Positions 1 to 64,000 of a DNA stretch of 64,000 nt are shown one piece after another. The position numbers and the translations under genes are program-made. Source of the DNA: Nitrospirota bacterium (lineage in GTDB: Bacteria > Nitrospirota > Thermodesulfovibrionia > UBA6902 > JAJYJJ01); the NCBI GenBank assembly GCA_021789595.1, contig JAJYJJ010000012.1, forward strand, positions 1-64,000. Direction: 5' to 3'. Positions within the stretch are counted from its first letter, which is position 1, and each line of letters opens with the position of its first letter. The notes under the pieces are model-generated. The model did not search any database. It was not told the origin of the DNA and saw nothing but the letters and a program-made list of their open reading frames with translations.

Positions 1-2
1 AC

Positions 3-614
3 CAGGTCTTGTCTGTCCAGAGGGATATCGGGCAGAGAAGGATAAGCAATATAGTATTTATGGGTATGGGTGAGCCTCTTTTAAACTTCGATGAGACTAT
101 CGAAGCCATTAAAAGGCTGACAGGACTCCTTGGATTTTCAAAGAGGAAAATTACAGTCTCCACATCAGGGGTCGTACCCATGATAGATGAACTTGCCAGG
201 TCGGGGTGTGATGTAAATCTGGCTGTATCATTAAATGCTACAACTGATAGTATAAGAGAAGGCATAATGCCGGTAAACAAAAGATGGCCGATAGAGGCAT
301 TGCTTGAGGCATGCAGGCGTTATCCCCTTTCCCCCCGAAGACGAATAACATTTGAGTATGTAATGCTGGGTGGGATAAACGACAGAGATGAAGATGCAGA
401 GAGGCTTGTGAGATTGTTAAAGACAATACGCTCCAAGGTGAACCTGATCCCATTTAATCCATTTTATGGTTCTATCTTTAAACGGCCTGCTGATGAAAGG
501 GTATTAAGATTTCAGGAGATATTGCTGAAAGGTAATATAACAGCCCTCATAAGGAAAAGCAAGGGAGAGGATATCTCTGCCGCATGCGGACAGTTGAAGG
601 CAAAATACCTCTAA
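3..614 (+). CDS. rlmN: RlmN, 23S rRNA/tRNA adenine-C2 methyltransferase (3' part)
   Basis: This is the C-terminal part of the radical-SAM enzyme that methylates C2 of A2503 in 23S rRNA and A37 in some tRNAs. The frame is open to the first bases of the window, so the N-terminus and the CxxxCxxC cluster motif lie upstream. Visible family marks are GMGEPLLNFD, STSGVVP, NLAVSLNA, FEYVMLGGIND, IPFNP and the near-terminal ISAACGQL, whose Cys corresponds to the methyl-carrying cysteine. The stop is followed after 3 bases by the convergent end of the next gene. The identification is secure; only the start is missing. Confidence 0.95.
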   Translation, partial: QVLSVQRDIGQRRISNIVFMGMGEPLLNFDETIEAIKRLTGLLGFSKRKITVSTSGVVPMIDELARSGCDVNLAVSLNATTDSIREGIMPVNKRWPIEALLEACRRYPLSPRRRITFEYVMLGGINDRDEDAERLVRLLKTIRSKVNLIPFNPFYGSIFKRPADERVLRFQEILLKGNITALIRKSKGEDISAACGQLKAKYL

Positions 615-617
615 TAA

Positions 618-1571
618 TTAGCTAATATCTGGAATAATGGATATCCCGTCTCCGTAATGATCCTCTGCGGTATGTATCTTTCTGATCAGTGAGGTATCGA
701 ATATCTCATCAGAAGGAATCTCTCTGTCTATGTATCCAAGCCTTTTCATGACCCTTACAAACTCCATTGTCGAGGAGATATAGTCGTCGGTGAGCTGAGC
801 GCAGTATCTGGGCGATACCTTAAAGGTATCCACAACAAACTCAGCATCGATAAATCCGACATAATCCGCTATTATCTTTGCAGCGTGCCTATGTTTATTT
901 CTGATAAGGGATGTGGCATCTTCATGCAAAACGAGGAATCTCTCCACCATTTCCCTTTCCCGATTTAAGAAATCTTTATCAACAACAATACCGTAGCTTG
1001 GATTGTTTGGCCAGAGCCTTGATGGCGGATATAGCACCCTGCCGTCAGCGTAGCGTTTAATGGCAACGGATAGTGCAGGCGTCCCCACAGCAGCAGAGAC
1101 CTCATCCCTGATTACTGCCTCTGTAACCTGGTCGGCCCATGGAAAATTTACAACCTCAATCTTCTCCTTAAGGTCAAATCTCTCAAGACATTCTCTTATG
1201 ATGACATCATGGATGGAACCCCTGCCTGGCACGCCGATCCTGAGACCTCGGAACTGCCTTAATATATCCTCAAGTTTATCTGTCTCCGGAAATCCCCTGT
1301 ATTGACCTTTCCCGCACAGGACACTGCCTTCCACATGTCCGCCTGCAATGCACTTAATCCCGATCCCCCTGTCTATCCCGATTATTGACGGCGGAAGCCC
1401 GATGTATGCAATGTCGATCTCACCTCTTCCAAAGGCCTCTACGATTGCAGGGCCTGTGCCAAAAAGCCTCCATTCTACATCAGCGCCGAGGTGTTTTTCT
1501 ATATCACCTTCAGCCATCAATAGAATCGAGGTATGATAAAATGTTGAAAGATGGCCTATCGTGAGTTTCAT
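618..1571 (-). CDS. SsuA/THI5-like substrate-binding protein without signal peptide
   Basis: The 317-residue protein has the periplasmic-binding-protein type 2 fold of the NMT1/THI5/SsuA class, seen in GTGPAIVEAFGRGEIDIAYIGLPP (read in parts), the GLRIGVPGRGS lobe-2 start and the later AAVGTPALSV. It begins directly with MKLTIGHLSTFYHTS: there is no hydrophobic leader or lipobox, and no permease or ATPase gene lies nearby. It may act in the cytoplasm as a ligand-binding or THI5-like protein, or the start may be misplaced. In the family such proteins bind sulfonates, aromatic compounds or thiamine precursors; the ligand here is unknown. The gene converges with rlmN and follows the nitroreductase gene after 18 bases. 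Confidence 0.75.
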   Translation of the reverse strand: MKLTIGHLSTFYHTSILLMAEGDIEKHLGADVEWRLFGTGPAIVEAFGRGEIDIAYIGLPPSIIGIDRGIGIKCIAGGHVEGSVLCGKGQYRGFPETDKLEDILRQFRGLRIGVPGRGSIHDVIIRECLERFDLKEKIEVVNFPWADQVTEAVIRDEVSAAVGTPALSVAIKRYADGRVLYPPSRLWPNNPSYGIVVDKDFLNREREMVERFLVLHEDATSLIRNKHRHAAKIIADYVGFIDAEFVVDTFKVSPRYCAQLTDDYISSTMEFVRVMKRLGYIDREIPSDEIFDTSLIRKIHTAEDHYGDGISIIPDIS

Positions 1572-1589
1572 CTAAGATCAATTCGCTAT

Positions 1590-2105
1590 CTAAAATCTTC
1601 CGTAATGGACCTTGCCTTCCTCAAACTCCTCGTCCTTGTGCGGTCCAGGCTGTTTTAAAGGGTATCCTATAGGCATAAGGCATTGCACCCGGTAATTTCC
1701 CGGAATAGCAAGCAGCCTCTTCACAAAATCCTCTGGATTGCCTTCGTTGGCTTCTGTGCCATCAGCTATCTGTATAAAACATGTGCCAAGCCCCTGGTTC
1801 GTAGCCTCGAGATAGATGTTCTCAGCACATATCGAGCAGTCCTCCTTAAACCTTTTGCCTTTGCTGGCATCGTAGCAGATTACAATCACCAGTGGAGCAT
1901 CCTTTGCAAATGAGGCATAAGGTGTTGCCCTGGAAAGCTGTGTCTTTGTCTTATCATCTGTAACGATTATAAAATCCCACGGCCTTAATCCTCGGGCTGT
2001 AGGTGAAAACATAGCTGCCTTTAAGACATCATTCAATCTCTCTTTCTCGACATCCCTCTTCAGAAATGTCCTGACACTCCTTCTCTGTCTGATAACCTCT
2101 AACAT
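1590..2105 (-). CDS. nitroreductase-family FMN oxidoreductase
   Basis: The 171-residue protein has the classic N-terminal FMN-binding RQRRSVRTF motif, followed by SPTARGLRPWDFIIV and the C-terminal MPIGYPLKQP segment. These proteins are usually dimeric flavoenzymes that reduce nitro compounds, quinones or other electron-poor substrates with NAD(P)H. Two cysteines in the middle (EDCSICAENIY) are common in anaerobe members. It probably shares a transcript with the binding-protein gene downstream. The substrate cannot be assigned from sequence. Confidence 0.9.
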   Translation of the reverse strand: MLEVIRQRRSVRTFLKRDVEKERLNDVLKAAMFSPTARGLRPWDFIIVTDDKTKTQLSRATPYASFAKDAPLVIVICYDASKGKRFKEDCSICAENIYLEATNQGLGTCFIQIADGTEANEGNPEDFVKRLLAIPGNYRVQCLMPIGYPLKQPGPHKDEEFEEGKVHYGRF

Positions 2106-2149
2106 ATCCGCACCTCCTGATGGTTCACTTTTATATTTTATACAGTATC

Positions 2150-3478
2150 CTATCTTATCCTATCAATCTTTTCCATCTTCACCTTTGCAATCTTCTGTCC
2201 AACCATCTCAACAACCCTCAATATCTTGTCTTCAATCTCTATGTTATCCCCTGTCTGTGGTATTCTTTGAAGATGTGTAACAATAAAGCCGCCCAGCGTC
2301 TCATATTCAGGAGATTCAGGGATCTCTATGTTGTAATCCTCTCTGAGGTCCCTCACACTTATTGAGGCGTCTATTATCATCGAACCGTCAATGAGCTGGA
2401 TAACCGGTCTTTCAGTATCATATTCATCCCTGATCTCACCGACAATCTCTTCAAGGAGGTCTTCCAGTGTAGCAAGCCCTGAGACAGATCCGTATTCATC
2501 TATCACTATTGCCATATGAACTCTTTTTTTCTGCATCTCCCTTAAAAGGATACTTATCTTCATCGTCTCAGGGACAAACATCGGCGGTTTTATGATCTTA
2601 TGTATATTGCCTCCTGCCTTTGAAAGAATATTATAAAAGTCCTTGGCGTAAAGAATACCCCTGATATCATTTATGTCCTTTCCTATGACAGGATAACGGG
2701 AGAACTTCTCCTCAGAAATAATGGATTTAACCTCATCAACAGACATATTAATTCCAATGGTAACCATCTGGGGAGCAGGGATCATCACCTCCTTGACAAA
2801 GGTATCTGTGAATTCAAAAACACTGTGTATAAGTTCCTTTTCCTCGGGTTCAAAAATGCCGCGCTCCCTGCCCTCCTCTATTAGCATTTTTATCTCTTCC
2901 TCTGAGATATAGCCCCTCTCGGAAAATGCCCTCTTGCCAAAGGGTTTTAACAATATATTTGTGCCTGCTGTCAGGATTCTAACAAATACTGCAGCCAGTT
3001 TAGAGAATCTATCCACTATAGGGGCAGTTACAAGACCGATGGTCTCTGGATTGGCAAGTGCCAATGACTTTGGAATGAGTTCCCCGAATACAAGGGAAAA
3101 GTAGGTAATGATTACAACCACAATGCCTATGGATATTGCCTCGCTGGATGCAGAGATGAATGGTATTGGAACATTCTTTAATAGCGGCTTGATGATCTTG
3201 ACTGCTGCAGCACCACCAATAGCAGATGCAAGTGCTCCAGAGAGTGTGACACCGATCTGGATCGTGGCAAGAAATCTGTCAGGCGATTCTCTTAGCTTAT
3301 TCAATACCCAGGCATTTTTTTTACCTTCATCCAGCAGTTGTTTGATACGCGTCCTTCTGGTTGTAACTACTGCAATCTCCGAGGCAGCAAAAAAGCCGTT
3401 TATGAGGATAAATATGGATATAAGAAATATCTCAAGCCACATAATTTTAACGGGAAAGAGATGAGCGGCCAGCATCAA
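2150..3478 (-). CDS. CNNM/CorC-type membrane protein (DUF21 + CBS pair + CorC domain)
   Basis: The 442-residue protein has an N-terminal DUF21 transmembrane domain of about four helices (residues 10-180; includes NGFFAASEIAVVTTRR), two CBS domains (about 205-330; FEFTDTFVKEVMIP and VVIDEYGSVSGLATLEDLLEE) and a C-terminal CorC/HlyC domain (about 350-435; ETLGGFIVTHLQRIP). Members are implicated in Mg2+/Co2+ handling and were long annotated as hemolysins. The first ATG pair has no clear ribosome binding site; an internal ATG 12 codons later (MWLEIFLISI) is an alternative start. It stands alone between the nitroreductase and isocitrate dehydrogenase genes. Confidence 0.88.
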   Translation of the reverse strand: MMLAAHLFPVKIMWLEIFLISIFILINGFFAASEIAVVTTRRTRIKQLLDEGKKNAWVLNKLRESPDRFLATIQIGVTLSGALASAIGGAAAVKIIKPLLKNVPIPFISASSEAISIGIVVVIITYFSLVFGELIPKSLALANPETIGLVTAPIVDRFSKLAAVFVRILTAGTNILLKPFGKRAFSERGYISEEEIKMLIEEGRERGIFEPEEKELIHSVFEFTDTFVKEVMIPAPQMVTIGINMSVDEVKSIISEEKFSRYPVIGKDINDIRGILYAKDFYNILSKAGGNIHKIIKPPMFVPETMKISILLREMQKKRVHMAIVIDEYGSVSGLATLEDLLEEIVGEIRDEYDTERPVIQLIDGSMIIDASISVRDLREDYNIEIPESPEYETLGGFIVTHLQRIPQTGDNIEIEDKILRVVEMVGQKIAKVKMEKIDRIR

Positions 3479-3586
3479 AGGTCTTTTGATCTATAGCCCT
3501 TGACCCATAACCCATAAAAGACATTGTTATAAAGCAGTTAAACGACCCTTGGGCGGATTGGTTAGATTCCATATAAGATAATTATA

Positions 3587-4666
3587 TCATTTTTTCAGCT
3601 TTTCAATAATCGCATCTGCAACCTGCGATGTTGTTGCAGCAGTAGGGTCATCAGGCGTCGGTTTCATATCATAGGTGACATGTCTGCCTTCCTGTATAAC
3701 ACCGGCAATTGCCCTTTCAAGTCTATCCGCTGCACCTGACTCACCGATATACCTCAGCATCATAACCCCTGAGAGCATCATTGCCATAGGATTTGTCTTA
3801 TTAAGCCCTTTGTATTTTGGGGCGCTGCCATGTGTCGGCTCAAACACTGCACAACCATCCCCTATGTTTGCGCCCGGGGCAAGACCAAGGCCGCCAATAA
3901 GGCCTGCGACAAGGTCTGAGACTATATCACCGTATAGGTTTGGAAGCACAAGCACATCATAGAGTTCTGGTTTCTGAACGAGCTGCATGCACATATTATC
4001 TACTATCCTGTCTTCAAACGCAATATCTGGAAAATGATCTGCTACATCTCTTGCTACTTCAAGGAAAAGGCCATCCGTATGCTTCATTATGTTTGCCTTG
4101 TGCACTGCAGTTACCTTTTTCCTTCCATTGTTTCTTGCATACTCAAAGGCAAAACGAACAATCCTTTCTGTGCCATATACAGAGATAGGTTTTATGCTTA
4201 TCCCTGAGTCATCCCTTATCTTCTTCCCTGTTGTATTTTTTATAAACTCGATCAGCCCCCTTGTATCCTCTGAGCCCTTCTGATATTCGATGCCTGCATA
4301 GAGGTCTTCTGTGTTTTCCCTGATAATGACGAGGTCTATACCCTCAAATCTTGTCCTTGCGCCTGGATAGCTCTTACAAGGTCTTAGACAGCAGTAAAGG
4401 TCAAGGCTCTGCCTTAATGCCACATTGACGCTCCTGAAGCCCTTTCCAACAGGGGTTGTCACAGGTCCCTTTATAGCAACCTTATTTTCCCTTATAGACT
4501 CGATGACATCTTCTGGAAGCGGAGTCCCCTGCTTCTCAAAGACATCCTCGCCTGCCTTCTTGACCTCCCATTCAATAGGCACGCCTGTTGCCTCGATGAC
4601 CTTTTTTGTTGCTGTGGCTATTTCGGGACCAATACCGTCGCCTGGAATTAATGTAATCCTGTACAT
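3587..4666 (-). CDS. icd: NAD-type isocitrate dehydrogenase
   Basis: The 359-residue enzyme belongs to the isocitrate/isopropylmalate dehydrogenase family: LIPGDGIGPEI at the N-terminus, the substrate loop GFRSVNVALRQSLDLY, RENTEDLYAG, the catalytic VHKANIMKHTDG, and the cofactor region FEPTHGSAPKYKG. The Ser and Asn of the SVNVALR loop are typical of isocitrate rather than isopropylmalate specificity. EPTHGSAP fits NAD use. The gene starts 2 bases after the upstream citrate/homocitrate synthase-like gene, so the two are surely co-transcribed, as expected for consecutive steps toward 2-oxoglutarate (aconitase elsewhere). Isohomocitrate dehydrogenase is a less likely alternative. Confidence 0.88.
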   Translation of the reverse strand: MYRITLIPGDGIGPEIATATKKVIEATGVPIEWEVKKAGEDVFEKQGTPLPEDVIESIRENKVAIKGPVTTPVGKGFRSVNVALRQSLDLYCCLRPCKSYPGARTRFEGIDLVIIRENTEDLYAGIEYQKGSEDTRGLIEFIKNTTGKKIRDDSGISIKPISVYGTERIVRFAFEYARNNGRKKVTAVHKANIMKHTDGLFLEVARDVADHFPDIAFEDRIVDNMCMQLVQKPELYDVLVLPNLYGDIVSDLVAGLIGGLGLAPGANIGDGCAVFEPTHGSAPKYKGLNKTNPMAMMLSGVMMLRYIGESGAADRLERAIAGVIQEGRHVTYDMKPTPDDPTAATTSQVADAIIEKLKK

Positions 4667-4668
4667 AT

Positions 4669-5904
4669 CTATGGTGATACTGTGAGTATCTTCCTGACAA
4701 CATCAGGGTGATTGGCGATAAACCTCAGCTCATCGTCTGTCAGCGGTTTTTGTGTATGGAGATTGGCATACTGCGCAAGTTCTAATATATTCCTTGCATC
4801 TGCATCTGTAGTAAAATGGATGCCGAGCTTGTCATAGACATGTCTGAACCCCTTTATGCCGCCGTATTCTCCAGTTGTTATGATCCTTCCTGTTTCAAGG
4901 AGCTCTACCTCACCTCTGCCAACATCTTCAGGGTCGTAGAGTTCATAATTGCGTCTGTCCTTTAATGCCCCGTCTGCATGTATCCCTGATTCATGGGCAA
5001 AGGCATTTGCCCCAACGCCCGGCTGGTTTATTGGTATCGGGATATTAAAGGCATAGGATGCATATCTTGCAATCTTCCATGCCTTCTTGAGATTAACATG
5101 CTCATCAAGAGGGACCTTATGCTTGAGTCCGTGCGAGAATTTAAAGGCAAGTATTGTTGACACAAGGTCGCAGTTGCCAGCACGCTCACCATAGCCATTT
5201 ATCGTTGTGTTTATGTATGCGTCTACTCCGCTTTCAACCGCGCCCTGGGCGCCTGCAACAGATACGGCCTCTGCCATTCCAAGGTCATTATGACAGTGCA
5301 TCTCTATGGGAAACTTGGTTGCAAGTGCAAGCGCCTTAATCCTCTCATAGATAGTAATCGGGTCATCTGCCCCAAGCGTGTCGCAATATCTAAACCTGTC
5401 TGCACCTGCCTCTTTACCTGCTATAACAAATTCTATCAGCCTGTCAAGTTCTGTCCTTGAGGCATCCTCTGCATTTATGCCGACTGTCTCAGCCCCATGC
5501 TCCCTCGCAAGTTTAACCGCTTCTGTCAGGGATTTGATTATGTCCTTCCATGTCTTTTTACCCTGGAATTTGCCTTTCAACATTATCTCGGATGTGGACA
5601 TGGATATATTCAGATGTTTTATCTCCGGGCAGTTTTTAAATGTAAGGTTTACATCCTCAGGTATGGCCCTGCACCAGCCCTCAAGGTGCAGCCTCTTTAT
5701 AACCTTTAGCTTGACAAGTTCTAAATTCGCATTGATGTAGTTTATCTCATGCTTTAATGTGGGGAAGCCAACCTCGCTCTGGTATACACCCATCTCGTCA
5801 AGGTAGATGTTGAGCATGGTCTTTGAGAGTTTCGGCAGAAGTATCCTTGATGTCTGGACACCATCCCTGTTAGTTACATCAATAAGATATACCTTGTTAG
5901 TCAT
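4669..5904 (-). CDS. Re-type citrate synthase / homocitrate synthase family enzyme
   Basis: The 411-residue protein is a DRE-TIM metallolyase of the isopropylmalate/homocitrate synthase family. It starts with YLIDVTNRDGVQTS (in the DxTxRDG region), has the metal-binding MHCHNDLGMA and the NGYGERAGNCDL segment, and then AFAHESGIHADGALK. It lacks the long LeuA regulatory domain. Its neighbour is isocitrate dehydrogenase rather than leuBCD or nif genes, so I infer Re-citrate synthase, the anaerobe enzyme known from Clostridium kluyveri and several sulfate reducers; NifV-type homocitrate synthase is the main alternative. There is no sign of a Si-citrate synthase in the window. Confidence 0.75.
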   Translation of the reverse strand: MTNKVYLIDVTNRDGVQTSRILLPKLSKTMLNIYLDEMGVYQSEVGFPTLKHEINYINANLELVKLKVIKRLHLEGWCRAIPEDVNLTFKNCPEIKHLNISMSTSEIMLKGKFQGKKTWKDIIKSLTEAVKLAREHGAETVGINAEDASRTELDRLIEFVIAGKEAGADRFRYCDTLGADDPITIYERIKALALATKFPIEMHCHNDLGMAEAVSVAGAQGAVESGVDAYINTTINGYGERAGNCDLVSTILAFKFSHGLKHKVPLDEHVNLKKAWKIARYASYAFNIPIPINQPGVGANAFAHESGIHADGALKDRRNYELYDPEDVGRGEVELLETGRIITTGEYGGIKGFRHVYDKLGIHFTTDADARNILELAQYANLHTQKPLTDDELRFIANHPDVVRKILTVSP

Positions 5905-5972
5905 AGCCTCCTCTTATTTTTATCTGATATTAAAACATAAAAACCGCCATCTTTACAAGTTCAGGGCTACTT

Positions 5973-7403
5973 CTATATTGACAGCTTCCTTTTCAGGATA
6001 TCATTGACTAACTGAGGGTTTGCCTTCCCCTTTGTCGCCTTCATCACCTGACCGACAAAGAACCCGATGAGTTTCTCCTCGCCTGCCTTAAACCTCTCGA
6101 CCTCTTTCGGATTCTTTGTAATTATCTCATCAATTGCCTTCTGTATTGCGCCTTCATCGCTTATCTGGATAAGCCCTTTCTCCCTGATAATCTCCTCAGC
6201 GTCCTTCCCTGTCTTATACATTTCTTCAAACACGGTCTTTGCTATCTTTCCGCTTATAGTCCCATTGTCTATAAGAGCAAGCATGTTGACAAGCTGTGCA
6301 GGCTTAAGCGAACACTCCTCGATGGATCTGTTATCCTCATTGAGAAACCGCATCAATTCTACCATTATCCAGTTGGATACTGATTTAGGACTGCCTCCTG
6401 CCCTTACAGCATCCTCAAACCAGTCTGCTATTGATTTTTCTGATGTTAAAAGGTCTGCATCATATTCTGGCAGTCCGTATTCCGATACAAATCGTTCTCT
6501 TTTTATATCAGGTAACTCGGGCAGTGCCTCTTTTATCTCTTTAATCCAGGTTTCATCTGCCATAATAGGCACAAGGTCAGGTTCAGGGAAATACCTGTAA
6601 TCATGTGCCTCTTCCTTGGTCCTCATAGACTGGGTTGTCCCTGTAGAAGAATCCCACAGCCTCGTCTCCTGTATAATCCTCCCTCCGTCATTGAGGATAT
6701 TTATCTGGCGTTTTATCTCGTATTCCAGGGCCTTTTCAACAAACCTGAAGGAGTTCATGTTCTTCATCTCTACCTTTATACCAAACCCATTGCTGCCTGC
6801 AGGTCTGATTGAGACATTTGCATCACATCTGAGAGAGCCCTGCTCCATATTCCCATCGCACACACCAAGATAACGCAATATGCTTCTCAGTTTTTTCATA
6901 TATTCTGAGGCCTCTTTCGGGCTTCTTATATCAGGCTCGGAAACTATCTCCATCAATGGAACCCCTGCCCTGTTCAGGTCAACAAAGCTATGACCACCGC
7001 TGCCTTCATGGATATTCTTCCCTGCATCCTCTTCCATATGCACCCTTGTAATCCCGATCCTTTTCTTTTCACCGTCAACAATGACCTCTATGAAACCGTG
7101 CTCGCATATGGGCATCTCATACTGGCTTATCTGATAACCCTTTGGCAGGTCAGGATAAAAGTAATTCTTCCGTGCAAATCTGCTGTATGATGAAATCCTG
7201 CAGTTCACTGCAAGCCCTGTCCTGATTGTAAACTCCAGGGCCTTCCTGTTCATTACAGGAAGGACTCCTGGCATGCCTATGCATATCGGACATGTCTGTG
7301 TGTTTGGCTCAGCGCCGAACCGTGTTGAACATCCGCAGAACATCTTTGAGTCTGTTAACAATTGTGCGTGTATCTCAAGACCGATAACGGCTTCGTATTG
7401 CAT
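5973..7403 (-). CDS. gatB: GatB, aspartyl/glutamyl-tRNA amidotransferase subunit B
   Basis: GatB is the tRNA-binding and kinase subunit of GatCAB, which converts Glu-tRNA(Gln) and Asp-tRNA(Asn) to the amides. The start [15 protein letters not shown] is the family N-terminus. I chose the ATG at 7403 because it has AAGG six bases upstream; an ATG five codons earlier would put AAGGGG only two bases away. [25 protein letters not shown] and the YQYM-like tail domain ending in [15 protein letters not shown] are present. Its partner gatA is 6.7 kb away across the restriction/toxin island, and no gatC is visible in the window. Confidence 0.95.
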
Positions 7404-7458
7404 ATTTAACCTTAACATATCCCCTTAAAAAAGGTGTTTCTTCCTTTCATTTTCATTT

Positions 7459-7476
7459 CCCCTCTATTAAGAGGGG
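7459..7476. terminator. short GC-rich hairpin between gatB and the island
   Basis: A perfect 7-bp stem CCCCTCT/AGAGGGG with loop ATTA lies between the end of the truncated DUF1016 gene and gatB. It has no strong T tract on either side, so it is at best a weak terminator or a processing site. Confidence 0.3.
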
Positions 7477-7479
7477 ATG

Positions 7480-7614
7480 TTACATTCCAAACCAGTAAGT
7501 TGTCACCAAGACAGTGTTCACATACCGCACCGCTGTTCTACGCCCCTGCTCAATGAGAGAGGCAAGGTCGGTGATGAGGGATGAATATTTATTGGCTTTT
7601 GTAATCTTTTTCAT
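7480..7614 (-). pseudogene. truncated DUF1016 (YhcG-like) nuclease N-terminus
   Basis: This 44-codon frame starts MKKITKANKYSSLI and continues DLASLIEQGRRTAVRY and VNTVLVTTYWFGM before a stop. It matches the start of the DUF1016 N-terminal domain, where a helix of the type SLIEQARxxVxxxVNxxLVxxYWxIG is followed by several hundred residues and a PD-(D/E)XK domain. Here everything after the tryptophan is lost. DUF1016 proteins are commonly found beside type I restriction genes, so this is likely a remnant of the island's original content. The identification rests on my recollection of the family pattern. Confidence 0.5.
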
Positions 7615-7638
7615 CCACTACCCTTTTCAATCATTTTC

Positions 7639-7725
7639 TTATCCCTCCAACCTCGCCTCAATCTCGGATTCGAAAGCTTTGTAATTCTTCTCCCTCAATG
7701 CCTTGAAGAATAAATCATAACTCAT
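7639..7725 (-). CDS. 28-residue peptide overlapping the end of the specificity gene
   Basis: An ATG inside the last codons of the specificity-subunit gene opens a frame encoding MSYDLFFKALREKNYKAFE and a short acidic end (SEIEARLEG). The overlap suggests translational coupling. The helical, charged composition looks protein-like rather than random, but it could be the leftover start of a larger deleted gene, since the next frame downstream is the truncated DUF1016 remnant. Confidence 0.35.
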   Translation of the reverse strand: MSYDLFFKALREKNYKAFESEIEARLEG

Positions 7726-9073
7726 TCCCTTTCTCTATCATTTCTTCAACTTCTTTCTTTGCCTGTTCAATTAGGTCTCGGCTTTCTGTACGAAGTTGAT
7801 TTGATGCTTCTACAAGTTTTGCAATCTCTTTCTGTATTTTTATTGATGGAAGATAAACAAAAACTTGCTTTAAATCTTCAAAGGAGATAGCAGGAATTGT
7901 TGAGCCTGTAAGTTCCCTTACAATTTGTTCGGTATAAAATGGAGATTTAAGATAAAAAAGCAAATAGAAAGGGTCTGTTTTTTCTTTCGGTTCTAATACA
8001 GCAAAGCCATTAGTGCAAATGTAACCATTTTGTTTTTTTGATACATAGCAAGCGACTTGTTTTTTAGGATCCCTTGAAATGCCAGAAACAGCGGTCAAAA
8101 CCTGCCCTTCTTTTATCTCATAAGTAGCCCTGCTCGGAGCCTGATACGATAGCATCTCTGTATGGGATACAATCTGGCTTGATTCAGGGACTATATCAGC
8201 AATAGCAACATACTTTATTATCTTATCAGGTGTCTTTCTAAAATCAGCCTTTTTGGTAATCAACTTAACTGCTTCAGATAGAGGCTTTGCACCTTTTGAG
8301 AGAAGAACTTCTTTTATCCTCTCATATCTCGGCTTGAAATATTCAGGGTCAAAACGCCTTTCGAGGTGAGAAAAACTTGTCGCAAATGCCCTGTCATGAT
8401 TTAATTCAAGCTCCCTCCATCCAAGCTCTTTTTCTAATATCTCCTCCGCCTCTTGAAGTTTCTTTTGCGCCTCCTTCCGCTTCTCATAGGCAGTCTTTAC
8501 AAGAGATTCGATGTGGGATTGGAAGGAAGGGGAGGGAATGGGGATTTTGATTCTCCTAATTTCTTCAAGGTGCAGATGCGGCTGAGAGACTCCTTTTGTT
8601 GATCTATCTATCTGAACATGACCAAAACGAGATTCTAAAAAAACAGCTACATAATAAGGATTTAAGTCTTTAGTTACCCTTAAAATGGCTAATCCTTCAT
8701 AGATATTAAATTCTTCATTTATATCCTCTGGTACTACTCCTGCATTACCTATACGCCCTGATTTAGAAATAAGTGTGTCCCGTGGTTTTGGTTGACAATG
8801 TTTAAGGCTTGCATGTTCTTTTTTTGTGATGTATTTTGCTTCAGTGAAATCAACCCATAAATTATCTACGTTGCTAGAGCTTAAAAATTTTATACCTTTC
8901 TTTACATATAACGGAGTGACATGCGTTCCATCTGTAATATAATCAAGCTTCTCATCTAATAGAACAGGTTTTACCTTTTCTAACACATCTATTGTAGCCA
9001 TGAACTCTGGCCTAAAAAAATCCGCATCCATCCTCTCTTCCATCTGGCTGAATTTTATCTCTGAGGTTATCAT
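7715..9073 (-). CDS. restriction-modification specificity subunit (HsdS-like)
   Basis: The 452-residue protein has two target-recognition halves: one at about residues 35-190, starting VLLDEKLDYITDGTHV and ending with the helix FQSHIESLVKTAYEKRKEAQ, and one at about 245-450, starting PLSEAVKLITKKADF and ending QKEIAKLVEASNQLRTESR. The two coiled helices are the conserved spacers that set the distance between half-sites. It would supply DNA sequence recognition to the methyltransferase/nuclease fusion encoded 2 kb upstream on the same strand. There is no adjacent HsdR helicase gene. Confidence 0.88.
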   Translation of the reverse strand: MITSEIKFSQMEERMDADFFRPEFMATIDVLEKVKPVLLDEKLDYITDGTHVTPLYVKKGIKFLSSSNVDNLWVDFTEAKYITKKEHASLKHCQPKPRDTLISKSGRIGNAGVVPEDINEEFNIYEGLAILRVTKDLNPYYVAVFLESRFGHVQIDRSTKGVSQPHLHLEEIRRIKIPIPSPSFQSHIESLVKTAYEKRKEAQKKLQEAEEILEKELGWRELELNHDRAFATSFSHLERRFDPEYFKPRYERIKEVLLSKGAKPLSEAVKLITKKADFRKTPDKIIKYVAIADIVPESSQIVSHTEMLSYQAPSRATYEIKEGQVLTAVSGISRDPKKQVACYVSKKQNGYICTNGFAVLEPKEKTDPFYLLFYLKSPFYTEQIVRELTGSTIPAISFEDLKQVFVYLPSIKIQKEIAKLVEASNQLRTESRDLIEQAKKEVEEMIEKGNEL

Positions 9074-9081
9074 AGATTTCT

Positions 9082-9816
9082 TTATCTTAGCGCCTTAGGC
9101 ATTTCATAGTATTCATAAAAAATTTCTTTCCCAAAATCCTCATTTGCTCGTTTTGCATAATTCACATAGTCCCTCAAAAATGCACTGTAGTTCTCCCGAA
9201 AAAGCTCAATTTCTCCAACTTTTTCTTTAGGAATCCCATCTATATTTATTTGTCTTAGCATTTGAAGTGGTTCTATAACATAACTGCCATTGTAAAAACG
9301 CATAATGTTGTCGAATTCTTCAGCCAGCAGAGACAGGTTTCCGAAATCCTTATCAAATCCTTCAATTTTCTTTTTAAAAATGTAGAAAAAACTTTCTATA
9401 ATTGACAAAGGTAAAAGCTTTAGCTTACCTCTCACTTCTTCATGCCCTTGCAAGTCTCGCAGTTGAGCGTTTAAAGTGTCACTTCTACGAGAGTCTACAA
9501 ACTCGCTAAATCTTTGTGTAAGCTCTCTAAATCCAGGATAATAATGCCTTGCTAACTGATTATATCTCCTGTATTGCAGCTTTTCTCTAATATAAGTTGC
9601 TATTGGAATCCACAATAGAACAATTACTGATATTGTAAAAAAGCCAATAGGAATATAAATAAACCAAGAAGGGACGACACCTTTAGTAGTAACAATAGTA
9701 ATAAGAAGCGTTAAAAAAGAGGATATTGCCATTACAACCTCGGTCCACAGTCGAAGTGACGGTTTTTCATCAGACTGTTTCCCCTTGTAAAATTTATTTG
9801 ACATATCTGTTTTCAT
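9082..9816 (-). CDS. two-helix membrane protein of the restriction island, unknown function
   Basis: I do not recognise this 244-residue protein. After a short basic N-terminus it has two adjacent membrane helices (about residues 26-50 and 52-73; MAISSFLTLLITIVT and FIYIPIGFFTISVIVLLWIPI) and then a long cytoplasmic, mostly helical, charged domain containing LARHYYPGFRELTQRFSEF. It ends 8 bases upstream of the specificity gene, so it is most likely translated from the same message. Its place between the restriction genes, together with the protease gene, suggests a role in the same defence module, for example membrane anchoring or an effector; that is inference. Confidence 0.7.
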   Translation of the reverse strand: MKTDMSNKFYKGKQSDEKPSLRLWTEVVMAISSFLTLLITIVTTKGVVPSWFIYIPIGFFTISVIVLLWIPIATYIREKLQYRRYNQLARHYYPGFRELTQRFSEFVDSRRSDTLNAQLRDLQGHEEVRGKLKLLPLSIIESFFYIFKKKIEGFDKDFGNLSLLAEEFDNIMRFYNGSYVIEPLQMLRQINIDGIPKEKVGEIELFRENYSAFLRDYVNYAKRANEDFGKEIFYEYYEMPKALR

Positions 9817-9858
9817 TTGTTATAAATAACTATAGAGATTTAATTTTTGGTATTTAAA

Positions 9859-10029
9859 ATGGAAAATATCCCGAAGCAAATAGAGGATTTTAAAAAAGCT
9901 CATCCTGAAGTTGCTGAGGCGATGGAGATTTTTAAGCTTGGGATGGATGAATATCAGCAAGCTTTCAAGTTCCTTAATGAGCCTCAGATTTATACCTCTA
10001 ATACAACTAACCCTATACATAACAAGTAA
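9859..10029 (+). CDS. small helical protein on the opposite strand within the island
   Basis: The 56-residue frame begins MENIPKQIEDFKKAHPEVAE and continues MEIFKLGMDEYQQAFKFL; it is predicted helical and acidic/amphipathic. It fills the gap between two minus-strand genes, divergent from the membrane-protein gene and convergent with the protease gene (3 bases between stops). An in-frame ATG four codons upstream exists (9847). Its composition is more protein-like than the complementary frame. It could be a small regulator or antitoxin-like protein of the module; no family is recognised. Confidence 0.45.
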   Translation: MENIPKQIEDFKKAHPEVAEAMEIFKLGMDEYQQAFKFLNEPQIYTSNTTNPIHNK

Positions 10030-10032
10030 TAC

Positions 10033-11004
10033 CTACCTCATTGGCCCAGCAACCTGAATCATTTGTACAAGCCTGATTAATGCTCTACCGCCGGTATTTT
10101 CAAATATTTTATAAGCCGCTGTCATTCCAAAAGTAAGGCTAATGGCATGGTAAAGCCCTCGAACCCTGTTTTGAAGGTCTATATCTTCACCCATATCAAA
10201 TACACGGATTGGTTTCAGAACTTTGATTTCTCTCAATTCATGCAATCCAATGCGTTTAGCATGAGACTTGAAATTATTATGATTGCTTAAATATCTGGCG
10301 ATATTAGCAGCCATTCTCCCTTTCTTCGGGTTATCATTAAGCATAAACTTAATTAGCCATTCTTTTACGAGATCTTTTGAAAGTTCAATGGCATTCTGAG
10401 CTTGCTGATAGAGAGACGGACCATACTGCTGAAGGATGGGCAACCAAGGAGCTAATATCTTTGGGTCACTTGCAATGCTTTTTTGAGCTTTTTCAAACTG
10501 GTCAATTATAGCCTGGGCTGGTGCAGTAACGATTGAACCGTCCCCTTTTCTGAAAGTAAATTGTGGGTCTATAGGCCCTAATTCTGAGGCAATGTCCATA
10601 AAGATTTCATCTCCAGATAGGGCTAACATTGTTGCCGCGCTTTTTGCTATGTTTGGCACTATAAATCTCACATGATTGAACTTTCCTCTAATAATATCAA
10701 CAAGAGAATCCGCAGCTTCTGCTAAGCCGCCTGGGCTGTGAAGAAGAATATCGACAGAGTCACCTTCTATATCCTGAATAGCTTCTATAAATCCTTCCTT
10801 GTCTGACCAGTCAAGATTTATTCCCGAACCAACTGCCTGAGCCTTTCCTGTATTTAAGAAGTCTACAGCATAGACTATAAGAGGGCGTTTTGTATGTTCC
10901 ATAACAGCCTTCATCTTATCTCTTCTTACGCCATCAACGTCAGGCGTCCCTTGTGGAGTTTTTCTTTCATTAACCTCTTTTAAAACATCATCCCATGTAT
11001 TCAT
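10033..11004 (-). CDS. SDH-type (ClpP/crotonase fold) serine protease
   Basis: The 323-residue protein resembles the serine dehydrogenase proteinase (SDH_sah, SppA/ClpP clan) family. It shows VDILLHSPGGLAEAAD (residues 84-99, oxyanion-type HSPGG), then IVPNIAKSAATMLALSGDEI (115-134), where Ser122 is the likely nucleophile, then ELGPIDPQ (141-148). A conserved His is near 248 (KSHAKRIGLHEL). No signal peptide or membrane helix is evident, so it is cytoplasmic. It lies 13 bases downstream of the restriction-fusion gene. Such proteases are sometimes found in restriction or other defence loci; the substrate is unknown. Confidence 0.8.
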   Translation of the reverse strand: MNTWDDVLKEVNERKTPQGTPDVDGVRRDKMKAVMEHTKRPLIVYAVDFLNTGKAQAVGSGINLDWSDKEGFIEAIQDIEGDSVDILLHSPGGLAEAADSLVDIIRGKFNHVRFIVPNIAKSAATMLALSGDEIFMDIASELGPIDPQFTFRKGDGSIVTAPAQAIIDQFEKAQKSIASDPKILAPWLPILQQYGPSLYQQAQNAIELSKDLVKEWLIKFMLNDNPKKGRMAANIARYLSNHNNFKSHAKRIGLHELREIKVLKPIRVFDMGEDIDLQNRVRGLYHAISLTFGMTAAYKIFENTGGRALIRLVQMIQVAGPMR

Positions 11005-11017
11005 AAGACCTCCACGT

Positions 11018-12904
11018 TTAAACTCCCAGTTTATGCCTCTTCTTAAACTCCTTAAATGCCTCTATCACATCACTAACATCCTCATCTGTTGCTGCGTCTT
11101 CTGGCTTATGGACGACCTCTCCTTTATCATTTATCATCTCACCTCTTTCATTTCTTCTGCAGATTTTTTTCCCTCTGACATCATATCCGATTTTTTCAAT
11201 GATTCCCATGAAAACAGGATAATCGGTTTCTTTTAATTTAGCTAATTCTTTGGGTAGGAGTTTTTGCAGGAATAAGACTGAAGCCTTAACACCAGCGCCG
11301 TGAGGGATAAAGGTTTCTTGAGGTAAAGATACAACAGCCAAAATCCTTGCCTTGTTTCTAATCCACTGCCTTAAATAACCCAATGTGGAATTTGTTAAAT
11401 CTCCATCAGGTATGACAATTCCCATCCTCCCACGAACATCAAGATAGTCAAGACATCGTTCTATAAAAAGAATATCAGGAACCTGCCCATCAAAGAGCTT
11501 GCTCTCTTTTTCCCATTGTCCAGTCTCTTTATTCGGTTTCCATTTATGGCCGAGTTCAAAGTTTTTTAGTATCTCCCGATTGGTGACCTTTCCTTTAGTT
11601 CCAAAAGGGGGATTTGTGAGGATAAAATCAAATCTGCCTTTTATAACCTTTGTTGCACCCATTTCATGGGCTGTTCTTGATATTATTTCAAAATCATCAA
11701 GGGCATTTGAAGAGAAAACCCCTGTATGTCCATCATCCTCAAGAACCATGCGCATCTTTGATACCCTTGCAAGGTCAGGATTAAAGTCCATTCCCCTTAT
11801 TTTATCAATAGCATATGAAAGCTGGGCATCTCTAAGTTCCCCAGGTTCTTTTACTACCTTTTCTATCTGTTTCCAGACATGTTTCATGGCTGCCACAAGG
11901 AAGCCACCTGAACCACAGGCAGGGTCAAAGACTATTTCATTAGATTTTGGATTTAACATCTCTACCATTAGTCTAACTATCGGCTCAGGTGTGAAAAACT
12001 CTCCCCTTTCTCCTCTTTGATGGGCATAGACAAAGGTCTGGAATGCTGTTCCTTTTACATCAGCAGGTGTCTTTCTGAGGTCAAAATACATTAACTGACC
12101 GACAACAAAGCCAAGGGTTACAGGTTTTAGGTTTATCCTTTCATCAGATGTGAAGACATCGCCATATCTTTTCTTTACCTCGCTGAAGAGTTCCTCCATG
12201 CGTGATATAAAGGAGTTGCCCTTACCTTCTAAGAGAAGGTCATTCTCTTCTTCTGTGATTCCAAACCTTGCAATGGGGCTTGAATAGTCTTTCTCATCCA
12301 CTATCTTGAGAAAGAGTATCTTTAAGGCCTCATTAAAGACCTTTTCTTTAAGAAGACCTTCATTTGCATAGATATAGTTATGGCAGGTCTCAAAGACGGA
12401 TTTTAGTTCGGTGGCAGGCTTTAATTCGCTTTTCTTTGGGAGTTCTAATGTCTCACCCTTCTTAGGAATGTTTGGAATAGGTTTGAAATATGGAGCCTTA
12501 TCAAGTTTCTTGATATAAACAGTCTCCACACCATTGAACCATATCCCATATCTTGCAGAAGGCAAAGGGGCAAGATAGGTTTTAAGCTGCTGGATGCCGT
12601 CTGAACGATCTTTTCTTTTACATTCAACGACTATGTAGATATTGTCTTGTGTTTTATCTTTTACATCGTGGAAGACCACAATATCAGCAGGGCCAATAAG
12701 TGCACTGCCTTTTTGGATTTTGAATTCCGGATGCATCTGGTTAAGATCATAACCATATTCTTTGTGCAACCGCTCTTCAAAGACGACTTTTGCTTCAATA
12801 TTTTCAGGCTTGCCGGGGATATATTCATTGGTGATATAGTCTCTTATATACCCTGCTGTCTCTAATTCTTCTGCTGTTTTGTATTTTTTGACGCCTTTTA
12901 CCAT
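11018..12904 (-). CDS. restriction nuclease-DNA adenine methyltransferase fusion (BcgI-A/HsdM-like)
   Basis: The 628-residue protein has an HsdR-N-like PD-(D/E)XK nuclease domain (about 1-140): Asp74 in GPADIVVF and Glu94-x-Lys96 in IVVECKRKD. A HsdM-type N6-adenine methyltransferase follows, with SAM motif DPACGSGGF (327-335) and catalytic NPPF (431-434). No helicase domain or separate hsdR gene is present. With a separate specificity subunit this is the layout of type IIB enzymes such as BcgI (A = nuclease plus methylase, B = specificity), here about the same length as BcgI-A. Alternatively it is a helicase-less type I derivative. The next gene upstream ends 22 bases before its start. Confidence 0.85.
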   Translation of the reverse strand: MVKGVKKYKTAEELETAGYIRDYITNEYIPGKPENIEAKVVFEERLHKEYGYDLNQMHPEFKIQKGSALIGPADIVVFHDVKDKTQDNIYIVVECKRKDRSDGIQQLKTYLAPLPSARYGIWFNGVETVYIKKLDKAPYFKPIPNIPKKGETLELPKKSELKPATELKSVFETCHNYIYANEGLLKEKVFNEALKILFLKIVDEKDYSSPIARFGITEEENDLLLEGKGNSFISRMEELFSEVKKRYGDVFTSDERINLKPVTLGFVVGQLMYFDLRKTPADVKGTAFQTFVYAHQRGERGEFFTPEPIVRLMVEMLNPKSNEIVFDPACGSGGFLVAAMKHVWKQIEKVVKEPGELRDAQLSYAIDKIRGMDFNPDLARVSKMRMVLEDDGHTGVFSSNALDDFEIISRTAHEMGATKVIKGRFDFILTNPPFGTKGKVTNREILKNFELGHKWKPNKETGQWEKESKLFDGQVPDILFIERCLDYLDVRGRMGIVIPDGDLTNSTLGYLRQWIRNKARILAVVSLPQETFIPHGAGVKASVLFLQKLLPKELAKLKETDYPVFMGIIEKIGYDVRGKKICRRNERGEMINDKGEVVHKPEDAATDEDVSDVIEAFKEFKKRHKLGV

Positions 12905-12926
12905 GTTTTGTCTGAATTATATCATT

Positions 12927-13160
12927 TTACGCCCATTGAAAGAACCCGTTCAGTACAGCCATTGTATCAGCGAGGATATCCTCTTCACGCTCTTTATCTG
13001 CATAGATAAGCTCATATTCTTTTTTGGTATCAAAAAGGAGAGAAGTCTTGAGTTTCTTTAGGTCGCTTATAAGAGCATCTTTATAATGTGCTGGCAAAGG
13101 CTTGCCTTTCTCTAAAAGGCTTATGATCTTTTCGATATGATTTTCGGGTAATTCTTTCAT
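12927..13160 (-). CDS. 77-residue helical protein coupled to the RelE-type toxin gene
   Basis: I do not recognise this family. The protein is charged and helical (ENHIEKIISLLEKGKPLP, DALISDLKKLKTS), with an acidic end. Its start overlaps the toxin stop by 4 bases (ATGA type), so it is the third cistron of the toxin-antitoxin operon and precedes the restriction-fusion gene by 22 bases. It may couple the toxin-antitoxin pair to the restriction operon or be a regulatory subunit. Confidence 0.6.
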   Translation of the reverse strand: MKELPENHIEKIISLLEKGKPLPAHYKDALISDLKKLKTSLLFDTKKEYELIYADKEREEDILADTMAVLNGFFQWA

Positions 13161-13435
13161 AATACCCTTTTCCCTATCTGCCCATAGACATCTTTTCTGT
13201 GAATAATACCAAATATCCGCACCTCATTTTCCATAATCTTAAATACGACTCTGTAATCCCCGACCCTTAATTTCCAGTATCCTTTTAGGGTTTTCCTCAA
13301 TGGCTCTCCGTATTGATGTGGTGCTGTAGCAAGGCGTGTTTCTATGGCGTTTTTAATGCGGATTTTGAGTTTTTCATTGAGCAAAGGGATATCAACAGCC
13401 TTAACATCAGGGTGGTATCTAAGCTCAAATGGCAA
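13157..13435 (-). CDS. RelE/ParE-family toxin
   Basis: The 92-residue protein has the RelE-fold signature: FELRYHPDVKAVDIP at the start, LRKTLKGYWKLRVGDYRVVFKI in the core (the basic catalytic strand with LRVGDYRVVF) and a C-terminal IHRKDVYGQI with the His-Arg-Lys cluster. Family members cleave ribosome-bound mRNA or act on gyrase. The gene follows its antitoxin after 2 bases. The residues needed for activity appear present. Confidence 0.88.
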   Translation of the reverse strand: MPFELRYHPDVKAVDIPLLNEKLKIRIKNAIETRLATAPHQYGEPLRKTLKGYWKLRVGDYRVVFKIMENEVRIFGIIHRKDVYGQIGKRVL

Positions 13436-13437
13436 AG

Positions 13438-13662
13438 CTACCAGACCTCACTATGTTTTAAGGCTTTTGCCTTGGTGAAGGTTTTCTCCCTTTTTTCAGC
13501 AAATTTTGACAGAGCTATATCTTCTTCCATTTCCAATGCCTCTTTTACCAGATCACGGACCTTAAGTGAAAGTGATACGCCTTCTTTCTCTGCAAGATGC
13601 CGGACACTGTTGTAAATCGGCTTTTCCAGCACAACATTAATTCTTGGATTTTTTGCTGGCAT
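13438..13662 (-). CDS. RHH/RelB-type antitoxin
   Basis: The 74-residue protein begins PRINVVLEKPIYNSVRHLAE, a ribbon-helix-helix strand and first helix, then EKEGVSLSLKVRDLVKEAL, the second helix, followed by an acidic/basic tail that would wrap the toxin. It is the first gene of the toxin-antitoxin operon and likely represses it through its ribbon-helix-helix domain. An AGGAGG-like site lies just upstream of the ATG. Confidence 0.82.
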   Translation of the reverse strand: MPAKNPRINVVLEKPIYNSVRHLAEKEGVSLSLKVRDLVKEALEMEEDIALSKFAEKREKTFTKAKALKHSEVW

Positions 13663-13757
13663 ATTATATTACCTCCTTTTTTATAGTGTAACACTTATAA
13701 TACACCAAATCAACTGCTTTGACTGCGTTGTCAATATCCATATATCACTTGCATTGT

Positions 13758-14096
13758 TTAATACTCATCATATTTCTTCGACTTTCCTCTCACGACCTCA
13801 GCGGGATATTTCTTTTCGTTTATCTCAAGTTTCTTCTTTGCAGCATCCACGAGATTAATCCCAAATTTATCGGCAAGTTTTGTAAGGTAGATCATTACGT
13901 CGCCTATCTCTTCTTTGAGCTTCTGAATCTTCTCCGGGCTTAGCTTTTTGCTCTGCTCCTCGGTCATCCATTGAAAAAGCTCCACAATCTCTGACACCTC
14001 AACACTCAAGGCCATGGCGAGGTTTTTGGGCGAGTGGAACCGCTCCCAGTCCCTTTCCTTTGCAAACGCTCTCAGTTTATGGATAAGGTCTTCCAT
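13758..14096 (-). CDS. MazG-like nucleotide pyrophosphohydrolase
   Basis: The protein starts MEDLIHKLRAFAKERDWERF and has the MazG/dCTPase helical fold with metal ligands in LSVEVSEIVELFQWM and EEIGDVMIYLTKLAD (ExxE and ExxD pattern). Such enzymes clean dCTP or noncanonical NTPs from the pool. I place the start at the ATG 2 bases after the gatA stop, because an upstream TTG that would overlap gatA adds residues absent from the family. It is the last gene of the gatA transcript. Confidence 0.85.
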   Translation of the reverse strand: MEDLIHKLRAFAKERDWERFHSPKNLAMALSVEVSEIVELFQWMTEEQSKKLSPEKIQKLKEEIGDVMIYLTKLADKFGINLVDAAKKKLEINEKKYPAEVVRGKSKKYDEY

Positions 14097-14098
14097 AT

Positions 14099-15556
14099 CT
14101 AAATTTTCGGTTTCCTCTCGTGCCAATCTGTTGACTGTTCATAGGCATAAGCAGCCTTCAGTATTGTCTCTTCGTCAAAATGTTTCCCGATAAGCTGTAG
14201 CCCAATCGGTAAATTATTAGATGTGAAACCGCATGGGATAGAGATCCCCGGCACCCCTGCGAGGTTTACAGAGATGGTGAATATATCGGAGAGATACATC
14301 TGCAAGGGGTCTTCTGTCTTTTCCCCAAGCCTGAATGCCGCAGTTGGAGCTGTTGGAGTGACAATGACATCAACAGACTTGAATGCCTCATCAAAATCCC
14401 TTTTTATCAATGTCCTCACCTGCTGGGCCTTTTTGTAATATGCCTCGTAATAGCCTGATGAGAGGGCATATGTGCCGAGCATGATCCTCCTTTTAACCTC
14501 TGCGCCAAAGCCCCTTGCCCTTGTATTCATATACATTTCAAGTAAGTCTTTGCCTGCTTCCCTGAAACCATATTTAACGCCGTCGTATCTTGCAAGATTG
14601 GATGATGCCTCTGATGTTGCAAGGATGTAGTATGTTGCTATTGCATAGCCTGTATGGGGCAGTGTCACCTCTACAGGGACTGCACCGAGAGACTCAAGTC
14701 TTTTTATCGCTTCCCTGACAGAGACATCCACATCCTTATCCATCCCCTCGATAAAATACTCCTTTGGTATGCCGATCCTCATCCCCTTTATCTCCATGCC
14801 TAAGACTGCGGTAAAATCAGGCGCTGTAACAGGGGCAGAGGTCGAATCCATCGGGTCATGCCCTGATATGACATTCATCAATATTGCCGAATCCCTCACA
14901 TCTTTGGTTATAGGGCCTATCTGATCAAGGGATGATGCAAATGCAACAAGGCCGTATCTCGATACACGTCCATATGTGGGCTTTAAGCCAACAACACCGC
15001 AGAGCGCTGCTGGCTGTCTTATGGAGCCTCCTGTGTCTGAGCCAAGGGCAGCGATGCATTCATCCCCTGCCACCGCTGCTGCAGAGCCTCCACTTGAGCC
15101 TCCCGGAATCCTTTCTAAATCCCATGGGTTTCTTGTTGTAAAAAAGGCAGAGTTCTCAGTGGATGAACCCATGGCAAACTCATCGAGATTTGTCTTTCCA
15201 GTAAGCACATATCCCTGCTCTAAAAATCTTGATGTGACAGTGCTTTCATATGGAGGTATAAAGTTTTCGAGTATCCTTGATGAGCATGTAGTTCGGATTC
15301 CATTTATGCACATATTGTCCTTTATAGCAATTGGAATGCCGCAGAGCAGAGGAAAATCCCCTGATAAAATCCGCCTGTCTGCCGCATCTGCACTTGCCAT
15401 TGCCATATCCCTTGTGACAGTGACATAGGCATGAACCCTATCATCAAGCTCATCAATCCTCTTAAGGACAGAGGCTGTCACATCCTTTGATGTTACCTCT
15501 CCTTTTTTAAGCAGACCGTGTATCTCAGCTATCGTCTTTCTATAGAGTCCCAACAT
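14099..15556 (-). CDS. gatA: GatA, amidase subunit of Glu/Asp-tRNA amidotransferase
   Basis: GatA releases ammonia from glutamine for tRNA-dependent transamidation. The amidase signature is present: the catalytic Lys in [11 protein letters not shown], the [17 protein letters not shown] segment, [13 protein letters not shown] with the two catalytic serines, and [10 protein letters not shown]. The length (485) is normal. AGGAGG sits only two bases from the annotated ATG but five bases from the TTG codon immediately after it, so initiation may be at the second codon. gatB is separated from it by the restriction/toxin island. Confidence 0.95.
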
Positions 15557-15828
15557 CTCCTCCTGTTCTGCGTCTATAGGCTAAAAATAGGATAATCTAA
15601 GGTAATGAATTTTTCGTTATTTGTCAAATCAGCACTGGAATAGATTTTTCAGTTGACAGGGTTAAGGCTGGTTGATAGAATATCTTTCACAGAGGGAGCT
15701 AATCATGGGATAACTGCCAGCAGAGGTAGCGCCGGTAGTATAACGATTGCCTTCCATTATAATAAAAAATAAACGCACCAGAGTGCAGTTATGAACGAGT
15801 TGTGTGAAATAGATAAAGGAGAATTTTT

Positions 15829-16914
15829 ATGAATACTAACGATCTAAAAGAATTAAAAATAGGAGATTTGACGGCAAAACTTCCTATAATTCAAGGAGGA
15901 ATGGGGGTTGGAATTTCCCTATCCGGACTGGCATCCGCAGTAGCTAAAGAAGGCGGTGTCGGAGTTATTGCTACCGCAGGTATTGGAATGCTTGAACCCG
16001 ATTTCTCAAAGAATTGGTTGGAAGCAAATATTAGAGCGTTAAAAAGGGAGATTAAAAAAGCCAGAGAATTAACCAAAGGAATTCTTGGTGTCAATATCAT
16101 GGTGGCATTATCAAATTATACTGATATGGTAAGAACTGCCATTGAGGATGAGATAGACATCATATTTTCAGGGGCTGGACTTCCCCTTAATCTTCCACAG
16201 TTTTTAAAAGGAAGCGCAAAGACGAAGCTGGTTCCCATTGTTTCTTCTGGAAGGGCGGCCGGTATCATTTGTAAAAAATGGTCAGAAAAATATAACTACC
16301 TCCCTGATGCTATAGTCGTAGAGGGGCCACGGGCGGGGGGACATCTTGGGTTCAAAGAAGATAAGATTAACGATCCTGAATATTCGTTAGAAAAACTTAT
16401 TCCAGAAGTGATTAAAGCAGTAAGACCATTTAAGGAAAGGCATAAGAAACCTGTCCCGGTAATTGCCGCTGGAGGTATATATACAGGAGAAGATATTTAT
16501 AAATTCTTGCAATTGGGTGCCTCGGGAGTGCAGATGGCAACACGTTTTGTTACCACTTATGAATGTGATGCATCGATAAAGTTTAAGCAAACTTATATTG
16601 ATTCGAGTAAAGAAGATATCGTGATTATCAAAAGTCCGGTTGGTATGCCAGGAAGGGCAATTAGAAACAAATTTATTGATGATGCCAATAAGGGGGAAAA
16701 GAAACCGTTTGAATGTCCCTATCATTGCATTATAACCTGTGATTATAAAAAGAGCCCCTATTGCATTGCCCTTGCTTTACTAAATGCCAGGAAGGGCAAT
16801 TTAGAACACGGATTTGCGTTCGCTGGAGAGAATGCTTATAGGGCAAAGGGGATTATTTCTGTTAAAGAATTGATAGAATCTTTGATAGAAGAGTATAAGA
16901 ATGTGTCTAAGTGA
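15829..16914 (+). CDS. nitronate monooxygenase / FabK-like flavoprotein
   Basis: The 361-residue FMN TIM-barrel protein has the family start LPIIQGGMGVGISLSGLA, VNIMVALSNY, the VVEGPRAGGHLG motif with catalytic His, VIAAGGIYTGEDI and GVQMATRFVTT. Nitronate monooxygenases oxidise alkyl nitronates; FabK relatives reduce enoyl-ACP. A C-terminal four-cysteine stretch (ECPYHC, TCDY, SPYC) is not part of the core and may bind a metal or cluster. AAAGGAG precedes the ATG by 8 bases. The gene is in the opposite orientation to its neighbours and looks more AT-rich, so it may have been acquired. Confidence 0.82.
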   Translation: MNTNDLKELKIGDLTAKLPIIQGGMGVGISLSGLASAVAKEGGVGVIATAGIGMLEPDFSKNWLEANIRALKREIKKARELTKGILGVNIMVALSNYTDMVRTAIEDEIDIIFSGAGLPLNLPQFLKGSAKTKLVPIVSSGRAAGIICKKWSEKYNYLPDAIVVEGPRAGGHLGFKEDKINDPEYSLEKLIPEVIKAVRPFKERHKKPVPVIAAGGIYTGEDIYKFLQLGASGVQMATRFVTTYECDASIKFKQTYIDSSKEDIVIIKSPVGMPGRAIRNKFIDDANKGEKKPFECPYHCIITCDYKKSPYCIALALLNARKGNLEHGFAFAGENAYRAKGIISVKELIESLIEEYKNVSK

Positions 16915-17021
16915 ACTACTTCGCACAACAGTATGTTTGCGTAAAGGCTTCTCCACATTTTGTCAATGTAAAACGTCGTAAACATGCAGAACGACAAACT
17001 GTCATCGGCACGCTCGCCTGT

Positions 17022-18203
17022 TTATTCTCTTGCCAGCAGGGCGATAAACAGCAAAGAAGAGATGACTGCCGTTGCTGTGCCGTAGAGGAAGATTGCATGG
17101 GGGCCATAATACTGCCAGAGCGCCCCGCCAATAATACTTGCTGGAAAGGCTGCAAGCCCCACTGCTGTGTGGTATATGCCATAACCTGTTGCCCTTAGCT
17201 CGGGCCTTATTGTAGTGGCAACAAACGCCCTCTGAACCCCCTCTGATATTCCCATGAAGACCCCATACAGGGCAAAGAGAAACCATATGTGCCCGGCAGT
17301 TTTTGCAAATGCAAAACCAAGATATATGAATGCAAACAGCAGATAGCCAAGTATAATCATCCTCCGCTTGCCGACCTTATCCGCAATCATGCCTGCAGGG
17401 ATCGAGACGATGCTGTACACCACATTAAAGGTCAGATACAGAAGTGGTATCTTCACAGTCTCTATCCCAAAGTCCCTTGCCCTCAACACAAGGAAGGCAT
17501 CGCTGCTATTGCCGAGTGAGAAGATGGTAGCCACAAGGAGGAAATGTCTAAACCTTATATCCAGACCTTTCAGGGACAGGCGTGGAGTGTCTTTGTATCT
17601 CGATGTATGGGTCTTTCCTACTGTTTCCTTTACAAAAAATATAATGAGAAGTACCGCGATTGTCCCAGGGACCATAGACAGCCAGAAGACCTTTCTAAAA
17701 TCCCCTGCGAATACACCAAGGACAAAAAATGCAACAGCAGGGCCTATTGCAGCGCCAATGGTGTCCATTGTCCTGTGGAATCCAAATGCCCTGCCAAGAT
17801 ATGACGGCTCTGTAGAATCAGCCACTACTGCATCCCTTGGAGCAGTTCTTATCCCCTTGCCAAACCTGTCTGTAAACCTGTAGATAAGGACAGAAACCCA
17901 TGAGCCTGCTAAAGAAAGGATCGGCCGACTCAAGGTGGACAGCCCATACCCAGATAGTATCAATATCTTCCTCTTTTTGATCCTGTCAGAAAACCATCCT
18001 GAAAAGACCTTAACGATGCTTGCAGTGCTTTCGGCAATGCCCTCGATAAGCCCTATGTATGTCTTTGAAACCCCAAGCACACTGCTTAAAAATAAAGGCA
18101 CAAGTGGGTATATCATCTCGGAGCTTATATCCATAAACAGGCTTACGAGACCGAGGACAAAGACATTCCTTGAAAAGCCGATGACCTTTTTATCTTTACT
18201 CAT
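17022..18203 (-). CDS. MFS transporter
   Basis: The 393-residue protein has about 12 hydrophobic helices and the MFS loop motif GWFSDRIKKRK between helices 2 and 3, with DRFGKGIRTAPRDAV after helix 4 and a second IADKVGKRRMI in the C-terminal half. It belongs to the group beginning LVSLFMDISSEMIYPL, often called YfiS/TsgA-like drug or metabolite transporters; the substrate is unknown. Its start overlaps the stop of the upstream glycosyltransferase gene by 4 bases. Confidence 0.85.
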   Translation of the reverse strand: MSKDKKVIGFSRNVFVLGLVSLFMDISSEMIYPLVPLFLSSVLGVSKTYIGLIEGIAESTASIVKVFSGWFSDRIKKRKILILSGYGLSTLSRPILSLAGSWVSVLIYRFTDRFGKGIRTAPRDAVVADSTEPSYLGRAFGFHRTMDTIGAAIGPAVAFFVLGVFAGDFRKVFWLSMVPGTIAVLLIIFFVKETVGKTHTSRYKDTPRLSLKGLDIRFRHFLLVATIFSLGNSSDAFLVLRARDFGIETVKIPLLYLTFNVVYSIVSIPAGMIADKVGKRRMIILGYLLFAFIYLGFAFAKTAGHIWFLFALYGVFMGISEGVQRAFVATTIRPELRATGYGIYHTAVGLAAFPASIIGGALWQYYGPHAIFLYGTATAVISSLLFIALLARE

Positions 18204-19717
18204 CTGCTTTCAAGCAGGGCATATCTTTCAGCCTTTTTAATGATATGGAAAGAAGACGGCAGTTCGTTTAGCAGCGATGCCTTTGTGATAAGGAATATCC
18301 TTCTGCCCTTTAAAGCATCGAGCGCCTTCAACTGGCCTGCATCCAGTTTAAGAATCCTGCTCTTTGAGTAGAACATTATACTCGGATTGTTTATCCTGTA
18401 GGTTGACAGGATGTCGCCTCTCTTCATGTGCTCCCTGCAGTATATCGAAAAGCTGTGTATTGCTGATTGAAGATAATCGCTTGCAGCAGGGGTTATCCAC
18501 AGATGGATAACAAGGATAAAGGCAAGGGATGGAATCAAAAGCCATGAGATGCCCTTTGGCCTTAATACGGACATAAGTATTGCAGCCAGTGCAAAAAGTG
18601 TAAATACAATATACATCGGCATCAGGACAGACATAAACTCCTTTGGGAAGATAGGTCGGCCCTTCAATACAACCAGCCCTGCAATTGCTAAAACGGATGC
18701 AATGGCGATGGACATAAGGGTGACAATACGCCATGGCTTGTTTTTCAGTAATTCATCCATCCATGCGGCTGTGATGACTGCCATCGGCACAAAGGCAGGA
18801 AGGATATAATCTGGAAGCTTTGTCCCTCCAAGGGAAAAGAAGATAAGGACAAGCGAAAACCATAGTATAAAGAATACATCCTTTCTCTCTTTTATTCCCT
18901 TTAAGAAGCAGTACGGAAAAAAGAATGACCATGGGAAAAAACCAAGGGCAAGTACAGGGATATAATACCAGAGAGGGCCCCTGTGTCCTGAAACAACCCC
19001 GATATATCTTGTGAAATGGTGCTTTATTATAAAGGCGTCAAAAAAGTCCTTACCATGGATGATGAATTCGATCATATACCATGGAAGGGCAATAATAAAG
19101 AAGAGGACAATCCCTGAGGGATTAAGGATTAATCTTAATAAAGACCACTGCCTCTTGAGAAGTATGTATACGATAAATATAGGGACAGGCATAAGGCCGA
19201 TAAGCCCTTTTGTAAGGACTGCGAGGGCCATGGATATATAAAATGGTATTATGTATCTCTTATCATCCATTGAAAGGTAAAGGCAGTACATGGAAGAGGA
19301 GATAAAAAACAAAAGCACCATGTCTGTTATAGCTGCATGCGTATAGAGATTGTAGCCTATTGAAGTTCCAAGCATGAGGATTGCCTTAATAGCGACATCC
19401 TTCCCCTTTATTCGTTTGACAAAAAGATAGGTTGCAATGATTAAGAGAAACCCAAAGAATGCCGATGACACCCTTGCACCAAATTCATTTTCGCCGAAGA
19501 GCTTAAAGCCAACAGCCATAAGCCAGTAAAAGAATATGGGCTTATCATATCGCGGCTCAAAATTAAGTGTGGGGTTTATAAAGTCACCTGTTACAAACAT
19601 CTCTCTTGTTGCCTCTGTAAATGCCCCCTCATCCACATCAAAAAGAGGAAACGCAGAAAGCCTTAAAAAAGACAGTATTGCAATAATCAGAAAGACAAGG
19701 GCTGCCTTAGATCGCAA
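18200..19717 (-). CDS. ArnT/PMT-family membrane glycosyltransferase (GT39/GT83-like)
   Basis: The 505-residue protein has a first helix followed by FDVDEGAFTEATREMFVTGD with the acidic catalytic pair of ArnT/PMT enzymes, then RYDKPIFFYWLMA and about 11-12 membrane segments, and a C-terminal periplasmic-type domain. Family members transfer sugars from polyprenyl-phosphate donors to lipid A or proteins on the outer face of the inner membrane. It is the first gene of a two-gene unit with the MFS transporter. Confidence 0.85.
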   Translation of the reverse strand: MRSKAALVFLIIAILSFLRLSAFPLFDVDEGAFTEATREMFVTGDFINPTLNFEPRYDKPIFFYWLMAVGFKLFGENEFGARVSSAFFGFLLIIATYLFVKRIKGKDVAIKAILMLGTSIGYNLYTHAAITDMVLLFFISSSMYCLYLSMDDKRYIIPFYISMALAVLTKGLIGLMPVPIFIVYILLKRQWSLLRLILNPSGIVLFFIIALPWYMIEFIIHGKDFFDAFIIKHHFTRYIGVVSGHRGPLWYYIPVLALGFFPWSFFFPYCFLKGIKERKDVFFILWFSLVLIFFSLGGTKLPDYILPAFVPMAVITAAWMDELLKNKPWRIVTLMSIAIASVLAIAGLVVLKGRPIFPKEFMSVLMPMYIVFTLFALAAILMSVLRPKGISWLLIPSLAFILVIHLWITPAASDYLQSAIHSFSIYCREHMKRGDILSTYRINNPSIMFYSKSRILKLDAGQLKALDALKGRRIFLITKASLLNELPSSFHIIKKAERYALLESR

Positions 19718-19829
19718 CTGTGACCTCCTTCAAAGATTACCTACAATATTAAGGATTATGCCTATCTGAGTCAAGACAGCAGGTCACATCCCCTGCCTTC
19801 TCGCAAAGGCAATTCGTTAGCTTGACAAA

Positions 19830-20447
19830 ATGACAAGGCACAAATATGATAAACATATGCCTGAGACCAAGAAATGTGAACACTGCGGCAGGGATATAAA
19901 TGTGAAATACAGCATATGTCCATTTTGCGGCGCTTCTCTGAGCGAAAAAACTGAGGCCATCCCTCCCATGTGTCCCAGGTGCAAAAGGCCACTGGAGATC
20001 CATCTTGCAAATGGCGAAGAATATAACATTTGCCCTGCCTGTGGCGGGTTATGGCTTGACATGGGCGAGTTCAGGCTTGCCACAAGCGAGTACGATGTCT
20101 ATAGGAAAGAGGATGTTAAAGACGAATATAGCAAAGAACCGTTCAAAGACTCCTTCGAATATCTGCCATGTGTCCGATGCGGCAAGTTAATGAACCGCAG
20201 GAATTTTGCCCGTATATCAGGTGTAATCATCGATGAGTGTGGCATGCACGGCGTATGGCTTGATGCTGGAGAACTTGAAAGGATTAGACATTTCATTGCA
20301 GACGGCGGCCTTGAAAGAGAGCAGGACAGAGAGATAGAACAGGTGCGTACGGATCTCAGCGACATCGCATCAAAGGTCGAACAGACTGCTTTTACACAAA
20401 AGATTATACATTTCTGGAATTTCAAGCGGTGGCTTTTTGGAGGTTAG
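19830..20447 (+). CDS. zinc-ribbon (zf-TFIIB) protein
   Basis: The 205-residue protein has four CxxC knuckle sites: CEHC and CPFC near the N-terminus, CPRC with CPACGGLWLDMGEF (zf-TFIIB type) at about 50-75, and CVRC with ECGMHGVWLDAGELE at about 115-150. The C-terminus is a charged helix. Members of this family are of unknown function and probably bind nucleic acid or protein. The first ATG lacks a clear ribosome site; an ATG nine codons in (MPETKKCEHC) is an alternative start. Confidence 0.8.
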   Translation: MTRHKYDKHMPETKKCEHCGRDINVKYSICPFCGASLSEKTEAIPPMCPRCKRPLEIHLANGEEYNICPACGGLWLDMGEFRLATSEYDVYRKEDVKDEYSKEPFKDSFEYLPCVRCGKLMNRRNFARISGVIIDECGMHGVWLDAGELERIRHFIADGGLEREQDREIEQVRTDLSDIASKVEQTAFTQKIIHFWNFKRWLFGG

Positions 20448-20488
20448 CCCTTTTATAAAAAGGTCCCTGTCTGGATCGGACAATATTT

Positions 20489-20752
20489 TCAATCAGATGC
20501 ATCAACCACCCTATAAACCACATCCTGCACCCTTACATGTTCCTTAACCTTGATACCGACATCCTCACCTTTCTTTGCCTCTTTAATATCCTTATGCTCA
20601 AGCTGGATTGACTCTACCTTCTGGATAAGATCTGTTGTATGGCCCTTGATGTGTATAGTATCTCCGACCTCCAGCTCACCCTCCATTACCACCGCTGCCA
20701 CTCCCAGGTGACTATAGTAGTGGCTTACAAGACCTATTCTTTCTTCCTTCAT
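20489..20752 (-). CDS. EF-Tu domain-2-like small protein
   Basis: The 87-residue protein is a single beta-barrel of the translation-factor domain 2 type (GVAAVVMEGELEVGDTIHIKG and KKGEDVGIKVKE). It has no GTPase domain. Similar stand-alone proteins occur with U32 peptidases or are called elongation-factor-like. GGAGGGAGAT precedes the ATG. A strong sigma70 promoter lies about 130 bases upstream, leaving a long leader. Confidence 0.8.
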   Translation of the reverse strand: MKEERIGLVSHYYSHLGVAAVVMEGELEVGDTIHIKGHTTDLIQKVESIQLEHKDIKEAKKGEDVGIKVKEHVRVQDVVYRVVDASD

Positions 20753-20880
20753 ATCTCCCTCCTACTAAGAGAGTTTTCGCCTAACTGAAAGCAATCCCGG
20801 CCTGTCAGGCATAGAGAAACTGCTTTGTCTTGATTTTACTCCCTTTCTCCCTCACCTCCTGAAGGTTGTTTTTGATTGTA

Positions 20881-20909
20881 TTTATACCCTTATACCCTTG
20901 AAAAGTCAA
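20881..20909 (-). promoter_or_regulatory. sigma70-type promoter for the EF-Tu-domain gene
   Basis: On the minus strand TTGACT (20904-20909) is followed after 17 bases by TATAAA (20881-20886). Spacing and match are near ideal, placing the transcript start about 120 bases before the ATG at 20752. Confidence 0.6.
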
Positions 20910-20936
20910 GCAATCGAATTGTTTTTCCGTTTGCTT

Positions 20937-21524
20937 TTAGTGGACGAATGGTATCTGAAAAAGCAGCAGATAGCCGTTGAGCGTCAATATGGTTCCAATC
21001 GAGGCTACTGTAATGGAGAAATAGAACAAGGGACGGGAGACAGCAAGGATTGATATCGAGGCCATTACAATAGCTATTTGCAGCAAAACCTCTGCGAAGT
21101 CAAAGTAGAGATCCTTGCTACGATTTATATCACGCTCTCTTTCAAGATCTTTGGCATCCTTTTCAATCTCTTTCTTCTCTTTGCCATAACGCGCCTCCTC
21201 GTCATTCATCTTCTTAAGCATTGATTCGTATTGTTCCCGAACCCCCGGCTTCATCGCCTCTTTCCGTTCGAGAAGGTCGGTTTCAATCCGCATCTTCTGG
21301 ATTCTGTAAAGATGCTCACGGACCACCTTGGATTGGTAAAACGCCCATTGGTCAGAGGACTGCTGCTGCGCAAGGAGCATCTCCTTTGTTGCGTTATTCC
21401 CTCCCAGAGAGGTAACTGCAAGCAGGACAGCGAAGATTGCTGTGGTGAGTGCCACACGCCTCGTAAATGCCTTACCCCTCATTTCCTCGAGTTCATCTGT
21501 TTTTGGCAATTCGACTTCTGGCAT
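20937..21524 (-). CDS. DUF4337 membrane protein
   Basis: The 195-residue protein has one N-terminal membrane helix (about 24-42), the conserved NNATKEMLLAQQQSSDQWAF segment typical of DUF4337, a long charged coiled coil, and two closely spaced C-terminal helices. The function of the family is unknown. A GGAGGGGGT-like ribosome site is upstream. The short membrane protein gene (21552-21944) precedes it by 27 bases, so the two are probably one operon. Confidence 0.8.
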   Translation of the reverse strand: MPEVELPKTDELEEMRGKAFTRRVALTTAIFAVLLAVTSLGGNNATKEMLLAQQQSSDQWAFYQSKVVREHLYRIQKMRIETDLLERKEAMKPGVREQYESMLKKMNDEEARYGKEKKEIEKDAKDLERERDINRSKDLYFDFAEVLLQIAIVMASISILAVSRPLFYFSITVASIGTILTLNGYLLLFQIPFVH

Positions 21525-21551
21525 GATTACCCCCTCCTTAAAGTCCGAGAA

Positions 21552-21944
21552 CTAATCAGGTTCATTATCGTCATCCTCGATATTCAGATGGAATCTGTGT
21601 AAAAACCGGTGGTAAATCGGCGCAAAAAGCACTGCAGCAAATGTAAGAAACGATATGCCGCTGAACAATGCATAAAAGGCTGAAAATAATTTTCCGGCAT
21701 TTCTATTGAGGTGGTCAACAGGCCCCATTCCTGTTAATATCATTGAGGCATTCAGAAAGGAATCCATCCAGGAGAGTTCTCCACAGAAATGATAACCTGC
21801 CGTTCCAATCCCGATAGAAGAAGCCAGGATTATTAAGGAGAAAATCGTATACCGCAACTGTCGGAGAGCAAACTCCTTACGGCTCACTAATGGTTTTCGA
21901 TGATGTTCAAACACAGACAACTGCCTCCCAATATCATTTTCCAA
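21552..21944 (-). CDS. small membrane protein, possible pore-like fold
   Basis: I do not recognise the family. The 130-residue protein has three hydrophobic stretches (about 32-54, 64-75 and 86-112), with a short segment ASMILTGMGPVDHL between them that resembles a two-TM channel pore helix but lacks a TVGYG filter. The acidic C-terminus (IEDDDNEPD) is cytoplasmic. It precedes the DUF4337 gene. Confidence 0.6.
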   Translation of the reverse strand: MENDIGRQLSVFEHHRKPLVSRKEFALRQLRYTIFSLIILASSIGIGTAGYHFCGELSWMDSFLNASMILTGMGPVDHLNRNAGKLFSAFYALFSGISFLTFAAVLFAPIYHRFLHRFHLNIEDDDNEPD

Positions 21945-21987
21945 CTACAAACCACCCGATATAATACACACCATTTTAGCACATCTT

Positions 21988-23901
21988 CTATTTCAGCCGG
22001 CGTGACTGAAGCATTCTCACCTTCCCTATAAGTTCCATATATCGCATATTGTCCTTGTGGTCAAGTCCTCCCCCAAACCTGCCCTTCTGATATAACTCTA
22101 TTATATCCGCTATATCTATGCCGAGTCTTTCTGCCTCCCTTTTTATATCAAACGGAGAGGACGAGGCATCCACTCTCACCCCATGTTTTCTCATTATCTT
22201 TCTCAATCTGAGATAACGGGCAGTTATCGGGGCATACCTCTTGACTGTAAATCTCCTGAGGAATAAAAAGAATACTATCAGGAAAAGGGGAACAAGGACA
22301 TAATAGGCCATGTGTATTTCAGGCAGGGGAAGCCCTGGTGTTTTAGCAAATGCAAGCGGCATAGATATAGCCTTCATGATCCTCCACTGGTCTGCTGAAG
22401 TAAAACCCACAATATACCTGTCCCATTTTAATCTCAGGTAATCGAGATAGAGGAAGACTATAGAGGGATGTTCCTCGGCAGTAGAAGGCGTGGGGTCAAA
22501 GGTCGTCCATCTCCCATTAATAACCGCCTCTACCCAGGAATGCGCATCTTTCTGCCTGATTATTACATAGCCGCCAAACCTGTTTTCCTCACCGCCTATA
22601 AAGCCTGTTACAATCCTTGCCTGTATCCCTATAGACCTGAGCATCAGGACCATTGATGTGGCATAGTGTTCACAATAACCTTTTTTTGAATCGAATAAAA
22701 AATATTCTATCGGGCTCATCCCTTTAGGAGGCTTAGAGGTTGAAAGGGAATACCTGTAGTTTGTCCTGAGGTATTGTTCTATATGCCTTGACTTCTGCAT
22801 GTCAGTTTTATCCCTTCTTACAATATCCTCTGCAAGGGCCTTGACCCTTTCAAGGTGAGGCGGAAGTTGCAGATACATCGAGTCGCTGCCTTCTACAGGC
22901 TGCTCCTTTAAGATGCTGTATGCTGTATATGTTATCCTCCTTAATCCCTTGCCCTGGGTAAAGACCGCACCTGCATTGTCTATCAGAAGGGCTCTCACAT
23001 CTGCCTTTATGCCTGCTATTGTGTTTAATCCAAAGATAACAGAGGAGTCTATCGGCTCAAGAAAGACCCTCTGGGTTATTACATCATCCTTATTAAAGGG
23101 CACAAAATTAAAGACCCCACCTCTGCTAAGCACTATGTGCTTGCCCCCTAAGGTATCCATCCATGATGTCCCGTCAAAATAATCAAGCGTCATACCCCTC
23201 CAGTAAAAGGGCCTCTTTGCCTTTCCATCGAGTTCGACCCTCATCACTATGGTCGGGTCGAGCTTTACCTCGCCAAAAGAGCCAAAATCAACCTTCTGGG
23301 AAAAGCCTGCTGTTTTTATGCCCTTTGTGAGACTCTTTCCAAACAGTCCGCCCCGCAGCCTCGGCTCAGATACAAAGAATAAGACAGTAATGACAAGCGT
23401 AAGTGTGGATATGATGACTACCGGCCTCTTAATATCTATAGCCTTGATGGTCCCTTCTTTCATAAAATGAGAGATGACCATTGCTGTGACAAGTGCAATC
23501 AGAAATATGACAAAGACAAAACCAAAGTATATGGAGCGCGTCAGTTCAGATGCCATGACAAGCTGCAGGAGAGAAACAAAATAGACCTGAAGGTGATCCC
23601 ACGGCTCTTTGAGGTCAAAACCCTTTATGGCCTGAAAGAATATGGTGAGATGTGCGGCTGCTATGAACACATCCCCTGTAACAATTACTGCATCAAAGGC
23701 GAAAACAAACAGGGCCGCAATGGACAGTCCGCCGATAACCCATTTTGAGGCATGTGCCCTGCCTTTCATAAACCTGTAATAACCTGGTATAAGGCCAAGC
23801 CCTGCAACAGCCATAACAGGGTTCATCTGTCCTGTTATTATCAGGCCGATGCATCCAGTAAAGGCAAGGATTGCTGTTAGTATCCTATATATCAGCGGCA
23901 T
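21988..23901 (-). CDS. TgpA-like transmembrane transglutaminase
   Basis: The 637-residue protein has an N-terminal block of about six membrane helices (DUF3488, residues 1-190), a periplasmic transglutaminase-like domain with the catalytic Cys in KKGYCEHYATSMVL, His in KDAHSWVEAV and Asp in TTFDPTPS, then a further membrane helix near 540 and a C-terminal DUF4129-like tail. It is the last gene of a MoxR-DUF58-transglutaminase operon, a widespread set of unknown exact role, linked to envelope proteins. Its start overlaps the DUF58 stop by 17 bases. Confidence 0.88.
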   Translation of the reverse strand: MPLIYRILTAILAFTGCIGLIITGQMNPVMAVAGLGLIPGYYRFMKGRAHASKWVIGGLSIAALFVFAFDAVIVTGDVFIAAAHLTIFFQAIKGFDLKEPWDHLQVYFVSLLQLVMASELTRSIYFGFVFVIFLIALVTAMVISHFMKEGTIKAIDIKRPVVIISTLTLVITVLFFVSEPRLRGGLFGKSLTKGIKTAGFSQKVDFGSFGEVKLDPTIVMRVELDGKAKRPFYWRGMTLDYFDGTSWMDTLGGKHIVLSRGGVFNFVPFNKDDVITQRVFLEPIDSSVIFGLNTIAGIKADVRALLIDNAGAVFTQGKGLRRITYTAYSILKEQPVEGSDSMYLQLPPHLERVKALAEDIVRRDKTDMQKSRHIEQYLRTNYRYSLSTSKPPKGMSPIEYFLFDSKKGYCEHYATSMVLMLRSIGIQARIVTGFIGGEENRFGGYVIIRQKDAHSWVEAVINGRWTTFDPTPSTAEEHPSIVFLYLDYLRLKWDRYIVGFTSADQWRIMKAISMPLAFAKTPGLPLPEIHMAYYVLVPLFLIVFFLFLRRFTVKRYAPITARYLRLRKIMRKHGVRVDASSSPFDIKREAERLGIDIADIIELYQKGRFGGGLDHKDNMRYMELIGKVRMLQSRRLK

Positions 23902-24892
23902 GGATTACCATATTGCATGACGGGGCAAGCCTCTTAAAAGGAGAATCCTCCGTCTTCAGGATAAGTATGCTGGTCCCCTCAACCTCGCCTGATAGAGGAC
24001 ATTCCCATACATCCTGCTCTTCTATGACAGCAAGGCAGTCGAGTATCTTCAGGAGATGTTCATAACCGATGCCAAAGGGGATAACCTTCCTGCATGTCAT
24101 AAACCTGACAAAAAAATCCTCGCCGAGGAAATGTTCTGAAATGGATGCAGCGAGGGATACTGCCTTCTCGAACATATCAGGGTTAGACGGCCTGAGATTA
24201 TCAAGGATTACAGTAAGCATCTTTGACTCATCTACTGCGAATTCCTTTATCATAAGCTTTGAGGCCTTTGCAGATGCCTTCCAGTGCATCCTTCTTATAT
24301 CATCGCCGTATCGGAATTCCCTTATCATATAGAGCTCTTCCCCCTGGCCTATCCTCTGTAAGGCTATATTTTCAGGCATCTCCGACAGCATTGGAAACAG
24401 TCTATCAACCTCCCTCAACTCGGGATATACAATCACCTCACCCCTGACAGGTAAAGCTATCCTCTTTGTAAAGAATATAAAGGGAAAGCTGCTTTCAATA
24501 ATAAAATCCCTATATCCATATATGCCTCTTTTGCTGAAGACTACTGACGGCTCAACAGATGCCTCTGAATGTTGTTCAATCCTCGGAAAATATACCGAGC
24601 CCTTTATTGATGCCGGAAGGTGAACCCTGATGGAGTATGACGGCAGAACCTTCTTACTGTTTGACATTGTAAATCTTATAACAGAATCGGTATTTGCAAA
24701 AACAGACTGCTCTACAGACACCCTCATGCCAAGGCCTTTAAGGTTCAAGATAAGCATAACAACCGACAGCATAAGGATTGAAAGCATCATGGATAGGATG
24801 AGATATATAAGGTTGTTGCCGGTATTATATGCAGCCACTGCAATAAGGGCTGTTGCAAGCAGAAAACGTTTGCCTTCCCGTGTAGGCCTCAT
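23885..24892 (-). CDS. DUF58 (VWA-like) protein
   Basis: The 335-residue protein has two N-terminal membrane helices (residues 11-50), then a beta-rich segment, then the DUF58 core GEELYMIREFRYGDDIRRMHWKASA (read in parts) and TVILDNLRPSNPD with a degenerate MIDAS-like Asp. DUF58 proteins partner MoxR ATPases. It lies one base after the MoxR stop and before the transglutaminase gene. Confidence 0.88.
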   Translation of the reverse strand: MRPTREGKRFLLATALIAVAAYNTGNNLIYLILSMMLSILMLSVVMLILNLKGLGMRVSVEQSVFANTDSVIRFTMSNSKKVLPSYSIRVHLPASIKGSVYFPRIEQHSEASVEPSVVFSKRGIYGYRDFIIESSFPFIFFTKRIALPVRGEVIVYPELREVDRLFPMLSEMPENIALQRIGQGEELYMIREFRYGDDIRRMHWKASAKASKLMIKEFAVDESKMLTVILDNLRPSNPDMFEKAVSLAASISEHFLGEDFFVRFMTCRKVIPFGIGYEHLLKILDCLAVIEEQDVWECPLSGEVEGTSILILKTEDSPFKRLAPSCNMVIHAADI

Positions 24893-24893
24893 T

Positions 24894-25817
24894 TTATAAA
24901 GGAATAGACACCCTGGCCAGGATGTCCTCTATGACCTTTTCTGCATCTGATATGTATGTGCGGCTTTTCAATATGACCCTGTGTGCTAAGACAAGGGGAG
25001 CCGGCCCTTTTATATCATCGGGAACCACATAGTCCCTGCCCTCGTAATAGGCATTTGCCCTTGCTGCCTTAAGCAGGAACTGCGCACCCCTTGTGCTGAC
25101 GCCAAGCCTTATCCTCTCATCCCTCCTGGTTTCCGTGATAATGGACAGCAGATAGCCGAGCAGGTCTTCTTCAATCCTTACAGCATCCACCTCCTCCTGC
25201 ATCCTTACAATCTCCTCACCGCTGACAACAGGCGGCATGGATTCTATTGCCTCAAAACTGCTCAACTGAACAATAGCCTGTTTCTCAACATCAAAGGCTG
25301 GATAGCCGAGCTTTATGTGCATCATAAACCTGTCGAGCTGACTCTCAGGCAATGGGAATGTGCCGTGATATTCTATCGGGTTTTGTGTGGCAATAACCAT
25401 AAAGGGCTCTGGAAGGGTACGTGTCCTTCTCTCCACAGAGACGCGCCTCTCGTTCATGGCCTCAAGCAGTGCGCTTTGTGTCTTCGGGTTTGTCCTGTTT
25501 ATCTCATCGGCAAGGACTATGTTTGAAAATATAGGCCCTGGTTTGAACTCAAATTCCCGTGTGTCAGGGTTATATATGCTTACACCGATAATGTCTGATG
25601 GAAGGAGGTCGCTTGTGAATTGTATCCTCTGGAACGAACAATTTATGGCCTTTGCGAGGGTAAAGGCAAGCGTGGTCTTTCCAACGCCTGGCACATCCTC
25701 TATAAGAAGATGTCCCCTTGCAAGGAGTGTAACAACAGCCATCTTCACTGCCCTCTCCTTGCCCATTATGATCGAATCCATCCTCTTTTGCAGGAGTCTG
25801 AGGGATGTATCTGCCAT
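24894..25817 (-). CDS. MoxR-family AAA ATPase
   Basis: The 307-residue protein has Walker A GVPGVGKTTLAF, Walker B VLADEINR, sensor ATQNPIEYHGTFPLPESQLDRF (sensor and arginine region, read in parts) and the lid helix domain ending YVVPDDIK. MoxR ATPases act as chaperones for the assembly of VWA-domain and membrane proteins. It is the first gene of the operon with DUF58 and the transglutaminase. Confidence 0.95.
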   Translation of the reverse strand: MADTSLRLLQKRMDSIIMGKERAVKMAVVTLLARGHLLIEDVPGVGKTTLAFTLAKAINCSFQRIQFTSDLLPSDIIGVSIYNPDTREFEFKPGPIFSNIVLADEINRTNPKTQSALLEAMNERRVSVERRTRTLPEPFMVIATQNPIEYHGTFPLPESQLDRFMMHIKLGYPAFDVEKQAIVQLSSFEAIESMPPVVSGEEIVRMQEEVDAVRIEEDLLGYLLSIITETRRDERIRLGVSTRGAQFLLKAARANAYYEGRDYVVPDDIKGPAPLVLAHRVILKSRTYISDAEKVIEDILARVSIPL

Positions 25818-25967
25818 GATTAAAGTTTAGCCTATTTGCTGATATATCTCAACATGCCGTCCTATTACAAAGATCGAGATCGGATATGAGATGTAGTAAA
25901 ATCTACTGAGAATTTTCTGCGTATCATTGTATAATCTATAGACAGAAGGAGATGGACATGCAGACAG

Positions 25968-26121
25968 TTACTAAGAAGTTCATAAGTAAGGTTACATTCC
26001 AGGTCATTCCTGCTTGTCAGGAATCATTCTTACGATTCCGAACAAGTCGGAAGGATTGCGGACAAGCCGCAATGACAGAAAAGGACTGGTAATGTCTTCT
26101 TACTTATGACCGCATTAGTAA
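25968..26121. mobile_element. MITE-like element with long terminal inverted repeats
   Basis: The 340-base gap between moxR and dgt contains a 154-base element bounded by imperfect inverted repeats of about 33 bases. The left (25968-26000) and right (26088-26121, reverse strand) ends share TTACTAA, then TCATAAGTAAG after 5 bases, then ACATT after 3. Inside is a copy of a dispersed palindromic repeat (about 26003-26077) with the core CATTCCTGCTTGTCAGGAAT and a second arm GGACAAGCCGCAATGACA, related to the copy at 28375-28436. There is no transposase frame inside. An ATG with AAGGAG lies just before its left end (about 25950-25960) but reads only a short frame into the repeat. Confidence 0.55.
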
Positions 26122-26166
26122 GAAGGACCTTATTAAACTTACACGCTTGACAGGGGGTTGCACATT

Positions 26167-27210
26167 GTGAAAATGACCATCCGTGAACAGACAGAGGAGA
26201 TAGAGAGGAAGACCCTCCACCCAAAGGCACGGCTCGCCTCTGAGACAAAGGGCAGACTGAGAAAGGAAAAAGAGGAGGAAATAAGAACATGCTTTCAGAG
26301 GGACAGGGACAGGATAATATACTCAAAGGCATTCAGGAGGCTGAAACACAAGACACAGGTCTTCCTTGCGCCAAAAGGTGACCACTACAGGACAAGATTG
26401 ACCCATACCCTTGAGGTATCACAGATTGCAAGGACCATTGCAAGGGCGCTCAGACTGAACGAGGACCTGACAGAGGCCGCAGCCCTGGGTCATGACCTCG
26501 GACACACCCCTTTTGGCCATGCAGGTGAAGAGATACTGAGGGAAATCTACCCCAAGGGGTTTGAGCACTATGAGCAGAGCCTGAGGGTTGTTGATGTCCT
26601 TGAAAGAAATGGTCAGGGCCTGAATCTGACCTATGAAGTAAGGGACGGGATCTTGAAGCACTCGAAGGGAAAGGGCGAGATAATACCAAGGGCAGCACAC
26701 GATAAGGCAGAAACCCTTGAAGGCCAGGCAGTCAGGGTTTCTGATGTAATTGCCTATGTCAATCACGACCTCGATGATGCAATGAGGGCAGGTGTTTTAA
26801 GGAAGTCTGATATTCCCAGGGACCTGCTCAGCATCCTTGGAGATACCCATGCAAAAAGGATAGACACCATGGTAAAGGATGTCATCTACAGCACCATAGC
26901 CATAGACCTGAAATCCATAGATATGAGTCATGATATTGCAGAGGCTGTTTATAGGCTGAGGGATTTCCTGTTCGAAATGGTGTATGAGAGTGATACAACA
27001 AAAGGGGAATTCAAAAAGGCAAAGAAGATATTAAATGACCTCTATGATTATTATCTAAAACATATAGAGGATGTCTTCGTAGAAATACCCAAAGAGGCAA
27101 TAGGCGATAAACACAGGCTTGTATGCGATTTCATAGCAGGCATGACCGACAGATTTGCCCTTATGACCTACGAAAGATTATTCCTTCCTCAGCCCTGGAT
27201 GGTCGTTTAG
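26167..27210 (+). CDS. dgt: dGTPase (deoxyguanosinetriphosphate triphosphohydrolase-like)
   Basis: The protein is an HD-domain triphosphohydrolase: [22 protein letters not shown], then the metal-binding His in [16 protein letters not shown] in [14 protein letters not shown], and the distal Asp in [13 protein letters not shown]. It hydrolyses dGTP or other dNTPs to the nucleoside and triphosphate. I place the start at the GTG (26167), nine bases after AGGGGG; the ATG at 26173 and a TTG at 26158 are alternatives. It is a single-gene unit. Confidence 0.9.
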
Positions 27211-27229
27211 ACGCAGCTTATTCCATATC

Positions 27230-27376
27230 CTATAAATCCTTCATCAAATCAATAACGGCTGCAAGCTGTATCTTGGCTGCCTTGTGAAACCTGTGCCAGT
27301 AGGAATCCATGAATCCTGCCTTCATAACAACCTCATCCCCACTTTTGTCAATGGCATGTGGATGTCGATTATCCCC
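27230..27376 (-). pseudogene. possible C-terminal gene remnant
   Basis: Between dgt and the Usp gene an open frame without a proper start reads GDNRHPHAIDKSGDEVV, KAGFMDSYWHRFHKAAK and IQLAAVIDLMKDL before a stop. The composition is protein-like, with aromatic and charged residues typical of a real C-terminus. An in-frame stop lies immediately upstream. I do not recognise the family. Confidence 0.35.
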
Positions 27377-27418
27377 TTAGTATCCATATTTATATCAGAT
27401 TGAGCAAGGCATAATCTT

Positions 27419-28288
27419 TCAGTTTCTTCTCTCCGTTCTGACAATTAAAACAGGGCATGGTGAACGGCCAATCACTTTTTCAGCAACACTTCCCATTAAA
27501 AACCTGCCCAGCCCGGTCCTTCCGTGGCTTCCCATCACAATTATATCTGTTTTTTGTTCTTTAGCGATGTCTGTTATAACCTTATCTGCCTCTCCCTCCC
27601 GCACAATCCCTTCAGCCTTAATACCCTCAGAGGCAGCCCTCCCACTTACATCTTCAACAATCCCCTTTGACTTTTTAACAAGGGCTTCAACTTCTTCTGG
27701 CGCCTGGGCCATAAACTCATCTGTTACATCAACGACAGAGATAGCCTTGATCTCACCCCCATAATCCTTTGCAAGGTCTATTGCCTTTTCAGCGGCTTTT
27801 TCGCTTGACCTTGAGCCATCTATTGCAAGGAGGATATTCTTATAGCGGACTGTCGTGCCTTCCGGGATTATAAGAACATCTGAATGGCTCTTGTCAATAA
27901 CCTCGGAAGATACGGTCAACAGGGATGATATTAAATCCGTTGCTGTGATGAGCAGGTCAGCATCAGATGTGCTAAGTTCTCTTTCCAGCTCTTCATTTAG
28001 ATACCCGCACTTTATCTTATATCGGATGTCTATGTTGCTTCCTTCATATCTCGTCTTTATGTCTTTTAATTGTTCCTCTGCCTCTTTAATAGCATCCTTT
28101 TTTATTAATCTGATAGCGACACCAACAGCCTCGGATAATCGGGCAGTATCCTTCAGATACCTTTCATCTATTACCCTTAAGATATTTACATGTGATAAAC
28201 CTGCATGCCTGGCAACTACAATAGTGGAACTTACAAGATCATCGGTATTTCTCGAATCGTCTATTACGAGTATGCTTTTTACTTTCAC
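27419..28288 (-). CDS. tandem-domain universal stress protein
   Basis: The 289-residue protein has two Usp domains. The N-terminal one (1-140) starts SILVIDDSRNTDDL and lacks the nucleotide-binding motif. The C-terminal one (about 150-287) starts ILLAIDGSRSSEKAAEKAI and ends with the ATP-binding GSHGRTGLGRFLMGSVAEKV, G-2x-G-9x-G(S/T) type. It is one of three such genes around the Ehr operon. The nearby TauE/SafE gene is upstream, separated by a repeat cluster. Confidence 0.9.
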   Translation of the reverse strand: MKVKSILVIDDSRNTDDLVSSTIVVARHAGLSHVNILRVIDERYLKDTARLSEAVGVAIRLIKKDAIKEAEEQLKDIKTRYEGSNIDIRYKIKCGYLNEELERELSTSDADLLITATDLISSLLTVSSEVIDKSHSDVLIIPEGTTVRYKNILLAIDGSRSSEKAAEKAIDLAKDYGGEIKAISVVDVTDEFMAQAPEEVEALVKKSKGIVEDVSGRAASEGIKAEGIVREGEADKVITDIAKEQKTDIIVMGSHGRTGLGRFLMGSVAEKVIGRSPCPVLIVRTERRN

Positions 28289-28326
28289 AATGGAATTATA
28301 ACATTAAATGAATAGCGAGCGTATTG

Positions 28327-28468
28327 CCCGCAGCTTGCTGCGGGGTATCTGAAAGGTGAATCTTTGTTCTTTATTGTCATTCCCGCTTGTCGGGAATCCT
28401 TCTTAAAGAAAAGATTCTGGACAAGCCAGAATGACAGAAATAAGGTAACCCTGTAGCTTGCTACAGGG
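28327..28468. repeat. cluster of palindromic intergenic repeats
   Basis: Three hairpins lie between the Usp and TauE/SafE genes. CCCGCAGC/GCTGCGGG with a TT loop is at 28327-28344, and the related CCCTGTAGC/GCTACAGGG with a TT loop is at 28449-28468. Between them, 28375-28436 is a 62-base unit with inverted ends TGTCATTC/GAATGACA and inner arms CCCGCTTGTCGGG and CTGGACAAGCCAG, resembling the core repeat at 26003-26077. These look like REP-type or MITE-like dispersed repeats and may act as transcription barriers. Confidence 0.65.
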
Positions 28469-28501
28469 AATCTTCAATCCAGCATCTCGACCCATAGGAG
28501 A

Positions 28502-29278
28502 TTATTCCACAATCACCTTATACCATATCTGAACACTTGTAATAACTATCAGAATCAGTAATGAATACCTTAAGACCAATGCAGGCGTTTTCTTGCTAAC
28601 CATGCTTCCAATCTGTGCGGATGGAATCGAGCTCATAATCAGGGCAGCAGTCAATAACCAATCAACCTGTCCGGTAGCAACCTTACCTATTGCACCCATT
28701 ATCGCGCCTATTAATACAATGCCAAGACTTGTGCCAATAGTAACCCTTATCGGCACCCTTAATATGTATATCATAACAGGGATGAGAACAAACCCACCCC
28801 CTGCACCAACCATACCTGCAAGGGTGCCGATTACAAAGCCTATAGCTATAGAAAAAGGCCTGTTAAATTCTATTGCATCAGGGTCAGACACCTCTTTCAC
28901 CTCAGTCCTCTCAGGCAGGAACATCATAAGTGCTGCTACAACAGCAATCATGCCAAATACCATCATCAGTACCTTATTACTCATGAATTTTGAGATAATA
29001 GAACCAAAGCCTGAACCAAACGCCACAGCAACACCAAGGTTTAACAAAAGCTTCATGCTAACGAATTTATTCCTTCTATGCCTCATCACGCCTGACAGTG
29101 AAGAAAATACTACCTGCATCATTGACAGCCCTGCGACCTCTTTCATTGTCAGTACGCCTATCCCTAAGAGCTTTGGCACAGTAAGCATCAATGGTATCAT
29201 TATCACGGCACCGCCAAGGCCCAGAAATCCTGATAAAAAACCACCGATAAGGCCCAGAATAAAAAGAACTGCAAACAT
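28502..29278 (-). CDS. TauE/SafE family permease
   Basis: The 258-residue protein has eight predicted membrane helices arranged as two repeats, each with the glycine-rich start: GGFLSGFLGLGGAVIMIPLM at residues 12-31 and GTLAGMVGAGGGFVLIPVMI near the middle. TauE/SafE proteins export sulfite, sulfoacetate or related organosulfur anions; other substrates are possible. It is the distal part of the cluster that begins with the 63-residue protein and the tandem Usp. Confidence 0.88.
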   Translation of the reverse strand: MFAVLFILGLIGGFLSGFLGLGGAVIMIPLMLTVPKLLGIGVLTMKEVAGLSMMQVVFSSLSGVMRHRRNKFVSMKLLLNLGVAVAFGSGFGSIISKFMSNKVLMMVFGMIAVVAALMMFLPERTEVKEVSDPDAIEFNRPFSIAIGFVIGTLAGMVGAGGGFVLIPVMIYILRVPIRVTIGTSLGIVLIGAIMGAIGKVATGQVDWLLTAALIMSSIPSAQIGSMVSKKTPALVLRYSLLILIVITSVQIWYKVIVE

Positions 29279-29345
29279 GTTTTAGTTTCCTCCTGTCCCT
29301 TCTTTAAATTTTTTATTACAGACACCTGACATTCAAATCCTCCGT

Positions 29346-29849
29346 CTATGTGGCCTCAGAAACCCTGTTTTTATCGGAAACAACCACGAGAGGGCACCCG
29401 AGCCTGTTTAAAAAACTTGGATATATATCAGAGACATCGCCATCCTTACAATAGACATTCAGGTCATTTGAAAACTCTACTACTACAAAAAGCACATCAG
29501 CATTCTTCCTTGTCCGCTCAAGAACCTCCTCCTTGATACAGCCTTTAACCTTTCTGATCATGCATGGTATATTTTCGTTTTTAAGTTCCATCAAAAGCTG
29601 ATTGATATGATTCCCATCATCCTTAGCAGGCGCATAAAGTATCTCCATAGCCGCATTAAGACGCCTGCAGGCATTCAGAGCGTATCTAAGTGACTCCTTA
29701 TCTGTCTCCTTACCTGTTAAGATAAGCACTATGACTCGGTTTTCACTCAGTATCTCTTTTGCAGCATCAAATTCTCCTGCCTCGGCAAATGCTGTTGCAG
29801 CCGCTATATCTTCCTGATTTTGAAAAAATTTCTTTAATGTCTTCTTCAT
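29346..29849 (-). CDS. 167-residue protein with Usp-like core, paralogue of the 63-residue protein
   Basis: It starts MKKTLKKFFQNQEDIAAATA, then FAEAGEFDAAKEILSEN, and continues with an alpha/beta region (VIVLILTGKETDKESLRYAL, CRRLNAAMEILYAP and ADVLFVVVEFSND) resembling a degenerate Usp/PP-loop fold without nucleotide-binding glycines. The N-terminal 37 residues match the start of the small protein encoded at 30773-30964. It follows the tandem-Usp gene in the same operon. The role is unknown, presumably signalling with the Usp proteins. Confidence 0.65.
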   Translation of the reverse strand: MKKTLKKFFQNQEDIAAATAFAEAGEFDAAKEILSENRVIVLILTGKETDKESLRYALNACRRLNAAMEILYAPAKDDGNHINQLLMELKNENIPCMIRKVKGCIKEEVLERTRKNADVLFVVVEFSNDLNVYCKDGDVSDIYPSFLNRLGCPLVVVSDKNRVSEAT

Positions 29850-29869
29850 GGATTCACCAACACATTAAC

Positions 29870-30712
29870 TCATCTCATCTTAACCACTAAGACCGCACAC
29901 TCTGCAAAACCAATGACCCTTTCCGTCACGCTTCCCATAAGAAGCCTCTCCATGCCTGTGCGGCCATGGCTTCCAACCACTATGATATCTGCATTTCTCT
30001 GTTTTGCAGTATTAACAATCACCTCATAAGGGATCCCCTTTAAAGATAGAGCCTCAACCTTGAGCCCTTCCTTTTCGGCAATCTCCTTTACCGGTCTGAC
30101 ATGCTCCTCTGCCTCGTTAAGCCCTACATCGTTATGAGCAACAGAAATCCCGATAAGGGTTGCCCCAGATCGTTTTGCAATACCGACTGCCTCCAGTACG
30201 GCCTTTTCGCTGTATTTTGAGCCATCTGTAGCTATAAGTATATTCCTGCATTCCACCCTTGCAGCCCTTGGAACAATTAAGACATTGCATGGTGCATGGC
30301 CTATAACCTTCGCTGCAACACTTCCCAGCATAAGCCTTTTCAGCCCTGTCCTGCCGCGTCTGCCCATGATTATCATATCTGCATGTTCTTTAGATGCATC
30401 TTCAACAATATCAGGATATGGGTCTTCTGCCTTATGGCTAATAGCCTCACAATCTACACCTTCTTTTGCAGCCCTTAGTTTTATTGCCTCAAGCTGCTGC
30501 ATTGTTTCTTCTTCTATCTTTGTTGCAAGCCTCGGGGCAAACTCCTCAAGCTCAGGGTTAAACTCTATAACAGAGACTACAAAAAGCTTGCTTCCACATG
30601 TCTTCGCCAGATTAACTGCCTCTCTGACAGCACCTTCGCTGAATTCTGAGCCGTCAGTGGCTAAGAGCAATCTCTCAAGTCTTGCTGTTGGACATACTTT
30701 ACATGCACTCAA
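29870..30712 (-). CDS. tandem-domain universal stress protein
   Basis: The 280-residue protein has two complete Usp domains. Both carry an N-terminal ATDGS motif (LLLATDGSEFSEGAVREA and ILIATDGSKYSEKAVLEA) and both end with the ATP-binding loop (GRRGRTGLKRLMLGSVAAKV and GSHGRTGMERLLMGSVTERV). It opens with SACKVCPTARLERL. It is a close paralogue of the protein encoded at 42555-43391; the two flank the Ehr operon on both sides. The 63-residue gene lies immediately upstream. Confidence 0.92.
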   Translation of the reverse strand: MSACKVCPTARLERLLLATDGSEFSEGAVREAVNLAKTCGSKLFVVSVIEFNPELEEFAPRLATKIEEETMQQLEAIKLRAAKEGVDCEAISHKAEDPYPDIVEDASKEHADMIIMGRRGRTGLKRLMLGSVAAKVIGHAPCNVLIVPRAARVECRNILIATDGSKYSEKAVLEAVGIAKRSGATLIGISVAHNDVGLNEAEEHVRPVKEIAEKEGLKVEALSLKGIPYEVIVNTAKQRNADIIVVGSHGRTGMERLLMGSVTERVIGFAECAVLVVKMR

Positions 30713-30772
30713 ATCAATAACCTCCTAACAAAGCTCCACAAAGGATCTTCGGTTCCTGGGAATCCCGATTTC

Positions 30773-30964
30773 TTATGCCTTTGCACTTCCTGACGCTATT
30801 GTGCTGCCAGTAATTACCTTTTCAGCCTTAGCATCTTTGCAGGCAGGCCTTTCCGTCCCCTTTACGATCTCTATTGCTGTGTCAAACTCTCCTGCTTCGG
30901 CAAATGCCACAGCAACGCTCAGATCCTCCTGCCTTTTAAAGAACCTCTCCAGTGCCTTTTTCAT
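30773..30964 (-). CDS. 63-residue protein, N-terminal paralogue of the 167-residue protein
   Basis: The protein starts MKKALERFFKRQEDLSVAVA and FAEAGEFDTAIEIVKG, nearly the same as the first 37 residues of the protein at 29346-29849, then diverges into a short Ala/Ser-rich end. GTAAGGAGG lies seven bases before the ATG, so it is translated well. It is the first gene of the Usp/TauE operon. It may be a truncated duplicate or a genuine small partner protein. Confidence 0.65.
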   Translation of the reverse strand: MKKALERFFKRQEDLSVAVAFAEAGEFDTAIEIVKGTERPACKDAKAEKVITGSTIASGSAKA

Positions 30965-31189
30965 CGTCCTACCTCCTTACAGTTTTACTAAAACTATAAG
31001 TATCATATTTCGTGCCATGCTGACAGATTTCGTAACTATTTGATTATTCAGTGAAAATATTACTTACTGAAAAATTGTGTATTCCCTTGTTTGTTGCATA
31101 ATGAATCACAGCCTCATATCAGCAGGCAGATACCTCTAAGATAGGGCTTGCACATAGAATCTTACATGTTGCATTACAACCATCTCCTA

Positions 31190-31218
31190 TTGCAATATGC
31201 AATGAATTAAGTTATAAT
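31190..31218 (+). promoter_or_regulatory. promoter and palindromic operator of the histidine kinase gene
   Basis: TTGCAA (31190-31195) and TATAAT (31213-31218) are separated by exactly 17 bases. The start site would fall on or next to the ATG at 31224, giving a leaderless message, and no ribosome binding site is visible. The -35 box is part of a palindrome TTGCA-ATA-TGCAA (31190-31202). A weaker GTTG-N5-CAAC element lies at 31168-31180. The same 13-base palindrome type occurs at 44852-44864. Confidence 0.55.
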
Positions 31219-31223
31219 TAACT

Positions 31224-32762
31224 ATGTTTGGTTTTCAGCCGAGTATCAGACAAAAGATAATATTTGGTTACTATATAATCCTTTTGCTCATAGTCGGTGT
31301 GTCGTTATTCACATCCCTTGAGTTGCGCCTGATTGAAAAACGTGTTATGTCCGGGGAGGCAATATCCGAATTTCTTGATACGGTTCTTGAAATCAGGAGG
31401 TTTGAAAAGAATTATTTTCTCTATCACAGTGTGGATGACTATCAGGAAAGCATAAGATATGTAAATAAAGCCCGTGATTTGTTTGAGAAAAACATAGAAA
31501 CCTTCAAATTGCTTATGAATGCAGAACAACTTGTGCAGCTTCAGGCAAGGTTAAAACAATACAACAATCTGATGTTAGATATAACACCTGCTTACAGCAA
31601 TCAGGACAGGCAGACTTACACTGCCTTAGAAGAGTCCATTAGAAATACAGGGAAAGACCTTGTAACCTATGCAGATGCAATTGAAAAAATAGAGCGCAAG
31701 GATATACAGGAATTGCTTCTTTATCTACAGAAGATCATTGTTATCTCTATCATTGCACTTATCCTTGTAGGGATAATAATCGGAAGGGTATTAACCAAAA
31801 AAATAACAAAGCCTTTGAAATCCTTAGAATCAACAATGAAGGCAATTACCGATGAAAAATTTCAATCAATAGCTATCAACTCCAAAGACAGAGAAATAAT
31901 CTCTCTCAGCAAGGCATTTAACAAGATGCTGACAGAATTAGACCTAAGGCAGAAGCACCTGATACAGTCCGAAAAACTTGCATCACTGGGCACACTTTTA
32001 TCCGGCGTTGCGCATGAACTAAATAACCCGCTATCAAATATCTCCTCTTCATGCCAGATACTCATGGAAGAACTTAAGGAGGCTCAACAATCAAGGACTA
32101 AGGGCAAAGAAGAACCTGTCCCTGGCCGTTTGCCCCCCGACCATAATTTTATGCTGGAAATGCTCTCCCAGATTGATGAGCAGACAGACAGGGCAAGAAA
32201 CATCGTGAGGTCGCTTTTAGAATTCTCCAGGGAAAGAGAATTCAAAAAAGAAGACCTGCCCCTTAAAAAACTCTTTGAAGAAACAATCAGTTTTATCAAG
32301 GGACAGATTCCTACAAAGGTATCTGTTGTTACCGACATCCCTGATGACATTACGATAACTGCTGACAAGCAAAGACTGCAGCAGGCATTCCTGAATCTCA
32401 TTAAAAATGCTGTGGAGGCAATATCAGAAGAGGGAAGCGTTTTTATAACTGCCAGAAAGATTATAGCGGAAAAGACTCTGGACATCGAGCCTGTTTTCCT
32501 TGAATGCCAGAATCTCATACCAAAAAATAGCCGCGGAGATGCAGTTTATATAAGTATCAAGGATACAGGAAGAGGGATTGAGCCTGATATCCTTCAGAAG
32601 ATCTTTGATCCGTTTTTCACGACAAAAGATGTTGGAAAAGGCTCGGGACTGGGTCTGTTTATTGTCCATGAAATCATAGAGGAGCATGACGGATGTATTG
32701 CGGTTGATAGCGAGATTGGAAAGGGAACGACATTTTTGATAAGATTGCCGATAAAGGAGTGA
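31224..32762 (+). CDS. membrane sensor histidine kinase
   Basis: The 512-residue protein has a first membrane helix (residues 12-30, YYIILLLIVGVSLF), a helical periplasmic domain (about 31-170) rich in coiled coil, a second membrane helix (about 173-192), HAMP (about 193-245), HisKA with phospho-acceptor His in LLSGVAHELNNPLSN, and HATPase with N box LNLIKNAVEAI, G1 KDTGRGI and G2 GKGSGLGLFI. It forms a two-component pair with the overlapping NtrC-type regulator gene. The sensory domain resembles four-helix-bundle sensors; the ligand is unknown. The transcript appears leaderless. Confidence 0.92.
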   Translation: MFGFQPSIRQKIIFGYYIILLLIVGVSLFTSLELRLIEKRVMSGEAISEFLDTVLEIRRFEKNYFLYHSVDDYQESIRYVNKARDLFEKNIETFKLLMNAEQLVQLQARLKQYNNLMLDITPAYSNQDRQTYTALEESIRNTGKDLVTYADAIEKIERKDIQELLLYLQKIIVISIIALILVGIIIGRVLTKKITKPLKSLESTMKAITDEKFQSIAINSKDREIISLSKAFNKMLTELDLRQKHLIQSEKLASLGTLLSGVAHELNNPLSNISSSCQILMEELKEAQQSRTKGKEEPVPGRLPPDHNFMLEMLSQIDEQTDRARNIVRSLLEFSREREFKKEDLPLKKLFEETISFIKGQIPTKVSVVTDIPDDITITADKQRLQQAFLNLIKNAVEAISEEGSVFITARKIIAEKTLDIEPVFLECQNLIPKNSRGDAVYISIKDTGRGIEPDILQKIFDPFFTTKDVGKGSGLGLFIVHEIIEEHDGCIAVDSEIGKGTTFLIRLPIKE

Positions 32763-32797
32763 AGCAATGGAGTGGTGGAGTATTGGAGGTAATACAA

Positions 32798-34156
32798 ATG
32801 ACAAACAATGCAAAAATTCTCATCGTTGACGATGAGCGAATCGCTCTTAAAAATTTAGAGCATGTCATGAAGAAAGAGGGCTATGAGGTGGTCGGCACAC
32901 AGAGCGGACCTAACGCACTTAAGCTTCTTGAAGCACAGCAATTTGATGTTGTGCTTACAGATTTAAGGATGGAAAAGGTTGATGGAATACAGATTTTAAA
33001 GAGATGTCGTGATCTGTATCCTGACACAGAGGTTATTATGATAACAGGCTATGCAACACTGCAATCTGCAGTGGAGACCATGAAACATGGTGCCTTTTAT
33101 TACATTGCAAAGCCTTTCAAATTGGATGAGGTTCGAAAGGTTGTCGGAGAGGCTGTTGAAAAAGTCCGGCTAAAGAGGGAAAACAGAGAGCTAAGGGAAC
33201 AGATAGAAAAGTACCAGGGCAAGGTTAAGATCATCACACAGGACACAAATATGCAGAGGCTTCTGGACACAGCAAAACAGATTGCGCCAACGGATTGTAA
33301 TGTCCTCATAAGCGGTGAAAGCGGCACAGGCAAGGAATTGTTTGCAAGGTATATACATTTCAACAGCAAACGTGCAGACGGGCCATTCTTCGCCATAAAT
33401 TGTGGAGCATTTACAGAGGAGCTTTTATCTAATGAACTCTTCGGGCATGAGAAGGGCGCATTCACAGGCGCAACTATGATGAAGAAAGGCTTGATAGAGA
33501 TGGCATCTGGGGGGACTCTATTTTTAGACGAGATAACAGAGATGCCCCCATCCATGCAGGTAAAACTTCTACGGGTAATTCAGGAAAGGGAAGTATTGAG
33601 GCTTGGGGCGACAGAACCTGTTAAGGTAGATGTAAGAATTATAGCCGCAACAAACAGGGACATCCACGATGCAATAAAAAGCGGACACTTCAGACAAGAC
33701 CTGTACTTCAGGTTAAATGTTGTATCATTGTATATTCCTCCACTTTCAGAGAGAAGGGACGACATACCTCTTTTAAGCTACTATTTTTTGAAAAAATATG
33801 CAGCCCTGATGAAAAAGGATGTTATAGAGATATCCCATGATGTAATTGCCTTACTGATGAATTACGACTTCCCCGGGAATGTGAGGGAACTGGAAAACAT
33901 CATAGAAAGGGGCGTTGCCCTCGCCAACGGTAATACCATAGAAGTGGCCCATCTCCCTGAAGACCTGAAGGAATTGAGCATAAAGACATTCAGAAAAAAG
34001 GAAGGCAAGATACCGTCTCTCGAGGAACAGGAAATGACATATATCCAGTGGGTTCTGACGGAGGTAGGAGGCAACAAGAGCCTTGCTTCACAGATACTCG
34101 GTATAGACAGGGTTTCTCTATGGAGGAAGCTGAAGAGATATGGCCTGGAGGAATGA
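32798..34156 (+). CDS. NtrC-family sigma54-dependent response regulator
   Basis: The protein (452 residues from the ATG at 32798) has a receiver domain with phospho-acceptor Asp in FDVVLTDLRM, a central AAA domain with Walker A GESGTGKELFAR, the sigma54-contact loop GAFTGA and Walker B GGTLFLDEI, and a C-terminal Fis-type helix-turn-helix (NKSLASQILGIDRVSLWRKL). I chose this ATG because GGAGGT is seven bases upstream; a longer frame starts at 32759 inside the kinase. It presumably activates sigma54 promoters for the surrounding Usp/Ehr genes, though no good -24/-12 site is obvious. Confidence 0.93.
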   Translation: MTNNAKILIVDDERIALKNLEHVMKKEGYEVVGTQSGPNALKLLEAQQFDVVLTDLRMEKVDGIQILKRCRDLYPDTEVIMITGYATLQSAVETMKHGAFYYIAKPFKLDEVRKVVGEAVEKVRLKRENRELREQIEKYQGKVKIITQDTNMQRLLDTAKQIAPTDCNVLISGESGTGKELFARYIHFNSKRADGPFFAINCGAFTEELLSNELFGHEKGAFTGATMMKKGLIEMASGGTLFLDEITEMPPSMQVKLLRVIQEREVLRLGATEPVKVDVRIIAATNRDIHDAIKSGHFRQDLYFRLNVVSLYIPPLSERRDDIPLLSYYFLKKYAALMKKDVIEISHDVIALLMNYDFPGNVRELENIIERGVALANGNTIEVAHLPEDLKELSIKTFRKKEGKIPSLEEQEMTYIQWVLTEVGGNKSLASQILGIDRVSLWRKLKRYGLEE

Positions 34157-34251
34157 GACAATTAATGAATCTTTACAGAAAGCCATATCCACAACATAGA
34201 GACAACAATAGAAAATAAAGTAACAATGGTATGCAAGGTTATATTAGCGAT

Positions 34252-34773
34252 TCAATGTAATGACTCTATCAATCGCAAGATCCCTGATATTATCTGCATC
34301 GGCGTGGGCGGGCAGCCGGGGATGTAACAATCCACGGGAATTACATTAGCAACACCATTTGCAACAGCATAACTTCCTCTATATATTCCTCCATCAATGG
34401 CACAGTCTCCGCATGCAATAACAAGCCGGGGCTCGGGGATTGCAAGATAGGTCTTTTTGAGGGCAAGCTCCATCTGCCTTGAGACAGGTCCTGTACCAAG
34501 GAGGACATCTGCATGTCTTGGAGAGGCGACAAAATCAATGCCAAATCTCTGGATGTCATAAATCGGGTTTGTAAGGGCAGTGCATTCCCATTCGCATGCA
34601 TTGCATGAGCCTGCATCCACCAGTCTGATCCTCAATGACCTGCAAAATATCCTATCGACACTTTTGTGGAGGTTAACAAAATTCGGCGCCTCAGAAGAAG
34701 GCATTGTTAATAAATCAGGAATGGCTATTGCGTTTTTCCTGCCTGCTAAATTTTTTAATATTTCTTTAATCAT
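34252..34773 (-). CDS. HyfI/NuoB-like iron-sulfur small subunit of Ehr complex
   Basis: The 173-residue protein is the small-subunit homologue of group 4 hydrogenases and complex I NuoB. The ligands of the proximal [4Fe-4S] cluster are all there: GSCNACEWEC, VIACGDCAIDGG and IPGCPPTP. It is shorter than typical NuoB. It is the last gene of the six-gene Ehr operon. With the N2-type cluster kept and the [NiFe] site lost in its partner, electrons would enter or leave by another route; no ferredoxin-type HyfH/NuoI gene is present. Confidence 0.88.
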   Translation of the reverse strand: MIKEILKNLAGRKNAIAIPDLLTMPSSEAPNFVNLHKSVDRIFCRSLRIRLVDAGSCNACEWECTALTNPIYDIQRFGIDFVASPRHADVLLGTGPVSRQMELALKKTYLAIPEPRLVIACGDCAIDGGIYRGSYAVANGVANVIPVDCYIPGCPPTPMQIISGILRLIESLH

Positions 34774-34813
34774 CTTTTTCTCCGACTCGGGCTAAAAACC
34801 TCCCGATGTTCTC

Positions 34814-36385
34814 TTACATATCGCATCCCGAATACGATAATTCAAAGCTCTTGTTACACAACGGAAAATCGGGAACAAAATTTCCATGCACTGCAAATGG
34901 CACTGCAGGCCAGTTGCAGTAAGAAGGCGACCTCAATTTCACCCTCAAAGGCATTCCATTTTTATCAGACATTACCCAATAAAAAACTGAGCCCCTCGGC
35001 GTTTCTGTATATCCGAATGCAGAGGAATATGGGGGGATGCCCTTTACTTCAACGGTCAATTCGCCTTTATATCTATTTTCAATGAGCGCATTGATTATTG
35101 ATATGGAACACTCTGCCTCCTCTGCCCTTACCATCATCCTCGCAAATACATCTCCCCTTGCCATGGTGTGTGACTCAAATTCAAGCCTGTCATAGAGTAG
35201 GTGGGGATGTGCCTTTCTGATGTCATCGTTGATTCCAGATGCCCTTGCGGTAACACCTGTAGCGCCAAGCCTCAAGGCAATGTCCTCTGAAAGTACGCCT
35301 ATATTCTCAAGCCTTTCAATATGGGAGATAGAGCCATTCAATAGATTCATGAGCTCTTTATATTTCTTTGTGACAATGTCCACTGTTGATAAAATATCAT
35401 CTGCCTTTAAAAGTACGTCTTCCTTGACACCGCCAATTACATTTACGCCTCTTAGATATCTGCTTGCCGTTAACCTCTCATTAAGCTGCATGATCCTTTC
35501 TTTGATAATCGCACCCTTTGCATATCCTACCTGAAGGCCAGTGCCTGCGCACAGATTTCCAATATCGCCCATATGGTTATAAAGCCTCTCAATCTCAAGA
35601 AGAAGTGTCCTTACTGCCTTTGCCTTCTCTGTTATTTCTAAACCGGCCATTCTTTCTACAGCCATGCAGTATGCATCTGAATGAGAAAAGGACGATGCGC
35701 CGGAGATACGCTCTGAAAGCCTCACACCATCAAAGAAGCTCATGCCTTCAAAGTGCTTCTCTGTCCCCTTGTGGGTGTAAAAAAGTCTTGGCTCAAGGAA
35801 GAATATCGTCTCTCCCACTGCACTAAATCTGAAATACCCGGGCTCTATTATACCTGCATGAACAGGGCCCACAGGGATCTCGTAAATACCCTCCCCTTCA
35901 ACCTCCATAAACTTATACGGCACTTTCTGTTTGATACCCTCTCCCCATTCCTTTAAGTCAGTATCTGAAATATGCCAGTCCTTTCTTAACGGATAAGAGT
36001 TTTCCGGGAATGAGTCGTGGAATACAAGCCTTCTTAAGTCCGGATGACCTTCAGGGATTATCCCGAACATATCCCTTATTTCCCGCTCATACCAGTGGGC
36101 TGCAGGGATTTCTTTTGTTATAGAGGGGAATGTAAAAACGTTATCCCGTACCGATAAAACTATTATAAAGAATTTATCTATGCCCGGGATTGAGAAGACT
36201 GCATATATCTTAAATGTCTCATCAATCTGCCTCTCATCAGCTGCAAACATCAGACGCAAAATGGCATGCCTCTGTTGATAGAGGTAAACACAGGCATCCT
36301 TGAAATCGTCTTTCTTGACCTCAAGATATTGTTCATTAAGATGTTCTTTTATCTTTATCGCCTTATTCAGGACTCTTTCCATCAC
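34814..36385 (-). CDS. HyfG-like large subunit lacking [NiFe] ligands (Ehr)
   Basis: The 523-residue protein is a NuoC-NuoD fusion like HycE/HyfG. The NuoC part has HWYEREIRDMFGIIPEGHPD and the NuoD part has GPVHAGIIEPGYFRF and LFYTHKGTEKHFEG. In real hydrogenases the N-terminal [NiFe] motif is RxCGxC and the C-terminal one is DPCxxC. Here the first is RISGASSFSH, with serines in place of both cysteines, and the protein ends DFPLCNKSFELSYSGCDM with no DPCxxC. It therefore should not carry the NiFe centre and matches the energy-converting-hydrogenase-related (Ehr) class. Its start overlaps the HyfF-like stop by 4 bases. Confidence 0.9.
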   Translation of the reverse strand: MMERVLNKAIKIKEHLNEQYLEVKKDDFKDACVYLYQQRHAILRLMFAADERQIDETFKIYAVFSIPGIDKFFIIVLSVRDNVFTFPSITKEIPAAHWYEREIRDMFGIIPEGHPDLRRLVFHDSFPENSYPLRKDWHISDTDLKEWGEGIKQKVPYKFMEVEGEGIYEIPVGPVHAGIIEPGYFRFSAVGETIFFLEPRLFYTHKGTEKHFEGMSFFDGVRLSERISGASSFSHSDAYCMAVERMAGLEITEKAKAVRTLLLEIERLYNHMGDIGNLCAGTGLQVGYAKGAIIKERIMQLNERLTASRYLRGVNVIGGVKEDVLLKADDILSTVDIVTKKYKELMNLLNGSISHIERLENIGVLSEDIALRLGATGVTARASGINDDIRKAHPHLLYDRLEFESHTMARGDVFARMMVRAEEAECSISIINALIENRYKGELTVEVKGIPPYSSAFGYTETPRGSVFYWVMSDKNGMPLRVKLRSPSYCNWPAVPFAVHGNFVPDFPLCNKSFELSYSGCDM

Positions 36386-37887
36386 TTAACCCCTAAGACA
36401 TTAATGCACGCCTTAATAGTGCCGTCTATAAAATCAGGGATTCTAAAGCCGAGAATTATTATCAGTAAAGCCATTAAAACCATGATTAAATCAGAAGCCA
36501 TGAACCAGAAACCAGAAGACAGACTTTCTTTATCTGTGTTCTGTGCTCTGTCTTCTGTATTCTGTGTTCTGCCAAAAAGCATCCTTCCAAATCCAGAGAG
36601 TATGCCATAAAAGACAATCACAGCAAAGAACAGAAATAAGCCAACAACATGCCACATTCCTTTATCAACTGCAGCCTTTAAGATAGCGAATTCGCTTATA
36701 AAGATGTTAAAGGGCGGTGTGCCTGAAAGGGACAATGCACCAATGAATGTCAATATCCCGAGTAATGGCATTGACGAGAGAACTCCGTTAACATTTTCTA
36801 TCTTTGTTGAACCGTAATGAGCCTGAATCTTTCCTGATGCAAAGAACATAAGCGGCTTTGATAGGGCATGGTTTAAAATATGCAGAAGCGCCCCGTAAAT
36901 ACCGATAGGTCCTCCTATTCCAAGTCCAAGGGATATAATTCCCATATGCTCTATACTGCTGTATGCAAGGAGTCTCTTGTAGTTTTCCTGCACAAGAATA
37001 AATATAGATGATATAGCGATAGATATTATTCCAAAAAGGATGAGGAGATTGCCTGTAAAGACACTACCTGTTGAAGGCTCAACAATGGAGGTAAACCGCA
37101 TAATTCCGTAAAAGGCTGTATTCAGGAGTATTCCTGAAAGCATTGCACTTATTGGACTTGGTGCCTGACTATGTGCATCAGGCAGCCAGTTGTGAACAGG
37201 CGCAAGCCCTGCCTTTGTTCCATAACCAACGAGTATAAAGATAAATGCAAGCCTCATTGTTGATGGATTGAGTTTAGCAGCGATGCCCTTAAGTTCTGTC
37301 CAGTTCAAAGCCCCTTCAGTCCCTACAATAGCAATTGACGCATAGTAGGCAATAAATATCCCAAGAAGGGCAAATGTTATGCCAACAGTGCAAAGTATTA
37401 TGTATTTCCATGCAGCCTCTATGGCAAGCTTCCTTTTAGTAAAACCAAGACCGATAAGCAAGGCAGAGACTATTGTTGTTGCCTCTATGGCAATCCACAT
37501 AAGGGCAAGGTTATTTGCAGCAGTCACTAAAAGCATTGTGAATATGAATAGATGCAGAAGTGCGTAGTATCTCCTTAATCCTTTTATGTCTATAAGTCCA
37601 GCATTCAGCTCATGTTCAAGGTAACTGATGGAATAGATTGATGAGGCAAGTCCGAGAAATATCACCATTGCCATGATATAACCCGAAAGGGCATCCATGT
37701 AAAACATCCCATTAAACATCCCGCTATGGCCGATAGGGGAGGCTATTGCTGAGACAATCACAGGGACTGCGACTATGGAAAGAATGACAGCGCCGCCAAG
37801 GTTCACATATCCGATTAACCTGTGATTCCTCAGTAGGTAGCACAAAATCGCCGTGACAATCGGTATAAGGAGGATCGTTATCATCAT
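36382..37887 (-). CDS. HyfF/NuoN-like proton-pumping membrane subunit
   Basis: The 501-residue protein has about 14 membrane helices and the antiporter-type segment YGTKAGLAPVHNWLPDAHSQ with the conserved Lys and His, plus a NuoN-like Glu in helix 5 (MWIAIEATT). Near residue 440 a hydrophilic, repetitive insertion (GRTQNTEDRAQNTDKE) is encoded by a 7-base tandem repeat; a copy-number change there would shift the frame. It is the fourth gene of the Ehr operon. Confidence 0.9.
   Translation of the reverse strand: MMITILLIPIVTAILCYLLRNHRLIGYVNLGGAVILSIVAVPVIVSAIASPIGHSGMFNGMFYMDALSGYIMAMVIFLGLASSIYSISYLEHELNAGLIDIKGLRRYYALLHLFIFTMLLVTAANNLALMWIAIEATTIVSALLIGLGFTKRKLAIEAAWKYIILCTVGITFALLGIFIAYYASIAIVGTEGALNWTELKGIAAKLNPSTMRLAFIFILVGYGTKAGLAPVHNWLPDAHSQAPSPISAMLSGILLNTAFYGIMRFTSIVEPSTGSVFTGNLLILFGIISIAISSIFILVQENYKRLLAYSSIEHMGIISLGLGIGGPIGIYGALLHILNHALSKPLMFFASGKIQAHYGSTKIENVNGVLSSMPLLGILTFIGALSLSGTPPFNIFISEFAILKAAVDKGMWHVVGLFLFFAVIVFYGILSGFGRMLFGRTQNTEDRAQNTDKESLSSGFWFMASDLIMVLMALLIIILGFRIPDFIDGTIKACINVLGVK
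36536..36570. repeat. 7-base tandem repeat inside the hyfF-like gene
   Basis: Five tandem heptamers (GTGTTCT, GTGCTCT, GTCTTCT, GTATTCT, GTGTTCT on the plus strand) lie in the coding sequence of the HyfF-like subunit. Slippage by one unit would cause a frameshift in the last two helices, so the site could cause phase variation. The copies have diverged, which lowers the slippage rate. Confidence 0.75.
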
Positions 37888-37888
37888 A

Positions 37889-38548
37889 TCATCCCTTTAG
37901 AATTGTCAGTTTATCAAGGTCGGCAGAGGCAAATGCCCGCCGTATCTGTATAGTAAAGATGCCGAGAATTATTACGCCCATTAGCATGTCAAACAGAACG
38001 CCAAGCTCTATAACAGTAGGCATCCCGAATGTCAATGAGAAGCCTGCAAGGAAGAGCCCGTTTTCCATAAACAGCAATCCTATCACCTGTGTTATCGCTT
38101 TTTTTCTGGTTATCATTATGAAAAGCCCGATGAATATTACTGCAATTGAAATCTGGAGGACATTTTTTGAGAATCCCGCAACAAATATCCCTTCCTTTAA
38201 TGAGGTATAGACAACAGCAACGAGAATGCCTGAAATCGTCAGGGATAAGGCGTTACTTATATAAGGATCTACATCATGGGTGACCTTTATCTGTTTTACT
38301 ATCCTCCTCAGAAACATCGGTATCAGGATGCCCTTGCTCAAAAGGGTAACAAAGGATGCTATATAAAGGTGCGTCTCTCCCATCATGAATGCCACGATAG
38401 CTATAAGTGATGAAAGGAGCCATGAATTCAGTGTGTATGCCTTCACACATGACTCAAGCCTCCTCAGCGCATTCATTGCAACAGCAGTAATAAGTATGCC
38501 CACTGAGATAAAATCAATTACCGAAAATGCCCCTATCCAGTTCTTCAT
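37889..38548 (-). CDS. HyfE/NuoK-like membrane subunit
   Basis: The 219-residue protein has six to seven predicted membrane helices and matches the HyfE/MnhC-NuoK type (LSLTISGILVAVVYTSLKE and GLLFMENGLFLAGFSLT with the NuoK-like Glu). It lies one base from the next gene and four bases from the previous one. Confidence 0.88.
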   Translation of the reverse strand: MKNWIGAFSVIDFISVGILITAVAMNALRRLESCVKAYTLNSWLLSSLIAIVAFMMGETHLYIASFVTLLSKGILIPMFLRRIVKQIKVTHDVDPYISNALSLTISGILVAVVYTSLKEGIFVAGFSKNVLQISIAVIFIGLFIMITRKKAITQVIGLLFMENGLFLAGFSLTFGMPTVIELGVLFDMLMGVIILGIFTIQIRRAFASADLDKLTILKG

Positions 38549-38552
38549 GTTG

Positions 38553-39467
38553 CTATTTCCCCATCATTATGTAAGTCAAAACTGACAGCAGTGCCATGAC
38601 AAATGCGCCCCCTAAAATTGACGGCAATTGAAAGAACCTCATCTTTGCCCTTGTTGATTCTATCAATGCCATCAAAACTGCCATAAAAAGCATTTTTAAG
38701 ATATAAATGCCTGATGACATGGCAAGCCCTGAAATTTCCACATTATTAGCAATCCCGATTGGAAAGAATATATCAAATGCTATAGTAAACAGAAGCATCT
38801 GTTTCATATAATGCGCCCATTCCATAAGCGCAAGGTATCTTCCCGAATATTCAAGAACCATACCTTCATGAATCATCGTGAGTTCAAGATGAGTGTCAGG
38901 ATTATCAACAGGGATGCGGCCTGTCTCGGCAATTATCGCTACCAGAAAGGCAGTCAAGGCGAGAACATGTGACGGCGAAAAAATGAGACCTGAGCCTGCA
39001 ATCCTGCTGATATTGGTTGAGCCTGCCGATATGGCTGCAGTAAATATGCTTAACATCATCATGGGTTCAACTAATATCGCCACGGTCATCTCCCTGCTGC
39101 TGCCCTCACCGCCAAAGGCAGTCGCTGCATCAAGACTGGCAAGCGCCATAAAAAATATCCCAAGGGCAAAGATGTAAATCAATGCTATTACATCACCCAT
39201 TACATCAAAAGGCGATTCTGTAGTTATAACAGGAACGATCATAGAGGCAGCAACCGTAGAAGTAAACACTATGTACGGCGTTGCCTTAAAAATCCATGAT
39301 GTGACATTGGATATGACCATATCCTTTTTCAGAAGCCTTATAAGGTCATAATACGGCTGGAATATGCCCGGGCCCACCCTGCCCTGCATATTTGCCTTAA
39401 GTTTCTTGATAGTCCCCTGAATAAGAGGGGATAGTATAATGATTATCAAAAATTGGAAGTATTGCAT
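38553..39467 (-). CDS. HyfC/NuoH-like membrane subunit
   Basis: The 304-residue protein is the NuoH/HyfC/HycD-type subunit that links the membrane antiporter modules to the peripheral arm. GRVGPGIFQPYYDLIRLLKK near the N-terminus and ETGRIPVDNPDTHLELTMIHE in the middle are diagnostic, with conserved acidic residues of the quinone/proton coupling loop. It begins directly at the end of the hyfB-like gene. Confidence 0.92.
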   Translation of the reverse strand: MQYFQFLIIIILSPLIQGTIKKLKANMQGRVGPGIFQPYYDLIRLLKKDMVISNVTSWIFKATPYIVFTSTVAASMIVPVITTESPFDVMGDVIALIYIFALGIFFMALASLDAATAFGGEGSSREMTVAILVEPMMMLSIFTAAISAGSTNISRIAGSGLIFSPSHVLALTAFLVAIIAETGRIPVDNPDTHLELTMIHEGMVLEYSGRYLALMEWAHYMKQMLLFTIAFDIFFPIGIANNVEISGLAMSSGIYILKMLFMAVLMALIESTRAKMRFFQLPSILGGAFVMALLSVLTYIMMGK

Positions 39468-41462
39468 TTATGTTCCGAATATTAAAAGCAGTATCAATGT
39501 TATCAATATATAAGCAAGATAAAGGTGAAGACTGCCGGATTGAAGCAATTTCACCCTTTCTGCAATCCTATGAATAAAGACTATAACAGGCTCATAGATA
39601 TATCTATCAAAAAACGGCGTTATCTCTCCCTTGTATTCAATGGATTTTACAAAAAATGGTTTTACCAGATATGAGACCTTTAATTCCCTTCTTGGAAGAT
39701 ATATCCTCTTGAATATCATTCTTATCGGTTTTGTAAATGCAGTTGCCGTATACTGCATCCTCGGTGTAAGCGCCGGAATGCCGCAGTCCCACGAATCGCC
39801 ATAAACAATCTTCCTTTTGCCGCCGATACTGCTGATAAAGATAATCGTGGCAAAGGACATAACAATCAATGTAATTAAAATTGCCATAGGTGAAATGGTT
39901 GAGAAGGTCTCACTTATACCGAGAAGACTGCCTTGTTGATAGGGCGTCCCATATAAACCCGTGAGCATAAACGAAACAGGCTGAAGCACGGTTAAGACCA
40001 TCCCCGGAAAGATTCCGAACAAAAGGCACGAAAAGGCAAGAATGCCCATGCCGATTATCATGGATAAAGATGATTCTTTCGCATTCTCTGCATGCTTGTT
40101 CCTCGGCATTCCGAGAAATGAGATCCCGAATGCCTTTACAAAACATGCTGCTGCAAGTGCGCCTGTAAGCGCCAGTGCAGCGCCGCCAAGGGGTGATATT
40201 ATCTTTGATGTAATTGACGGTGATTTGAATCCTAAAAGAAGAGACTGATATGTGAGCCATTCACTCACAAACCCATTAAAAGGAGGGAGTGCGCATATTG
40301 ATATAGAGCCTATGAGAAAAAACAGACCTGTATAGGGCATTGATTTCAGCAATCCGCCCATGTCCTCCATATTTTTTGTATGCGTTGCATGCATCACGGA
40401 ACCTGCGCCGAGAAAGAGCAGCCCCTTAAAAACTGCATGATTAATTGTATGATAAAACCCTGCAATAAGCGCTATAGCAGAGAGTGTATAAAGCCCGTTT
40501 GACTTGAACATCATGGAAGCGCCGAGGCCAAGAAGGATTATTCCGATATTTTCCACACTGTGGTATGCGAGAAGCCTCTTTAAGTCATGCTCCATCAAGG
40601 CATACATAACACCGAGAATGGATGAGGCAGCGCCAATCACGATTACAGCAATGCCCCACCATTCCGGCCCCTGACCCAACACATCCATGCTAATCCTGAT
40701 AAAACCATATATCCCTGTCTTTATCATCACCCCTGACATCAATGCAGAGATATTGGACGGCGCTGCAGGATGCGCCTTGGGAAGCCATGTATGAAGCGGT
40801 ATTATCCCTGCCTTTGTGCCGAAACCAATAATAGAAAAAACAAATACAAGATTTCTCAGATTCTCTGGAATCTGTGAAGAAAGGTTCTTCATATCAGAAA
40901 AATTCATACTTCCAGTGTATCTGTAGAGGAGAAAGAAGAGGATTATTATAAAGGCTGTCCCTATGTGGGTCATCACTGCATAAATGAGTCCTGCCTTTGC
41001 TGATTTTCCCTCCCTGTCAAAGGTAACGAGGAAATAAGAGACGATGGACATGGTTTCCCAGGATATGAGGAATGTGATGATATTTCCAGAAAGGACAACC
41101 GCATACATACTCAGGATAAAGATATTGAAAAGAAACCCCATCAGCCCTTTATTCTTCAGGTCTCTTATATAACCAATGGAATAGATTGATACAGCAAAGG
41201 TAAGAATTGAAATAGTCAGGACAAAAAATCCTGAAATGGCATCTCCGCTGAAAGCAAGATTAAAGAGAGACGAAATTTGCGCAGAAAATAAATTTCTTGG
41301 TGTAGCAAATAATAGATGCAGGCTCAATAAAGCAAAGCTTAAAGCACCAGTGGATGAGAGGATATAGGTGTAGTTTTTCACCTTCGGAAGGGGTAGTAAT
41401 GAGATCACCGCACCCAAAAGAAAAAACAAAATACCTATATAGAGATAACTTTCCGGGTCCAT
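39468..41462 (-). CDS. HyfB/NuoL-like proton-pumping membrane subunit
   Basis: The 664-residue protein is the first gene of the Ehr operon. It has about 16 membrane helices and the Mrp/NuoL antiporter core: GTKAGIIPLHTWLPKAHPAAPSN (read in parts), the Glu in ISWETMSIVSYFLV, and HHTINHAVFKG-like YHTINHAVFKGLLFLG. Together with HyfF it would carry out ion translocation. A sigma70-like promoter lies just upstream. Confidence 0.92.
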   Translation of the reverse strand: MDPESYLYIGILFFLLGAVISLLPLPKVKNYTYILSSTGALSFALLSLHLLFATPRNLFSAQISSLFNLAFSGDAISGFFVLTISILTFAVSIYSIGYIRDLKNKGLMGFLFNIFILSMYAVVLSGNIITFLISWETMSIVSYFLVTFDREGKSAKAGLIYAVMTHIGTAFIIILFFLLYRYTGSMNFSDMKNLSSQIPENLRNLVFVFSIIGFGTKAGIIPLHTWLPKAHPAAPSNISALMSGVMIKTGIYGFIRISMDVLGQGPEWWGIAVIVIGAASSILGVMYALMEHDLKRLLAYHSVENIGIILLGLGASMMFKSNGLYTLSAIALIAGFYHTINHAVFKGLLFLGAGSVMHATHTKNMEDMGGLLKSMPYTGLFFLIGSISICALPPFNGFVSEWLTYQSLLLGFKSPSITSKIISPLGGAALALTGALAAACFVKAFGISFLGMPRNKHAENAKESSLSMIIGMGILAFSCLLFGIFPGMVLTVLQPVSFMLTGLYGTPYQQGSLLGISETFSTISPMAILITLIVMSFATIIFISSIGGKRKIVYGDSWDCGIPALTPRMQYTATAFTKPIRMIFKRIYLPRRELKVSYLVKPFFVKSIEYKGEITPFFDRYIYEPVIVFIHRIAERVKLLQSGSLHLYLAYILITLILLLIFGT

Positions 41463-41482
41463 TTTTAGAAAAAAAGCCTTTA

Positions 41483-41512
41483 ATGATAAAATAGTTCAGA
41501 AATAAAAATCAA
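41483..41512 (-). promoter_or_regulatory. possible sigma70 promoter of the Ehr operon
   Basis: On the minus strand TTGATT (41507-41512) and TATCAT (41483-41488) are 18 bases apart, about 20-50 bases before the hyfB-like ATG. No sigma54 -24/-12 element is seen, although an NtrC-type regulator is encoded downstream. Confidence 0.35.
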
Positions 41513-41658
41513 GTATCACTTCGAGTAGATTTATTCGTGAGGCAACAGGCAGGGGACAGGGCAATGGTCACTCAGAAACAAACTCCAAACCTTTTATCTT
41601 CATCACATAATACATCCTATACAGATACGACCAATATAACCACAGTCATTATTATTTG

Positions 41659-41746
41659 GCGGCAACAAGAACCTCTCAGCACAGATACTTGGAATAGATC
41701 GTTATCGTTATGGAGAAAGCCAGAGAAATACGGGCTGAAACAGTAG
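41659..41746 (+). pseudogene. remnant of a sigma54-regulator Fis domain
   Basis: This plus-strand stretch reads GGNKNLSAQILGIDR in one frame and SLWRKPEKYGLKQ then stop in another, separated by a one-base deletion. It matches the C-terminal helix-turn-helix of the NtrC-type regulator at 32798-34156 (GGNKSLASQILGIDRVSLWRKLKRYGLEE in parts) in both protein and DNA. It is the end of a second, decayed regulator gene. It lies upstream of the Ehr operon, on the side opposite to the intact regulator. Confidence 0.65.
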
Positions 41747-41752
41747 CATGGG

Positions 41753-42157
41753 CTATACAGATATAATTGATTTTGCCTTTTCTAAAAAATCCCCTGCCAT
41801 CTTTATAGCCTCTTCCGATTCTTCCGATATAAACACAACCTCGGGATAATAATCTGCCTCTTCTCTCATCTTCATAAGCCTGCCGATAGCCCTGCCCACC
41901 TTCAGGTCGAATTCCTTTGTTTTTATATAGTAGAGACTGAACATCCTTTCCACTCCTTCGTGCGTCTTCGGGTCAACACCCTTTAAAAGTAGCAGTGCTT
42001 TTGCAGCATGGTATATTGAGTAATAGGAGGATGCGATGCTTTTAAAATAAAAACCCTTATCATGTAATAACACTGCTGCATTTAATTCAGCTTCGGATCT
42101 TTCAATCTCTTCTTTTGCTCGAATAGCACCTTCTTCCCTGTCTATTCTCTCGACCAT
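41753..42157 (-). CDS. HEPN-domain protein (UPF0332 type), likely toxin of HEPN-MNT pair
   Basis: The 134-residue protein has the HEPN/UPF0332 pattern: KSIASSYYSIYHAAKALLLLKG in the second helix and MKMREEADYYPEVVF near the C-terminus, in the place of the Rx4-6H motif in related proteins. HEPN proteins of this type pair with MNT nucleotidyltransferases as toxin-antitoxin or defence modules. The start overlaps the nucleotidyltransferase gene by 16 bases, so the two are translationally coupled. Confidence 0.85.
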   Translation of the reverse strand: MVERIDREEGAIRAKEEIERSEAELNAAVLLHDKGFYFKSIASSYYSIYHAAKALLLLKGVDPKTHEGVERMFSLYYIKTKEFDLKVGRAIGRLMKMREEADYYPEVVFISEESEEAIKMAGDFLEKAKSIISV

Positions 42158-42507
42158 AATGTAATGCCTTCCCTCTGAATATGTTTTAAAAAGGGTATTT
42201 TCCTTGTTTTAAAATCATCCGCTGTAACAAAAAAAGTTGATATCACGGTATCATATTCCATTTCAAGTTCGAATATTGCATCATAAATCTCAAATTTCAA
42301 TCTCGGAGGCAGGGCATAATCTGTTACAAAAAGGATATCAATATCAGATTCTTCAAGAAAATCTCCTCTTGCCTTTGAACCATAAAGCAGGATTTTATTA
42401 ATCGCTGGATACATAGATGGGACCTTCTGGATGAGTCCCTTCAGTATCTGTTGTTCAGGATAATTGAGATAGGGATGTTTGTATATAGGGTCTACAATCT
42501 TTTCCAT
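42142..42507 (-). CDS. MNT-type nucleotidyltransferase (antitoxin partner)
   Basis: The 121-residue protein starts MEKIVDPIYKHPYLNYPEQQ and has the minimal nucleotidyltransferase motif GSKARGDFLEESDIDILFV (GSx10DxD) with a downstream acidic strand. MNT partners AMPylate the HEPN protein and neutralise it. I place the start at the ATG at 42507; a longer frame begins upstream inside the terminator hairpin. It precedes the HEPN gene. Confidence 0.85.
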   Translation of the reverse strand: MEKIVDPIYKHPYLNYPEQQILKGLIQKVPSMYPAINKILLYGSKARGDFLEESDIDILFVTDYALPPRLKFEIYDAIFELEMEYDTVISTFFVTADDFKTRKIPFLKHIQREGITLWSRE

Positions 42508-42523
42508 GACCCGATTATACCAT

Positions 42524-42550
42524 AAAAAAGGCAGCCATGCTGCCTTTTTT
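42524..42550. terminator. bidirectional Rho-independent terminator
   Basis: A perfect 12-bp palindrome AAAAAAGGCAGC/GCTGCCTTTTTT with a CAT loop gives a GC stem and flanking A and T tracts. On the minus strand it immediately follows the Usp stop (42555) and lies upstream of the MNT gene, ending the TauE-Usp operon. Confidence 0.88.
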
Positions 42551-42554
42551 ATTC

Positions 42555-43391
42555 CTATGCCTTCACCACCAGCACGGCGCAATCAGCATGTCCGATAACC
42601 CTCTCAGTCACGCTTCCCATGAGGAGCCTTTCAATCCCTGTCCTTCCGTGACTTCCAACAACTATCAAATCTGCATTCATCTGTCTTGCAGCATCCACGA
42701 TAGCCTCGTATGGCCTGCCTGTGGGAGTTAGCGTCTCAACCTTAATGCCCTCCCTGCCTGCAAGTTCCTTAACCCTATTTACATTGTCTCGTGTTTCCTG
42801 GAGTTCTGCATCTGAATGGGCAACAGATACTGCAAAGAGTGAACTACCCAATCTCTTTGCAATACCAATAGACTGCATAGATGCAGCATCGCTATATCTT
42901 GAGCCGTCTGTGGCAATGAGGATATTCTTACACACCACCCTTGCAGCCCTTGGAGCAATTAAGACATTGCATGGTGCATGGCCTATAACCTTCGCTGCAA
43001 CACTTCCCAGCATAAGCCTTTTAAGCCCGCTCCTCCCGCGCCTTCCCATGATTATCATATCGACCCGGTTCTTCGCTGCCTCTTCAACAATATATTTATA
43101 AGGCTCTTCGCCCTGGTGTGCAATTATCTCGCATTCAACCCCCTCCCCTGCGGCCCTTGATTTTACTGATTCGAGATGCTGTCTTGTCTCTTTTTCTACC
43201 TTTTCAACAAGCTGTGGTGCAAGGGCTTCAAACTCTGGATTCACCTCGACCACTGAGACAGCAAATAACCTGCTTGAACATGTCTTTGCAAGATTTATAG
43301 CCTCTCTTATAGCCCCTTCGCTGAACTCGGAACCGTCTGTTGATAAAAGCAGCTTCTCAAGCCCTGCTGTTGGACATAACTGTGCGTTCAT
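42555..43391 (-). CDS. tandem-domain universal stress protein
   Basis: The 278-residue protein (MNAQLCPTAGLEKLLLSTDG) is a close paralogue of the protein at 29870-30712, with two complete Usp domains ending GRRGRSGLKRLMLGSVAAKV and GSHGRTGIERLLMGSVTERV. I chose the ATG at 43391 because AGGAGG lies six bases upstream and it overlaps the previous stop (TGATG); a longer frame upstream has no family match. It is the last gene of the TauE-membrane protein-Usp operon and is followed by a strong terminator. Confidence 0.92.
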   Translation of the reverse strand: MNAQLCPTAGLEKLLLSTDGSEFSEGAIREAINLAKTCSSRLFAVSVVEVNPEFEALAPQLVEKVEKETRQHLESVKSRAAGEGVECEIIAHQGEEPYKYIVEEAAKNRVDMIIMGRRGRSGLKRLMLGSVAAKVIGHAPCNVLIAPRAARVVCKNILIATDGSRYSDAASMQSIGIAKRLGSSLFAVSVAHSDAELQETRDNVNRVKELAGREGIKVETLTPTGRPYEAIVDAARQMNADLIVVGSHGRTGIERLLMGSVTERVIGHADCAVLVVKA

Positions 43392-43810
43392 CAGTGCCCT
43401 CCTGCTGTTAATATGCCTGATGCTGCGAGCAAGAGTACAGCAACCTCTATCAGTGCTATTATAAGATATGTGGTATCCTTTTTTCGGATGAATATTGGAA
43501 GTATCCCCAGATAGCATATAACTGTCATACCGGCAAGCACAGCAACGCCAATATAATTAAGCATATCTCCATTATTTAGAAGACCTGTCCAGCTCCAGCC
43601 TGTAGGTGAATTAGTCTGATGGATATACTCGGCTACCCTCAGTTTCCAGTAACTCTGAATCTTATCAAAATCAACAACATTGGGCAGCACACCAGCCATA
43701 TAAACAATAAATGTAATTATAAGCAGACCAAGCCCTGCCAATGCACCCTTGCCAAGAAGATTGGCATATGCTAACTGTTCTTCGGATGCCTTTGGTTTAT
43801 CGTTACCCAT
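43391..43810 (-). CDS. small membrane protein in the TauE-Usp operon
   Basis: The protein starts MGNDKPKASEEQLAYANLLG and has three membrane helices: GALAGLGLLIITFIVYMAGV, an internal one (YIGVAVLAGMTVICYLGILP) and a C-terminal one (TYLIIALIEVAVLLLAASGI). A soluble segment with WKLRVAEYIHQTNSPTGWSW lies between the first two. GGAGGAG precedes the ATG at 43810. I do not recognise the family; it may be an accessory subunit of the TauE/SafE permease encoded upstream. Confidence 0.7.
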   Translation of the reverse strand: MGNDKPKASEEQLAYANLLGKGALAGLGLLIITFIVYMAGVLPNVVDFDKIQSYWKLRVAEYIHQTNSPTGWSWTGLLNNGDMLNYIGVAVLAGMTVICYLGILPIFIRKKDTTYLIIALIEVAVLLLAASGILTAGGH

Positions 43811-43820
43811 AATTCTCCTC

Positions 43821-44792
43821 CTATGTCCATATTCCAAGCCCTTTTAATAATGCCCTGACGCCAGATAAAAACAAAAGCCCTATGACCATCCACTTGATAG
43901 CCTTTGGTTTTGCTCTCGCAAGGATCTTTACCCCTATCCTTGAACCGAGCATGACCCCAATAATAGACGGCACAACCATTAGAGGTAAAACCGCACCTTT
44001 ATTTATAAATATCCAGGCTGCTGCTGTATCTGTTATTGAAAGCAGAAATACGCTCGATGCAACTGAGATCTTTAATGGTGCTCCCATGAGGAGGTTTAAG
44101 ACCGGAACATTTGCCCATCCTGCACCAAGACCGAACATGCCTGCCATAACACCAATTATGACAAACAGCAATAATGCCAGCGGCGTTCTGTGGACATGCC
44201 ACTCAATGTCCTTACCGAGCGATTCCTCATGATATATGCCCATTATTCCCAATGCGGTTGAAAGTTTATCCGGTTTCGGCACGGATGGGAAGTCTGATTT
44301 TTTTGCTGACAGCAGTATAAAGACTATCCCTATTATAGTTGCGCCAAGTAGTGTCTGAACTACATCTGTCGGAAGCGCAAGCCCTATTAGTGCACCTATA
44401 ATGGATGCTGAAGATGCAATAAGCGCCATGGGCATTGAAAGTCTTAGACTTGCAAGGTTTCTTTTAAGAAGGCCGGGCCCTGCGGCCAATGCGGTGGACA
44501 AAGCGACAAGCAGGCCTGTTGCCCTGACAAAATCAAGATGGAACGGGAAGAATCCGCTGACAATGGGGACATAAAGGACGCCGCCTCCAACACCGCCGAG
44601 AACTGCTACAATACCAAGAACAAATGTAAAGACAAACAGTCCTGATGGCCATACCCACCAAGGAGTCTCAGGGTTAGCAGATAGAGCCCCGGCTGCTAAA
44701 GGTTCTTTTGAGGCAAAGACAGCAGAGACGATAAATAAAACCAATAAAGATACTACTGCTAATGAGTTCAGACATCGTTTTGGTATAACCAA
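43821..44792 (-). CDS. TauE/SafE family permease
   Basis: The protein has an N-terminal hydrophobic segment (about 10-32), a periplasmic stretch, and two TauE/SafE repeats: GIVAVLGGVGGGVLYVPIVS and GVMAGMFGLGAGWANVPVLN. It is longer than the other TauE homologue in the window and has an insertion (KKSDFPSVPKPDKLST) between halves. The best start is the TTG at 44792, five bases after GGGGG; upstream ATG at 44864 would add residues not seen in the family. The first gene of an operon with the membrane protein and Usp. Confidence 0.85.
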   Translation of the reverse strand: MVIPKRCLNSLAVVSLLVLFIVSAVFASKEPLAAGALSANPETPWWVWPSGLFVFTFVLGIVAVLGGVGGGVLYVPIVSGFFPFHLDFVRATGLLVALSTALAAGPGLLKRNLASLRLSMPMALIASSASIIGALIGLALPTDVVQTLLGATIIGIVFILLSAKKSDFPSVPKPDKLSTALGIMGIYHEESLGKDIEWHVHRTPLALLLFVIIGVMAGMFGLGAGWANVPVLNLLMGAPLKISVASSVFLLSITDTAAAWIFINKGAVLPLMVVPSIIGVMLGSRIGVKILARAKPKAIKWMVIGLLFLSGVRALLKGLGIWT

Positions 44793-44851
44793 TCTATCCC
44801 CCTTAACATTACATAGTCTAACATTAACTGTTGTAAATTGCAATATGATAC

Positions 44852-44901
44852 TTGCACTTTGCAACGATTGGTATCGTATCTTTAACAGCCAAAAAAGTCA
44901 A
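44852..44901 (-). promoter_or_regulatory. promoter and palindromic operator of the TauE-Usp operon
   Basis: On the minus strand TTGACT (44896-44901) and TACGAT (44873-44878) are exactly 17 bases apart. The palindrome TTGCA-AAG-TGCAA (44852-44864) begins at about +2. The same TTGCA-N3-TGCAA type overlaps the -35 box of the histidine kinase gene (31190-31202). A position on the start site would suit a repressor. Confidence 0.55.
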
Positions 44902-45102
44902 GCGAATATCTCGCTTGGGTTAGGTATACGGTCAGGGGTTATATAGACAAGGAGATAATTTAATAGAGGATGTCAAACCTTTTTTTCTCAAGATCGAAAT
45001 CAATAATCACAGATGGTTACATAAAAAAGCAAGGGGCATAGGCAAAAACCTTTAGCTCTTTGCTCTATACCCTTTGCTGCTATGTTGATGTAACATCAAG
45101 GT

Positions 45103-45885
45103 TTAATATTTGAAATATTCCCTTGGTGTATTCTCAGAGATGTACTCCACTGCCTTATAAATGCATGCCCTAATGGCCTTTTCCATCGGTGTATTGGCAT
45201 ATGTCGAGAGGCCTCCACCAAGTCCGACGCTGCCGATTATTCCTCCTGCAAGGAATCCGAGGTTTACATCCGTGGCCTCACCCTCAACCCTTGTTGCAGC
45301 CACTACCTCTGAGGTCTCTGTATCTATTATTCTTATATCCATGGCCATCGAGGATTTCTTGATACCGCCGGTAATGCCTCCGAGGAATCCCCTGCCAAAG
45401 AGGCCTCCGCCAGCCTGTGTCCCGGATGTACCTGGCTCCCATCCTGTTATTGCTGCCACAATAAGCAGGTCAGCACTCTTTACCTTCCCCTTCTTCTTTA
45501 CAGTCTTTTTCGCTGCATAGCCACTCTCTCCGAGCGCCATCTCCTCCTGTATTGAGCCAAACTCCTGTCTCTCAAGCACCTGATACCGTTTACTCTGCAC
45601 AAGGGTTGTAGTTAGCATATCCCTGAGTCCTGACATAACACCTGACTGTTCGGTTGTAATTGTAACAGGCTGAGAGCTGCCTGGGATGCCTTTTATAGTT
45701 GTCGTTGAGCCCGATGTGCCGACCTTCCACTCAAACTTTGCAACAGCCGCCCTTGCCTTTGGCCCGCTGTAAGGCGGAAGCTGGCCAGCACCTGTATCAA
45801 CAGTTGCCTTTGGCTGGGCATAGCTCTCGCAGCCCGATAGAACAACCAATGCTATCAAAATAAGATATGTAAATCTCAAACGCAT
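45103..45885 (-). CDS. CsgG-family outer-membrane lipoprotein
   Basis: The 260-residue protein starts MRLRFTYLILIALVVLSGCESY, a lipoprotein signal peptide with lipobox LSGC. The CsgG/curli-type fold follows: AVAKFEWKVG, LTTTLVQSKRYQVLERQEFGSIQEE, SADLLIVAAITGWEPG and the transmembrane beta-hairpin region rich in Gly (GGGLFGRGFLGGITGG), then MDIRIIDTETSEVVAATRVEG. GGGAGG lies seven bases before the ATG. No other curli genes are nearby, so it likely forms an export pore or has a related lipoprotein function. Confidence 0.88.
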   Translation of the reverse strand: MRLRFTYLILIALVVLSGCESYAQPKATVDTGAGQLPPYSGPKARAAVAKFEWKVGTSGSTTTIKGIPGSSQPVTITTEQSGVMSGLRDMLTTTLVQSKRYQVLERQEFGSIQEEMALGESGYAAKKTVKKKGKVKSADLLIVAAITGWEPGTSGTQAGGGLFGRGFLGGITGGIKKSSMAMDIRIIDTETSEVVAATRVEGEATDVNLGFLAGGIIGSVGLGGGLSTYANTPMEKAIRACIYKAVEYISENTPREYFKY

Positions 45886-45980
45886 AATCAAGCCTCCCTT
45901 CGATTTATTGTCTATATTGATAGGGGAATCCCCTTTAATCTGCCTGTAAACAATCTATCAGATGATAGAGAAAAAAGCAA

Positions 45981-46892
45981 CTATTTCAATATCCCTGCAT
46001 AGCCCAAAAAACGCTTCTGTAGGCTCTGCATTGCTGCCATATCAGTGTTGGATTCCTTTACCTCTGCATCTATCCTCGATACCCTATCGTCAATCATCGG
46101 GTGTGTCCTTGAAAGAACAGCCAATGCCCTGGAGTTATTGCCCTTCACCTGTTTAAGCCTTATAAGAAAATCCCTGAGCCCGTCAGGGTTATAACCAACT
46201 GCAATGGCATAGGTCACAGCAATCCTGTCAGCATCGTATTCGTCCTCCTTTCCAAGACCCTTAAAGAGTATATCCACTGCAAAACTCACAACCCTGTCAA
46301 AGACCGCCCTGTCTTTCAAAGGGCTTTGTTCTGAGTGCTGCTTCAATGCAAAGGACAGTATGTTGGAGTTCTGTATCGCCCTTATTATATGCCTCTGTGT
46401 TACATGCGCAATCTCATGGCTTAATACACCTGCAAGCTCTGCCTCATTCCTCATCTCCCTGAGAGCGCCAAGGGTTATAAATATATAGCCGCCAGGACAT
46501 GAAAAGGCATTAACCATTGGTGTGTTGAGGATTGCAAAGTGATAGTCCATATTCGGCCTGTCAGAGACCTCTGCTACAGCCTTTCCAACGAGGTTTATAT
46601 AAATGGTAAGCCTCTCGTCACTGTACATGCCAAACCTCGCTAATAAGGATGCTGCCATTGCCCTCCCAATCTCTATCTCCTCAGCCTCATCTATAGAAAG
46701 TGCCTGTGCAAGCCTTAGTTTTTCCATCTTATCACCTGTTTCAGGCACCCCTGGCGCAGGCGATGTTGGGACTGTCTCATGGCCCGTAGAAGGTATCTGC
46801 GGATAAAACTGTTCTATAGAGGGGATGCCCTGTCCAAAGCAAAGACTGCTTAAAGAAAAAACTATCGCCAATAAAAAGATAAGCCCCTTCAT
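45981..46892 (-). CDS. M48-family zinc metallopeptidase (periplasmic)
   Basis: The 303-residue protein has a signal peptide (MKGLIFLLAIVFSLSSLCFG), then LARFGMYSDERLTIYINLVG and the zinc site VLSHEIAHVTQRH (HExxH) with a downstream glutamate in DEYDADRIAV. It resembles the BepA/LoiP group involved in outer-membrane protein quality control. Its start overlaps the LolA-like gene by 4 bases. Confidence 0.9.
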   Translation of the reverse strand: MKGLIFLLAIVFSLSSLCFGQGIPSIEQFYPQIPSTGHETVPTSPAPGVPETGDKMEKLRLAQALSIDEAEEIEIGRAMAASLLARFGMYSDERLTIYINLVGKAVAEVSDRPNMDYHFAILNTPMVNAFSCPGGYIFITLGALREMRNEAELAGVLSHEIAHVTQRHIIRAIQNSNILSFALKQHSEQSPLKDRAVFDRVVSFAVDILFKGLGKEDEYDADRIAVTYAIAVGYNPDGLRDFLIRLKQVKGNNSRALAVLSRTHPMIDDRVSRIDAEVKESNTDMAAMQSLQKRFLGYAGILK

Positions 46893-47803
46893 TGCTCTGC
46901 CCCCTTGAGTCTGCCCTCTTTAATAAACCTCTCTATCTGCTCAGGGGTTACCTCTACTGATTCCATCCTCTTTACATCGTCATAATCCATCCAGCGACCT
47001 GTGGTATCTGTTTCCTCTTCTCCAACTGCCCTTGGCCCTGCAGTGGCTGTAAGAAAAGGCGTTGTAGATGGTCCTGATGCCTTTATATCATTATGTTTCA
47101 CACCTATATCAAGCCTTGCCTCCCTTATCCTGAAGAGGCCGTCCTCCACAGGCTCTTCTGTGAGGCCGTGCCTTTCTATGACCAGATTGCTGCTGCCCTT
47201 TTTCTGTCTGAAAACAGCCTCCTTAAATGTCAGTGCATCTGCCTGAACAGGGATCTCCAATACAGCATCCTTCTGCTCGACCCTGACAGGGATAAGTTCC
47301 TTCCCTGATAGGATAATTTTCTTCTTCTCGGTTGGTACATCTATCAAAACAGTGCCCTTGTTAGCATGGCGAATCACCCTTGCATCTTTTCTCAAAAACC
47401 GTCCTATCAAAAGAGCCCTCAGCATCGGGTCATCTGCCTTGTCCCTTAGGCCTGACAGCGGCCTCGCACCAAGCGGCGTAACATACCAGAGCTTCTTGCC
47501 ATCATCCACTATCGTCTGAATTGCGCCATTTAATACATTGGCGACCTCAATCCTCATCATGGAGGATTTTACATAGCACCTTGCCCTATAAACATGGCTG
47601 AGGTCATTTCCTGCCTTATCCTTCAGGTATATATCTTCCTGAAAACTCCCATCCGGCCAGAGGTATTTGACAGCCTTATCCACAATATCCTTATCCGATG
47701 CATATGCTGATGATGAGGAGAAAAATAGCAGGATTAAAGATGTCAGCGAACAGACAAGAAGATGTCTGACAAGCCGATCTATTGAAATCTTCTGGACATC
47801 CAT
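46889..47803 (-). CDS. LolA-like/outer-membrane lipoprotein-sorting fold protein
   Basis: After a signal peptide (about residues 1-36; SLTSLILLFFSSSSAYAS) the protein has a beta-rich segment, SSMMRIEVANVLNGAIQTIV, DDGKKLWYVTPLG and KKIILSGKELIPVRVEQ, consistent with the DUF4412/LolA superfamily that binds lipids or lipoproteins. The C-terminal part is charged. I chose the ATG at 47803, after the cyclase stop, over a GTG four codons upstream. It lies between the cyclase and the M48 peptidase. Confidence 0.65.
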   Translation of the reverse strand: MDVQKISIDRLVRHLLVCSLTSLILLFFSSSSAYASDKDIVDKAVKYLWPDGSFQEDIYLKDKAGNDLSHVYRARCYVKSSMMRIEVANVLNGAIQTIVDDGKKLWYVTPLGARPLSGLRDKADDPMLRALLIGRFLRKDARVIRHANKGTVLIDVPTEKKKIILSGKELIPVRVEQKDAVLEIPVQADALTFKEAVFRQKKGSSNLVIERHGLTEEPVEDGLFRIREARLDIGVKHNDIKASGPSTTPFLTATAGPRAVGEEETDTTGRWMDYDDVKRMESVEVTPEQIERFIKEGRLKGAEQ

Positions 47804-47804
47804 A

Positions 47805-49676
47805 TTAATTATCACCCTTCATGCCCAGGACCTCATATATCCTGACCCCGGTACCCCTCCCCTTTACCATTACAACACCAAGGTCTTTCACATCCGCCTT
47901 GCCTTTTAGATAACCACAGGTAGTCTCACTGATAATTATATGTGTTTTAAATTCCTTATTCAAGCCTTCAAGCCTTGAGGTCAGGTTGACATTATCCCCA
48001 ATAATTGTGTAATTGAGCCGCCTTGAGGAGCCGATGTTCCCTATAATGGCCTCGCCTGTGTTTATACCTATACCAATATCAAGAGAAGCCTTCCCCTCTG
48101 CTTTCCATTTTTCATTGAGCAGGGCCAGCCTGTCCATCATCTCTATAGCTGCCCTTACAGCCTGTTCGGCATGCCTTGCCTGAGCCATGGGCGCGCCCCA
48201 GTAGGCCATAACAGCATCACCGATATATTTATCAATCGTCCCATCGTATCTGAAAACCACATCCTCCATTGCGCTCAGGTATTCGTTAAGCTGTGAGACA
48301 ACATCCTCTGGAGATGCCTTTTCTGAAAGTGATGTATACCCCCTTATATCTGAAAATAGTATAGTAAGCTCCCTTCTCAAGCCGCCAAGCCTTATCCCTT
48401 CTGTGTCTTTCAGCAGTTCTTCAACAACCTTTGGGCTAACATATTTAGCAAACGTCTGCCTTATCATCCTCTTTTCCTTTTCTACAGACCTGTGCCTTAT
48501 CTCAAATGAGGATATAAAGGATATCAGGAGTCCGAGTCCTGGCCTGACCAACTCCATATAGAGGTTGTATTTAAGAAATGCCAAAGTGGCTATAAGGATA
48601 TACAGGATGCCTATAGCTATGACAACAAAAGAGGCATTCAGGAGAGAACGCATCCTGAACACTATAACTGAGGATAGAAAACAGATGATGGATATTATTA
48701 TGAAGAGGACTGATGCAGGCATCTTCCGTATAAAATTACCATGTATGAGATTGTCTGTTATCGTTGCATTTACGGCAACACCAGGATATACAGAAGAAAG
48801 TGGAGTTGCCCTGAGGTCAAGCAAGCCTGATGCAGTGGAGCCGATAAATACTATCTTATCCTTAAATACCATCGGGTCAATAAGTGGTTTTTCTCCGTCC
48901 AGTATCCTCTGGGCAGAGATGAGTATATCGCTGAATCTGTAATAGAGGAATGGCTCCTTGCCATACCAGTGTATAAGGGCCATGCCATTTTTGTCTAAAG
49001 GTATATCTTTTATCTCTGCAATGTCTTTTGCAACAGCAAATGCAAGCGATGGATAAGACAGCCCATTAAAGTAATATAAAGGATAATACCCCCTTGTGAT
49101 TCCGTCATCATCAGGCTGTATGTTTATAGCGCCTATGCCCTTGGCATATTGCATAAATCTGCTGTATGGCAGAGTTGCGCCCATAACAACCCTGCCGTAG
49201 TATATCTTATGCACGACAGAAAATCTCTCCATAGCTTTTATGTTCGCCGGATCAATGGCTACTGTTTTATCATGAAAGTCCATTGCAAGATAGACATTGC
49301 CAGCATCCTCTATGGCCTCTGAAAACACCCTGTCAAGTTCTGGATTCCTTCTGTCTGCCTCTGCAAAGAGCAGGTCAAAGACAATAGACCTTGCACCGCC
49401 GTATCTAAGGAATCTAACTACTGCACCATAGACATTCCTTGTAAATGGCCACTTGCCGCCAAGCCTCGTATCCTGTTCAAGTATCCTCAAACTCGGTTCA
49501 TCTATTGCCAGGATAACGATGTCATTCTTGGCACCCCTAAGATACCGTGCCCTGTAGTCATAGGTCTTTGCCTCTACCCACCTTAGGTAATAGATATTCC
49601 ACGCCATATAAAGCAATACAGAAACAACTATGGAGATTGTAATAGGGATGATAATGGTCTTTGCTTTTCTGGTCAT
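47805..49676 (-). CDS. CHASE2-domain class III adenylate cyclase
   Basis: The 623-residue protein has an N-terminal membrane helix (8-30), a CHASE2 extracellular sensor (about 35-320; DIVILAIDEPSLRILEQDTR), three C-terminal membrane helices (about 325-395) and a cyclase domain (about 425-615). Metal aspartates lie in LTILFSDIRGYTSLS and KYIGDAVMAYWGAPM. The Lys in DKYIGD and Asp in IIGDNVNLTSRLEG favour ATP over GTP. It senses an envelope signal and makes cAMP. It is the first gene of an operon with the LolA-like and M48 genes. Confidence 0.92.
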   Translation of the reverse strand: MTRKAKTIIIPITISIVVSVLLYMAWNIYYLRWVEAKTYDYRARYLRGAKNDIVILAIDEPSLRILEQDTRLGGKWPFTRNVYGAVVRFLRYGGARSIVFDLLFAEADRRNPELDRVFSEAIEDAGNVYLAMDFHDKTVAIDPANIKAMERFSVVHKIYYGRVVMGATLPYSRFMQYAKGIGAINIQPDDDGITRGYYPLYYFNGLSYPSLAFAVAKDIAEIKDIPLDKNGMALIHWYGKEPFLYYRFSDILISAQRILDGEKPLIDPMVFKDKIVFIGSTASGLLDLRATPLSSVYPGVAVNATITDNLIHGNFIRKMPASVLFIIISIICFLSSVIVFRMRSLLNASFVVIAIGILYILIATLAFLKYNLYMELVRPGLGLLISFISSFEIRHRSVEKEKRMIRQTFAKYVSPKVVEELLKDTEGIRLGGLRRELTILFSDIRGYTSLSEKASPEDVVSQLNEYLSAMEDVVFRYDGTIDKYIGDAVMAYWGAPMAQARHAEQAVRAAIEMMDRLALLNEKWKAEGKASLDIGIGINTGEAIIGNIGSSRRLNYTIIGDNVNLTSRLEGLNKEFKTHIIISETTCGYLKGKADVKDLGVVMVKGRGTGVRIYEVLGMKGDN

Positions 49677-49777
49677 AGGATAGTTTATGCCATCTACAAC
49701 TGCTTTTCAAGGATAGAGGCAAAGCCTTTGGTTGATTAACCTCAAATTTTGAAAAGAGTATTTTTATGGCTTAAGGC

Positions 49778-50107
49778 TTACCCTCTGAATTGTTCTTCAA
49801 GGCGTTGAAATCTGGGCTCGTAAATAAGCTCATATAGATGTGACTTATCAGGAAAAAACTTAGTTAATTTATCTTTAAATTTTTCCTTCTCAATCTCTAT
49901 GTCAATCTTTGGATAATCTGTGCTTACAATGAGGAAGGCTATTTTATCAGCAAGCCTTTTTATCTCCTGAATCTTTTCTTCCTCCAATTCTACAATCTCT
50001 TTATGCTCCAGGCTAACGACATTCCCGCAGGGACAGTTGACAGTATTGTCAAATTCAAACAAAGTCACATCGTATTCCCTGCCACATAAAGCACACCGTA
50101 TAGACAT
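49778..50107 (-). CDS. small zinc-ribbon protein
   Basis: The 109-residue protein has a CxxC pair in CALCGREYDVTLFEF and a CxC in NCPCGNVVSL, forming a zinc ribbon, then a charged helical domain (EIKRLADKIAFLIVSTDYPK). I do not recognise the family. It stands alone, transcribed away from the DUF1573-cytochrome gene. Confidence 0.65.
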   Translation of the reverse strand: MSIRCALCGREYDVTLFEFDNTVNCPCGNVVSLEHKEIVELEEEKIQEIKRLADKIAFLIVSTDYPKIDIEIEKEKFKDKLTKFFPDKSHLYELIYEPRFQRLEEQFRG

Positions 50108-50249
50108 CTCTACTCCTTAGTTATATTTTATAACAAAAAGCCCCATTAATTAACTGACATCGCTGGCCTTTGAAAAACTTGACACTGCTATCCCCTCACG
50201 CAGTAAAATATGCGTTGAAATAAAGAAAAGACCAAAACAAGGGGTTAAG

Positions 50250-50999
50250 ATGAATACAATAAATGTAGCAAAAGCTAAAGATACAAAAACATCTCTATTA
50301 GCCTTCATTATTCTTATCTCCTTGCTCTTAGTATTTTATTCTTATACCCTTGCAGTGGCACAGGATCGGCAACCGAGGATAGCCATTTCTGCTGAGACAT
50401 TTGATTTTGGAAAGGTCCCTCAGGGCAAGAAACTGACACACAGGTTTAAAGTAAAAAACATCGGTAAAGGTGAACTCGTTATAGAAAAGGCCGTTCCATC
50501 CTGAGGCTGCACAATCGTATCTGCCAGTTTGGGCAGCATTGCTCCAGGCTCTTCCAAGCAAATGATTGTATCCATAGATACCAGCGGCAAGATGGGCAGG
50601 ATTTTAAAGTCTGTTACAATTTACAGCAACGACCCTGTAAGCCCGACAAAGATAGTGAGACTGACAGCCGAAATAATAGACACAAACCACCCATCAGGCA
50701 TTGTTGGCAAAAAAATATTTGATAAATCCTGTGCACGATGCCATGTTGATAGGGGAGAAGGAAACTATGGAAAGGCACTCTTTATTGCTGATTGCTCCAT
50801 GTGCCACAGCCTTACAACCCAAAGAAAGAGTGCATCATCTATCTGGCAATTACGCATACTCACCGAGGATATGTTAAGGAGCAGGATAAGTAATGGTTAT
50901 CCCGGGTTTATAATGCCAGGCTTTTACAAGGCAGTGGGCGGCCCGCTTGACGACAAGCAGATAGAGTCCCTCATAAGGTTTATAAAGGCTAAGGATTGA
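50250..50999 (+). CDS. DUF1573-cytochrome c protein with in-frame UGA, candidate selenoprotein
   Basis: Read through TGA at 50502-50504 the 249-residue protein has a signal anchor (residues 15-36), a DUF1573 domain (about 45-150) and a C-terminal cytochrome c domain with two heme motifs, CARCH and CSMCH. DUF1573 has the conserved SCGCT; here the codon order is Ser-UGA-Gly-Cys-Thr (SUGCT), so the UGA sits exactly at the conserved Cys. The frame stays open on both sides. A SECIS-like hairpin follows. AGGGG lies upstream of the ATG. Alternatives are a nonsense mutation or sequencing error, or two short genes. Confidence 0.7.
50502..50540 (+). promoter_or_regulatory. candidate bacterial SECIS element
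   Basis: Seventeen to twenty-two bases after the UGA codon, CTGCC (50521-50525) pairs with GGCAG (50532-50536) around a six-base loop AGTTTG. The second loop base is G and the loop begins 21 bases after the UGA, which fits the published bacterial SECIS pattern of a G among the first two loop bases at 16-37 bases. A lower four-pair stem CAAT (50512-50515) with ATTG (50538-50541) is separated by an internal loop. Confidence 0.6.
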
Positions 51000-51035
51000 T
51001 TATGGCAAAGGGCTTTAAGGCACTCCTTGAATGAA

Positions 51036-51680
51036 TTACTGATCTTCCTTCCATCCATGCTCTCCTATCAGAGGGACAAAGACGCATGGTGTAGATGTAT
51101 ATATCAATGGGCCTGCCTTTGTCCTTTCAACCTTATAGAGCATCTGGGAATACCTCTCTCCAACAGGTATGACCAACCTACCTCCATCTGAAAGCTGCTC
51201 TATATAGACCTCTGGTATCTCTGGTGCTGCAGCAGTAACTATAATCCCGTCAAATGGTGCCTCTTCCGGCCAGCCAACGGTCCCATCCCCTACCCTGAGG
51301 GTTATATTCGTATAACCAAGCTCATCAAATACCCTCTTTGTCCTCTGAGCAAGCCTTTCTATCCGCTCTATGGTATAGACCTCTCTGCATAGCTCTGCAA
51401 GGACTGCGGCCTGGTATCCAGAACCTGTCCCGATCTCAAGGACCTTCTCATCACCCTTAAGTTCGAGAAGCTCTGTCATTATTGCCACCATAAATGGCTG
51501 TGATATGGTCTGGCCTTCCCCTATTGGAAGTGCCATATCCGAATATGCCCTATCCCACAAAGATTCATCCATAAAGAGATGCCTTGGAACCTTTTCCATC
51601 GCCTTTAATACACGCCTATCCACTATATCCCTGTCCATAAGCTGATACCTGACCATCATGGACCTTTCCTCTTCAAACAT
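51036..51680 (-). CDS. pcm: protein-L-isoaspartate O-methyltransferase
   Basis: The 214-residue enzyme repairs isoaspartyl residues in damaged proteins. MVRYQL and the family motif RHLFMDESLWDRAYSDMALPIGEGQTISQP (read in parts), the SAM motif VLEIGTGSGYQAAVLAEL and the VGDGTVGWPEEAPFDGIIVTAAAPEIP segment are all present. It overlaps the previous FAD gene by 8 bases and is the distal gene of the surE unit. Confidence 0.95.
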   Translation of the reverse strand: MFEEERSMMVRYQLMDRDIVDRRVLKAMEKVPRHLFMDESLWDRAYSDMALPIGEGQTISQPFMVAIMTELLELKGDEKVLEIGTGSGYQAAVLAELCREVYTIERIERLAQRTKRVFDELGYTNITLRVGDGTVGWPEEAPFDGIIVTAAAPEIPEVYIEQLSDGGRLVIPVGERYSQMLYKVERTKAGPLIYTSTPCVFVPLIGEHGWKEDQ

Positions 51681-53058
51681 TACCTCTTCTCCTTAACACC
51701 TCCCTCGCTGCTATAACGCCAGAGGCAGATGCCTGTACAAGACCACGGCTTACACCTGCGCCATCGCCTATGGCGAAGAGGTTTCCTATCTCTGTTTCAA
51801 GTGCATTGCTTAGCTTTAGCTGCCTTGAGTAGAATTTAACTTCTACCCCGTAAAGAATGGTATGCCTGCTATTTACACCAGGGGCTATCCTGTCCATTGC
51901 CTCAAGCATCTCAAGTATATCTGTGAGATACCTGTAGGGGATTACAAAGCTGAGGTCTCCAGGTGTGGCATCCTTGAGTGTCGGCTCTACAAGCCCCCTC
52001 GATATCCTCTCCGGGGTTGAACGCCTGCCGAGTTGAAGGTCACCAAGCCTCTGGAGTATAACACCCTGGCCGAGGAAGTTTGCGAGTCTTCCAATGTATC
52101 TTCCATACGATATGGGCTCATCAAAAGGCTCTGTGAAATATGTGCTTACAAGGATGGCAAAGTTGGTGTTATCTGTCTTGCTGCTTGAATAGCTATGGCC
52201 ATTCACTGTCCATAAACCCTTTAGATACTCCTTCACCACCTCGCCGTGGGGGTTTACACAGAATGTCCTTACCTTGTCATCAAACCTCTTGGAATAGAAG
52301 ATGAGCTTCGGCTCATAGGTTACAGATGTGAGGTGTTCAAGAACCGAGGCAGGGAGCTCGACCCTTACACCAATATCAACAGGGTTTTTAAGCAGGGAAA
52401 GCCCTATGGCCTTTGCCTCGGCCTCAAGCCATCTCGAACCCTCTCTTCCAGGTGCAAGTATAACAAAATCGCCGTAATACTCCTGTCCATCTGATGTCCG
52501 CACACCCATTGCCCTTCCGCCGTTAACAAGCACCTTTTTTACATCCATTCTAAAAACCAAATCAGCCTTCGCATTTACAACCTCTCTCAGTCTTTTCAAT
52601 AAATCCTTACACCGGTCAGTCCCTATGTGTCTTATCCTTGATGGAATAAGGACGAGGTCATTCATAGAGGAAAGCTTCTGGAGCCTCTTTAGTTCTGATG
52701 TGTCTTCACCATAAACCCTGTCAGGTGCGCCATATCTCCTGTATACATCATCCACATAACCAATAAGGGATTTAAGGTCATCCTCGACAACATACCTTGA
52801 AAGGAATCCGCCTATCTCAGGGGAGAGATTTAACTTGCCATCGCTGAATGCACCTGCACCGCCCCATCCTGAAAGAAGTGCACATTCACGGCATGCCCTG
52901 CACGATACCTCCCTTGTCTTTAGCGGGCAGACCCTCTCATCTATATCCATGCCCTTTTCAATGATTAATACCTTCAGGCCTTTATCTCCTGAAAGGAGTT
53001 CAAGGGCTGCAAATATCCCTGCAGGCCCTGAGCCGACTATTATTACATCGTAGTGCAT
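51673..53058 (-). CDS. FAD-dependent dehydrogenase (COG2509 type)
   Basis: The protein (MHYDVIIVGSGPAGIFAALE) begins with a Rossmann GxGxxG motif, then RACRECALLSGWGGAGAFSDGKL, with a four-cysteine cluster-like CxxCxxC stretch, and ends in an FAD motif LFAIGDGAGVSRGLVQAS. It belongs to the large uncharacterised FAD-dependent dehydrogenase group. I placed the start at the ATG (53058) that overlaps the surE stop (TGATG); a longer frame has no family match. It precedes pcm. Confidence 0.85.
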   Translation of the reverse strand: MHYDVIIVGSGPAGIFAALELLSGDKGLKVLIIEKGMDIDERVCPLKTREVSCRACRECALLSGWGGAGAFSDGKLNLSPEIGGFLSRYVVEDDLKSLIGYVDDVYRRYGAPDRVYGEDTSELKRLQKLSSMNDLVLIPSRIRHIGTDRCKDLLKRLREVVNAKADLVFRMDVKKVLVNGGRAMGVRTSDGQEYYGDFVILAPGREGSRWLEAEAKAIGLSLLKNPVDIGVRVELPASVLEHLTSVTYEPKLIFYSKRFDDKVRTFCVNPHGEVVKEYLKGLWTVNGHSYSSSKTDNTNFAILVSTYFTEPFDEPISYGRYIGRLANFLGQGVILQRLGDLQLGRRSTPERISRGLVEPTLKDATPGDLSFVIPYRYLTDILEMLEAMDRIAPGVNSRHTILYGVEVKFYSRQLKLSNALETEIGNLFAIGDGAGVSRGLVQASASGVIAAREVLRRRGNV

Positions 53059-53840
53059 CAAAGCCAATCCTTTCTGAGCCAATCTTTCTTGAGGAGGTTC
53101 AGCGAATCATAGTTTGTGAGGTCGAGGTGTATTGGCGTAACCGATATAAAGCCATCCTGTATTGCCTTGAAATCCGTATCCTCGCCCTGTTCCCACAGTG
53201 GATTGCCTCCGCCTATCCAGTAGTGCTTCCTTCCCCTCGGGTCATACATCTCCTTAATAGAGTTGTCATATGTCCGCTTGCCCTGCCGTGTAAACTTTAT
53301 CCCCTTTATTTCATTTGCGCCTTTATTGGGGACATTCACATTGAGCAGGGTATCAGAAGGGAGCCCCTTGTCAAGGACATCCTTTCCCAACATGCCTGCA
53401 AACTGTGCAGCATCTGTAAAGTGTAACCCCTCTGCCTTCCATTTCCCGTTTTCCATCTCAGTAACAATCGAGATGGCTAAGGATGGAATGCCAAGAAGTG
53501 TACCCTCTATAGCAGCAGATACAGTGCCGGAGTAAGTTACATCATCGCCGAGGTTTCCCCCCCTGTTTATGCCAGAAACTATAAGGTCAGGTCTTACTGG
53601 AAGGAGCTTATTAACTGCTATGGTAACGCAGTCAGTCGGTGTGCCATTTACACTATAAATATATTCCTCTATCTCTTCTACCCTTAACGGCCTGTGAAGG
53701 GTGAGTGCATGGCCAACAGCACTCTGTTCCCTGTCAGGGGCTGCAACATAGACCTTACCGATTTCTCTAAAGACATTGTAAAGGGCAATTATCCCTTCTG
53801 AATGGATGCCATCATCATTTGTAACAAGTATAACTGGCAT
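53058..53840 (-). CDS. surE: 5'-nucleotidase SurE
   Basis: The 260-residue enzyme starts ILVTNDDGIHSEGI with the metal-binding DD pair, then AAPDREQSAVGHALTLHRPL and VNGTPTDCV and the SGINRGGNLGDDVTYSGTVSAA segment (Asn metal ligand). It dephosphorylates nucleoside 5'/3'-monophosphates. Its C-terminus ends in a tandem KDWLRKDWL. It overlaps the FAD gene and probably shares its transcript. Confidence 0.95.
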   Translation of the reverse strand: MPVILVTNDDGIHSEGIIALYNVFREIGKVYVAAPDREQSAVGHALTLHRPLRVEEIEEYIYSVNGTPTDCVTIAVNKLLPVRPDLIVSGINRGGNLGDDVTYSGTVSAAIEGTLLGIPSLAISIVTEMENGKWKAEGLHFTDAAQFAGMLGKDVLDKGLPSDTLLNVNVPNKGANEIKGIKFTRQGKRTYDNSIKEMYDPRGRKHYWIGGGNPLWEQGEDTDFKAIQDGFISVTPIHLDLTNYDSLNLLKKDWLRKDWL

Positions 53841-53941
53841 ATGTTATTTTAACAGAATAACAGAATATTTATCTTTGAAAATGCCAGGGTGATAGGCAGT
53901 TGCAGAGATTTCACAAAAACAATTCGGGCAGGGCAGGTCGG

Positions 53942-55288
53942 CTAAAGGATATACCTGCTGAGGTCCTCGTTCTTTGCGATGTCGCTTAACTTTTCCATGA
54001 CATATTTCGCATCTATTGCAAGTTCTCCATCTCTTCTCTCTGGAGCCTCAAAGGATATATCCTCAAGGAGCTTTTCAAGGATGGTGTGAAGCCTTCTTGC
54101 ACCTATGTTTTCTGTCTTCTCATTCACCACTGCTGCTATGGATGCTATTTCCCTTATAGCATCCTCAGAGAATGAGAGCCTTATCTCCTCTGTGCTAAGA
54201 AGTGCAGCATACTGTTTTATCAGGGCATTCTGCGGTTCCTTGAGGATCCTCACAAATTCTTCCTCTCCAAGTGGTTCAAGCTCTACCCTTATTGGAAACC
54301 TGCCCTGCAACTCTGGTATCAGATCCGATGGCTTAACCGCATGAAACGCACCTGCTGCAATGAACAATATATGTTCTGTCCGGACAGGGCCGTACTTTGT
54401 TGTTACAGTTGAGCCCTCTACTATAGGAAGCATGTCCCTCTGGACACCCTCCCTTGAGACATCTGGCCCATAGGTAGCACCCCGACTTGCAATCTTATCT
54501 ATCTCATCTATAAATATAATCCCTGACTGCTCTGTCCTGTTTATCGCCTCCTTTATAACCTTGTCCATATCTATCAGCTTGTTTGACTCTTCCTGGTATA
54601 AGAGCCGCAAGGCCTCGGATACCTTTACCTTCCTCCTCTTTGTCTTTTCAGGGAGGAAATTCCCCAGCATCTCTTTCAGGTTTATCTCAAGCTCCTCAAG
54701 GCCGACATTCGAGATTACGCCAAATGGCATAACCCTCTCCTTTACCTCAAGGTCAACATAGCGATTATCAAGCTTACCCTGCCGCAACTGCTCCCTGAGT
54801 CTCTCCCTTGTTTCTCTTTGCTTGTCTTTCTCCGACGGCTCTATCTCGCTCATCCCTCTGAGACCCTTTGGCTGGGGGGGCAGCAGCAGGTCAAGTATCC
54901 TCTCCTCTGCAAGTGCCTGTGCCTTCTCCTGAACCCTTTCTGTGTACTCTGCCTTTACCATGTTGACCGCAAGCTCTGTGATATCCCTTATCATGGACTC
55001 TACATCCCTTCCCACATAGCCGACCTCTGTAAACTTAGATGCCTCTATCTTAAGGAAAGGTGCCTGGGCAAGCCTTGCAAGCCGCCTTGCTATCTCAGTC
55101 TTTCCTACACCTGTTGGGCCTATCATTATTATGTTCTTTGGCAGTATCTCATCCCTCATATCCTCTGGAATCCTCTGTCTCCTCCAGCGGTTTCTAAGGG
55201 CAATAGCAACAGCCTTTTTTGCGTTGTACTGTCCAACTATGTATTTATCGAGTTCCTCAACTATCTTCCTCGGGGTTAGATTATCCAT
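53942..55288 (-). CDS. hslU: HslU, ATPase of the HslVU protease
   Basis: The 448-residue AAA ATPase has Walker [16 protein letters not shown], Walker [12 protein letters not shown], the GYVGRD pore loop and the C-terminal sequence DLSRYIL, which activates HslV. The intermediate domain (about 110-240) is present. It overlaps the hslV gene by 8 bases. Confidence 0.97.
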
Positions 55289-55814
55289 GTAGCTCCTCTA
55301 TAGAGATTTCTTCATTTGTGTATATGCATATACCTGATGCGATCTTCATTGCCTCTTCAACGATTGCCCTTGCCTCGAGGCTGGAATGCTTGATAAGTGC
55401 CTTGGCTGCTGCCTGTGCATAAGGGCCGCCTGAGCCTATTGCAGCTATGCCGTCCTCTGGTTCAAGGACATCGCCTGTGCCGGAGATGATAAATGTATGC
55501 TCCATGTCAGCAACGATCAAAAGGGCCTCAAGTCTCCTTAAGATCTTATCCGTCCTCCAATCCTTTGCAAGCTCAACAGCTGCCCTGGTTATATTTCCCC
55601 TGTATGCCTCAAGCTTTGCCTCAAACTTTTCAAAGAGTGTAAAGGCATCGGCTGTTGCACCGGCAAAGCCCGCAATCACCTTGTCGTTATACATCCTCCT
55701 TATCTTCTTTGCATTGTGCTTTAAAACAGTCTGGCCGAAGGTAACCTGGCCATCGCCAGCAATGGCTACCTTACCGTCTTTTCTCACACAGAGAATAGTC
55801 GTTCCCTGAAACAT
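55281..55814 (-). CDS. hslV: HslV, peptidase of the HslVU protease
   Basis: The 177-residue protein is the threonine peptidase that HslU feeds with unfolded protein. [20 protein letters not shown] would be processed before the first of two threonines; [21 protein letters not shown] and [14 protein letters not shown] are typical. It is first in an hslVU pair. Confidence 0.97.
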
Positions 55815-55905
55815 ACGCCTCCTAATTTAGCTAATTTATGTATTATACAACAAATGGACAAAATGGACAGACAGTTGCCCTCTGAGACTCCTTTGCTATA
55901 CCACA

Positions 55906-56667
55906 TCAGGCAAAAGGTGGAGACGGCTCGTTTAATTCCTTTAGCTTAGCATACTTTGTAAATGTGTAATACGAATAAAGGACTGCAAGCAAAAACCCAT
56001 GATAACCATCCATGAAACCAAGTTTAAGGATATACATCCTTATAAATGTAGCTGCCGGGGCGAAAATAATCCTTAAAAGGCTTCCCCTCTTACCCTGGCT
56101 TTTATATTCCATTGCAGCCAGTGTAGAGTATCTATCCATCCTGCTGATAAATTCCGATATGTCCTTATATGTATAGTGCTCTATATGGCCTTTAAGACGG
56201 CCAATATTCCCCTTAACCTCTGCCCTTTCGTGCACACCCCTTTCAACAAACTTCCCCTTGCCCTTCCTGAATAGCCTCAACTGATAATCTGGATACCAGC
56301 CGCCATGCCTTATCCATCTGCCTGCGAAATATGCCCTCCGCGGCATAAGATAGCCATCAAGGGCATTCGGATTATTAATAACCTCTCTTATCTCATCCCT
56401 CAATCCTACAGACACCCTTTCGTCGGCATCGATAGAGAAAATCCACTCCAATGTTGCCTTTTCAATTGCAGTATTTTTTTGTGCTGAATAGCCCTTCCAC
56501 TCCTGTATAAAGACCTTATCCGTATACCTGCGGCATATATCCGCTGTCCTATCTGTGCTCATGGAGTCAACAACAATAAGCTCATCTGCCCATTTCACAC
56601 TTTCAAGGCATGATTCAATGTTTTCCTCTTCGTCTCTTGTTATGATTGTTACGGATATACTCGGCAT
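55906..56667 (-). CDS. family 2 glycosyltransferase (WaaE/KdtX-like)
   Basis: The 253-residue protein has SVTIITRDEEENIESCLESV, VDSMSTDRTADI, WIFSIDADERVS with the DxD motif and a C-terminal hydrophobic helix near VLYSYYTF. WaaE-type enzymes add glucose to lipopolysaccharide core. It starts within the macrodomain stop (TGATG). Confidence 0.9.
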   Translation of the reverse strand: MPSISVTIITRDEEENIESCLESVKWADELIVVDSMSTDRTADICRRYTDKVFIQEWKGYSAQKNTAIEKATLEWIFSIDADERVSVGLRDEIREVINNPNALDGYLMPRRAYFAGRWIRHGGWYPDYQLRLFRKGKGKFVERGVHERAEVKGNIGRLKGHIEHYTYKDISEFISRMDRYSTLAAMEYKSQGKRGSLLRIIFAPAATFIRMYILKLGFMDGYHGFLLAVLYSYYTFTKYAKLKELNEPSPPFA

Positions 56668-57209
56668 CAGATTATCTCAAATGCCTTGGCAAACAACCCC
56701 AATGTCTCATCATCAAAGATGCAGAATTCTATAAGCTTTAGCGATGATTCGGGGTTATCCTTTATAAAATTGACTGCAGTATCTACAAGTATCTTTGCAC
56801 ACCTGTTCTTTGGGAAACCAAATATGCCAGAGCTAACAGCAGGTATAGATATGCTTTCAAGCCCTTTCTCTGCTGCAAGTCTCAGGCTGCTCTGTATTGC
56901 GTTTTTCAGTTTATTGTCCTCATCACCCTCACCCATGCGGGGGCCTACAGTATGGATGACGAATCTTGAGGGAAGTCTGCCTGCGGTTGTCATCGCAGAG
57001 GTTCCCACAGGTGTATATCCAATCCTGTTGCTCTCCTCCTGGATTATCTGCCCACCTCTTCTTACAATTGCCCCTGCAACACCTCCGCCGTGCTGCAGAT
57101 GCGAGTTGGCAGCATTTACTATGGCATCAGTATCCCTCTCTGTAATATCACCCCTTACCAGGCGTAATATCTTGCCCCTTAGTCCTTTATATTCTGAAAT
57201 TACCTGTAT
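56667..57209 (-). CDS. macrodomain protein with apparent AUA start codon
   Basis: The full frame encodes IQVISEYKGLRGKI, then LVRGDITERDTDAIVNAAN and SHLQHGGGVAGAIVRRGG, GYTPVGTSAMTTAGRLP and IPAVSSGIFGFPKNRC, an intact macrodomain of the ADP-ribose-binding family. A GTG-initiated version (57008) would lack the ligand-binding half and is not plausible. AGGAGG lies five bases before the ATA at 57209, and no ATG, GTG or TTG is in frame between there and the domain. The likely start codon is ATA (or ATC next to it). It follows the HIT gene stop by 12 bases. Confidence 0.8.
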   Translation of the reverse strand: MQVISEYKGLRGKILRLVRGDITERDTDAIVNAANSHLQHGGGVAGAIVRRGGQIIQEESNRIGYTPVGTSAMTTAGRLPSRFVIHTVGPRMGEGDEDNKLKNAIQSSLRLAAEKGLESISIPAVSSGIFGFPKNRCAKILVDTAVNFIKDNPESSLKLIEFCIFDDETLGLFAKAFEII

Positions 57210-57221
57210 GATTGCCTCCTA

Positions 57222-57713
57222 TCAAAAATCCTTATCAAATAAGGCCTTTAATTTCTCATATGTTATATCAATATGTTCAGGTACTACCCTGAGCTCTCCT
57301 ACGGTAGTCATAAAACTTGTATCTCCTGCCCAACGGGGGACTATATGAAGGTGAAAGTGCTCCTCAATCCCTGCGCCTGCAGCCACGCCGATGTTTGCCC
57401 CTATATTAAAACCCTCCGGCCTCATCGCCTGCCTTAAAATCATCAGGGATTTCCTGGTAAACCTCGTAAGCTCAAGCAGCGTACTGTCATCAATATCCTC
57501 GATGGTCTGAACATGGGTATATGGAACAACCATAAGATGGCCGCCTGTATATGGATAGAGATTCATTATAATATAGCAGTATTGCCCTCTGTAGAGGATA
57601 TGATTCTCTTTGTCTTTATCCTCGTATAACATCTTGCAAAAGATGCAGTTCTCATAAAGCTCATCATGATGTAATATGTATTTCATCCTCCATGGCGCCC
57701 AGATTACCTTCAT
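57222..57713 (-). CDS. HIT-family hydrolase
   Basis: The 163-residue protein has CIFCKML near the start, GHLMVVPYTHVQTIEDI and the histidine triad in GIEEHFHLHIVPRWAGDTSF (HxHxH). Family members hydrolyse or transfer nucleotides from dinucleoside polyphosphates. It follows the UDG gene without a gap. Confidence 0.9.
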   Translation of the reverse strand: MKVIWAPWRMKYILHHDELYENCIFCKMLYEDKDKENHILYRGQYCYIIMNLYPYTGGHLMVVPYTHVQTIEDIDDSTLLELTRFTRKSLMILRQAMRPEGFNIGANIGVAAGAGIEEHFHLHIVPRWAGDTSFMTTVGELRVVPEHIDITYEKLKALFDKDF

Positions 57714-58409
57714 CTATTTCCTTCCAAGCCTCTCCAGCACCATCATGGCATCCTGCCATGTGAGCCATTTATCCTTTGGGTTTCTAAGGAGATATGCAGG
57801 GTGAAATGTTGGCATCAGGGCAATGCCCTTATATTCCCAGAACCTTCCCCTTAATTTGCTGATGGGTATCCTGGTATTAAGCAGGCTCTGTGCTGATATA
57901 CGTCCAAGCGATATTATCACCCTGGGTTTTATAATATCTATCTGTCTCTCTATAAACTGTCTGCACGTATCTATCTCGTCCTCCTCAGGGTCACGATTAT
58001 AAGGAGGACGGCACTTGACTATATTGCCGATATATACCTCATCCCTCCTTAATCCCATTTTTTCGATGAGGCTTGTCAAGAGCTTACCGGCATCGCCAAC
58101 AAATGGCCGGGCCTGGATATCCTCTTCCCTTCCAGGGGCCTCGCCTATAAACATGATCTCCGCCCTTGAAGAACCCTCGCCAAACACAATATGTGTTCTA
58201 TTGGATGAAAGCTTGCATCTATGGCAATCCCCTATCTCTTTACGCAGAGAATCTAACTCAGCATCGGGGTCATTAATCTTCTCTTTAATAAAAGGAGTTC
58301 GGGATGGATCTGTATGCACCTTGCAGCTTCCTATATCCCGGTCCCCTGGTATGTATTGAAAGCCGAGCTCTCTATAAAATATCAGGCTATCCCTGATGGC
58401 ATTTATCAT
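57714..58409 (-). CDS. type IV uracil-DNA glycosylase (4Fe-4S)
   Basis: The protein has the UDG family 4 signature: CHRCKLSSNRTHIVFGEGSSRAEIMFIGEAPGREED (in parts), with KCRPPYNRDPEEDEIDTC supplying the other cluster cysteines, and HPAYLLRNP near the end. It removes uracil from DNA. I placed the start at the ATG (58409) that overlaps the nadK stop (ATGA). A four-codon longer start is possible. Confidence 0.9.
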   Translation of the reverse strand: MINAIRDSLIFYRELGFQYIPGDRDIGSCKVHTDPSRTPFIKEKINDPDAELDSLRKEIGDCHRCKLSSNRTHIVFGEGSSRAEIMFIGEAPGREEDIQARPFVGDAGKLLTSLIEKMGLRRDEVYIGNIVKCRPPYNRDPEEDEIDTCRQFIERQIDIIKPRVIISLGRISAQSLLNTRIPISKLRGRFWEYKGIALMPTFHPAYLLRNPKDKWLTWQDAMMVLERLGRK

Positions 58410-59257
58410 CTCTCGCCCCATTTTAGCTTTGTCCTTAGTATATTAAAATAATCTCTTTCACACGGCATAAGAAGGCTTGTTGCGAATTCCGCCTTTTTCA
58501 CCTCTACAACATCGCCCTGTCTCAATGAGAAACCGACCTGGCCATCGAGGGTGAGAAAGACATCCTCATTGGGTGATTTCAGTCTAACCTCTATTGAGAA
58601 GTCCTCTGGAAGGACAATGGGCCTGTTTGTAAGGGTATGAGGACAGATAGGTGTAAGTACAAAACAGTTCAGTGTTGGATAAAGTATAGGTCCACCTGCT
58701 GAGAGACTGTATGCAGTTGAGCCTGTTGGCGTTGATACTATCAGTCCGTCTGCCTTGAATGTAGTAACATACTGCTTGTTTATGTAGGTATCAAGGTCTA
58801 TTATCCTTGCAAGGGCCCCCTTGTTTATCACCACATCGTTTAAGACATTGTACTCTGCAATCTTTTCTCCATGCCTGTGGATGAATGCAGAAAGCATAAG
58901 CCTTTTTTCCTGGATGCATCCATCTTCAATGACCTTGTCAATGGCCTCGTATAATTCAGATGCCGTGACCTCTGTTATAAAACCAAGGCCGCCCAGATTT
59001 ACACCGAGTATTGGAACCCCTTTATCTCCCACAAGCCGAGCAACGCTTAAAAGCGTTCCATCACCGCCAAGGACAATTATAAGGTCAACAAGCCCCGGGA
59101 TATCAGGCCTTCGATAGCCCTTCATATTCAGTATATCGGCAGATTCCTCATCAACAAATACCTCAAGCCCCTTACCTCTCAGCCACGGCAGAAGCTCCTT
59201 TGCCAGCTCAATAGCCTCTGCCTTGCCTATCTTCAGAATAACCCCTATCCGCTTCAT
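58406..59257 (-). CDS. nadK: NAD kinase
   Basis: The 283-residue enzyme makes NADP from NAD and ATP. The catalytic GGDGTLLSVARL, NLGGLGFITEV, the NE/D-equivalent VLNDVVINKG and PTGSTAYSLSAGGPI are present. It overlaps tsaE by 4 bases and the UDG gene at its end. Confidence 0.95.
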   Translation of the reverse strand: MKRIGVILKIGKAEAIELAKELLPWLRGKGLEVFVDEESADILNMKGYRRPDIPGLVDLIIVLGGDGTLLSVARLVGDKGVPILGVNLGGLGFITEVTASELYEAIDKVIEDGCIQEKRLMLSAFIHRHGEKIAEYNVLNDVVINKGALARIIDLDTYINKQYVTTFKADGLIVSTPTGSTAYSLSAGGPILYPTLNCFVLTPICPHTLTNRPIVLPEDFSIEVRLKSPNEDVFLTLDGQVGFSLRQGDVVEVKKAEFATSLLMPCERDYFNILRTKLKWGER

Positions 59258-59661
59258 TTTATGGTTATCTCTCTTTCATTATTTGCCCTTATGGAGATTG
59301 TAACCTCTATCCTTTTTTCAGGCAGGTATTTCTCTGCCCTCTCTGCCCATTCTATCACACAAATGCCATCACCCCAAAGATATTCCTCAAGACCAATATC
59401 AGGCACATCGGCTTCAGAAAGGCGATAGAGGTCTATATGATAAAGAGGGCAGATGCCCTTGTGTTCTGCGATTATTATAAAACTCGCACTTGTAATATCT
59501 CTGGCCTGTATGCCAATGGCCTCTGCTATGCCCTTGATCATTGTTGTCTTTCCGGCACCGAGCTGTCCATAGAGACATACAACATCGCCTGCCTTTAACC
59601 TTCTGCCAAGGTCCCTGCCTATCTGCTCTGTCTCCTCAGGCCCTTTGCTCAGTATTGTCAT
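59254..59661 (-). CDS. tsaE: TsaE, tRNA t6A ATPase
   Basis: The protein (MTILSKGPEETEQIGRDLG) has the P-loop GQLGAGKTTMIKGIAEAIG and the DLYRLSEADVPDIGLEEYL motif of TsaE, which drives TsaBD in N6-threonylcarbamoyl adenosine synthesis. I use the ATG at 59661 because the family starts here; a TTG 11 codons upstream is an alternative. It is the first gene in the nadK unit. Confidence 0.92.
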   Translation of the reverse strand: MTILSKGPEETEQIGRDLGRRLKAGDVVCLYGQLGAGKTTMIKGIAEAIGIQARDITSASFIIIAEHKGICPLYHIDLYRLSEADVPDIGLEEYLWGDGICVIEWAERAEKYLPEKRIEVTISIRANNEREITIK

Positions 59662-59944
59662 TTCATAAAAGGGACTTTCAGCAAGCGCCTGCAAATACTA
59701 CAAAACCCTTGATAATGCTTGTTTTGAGGCATATTTTTCTTTTTACCTCTCTTGATGTATTTTGACCTGTTTTAATCATTTTTTATGACGATTTTATGAC
59801 GGTAGATTTATACGATTGTAGCACATACGATATGGGTTGGGCAATTCCTGGCTTATGTTGAAAAATATATAACCCATATAATTTATGATATACTATTTAA
59901 AAGAATTCTAATCCAGATATAGAATCCTTGAAGGGGGGCTAAAG

Positions 59945-60253
59945 GTGTTGTACATTTCTATTTTTGATGCCAAAGAGAATGTATCACGTACAGATATTAA
60001 TCGTGAAAGGGCAGAATGGATAAAAAAGGACATGGATAAGCTTTTACAGCAGCGGTGTAAAACAATTAGGCGATATGAAGTACTGGGGAGGTCTCCACTA
60101 AAGATTTTCTTTATGATTGATACAGATGACTCGACTGCCCTGAATCTACTTACCACTTATTTTGGTGATGCATGGAATTCTATAACTTATCCTGTAATTC
60201 AGCGTGAGATAGCAGACGCATTAGAGGAAGATCATACGGTTATTGGAGGCTAA
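59945..60253 (+). CDS. hypothetical protein
   Basis: I do not recognise this 102-residue protein. It starts with GTG, six bases after GGGGGG, and reads MLYISIFDAKENVSRTDINR and RRYEVLGRSPLKIFFMIDT then STALNLLTTYFGDAW; the alpha/beta pattern resembles DUF3303-like ferredoxin-fold proteins. An AT-rich leader lies upstream with TATAAT-like boxes near 59875-59890. It is followed by the brnT remnant. Confidence 0.6.
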   Translation: MLYISIFDAKENVSRTDINRERAEWIKKDMDKLLQQRCKTIRRYEVLGRSPLKIFFMIDTDDSTALNLLTTYFGDAWNSITYPVIQREIADALEEDHTVIGG

Positions 60254-60385
60254 TTTAGCCAGATAACAAAAGGGCCTTTTCGCATTATCTCGCTCGTCTC
60301 GGGGGACAGCGAGCATATAAGAATAATAACGGCGAGGAAGGCCACAGATAAGGAGCGTGAGCAATATGAAACAACCGGAGGATAA
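60254..60385 (+). pseudogene. brnT toxin remnant (C-terminal end)
   Basis: An open frame without a start codon reads GPFRIISLVSGDSEHIRIITA and RKATDKEREQYETTGG, matching the last strands and helix of BrnT (the IRIISARKATRRERxxYE signature). The N-terminal half with the WD-x-K-x-x-N region is missing; it was probably lost to a deletion. It overlaps the antitoxin start. Confidence 0.65.
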
Positions 60386-60593
60386 GGAAAGGTTTGAACT
60401 CAAGAAAGAGTATGACTTTTCAGAGGGCATACGGGGGAGGTTCTACATGCCCAGAAAGGTATCAACATCCCTGCGCCTTGATGACGACATCCTGCTTTTT
60501 TTCAAGAAGCTTGCAAGCGAGAAAAAGATGCCATACCAGACTTTAATAAATGCAGTATTGCGGGAGTATGCACAGAAGGGAAAGCCGGCCTGA
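60366..60593 (+). CDS. brnA: BrnA-type antitoxin
   Basis: The 75-residue protein (MKQPEDKERFELKKEYDF) ends with a ribbon-helix-helix KVSTSLRLDDDILLFFKKLA and MPYQTLINAVLREYAQ, typical of BrnA. The toxin partner upstream is truncated. A GTG three codons upstream is another possible start. An intact orphan antitoxin may act as an anti-addiction factor or a regulator. Confidence 0.75.
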   Translation: MKQPEDKERFELKKEYDFSEGIRGRFYMPRKVSTSLRLDDDILLFFKKLASEKKMPYQTLINAVLREYAQKGKPA

Positions 60594-60655
60594 ATCGCCG
60601 GTGCGGCTTCAGTAAGAATTGAGTGGATTTAGGCCCCTTAATTCTTAGTTTTCCA

Positions 60656-60838
60656 CTGCTTCAAACATAGTTCTGATAAATCTTGCATGCATTTCGGGGT
60701 CTTCCAGGTAAAGACCTTTATTGGGGTTCTTATTTTCGGAAGACATACAGTGTGGGCCATACTTTCTATAATTAAGGCCCTTGGAAATACAGCCTTTTCA
60801 GGGAAATGCCCCAAAAAGTATATCTCATTTCTGGGCAA
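60656..60838 (-). pseudogene. decayed hotdog dehydratase (FabZ-like) fragment
   Basis: An open frame reads NEIYFLGHFPEKAVFPRALI and IESMAHTV, matching the catalytic HFP...P.LIIE.MAQ region of FabZ-type dehydratases. It then loses similarity. A second frame (NKGLYLEDPEMHARFIRTMF then EAVEN stop, ending near 60650) looks like another protein end. The region 60594-60824 thus appears to hold gene debris. Confidence 0.45.
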
Positions 60839-61277
60839 GAGCCTTTACAATATCCGCCTTGCCTATTATACCAACCAGTCTGTCTTCAGATAAAACAGGA
60901 AGCAGGTGTATCCACTTCTCAGACATTATTGTCGCTATCTCATCCATCGGGGTATCTTCACTTACTGAGACGACCTCTCTTGTGCATATATCGCCGACAC
61001 TATATGCAGCCATCTTTCTTATCTCCTTCTCCATCTTATCCGAGCCGCCAAGCACTATATAGGCATCAAAAAGCCTTATGATTGTCGGGATATGAAAACG
61101 CTTATTCTGGCTTATAAGGTCATTCTCTGTAACAATGCCATAAAGCCTCCCATCCTTATCAACCACAGGGACACCGCTTATCCTGTGCTCTATAAAAACC
61201 CTTGCAAGATCTTCAACAGTCGTCTCTGGTCTGACAGTTATGACATCCCTTGTCATTATATCTTTTGCCTTAAGCAT
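60825..61277 (-). CDS. CBS-domain pair protein
   Basis: The 150-residue protein is two CBS domains: AKDIMTRDVITVRPETTVED and HRISGVPVVDKDGRLYGIVT, then CTREVVSVSEDTPMDEIATI and KWIHLLPVLSEDRLVGIIGK. Such proteins bind adenine nucleotides and regulate partners; the partner is unknown. It overlaps the preceding debris. Confidence 0.92.
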   Translation of the reverse strand: MLKAKDIMTRDVITVRPETTVEDLARVFIEHRISGVPVVDKDGRLYGIVTENDLISQNKRFHIPTIIRLFDAYIVLGGSDKMEKEIRKMAAYSVGDICTREVVSVSEDTPMDEIATIMSEKWIHLLPVLSEDRLVGIIGKADIVKALAQK

Positions 61278-61317
61278 AAAACCTCCATAAAGATTCTTTA
61301 AACATTTAGCAGCAATT

Positions 61318-62025
61318 CTATATCATACCGACCTGCCTGTGCGCGGCACGCAGACAGGTAAATCCTCCCTGCCTTCCAGTAGGCCCCTTTGAGTACCTGT
61401 AGGAATAGAACCTGTCAGGGTAGCAATAGGTGCATTCAGTGGACAGCCATATGTTTTCCTCTAAAATGCCTGTTGAGACTGCCTGGTATCTGTTTGTGGT
61501 CTGCAGGTCAAGGCAGTATGCCCCATCCCTTTTTATGTAATAATCCCCATCACCGGTTGCCTTTGAAACAGCATCTATAACCTCATAGCCTACATGATAG
61601 CAGCACCACCTTATGCTCGGACCAAATGCAACCCTTATATCATGGGTATCAGAATAGAATGTATCCACCATCGCATCTATGGCCTTTTTCAGGATGCCGG
61701 ATGCCGTCCCCCTCCAGCCTGCATGAACTGCGCCGACAACCCCTTTGTCAGGATCGTAAAGGAGAACAGGCACACAATCTGCAACAACAACCCCTATAAG
61801 TATGTCCTTCATCCTTGTGATAACCGCATCAGCAATCCTGGGCTCCTCCCTATCCCAGAGGACTATCACCTTATCCGTATGCCTTTGTATTGGAAGATAG
61901 ATATTGCTTATGTCAATGCCTGTATAGGCTGAAATGCCCTTTACATCCCCACCCAATCTCTTTGTTGTGAAAAAGGCATTAAGGCCGCAGCCATGCATAT
62001 TCTCTGGCAATATTAGACTATCCAA
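61318..62025 (-). CDS. pgeF: PgeF/YfiH-type purine nucleoside phosphorylase (multicopper laccase domain)
   Basis: The 235-residue protein has DCVPVLLYDPDKGVVGAVHAGWRGTASGIL (in parts), FGPSIRWCCYHVGYEV and the late CTYCYPDRFYSYR of the PgeF family, which removes oxidised purine or misincorporated amino acids from peptidoglycan. It starts with TTG, overlapping the stop of nnr by 8 bases. Confidence 0.9.
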   Translation of the reverse strand: MDSLILPENMHGCGLNAFFTTKRLGGDVKGISAYTGIDISNIYLPIQRHTDKVIVLWDREEPRIADAVITRMKDILIGVVVADCVPVLLYDPDKGVVGAVHAGWRGTASGILKKAIDAMVDTFYSDTHDIRVAFGPSIRWCCYHVGYEVIDAVSKATGDGDYYIKRDGAYCLDLQTTNRYQAVSTGILEENIWLSTECTYCYPDRFYSYRYSKGPTGRQGGFTCLRAAHRQVGMI

Positions 62026-63553
62026 TCCCCTGCCTCAATTCCCTTATGGCTAATGGTATGGCCTTTATCAGATCAGATGCCGCAAGGGAAAACTCCGTCT
62101 TTTTCTTGAGCATCAAATCACCTGATAGACCGTGTATATAGACACCGAGTTTGATGGAGTCAATAATATCAATGCCCTGGGCTATGAGCCCTGCTATCAT
62201 GCCTGTGAGCACATCACCGGTGCCTGCTGTTGCCATGCCTGCATTTCCAGTAAGGTTTACAAATACGCTTCCATCAGGAGATGCAATTACTGTCCTTGCA
62301 GATTTTAACACCAGGTATGTCCTGAATCTCTTTGCAAAATCAGAGGCAACCTCTATGGGATTCTTCTGAATCTCAACCGATGTTGAAGCAATCAGCCTCG
62401 CCATCTCCCCTATGTGAGGGGTCAGAACAATTGGAGCCACTGTCTTTCTGAGGACATCTAACCTTCCTGAGATTGCATTTATCCCGTCTGCATCTATCAC
62501 CAGAGGCACAGTTGCCTTCTTGATAATCCCTTCAACGATGTGTTTTATATCTGGATTTGTTGTAAGACCAGGGCCGAGGGCAATAACATCTGCCTTATCA
62601 CGAGAAAATTCGATTATTGTCTTGAGGCAGTCTTTATTCAGTGTTCCATCTCTATTATCCATGAGTGGAAGGCTCATCACCTCTGTCAGTTTTTCCTCGA
62701 TTATGGGATTAAGTCCTTCAGGGATTCCGAGGGTTACAAGGCCTGCACCTATCCTGAGTGCAGCATCTGCTGTCATGCATGCCGCACCTGTCTTTCCTGT
62801 AGAGCCAGCTATAACAAGACAATGTCCGAGATTGCCTTTATGCACCCACGGCAGCCTGACAGGCAAAAGCCTGGAGATGTCTGTTCTCTCAATAGTCTCC
62901 ACACTCAGAGATCCATCCTCTGTAAGTGCCGTGGGAAGCCCTATATCCTCTATATAGAGCCTTCCTGCATAAAATGCACCTGGATAGAGGATAAGTCCTC
63001 TTTTTGGAAGACCGAATGTCACGGTCATCTGAGCCTTCACAGCCCTGCCTAAAACCTCGCCTGTATCGGCAGATATACCCGATGGCATATCAACAGATAC
63101 CACAGGACTGCCTGAGTTATTTATCTTATCAATCACTGCCCCGGATATCCCCTTAACTACATCATTTAGCCCTGTGCCAAATATTGCATCCACAATAATG
63201 GCATCCTTCAAATCCCTTTGAATTAATCCCTTTACATGCCTGATGGGTATGCCAAGCCTTGATGCAATGTCCAGGTTTGCCCTTGCATCTCCCTTTAATT
63301 CTGAGCCCTCTGATAATAGAAAAATCTTTACAGGCCACCCCCAGTTTGAAAGACACCTGCCTACAACAAGGCCGTCACCGCCATTGTTGCCTTTACCTGA
63401 AAAAATAATTACATTTTTAGGGGGGAAATTTTCCTTAATCCTCTGGGCAACGGACAGACCTGCCCTTTCCATCAGAATAAGGCCTGGGATGCCATATTCA
63501 TCCATGGCCTTCCTGTCAATATTCCTCATCTCCTCAGAGTTAACTATCTTCAT
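62018..63553 (-). CDS. nnr: bifunctional NAD(P)H-hydrate epimerase/dehydratase
   Basis: The 511-residue protein has the YjeF-N epimerase domain (FSGKGNNGGDGLVVGRCLSNW, VDAIFGTGL) and the C-terminal ADP-dependent dehydratase (ALGPGLTTNPDI, VIDADGINAI, NAGMATAGTGDVLTGMIAGL). It repairs hydrated NAD(P)H. The gene lies between acpS and pgeF. Confidence 0.95.
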   Translation of the reverse strand: MKIVNSEEMRNIDRKAMDEYGIPGLILMERAGLSVAQRIKENFPPKNVIIFSGKGNNGGDGLVVGRCLSNWGWPVKIFLLSEGSELKGDARANLDIASRLGIPIRHVKGLIQRDLKDAIIVDAIFGTGLNDVVKGISGAVIDKINNSGSPVVSVDMPSGISADTGEVLGRAVKAQMTVTFGLPKRGLILYPGAFYAGRLYIEDIGLPTALTEDGSLSVETIERTDISRLLPVRLPWVHKGNLGHCLVIAGSTGKTGAACMTADAALRIGAGLVTLGIPEGLNPIIEEKLTEVMSLPLMDNRDGTLNKDCLKTIIEFSRDKADVIALGPGLTTNPDIKHIVEGIIKKATVPLVIDADGINAISGRLDVLRKTVAPIVLTPHIGEMARLIASTSVEIQKNPIEVASDFAKRFRTYLVLKSARTVIASPDGSVFVNLTGNAGMATAGTGDVLTGMIAGLIAQGIDIIDSIKLGVYIHGLSGDLMLKKKTEFSLAASDLIKAIPLAIRELRQGIG

Positions 63554-63923
63554 CAGAGACCATTATGATCTGAGCCACGGCAAATTCCCTTTCATGGCTC
63601 AAAGAAAGATGAATCTGCTTAACCCCTTTGGCCTTTAATATCTTTGCCAATCTTTTACTAACCTCTATCCTGGGCTCGCCGTTGTTCTTATTCCTGACCT
63701 CAATATCTTTAAACAGGATTCCACGACTATCCTTTATTGCCTTTATAAATGCCTCCTTACAGGCAAACCTTGCTGCAAGGGATTGAAAGGGGTCCTTTTT
63801 TGACAGACAATAGGACAGCTCTTTTTCTGTAAAGACCTTTTCCAGAAAGGCCCTGTCCCATTTCTTGACGACCTCTTTAATCCTCTTTACCCTCACAATG
63901 TCTATTCCTGTGCCGATAATCAA
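63540..63923 (-). CDS. acpS: AcpS, holo-ACP synthase
   Basis: The 127-residue protein starts (L/M)IIGTGIDIVRVKRI and has AARFACKEAFIKAI and LSLSHEREFAVA, the signature of 4'-phosphopantetheinyl transferases of the AcpS type. It starts with TTG that overlaps the pdxJ stop (TTGA). The end overlaps the nnr start by 14 bases. Confidence 0.95.
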   Translation of the reverse strand: MIIGTGIDIVRVKRIKEVVKKWDRAFLEKVFTEKELSYCLSKKDPFQSLAARFACKEAFIKAIKDSRGILFKDIEVRNKNNGEPRIEVSKRLAKILKAKGVKQIHLSLSHEREFAVAQIIMVSDEDS

Positions 63924-64000
63924 CCTTTAGCCCTCACGATAATCTCCTTCATCTCCCTTACAGCCTCTTTCATGCCGATGAGCACTGCCCTCGATATGAT
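63920..64000 (-). CDS. pdxJ: PdxJ C-terminus (partial)
   Basis: The frame at the window end reads IISRAVLIGMKEAVREMKEI and IVRAKG then stop, the C-terminal helix of pyridoxine 5'-phosphate synthase (typically ISRAVFVGLxxAVREMKxLI). The gene continues beyond the window. It precedes acpS as is usual. Confidence 0.8.
   Translation of the reverse strand: MISRAVLIGMKEAVREMKEIIVRAKG

Follow-up and report, generated by a model that had tools for sequence, protein, structure and literature searches.

A MITE with IS630-type ends in a Nitrospirota genome and the hairpin core that it has in common with two other kinds of carrier

The stretch of Nitrospirota DNA analysed here (64,000 nucleotides, referred to as the window) carries, between divergent genes for a MoxR-type AAA ATPase and an HD-domain phosphohydrolase, a 154-bp element that is free of a transposase gene and falls within the size range of MITEs (below about 500 bp; Table 1). 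Its coordinates, 25968-26121, were read directly from the sequence and are exactly those given in an earlier note made from the letters of the window alone, which had described a MITE-like element with inverted ends. The arms come here to about 31 bp, with 23 of the first 30 bases the same in the two ends, and the left end and the reverse-complemented right end have the three blocks in common that the note had seen in inverted orientation, namely TTACTAA (positions 1-7), TCATAAGTAAG (13-23) and ACATT (27-31), at identical spacing. When the two-block end pattern was searched for on both strands of the window with up to three mismatches, all three matches fell inside 25968-26121, against 0.07 expected from shuffles, and a separate repeat search returned inverted arms of 41 nt that are 73% complementary. 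Folded as single-stranded DNA, the element scores a z of -6.47, about 6.5 standard deviations better than dinucleotide shuffles, none of 200 being as good. The inner palindrome is indeed related to the repeat at 28375-28436, as had been claimed, the latter sitting in a different carrier element, to which we return below.

Table 1. Positions in the window of the element, its parts, the neighbouring genes and the second core-bearing element
Feature	Position	Strand	Remark
Neighbour gene, MoxR-type AAA ATPase	24894..25817	-	
Whole MITE, IS630-type ends	25968..26121		154 bp
Left terminal inverted repeat	25968..25998	+	TTACTAAGAAGTTCATAAGTAAGGTTACATT; outermost T probably flanking
Left TA	25969..25970		Inferred target-site duplication
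Hairpin core	26003..26076		Common to two other carrier families
Core hairpin unit 1	26003..26025	+	GTCATTCCTG-CTTGT-CAGGAATC
Extra ACAAG-loop hairpin, middle	26034..26052	-	Missing from the 140-bp copies C6:121401 and C22 (by eye)
Core hairpin unit 2	26054..26076	-	Reverse complement GTCATTGCGG-CTTGT-CCGCAATC
Right terminal inverted repeat	26091..26121	-	Reverse complement TTACTAATGCGGTCATAAGTAAGAAGACATT
Right TA	26119..26120		Inferred target-site duplication
Neighbour gene, HD-domain phosphohydrolase	26158..27210	+	dGTPase-like, name inferred
Second element, core between two hairpin ends	28303..28468		IS200/IS605-like layout

The window belongs to a genome (G000) of 2,229,725 bases (2.23 Mb) in 36 contigs, in which a BLAST search with the element returned 27 hits at E <= 1, counting those of the element to itself on either strand, and a scan with the end pattern gave 30, some of them one end seen on both strands, against two for the reversed control. 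Eight copies have both ends (C29, which is the window element, C6 twice, C22, C15, C11, C16 and C36), and about five more (C32, C8, C4, C9 and C23) have decayed, retain a single end or have diverged at the ends. The search of the genome for the ends, proposed in the earlier note, thus returns a dispersed family and not a single copy, and the flanking sequences of the different copies look unrelated to one another. The GTCATT core is found in six of the eight two-ended copies; C16 has a different core, of CCTCCC type, and C36 has the look of a C16-type element that lost its core by deletion. At C16, C36, C9 and C23 (L063, L065, L067 and L070) the ends are of the same kind and the palindromic core is CCTCCC...GGGGAGG.

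Relatives extend well beyond this genome. An end profile, R1, built from twelve ends of G000, which it finds by construction, has best E-values of 1e-4 or lower in 18 of the 47 genomes of the order (G000 included); at E <= 1 it reaches 42 of the 47, a cut too loose to count. Copies are many in G005 and G007, where R1 ends are especially numerous, and the 151-bp version from G007 gives 42 matches, of which 22 extend over 140 or more of the 151 query bases; among those 22, 15 are recent, near-identical copies with 91-100% identity. An exact-pattern scan of named genomes yielded 100 loci, and the 80 given by name come from MAGs of Nitrospirae, Thermodesulfovibrionia, Nitrospira, Nitrospiria, Nitrospinota, Syntrophobacterales and Syntrophaceae and from one Deltaproteobacteria MAG. 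In these 100 loci and 20 further ones the R1 ends are mostly paired, and the 87 pairs tabulated (84 distinct, three contigs being present twice) have lengths of 87-202 bp, which leave no room for a transposase gene. The script paired ends only at 40-260 bp, longer spacings being sought by eye; a complete IS, with two ends 0.7-3 kb apart, had one candidate spacing, on contig 22 of G005, which resolved into a 140-bp MITE and another end at a distance of 1.5 kb, separated from it by ordinary genes.

Of the 84 distinct pairs, 79 (82 of 87 with duplicates) carry TA at both ends, one base in from the terminus, and outside the TA stands a T at 145 of 168 ends (151 of 174 with duplicates). The end letters themselves had served to find the pairs, so that this conservation is partly circular. 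It is consistent with duplication of a TA target, which the earlier note had suggested looking for. The flanks were also joined at all 87 pairs (84 distinct) to look for genes spanning the insertion site, and of the six cases listed L218, L184, L251, L068 and L061 were judged to be chance and L212 convincing. The L212 gene (Nitrospirae X2_MetaBAT.7) is not broken by the MITE (L212:4575-4710), as might have been supposed, the reading frame being open through the element, which lies in frame in a 716-aa membrane-protein ORF and adds 44 residues; without the element and one TA the ORF encodes 672 aa. Two homologues, in G000 and G177 (58-59% identical), are without the 44 residues, a comparison made at the protein level, and the insert sits in a loop of variable length among homologues, so that the joint is located only approximately. 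The in-frame insert supports TA insertion independently, and in this MAG a MITE has turned into 44 residues of a membrane protein.

The ends also point to a transposase family. IS630 was found in none of ten genomes chosen mostly for their richness in MITEs, and the search was therefore widened to the phylum, where a DDE_3 search of 395 genomes gave 116 over the cut-off. R1 ends are present at only two of 30 IS630 loci fetched from this set, L304 (G187) and L307 (G403), whose transposases are 89% identical. In both, the end lies at the position expected of an IS630 element. In G187 the left end stops 24 bp before the first ATG of the transposase, which has a full DDE_3 domain (PF13358, E 1.4e-36), and in G403 and G435 the right end lies just behind the C-terminus or stop. 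A search of 230 genomes of the class with the G187 transposase found relatives at E <= 1e-40 in 18, and at 19 homologous loci R1 ends occur at four, all with 89-100% identity and two of them places already in the 30-locus set; none were reported at the 15 loci with 35-82% identity, a decayed end being visible by eye at the 82% locus. G403 has two more IS630-type genes, whose N-terminus is different, and neither has such ends. The window-type ends thus belong to one IS630 subgroup, with the reservation that some control loci are cut by contig ends, where a missing end is not always informative.

When the 33 + 11 unpartnered ends were read inward by eye, a transposase start was seen behind one only, L199 (G061), where an N-terminal HTH part directly follows the end (Pfam HTH_23 above and HTH_Tnp_IS630 below cut-off); further copies in that genome break off at contig ends. 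The L199 end is the best case, agreeing with each of the two window ends at 26 of 30 bases, followed by the transposase-side ends of G435 (24-25), G403 (23) and G187 (21-22), compared with a mean of 9 and a maximum of 20 in a shuffled-letter control. No single contig holds a complete IS bearing both ends of exactly the window type; a left end is seen in one copy or species and a right end in another, since contigs break off within the IS or its opposite end is unreadable. In plasmid records (99), IS630 transposases are less than 60% identical to that of G187. Within G000, a DDE_3 search gave nothing and the G187 transposase, the query that found relatives in 18 of the 230 class genomes, had no match at E <= 10; the genome is 99.11% complete, in 36 contigs, and such an empty result shows little by itself.

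The earlier note had proposed that the element could be mobilised by a transposase elsewhere, and had named a transposase gene with matching inverted repeats as the thing to look for. The first half of this holds, in that IS630 genes of other MAGs (G061, G187, G403 and G435) have ends in common with the MITE, as expected of an autonomous partner, but the second does not extend to G000, where none was detected. The MITE looks orphaned in its own genome, and its current mobility there is doubtful for the same reason.

With several copies and a matching transposase, albeit in other genomes, the interpretation as a MITE is upheld, and we consider it very probable that the window element is an IS630-derived MITE, in which IS630-type ends surround a non-coding hairpin core and which was inserted at TA by a transposase acting in trans. 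Direct support comes from the multiple copies, the transposase genes that adjoin these ends in other MAGs and the insertion absent from homologues. A trans-supplied transposase of the IS630 family (Tc1/mariner-type) would have recognised the ends of about 31 bp, cut the element out in a presumably cut-and-paste reaction and inserted it at TA with duplication of the TA, as the family and the ends suggest; it would since have been lost from the genome, the copies being probably relics. A MITE family of Nitrospirota, Nitrospinota and Syntrophobacterales MAGs is thereby linked to a named transposase family, with ends that can be tested.

The core of the window element consists of two inverted hairpin units of the form GTCAT-N5-CTTGT-N5-ATC with an extra third between them. 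Across the fetched loci and the window, there are 182 distinct contexts that contain GTCAT-N5-CTTGT-N5-AT; these were gathered mostly by similarity to the window element, related copies included, and thus represent fewer independent events; all five stem pairs are complementary in 172 of them, as against a mean of 34.8 and a maximum of 53 perfectly paired when the 3' halves were shuffled, and 13 of 22 stem types are perfectly paired. Because the stems show compensatory change, their pairing is maintained, by selection or by hairpin-templated correction. REP and REPIN sequences are inverted hairpin units that go with RAYT (Y1) transposases, and the core resembles them in its two inverted units, which keep their stems paired around a conserved loop, and in that Y1 genes are present in 14 of the 15 genomes searched. 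It differs in that the units sit inside other transposon-like elements and that the CTTGT hairpin was seen at none of 30 fetched Y1 loci, drawn from a longer list. A RAYT as mover of the core is without support in these loci; the core, which is a REP-like set of hairpin units with maintained pairing, is not filed as REP.

This core has three carriers, the IS630-type MITE, a CTAG-duplicating element and an IS200/IS605-like hairpin-ended element. For the second, G007 has seven loci that bear the second repeat with other ends, and CTAG flanks both sides at L170, L173, L174 and L176, the four in which the two ends can be seen. At L170:3014-3156 the CTAG-flanked element, of 143 bp, interrupts a putative kefB-like antiporter gene (the name is our own reading), whose frame continues, by eye, if the insert and one CTAG are omitted. 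Within G007, the cores of the CTAG element and of the IS630-type MITE are 93% identical over 84 bp, with no match outside the core. In the third, from G004 and G038, a pair of non-identical hairpins flanks the core and inverted ends are missing, an arrangement known from IS200/IS605 derivatives, and four G004 loci (L333, L334, L336 and L337) have the whole element in differing flanks. The second window element, 28303-28468, is 70% identical to the multi-copy G004 element over 170 alignment columns and, on that likeness, is a member of this third kind and not of the MITE family, its ends and orientation not being fixed because it is largely palindromic. It and its G004 and G038 relatives, with two hairpin ends and no inverted ends, recall PATEs, which are palindrome-associated elements related to IS200/IS605; they differ in that no TnpA gene flanked by matching hairpins came to light as a partner for this kind, a single Y1 locus having a loosely similar hairpin, among Y1 genes that are present in the genomes.

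One core in three unlike carriers is the unusual part, and may surprise specialists. A tentative explanation, to which we give somewhat worse than even chances, is that the REP-like hairpin cassette serves as an interchangeable internal module taken up by three mechanistically unrelated non-autonomous transposons (IS630-type with TA, CTAG-duplicating and IS200/IS605-like), so that MITEs would be assembled from swappable ends and cores; pairing would be kept by selection or hairpin-templated correction, and the cassette may help its carriers. If so, it may make insertions tolerable as terminators, or act as a single-stranded structure in transposition. With its different ends and target sites, the set of carriers offers a natural test of how MITEs acquire their insides.

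The recurrence of the core could also mean that the core alone is the mobile unit, REP/REPIN-like and inserted in an older MITE, the outer ends being passengers, a reading to which core copies without recognisable ends or carrier in G000 and G031 would likewise lend themselves. It is nevertheless very unlikely, as the same ends travel with CCTCCC-type cores and set the element boundaries, lone cores show no duplication to the eye, decayed IS630-type ends can be made out, again by eye, at two or more cores that had initially passed for lone ones (L009 and L344), and the 30 Y1 loci gave no CTTGT hairpin. Hardly tenable at all is the view of the window element as a regulatory or structural RNA or DNA feature of the divergent promoter region, with repeats that are functional and not transposon ends, for despite its position between divergent genes, its strong fold and a promoter-like match just to its left (25906-25935; the region has four promoter-like sites where 1.3 are expected), the element recurs at unrelated sites and in other phyla, has ends in common with IS630 genes and has no match in Rfam.

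Several known repeats resemble the element in part. The dRS3 repeats of Neisseria are ATTCCC...GGGAAT palindromes with a different spacer length, and may be a further parallel, a palindrome of this type occurring here. In the open-licence PMC literature we found no description of this MITE or of a core common to unlike MITEs; a related idea is reportedly developed in a study of mosaic Tn3-derived miniature elements. The available part of a MITE review (PMC10969869) makes no mention of IS630, nested or chimeric elements or cargo. BOX of Streptococcus, in which boxA and boxC surround a variable number of inner boxB modules, has a similarly modular build, but its modules are not described, in the portion of the source at hand, as cores of transposons of other families (PMC3049150). 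Of like kind is RUP, the repeat unit of pneumococcus, a 107-bp non-autonomous element proposed to be mobilised by IS630-Spn1, whose ends resemble those of an IS630-family IS and whose target is TA; its sequence and hosts differ, its partner IS is common in pneumococcus itself and, in the excerpts of these papers, no core common to unlike carriers is described for it (PMC2229807, PMC3049150).

L390:1431-2548 and L391:1446-2563 are two full-length IS630 copies of 1118 bp from a related clade whose ends are of the TATTAA..GTCTCA type, and a core-like GTCATTCC repeat starts no more than 20 bp from the right-hand end of L390; an assignment of the TCTCATAATA-type MITEs of G000 (C9 and C23) to this clade was rejected as weak, C23, the copy that was scored, agreeing at only 16-20 of 30 bases. 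At L213:878, on the same contig as L130 (G017), an IS630-type end pair stands almost back to back within about 50 bp, apparently without a core and with a weak second end. L271:3667-4167 holds two MITE-sized end pairs less than 500 bp apart.

Follow-up and report, generated by a model that had tools for sequence, protein, structure and literature searches.

A predicted selenoprotein joining a DUF1573 domain to a diheme cytochrome c in Nitrospirota

Selenocysteine (Sec) in DUF1573 proteins is already on record. The selenoprotein 'OS_HP2, pfam07610' is tabulated in one survey (PMC2398784), and the tables of two others list a DUF1573 domain-containing protein with the motif UGC, credited to Zhang and Gladyshev 2007 (PMC9312934, PMC13188914). 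NCBIfam also holds a 98-residue domain model, NF041425, named 'OS_HP2 family (seleno)protein'. The first-pass annotation of the DNA studied here, made from the sequence alone, did not count DUF1573 among the known Sec families, and in this it was mistaken. Sec-containing c-type cytochromes have likewise been tabulated, namely ExtKL and an octaheme cytochrome of the tetrathionate reductase family (PMC13188914); these resemble the protein described below in combining Sec with c-type heme, but they are multiheme proteins that belong, by their descriptions, to other families.

The gene analysed here lies in a 64-kb stretch of Nitrospirota DNA (64,000 nucleotides; hereafter the window). Its product shares the domain of the OS_HP2/DUF1573 family (PF07610, NF041425; Zhang and Gladyshev 2007-2008), with Sec first in the UGC motif, here within S-U-G-C-T. 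It differs from the proteins modelled by NF041425 in carrying a diheme cytochrome c domain, and it scores 71.9 bits (with U given as C) against a curated cut-off of 100. Although the model matches all 24 fusions tested, nine single-domain Sec-DUF1573 proteins from the phylum (58-87 bits) and one further fusion also fall below the cut-off. Since the window protein and these ten homologues, each scored individually, all fall short, ordinary annotation would probably cut such genes at the UGA. A DUF1573-cytochrome c fusion is not mentioned in the published selenoprotein tables and passages compared, a set that does not extend to the original 2007 OS_HP2 paper, and we found little literature on the Nitrospirota selenoproteome. 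Within that material, what looks new is the DUF1573-diheme cytochrome c subfamily of Nitrospirota, rather than DUF1573 as a Sec family. The evidence for this one selenoprotein subfamily is unusually clean, comprising a UGA at the same codon, a covarying SECIS, a Sec/Cys switch and the distribution of selA.

Gene, domains and selection across the TGA

From the ATG at 50250 the frame is open to its stop save for one in-frame TGA, exactly where the first-pass annotation had placed it (Table 1). In the read-through product P-S-U-G-C-T occupies residues 83-88 (context KAVPS-U-GCTIVSASLGS), and the TGA coincides with the first Cys of the DUF1573 S-C-G-C-T motif, a replacement also noted at first pass and borne out by the Cys found at this site in homologues. 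An open frame of this kind is rarer than the hairpin described below: of all the TGAs in the window, just two have more than 80 open codons before them and more than 150 after. The other one, at 14922 (+ strand, flanks 14649-15425), was rejected as an artefact because it lies antisense to gatA (14099-15556, - strand).

Table 1. Features of the predicted selenoprotein gene (window coordinates)
Feature	Coordinates	Strand	Remarks
Predicted selenoprotein gene	50250..50999	+	249 aa, Sec at residue 85; stop TGA 50997-50999
TGA predicted to be read as Sec	50502..50504	+	first position of UGC (Sec-Gly-Cys) motif
Hydrophobic, putative export segment, ~residues 17-38	50298..50363	+	from translation; helix 6-39 in structure model
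DUF1573 domain (PapD/ASH-like Ig fold), residues 45-140	50382..50669	+	Pfam
Cytochrome c domain, residues 153-246	50706..50987	+	Pfam Cytochrom_C; two CxxCH
Predicted bacterial SECIS element, apical stem-loop CUGCC-AGUUUG-GGCAG	50521..50536	+	compensatory changes in relatives

From the N-terminus the protein consists of a putative export segment, the DUF1573 domain and the diheme cytochrome c domain. The fusion is genuine, as had been proposed, and Pfam matches both parts; the DUF1573 match has an E value of 6e-23 and scores 81.1 bits against a gathering score of 26.1. The CxxCH motifs lie at residues 161-165 and 182-186, and Met222-Pro223 is conserved. Two CxxCH motifs occur in every fusion examined and an N-terminal hydrophobic segment is present here, features expected of a c-type cytochrome; the protein is thus predicted to be exported and to carry two covalently attached c-type hemes. 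A structure model of high confidence (pLDDT 90.6) keeps the Ig-like and cytochrome domains separate and has residues 84-87 forming the turn that links two strands of the former, and a fold search returned PDB 2qsv and HYDIN PapD-like domains as the nearest solved structures.

In relatives the whole length is conserved on both sides of the TGA. Downstream of the TGA, dN/dS among close pairs is approximately 0.06-0.23, a level comparable to that of the stretch before it and lower in most pairs. Across 24 aligned proteins the Cys/Sec at position 85, Cys87, the heme cysteines and histidines and Met222 are invariant. This combination of purifying selection after the TGA and invariant key residues excludes decay of the gene.

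The hairpin downstream of the UGA

The hairpin consists of CUGCC (50521-50525), a loop AGUUUG with G in second position (50526-50531) and GGCAG (50532-50536). The 5-bp stem and six-base loop are therefore as first described, but the 21 bases given as the distance to the stem in fact separate the UGA from the loop, the stem itself starting 17 nt downstream of the UGA. Taken alone the hairpin is weak evidence, because a 5-bp stem with a 6-nt loop and G in second position follows 4.8% of the TGAs in the window (26% by looser rules). Folding energy was dropped as support, being ordinary when compared with shuffled sequences (z -0.10), and the window contains no Rfam families.

The relatives are more informative. 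When 22 Sec genes were aligned, without gaps, over a 6-bp stem, 93.9% of cells were paired and two-sided changes were present in five of the six stem pairs. None of 500 shuffles reached the observed covariation, slid controls were 24-56% paired, and RNAalifold recovered the same stem unaided. The AGTT of the loop is invariant in the aligned Sec genes, with a G within the first two loop positions. Seven Cys genes aligned by the same method were 42.9% paired and had no covariation.

The same contrast holds over 93 distinct fusion proteins: at least four of the six pairs, together with an AGT loop at the fixed offset, were present in 35/36 Sec genes and in 2/57 Cys genes (Fisher p 5e-22, a value that ignores kinship), the two Cys cases being partial look-alikes. 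The sole exception among the Sec genes, L094 from Acidobacteriota, has a shifted stem and a 5-nt loop. Since only three changes between Sec and Cys are needed on the tree, more weight falls on the covariation seen among the Sec genes themselves. Conservation and covariation among the relatives lift the predicted element far beyond chance.

In another Acidobacteriota genome (L162) the TGA is followed by GTTGCC-AGTTC-GGCAAC. The closest relative of L094 (L098, Acidobacteriota, ~4716-5339; 68% identity) has TGC and keeps an AGTTCG loop with a broken stem, which looks like a recent Sec/Cys exchange.

Sec and Cys forms and the selenocysteine machinery

The first-pass annotation had proposed searching for homologues with TGA, TGC or TGT at this codon. 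Exactly this codon is TGA in 36 distinct fusions, counting the present gene (35 in one Nitrospirota clade and one in Acidobacteriota), and TGC or TGT in 57; Trp never occurs at the site. Of 47 genomes searched in the order, only one other has the fusion; it is 45% identical to the present one and likewise has TGA at this codon. In the phylum (396 genomes) 29 genomes carry the fusion with TGA, and selA is present in 28 of these; none was seen in the exception, G333, an assembly that is 89% complete. A further 16 genomes have the fusion without TGA, ten of them lacking selA and six retaining it. Sec is therefore dispensable to the fusion.

Scanning named genomes yielded 80 loci, some of them already known from the phylum search. 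Loci of the phylum search agree exactly in sequence score and motif with named Nitrospirota records (L042 and L069, for example), and this agreement puts the window in Nitrospirota. Here the Sec forms came from Nitrospirota assemblies, Thermodesulfovibrio-like ones among them, and from the single Acidobacteriota assembly with L094. Cys forms came from Cyanobacteriota (Melainabacteria/Vampirovibrionia), Bacteroidota, Ignavibacteriota, a PVC-group assembly and an Acidobacteriota assembly, and are known also from other Nitrospirota classes. They share the two domains and the two CxxCH motifs and have C-G-C at the site, but differ in the TGC/TGT codon and, the two look-alikes apart, in the absence of a SECIS. 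The gene in the window represents the Sec form of a DUF1573-cytochrome c fusion whose counterparts in other phyla carry Cys. Sec appears to have arisen mostly through a single gain within the Nitrospirota clade; Acidobacteriota would have gained it a second time or received it by transfer.

In each of three genomes (G350, G395 and G260) the DUF1573-cytochrome c gene is present twice, both times with a TGA; in G395 one copy contains an internal TAG and TAA as well and may be decaying. Four single-domain DUF1573 genes (L150, L151, L152 and L153, in G414, G201, G393 and G168 respectively) have an in-frame TGA and an AGTTC SECIS-like loop, with U-K-R-A-T or U-R-A-C-T replacing UGC, such that Sec is kept and the nearby Cys is lost or moved. 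Because U-K-R stands in place of U-G-C in single-domain relatives (L150-L152), Cys does not always accompany Sec in proteins other than the fusions, and a Sec-Cys pair is not required throughout the wider DUF1573 family.

The host genome (2.23 Mb, 99% complete) contains all four of the genes selA, selB, selC and selD, for which a check had been advised. selB adjoins selA. A tRNA-Sec with anticodon TCA scores 71 bits, and a second match to the tRNA-Sec model (55.5 bits, above the gathering score) adjoins a gene that reads like yedF. These matches (genome G000: L002 1497-1594 and L003 ~1501-1595, on contigs C4 and C33) both exceed the Rfam gathering score; ARAGORN confirms only the first. Neither adjoins selB, which is on contig C27; according to a passage in a review, selC overlaps selB in some Nitrospirae. 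The selD gene (L029 1393-2502) has its own in-frame TGA, in the motif RAAGUAGK, and is likely itself to encode a selenoprotein.

Taken together, the TGA at the same codon, the covarying hairpin, the machinery and the purifying selection argue that this is a real selenoprotein gene and not a pseudogene. We put the probability that it encodes an exported selenoprotein with Sec at the conserved Cys at about 0.95. The central proposal of the first-pass annotation, Sec at that Cys with a SECIS downstream, is in this way strongly supported by conservation, covariation and the presence of the Sec machinery.

Possible roles and competing readings

We propose that SelB with Sec-tRNA(Sec) would bind the AGUU-loop SECIS just downstream of the UGA, so that Sec would be inserted at residue 85 instead of a stop, and that the product would then be exported and fitted with its two hemes. 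The Sec-Gly-Cys in the Ig-like turn would probably act as a reversible selenenylsulfide/selenol pair, exchanging electrons with the fused diheme cytochrome. Such a protein might serve periplasmic electron transport linked to a thiol, peroxide, sulfur or metalloid substrate, the step, its direction and the substrate being conjectural. Strained disulfides can form within Cys-x-Cys motifs, and Sec makes for a lower potential and faster exchange; a redox switch fits these properties. We regard a redox role of the pair with electron exchange to the hemes as a tentative proposal, somewhat short of an even chance. Slightly more doubtful is the specific version in which the Nitrospirota proteins, with a few from Acidobacteriota, form a selenoenzyme subfamily whose periplasmic Sec-Cys switch on a diheme cytochrome is a selenium-based thiol/sulfur oxidoreductase in which the hemes, in place of NADPH, thioredoxin or glutathione, are the direct partners in electron exchange. 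The gene neighbourhoods of the fusion loci hold no conserved operon partner that could name a substrate. What most often lies close by, at 14 of the Sec loci, is a convergent gene whose product looks by eye like a DksA/TraR-type protein.

The main rival to the redox switch is a soft-metal site: the protein would still be a selenoprotein, but its Sec-Gly-Cys would bind a metal or metalloid, to be oxidised or reduced by the cytochrome domain, with no Se-S cycling. Cys-x-Cys is a common soft-metal ligand and, as described above, lone-Sec relatives exist. Several of the Sec families tabulated beside DUF1573 also handle mercury or arsenic (PMC13188914). However, metal-resistance neighbours were not found around the fusion loci, and neither the structure model nor the fold search indicated a metal site; we consider this reading unlikely. 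Because the Sec-Cys motif and the hemes sit on a single polypeptide, electrochemistry offers a way of testing what DUF1573 does.

Three further readings fare much worse. Decoding of UGA is often inefficient, and the 84-residue product of a stop at the UGA might in principle be the functional protein, with read-through as a minor event. Against this, purifying selection after the UGA is comparable to that before it, and both heme sites, along with half of the DUF1573 domain, lie beyond the UGA, making the idea highly improbable. The still fainter suggestion that the TGA is a sequencing error or a fresh nonsense mutation in a pseudogene could appeal to the single copy of the gene in a draft assembly of 36 contigs. 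It is already refuted by conservation, as the same TGA recurs in dozens of separate assemblies, in proteins some 35-45% identical to this one, the sequence after it is under purifying selection and the hairpin covaries; the case raised at first pass, in which all homologues have Cys and this copy is decaying, is thus not what we observe. Equally negligible is the notion that the TGA is read as Trp or another residue under a changed code, since, while any read-through would keep the frame open, the gene ends at a TGA where its relatives end too, those relatives have Cys and not Trp at the site, and the in-frame TGA is accompanied by the SECIS and selA.
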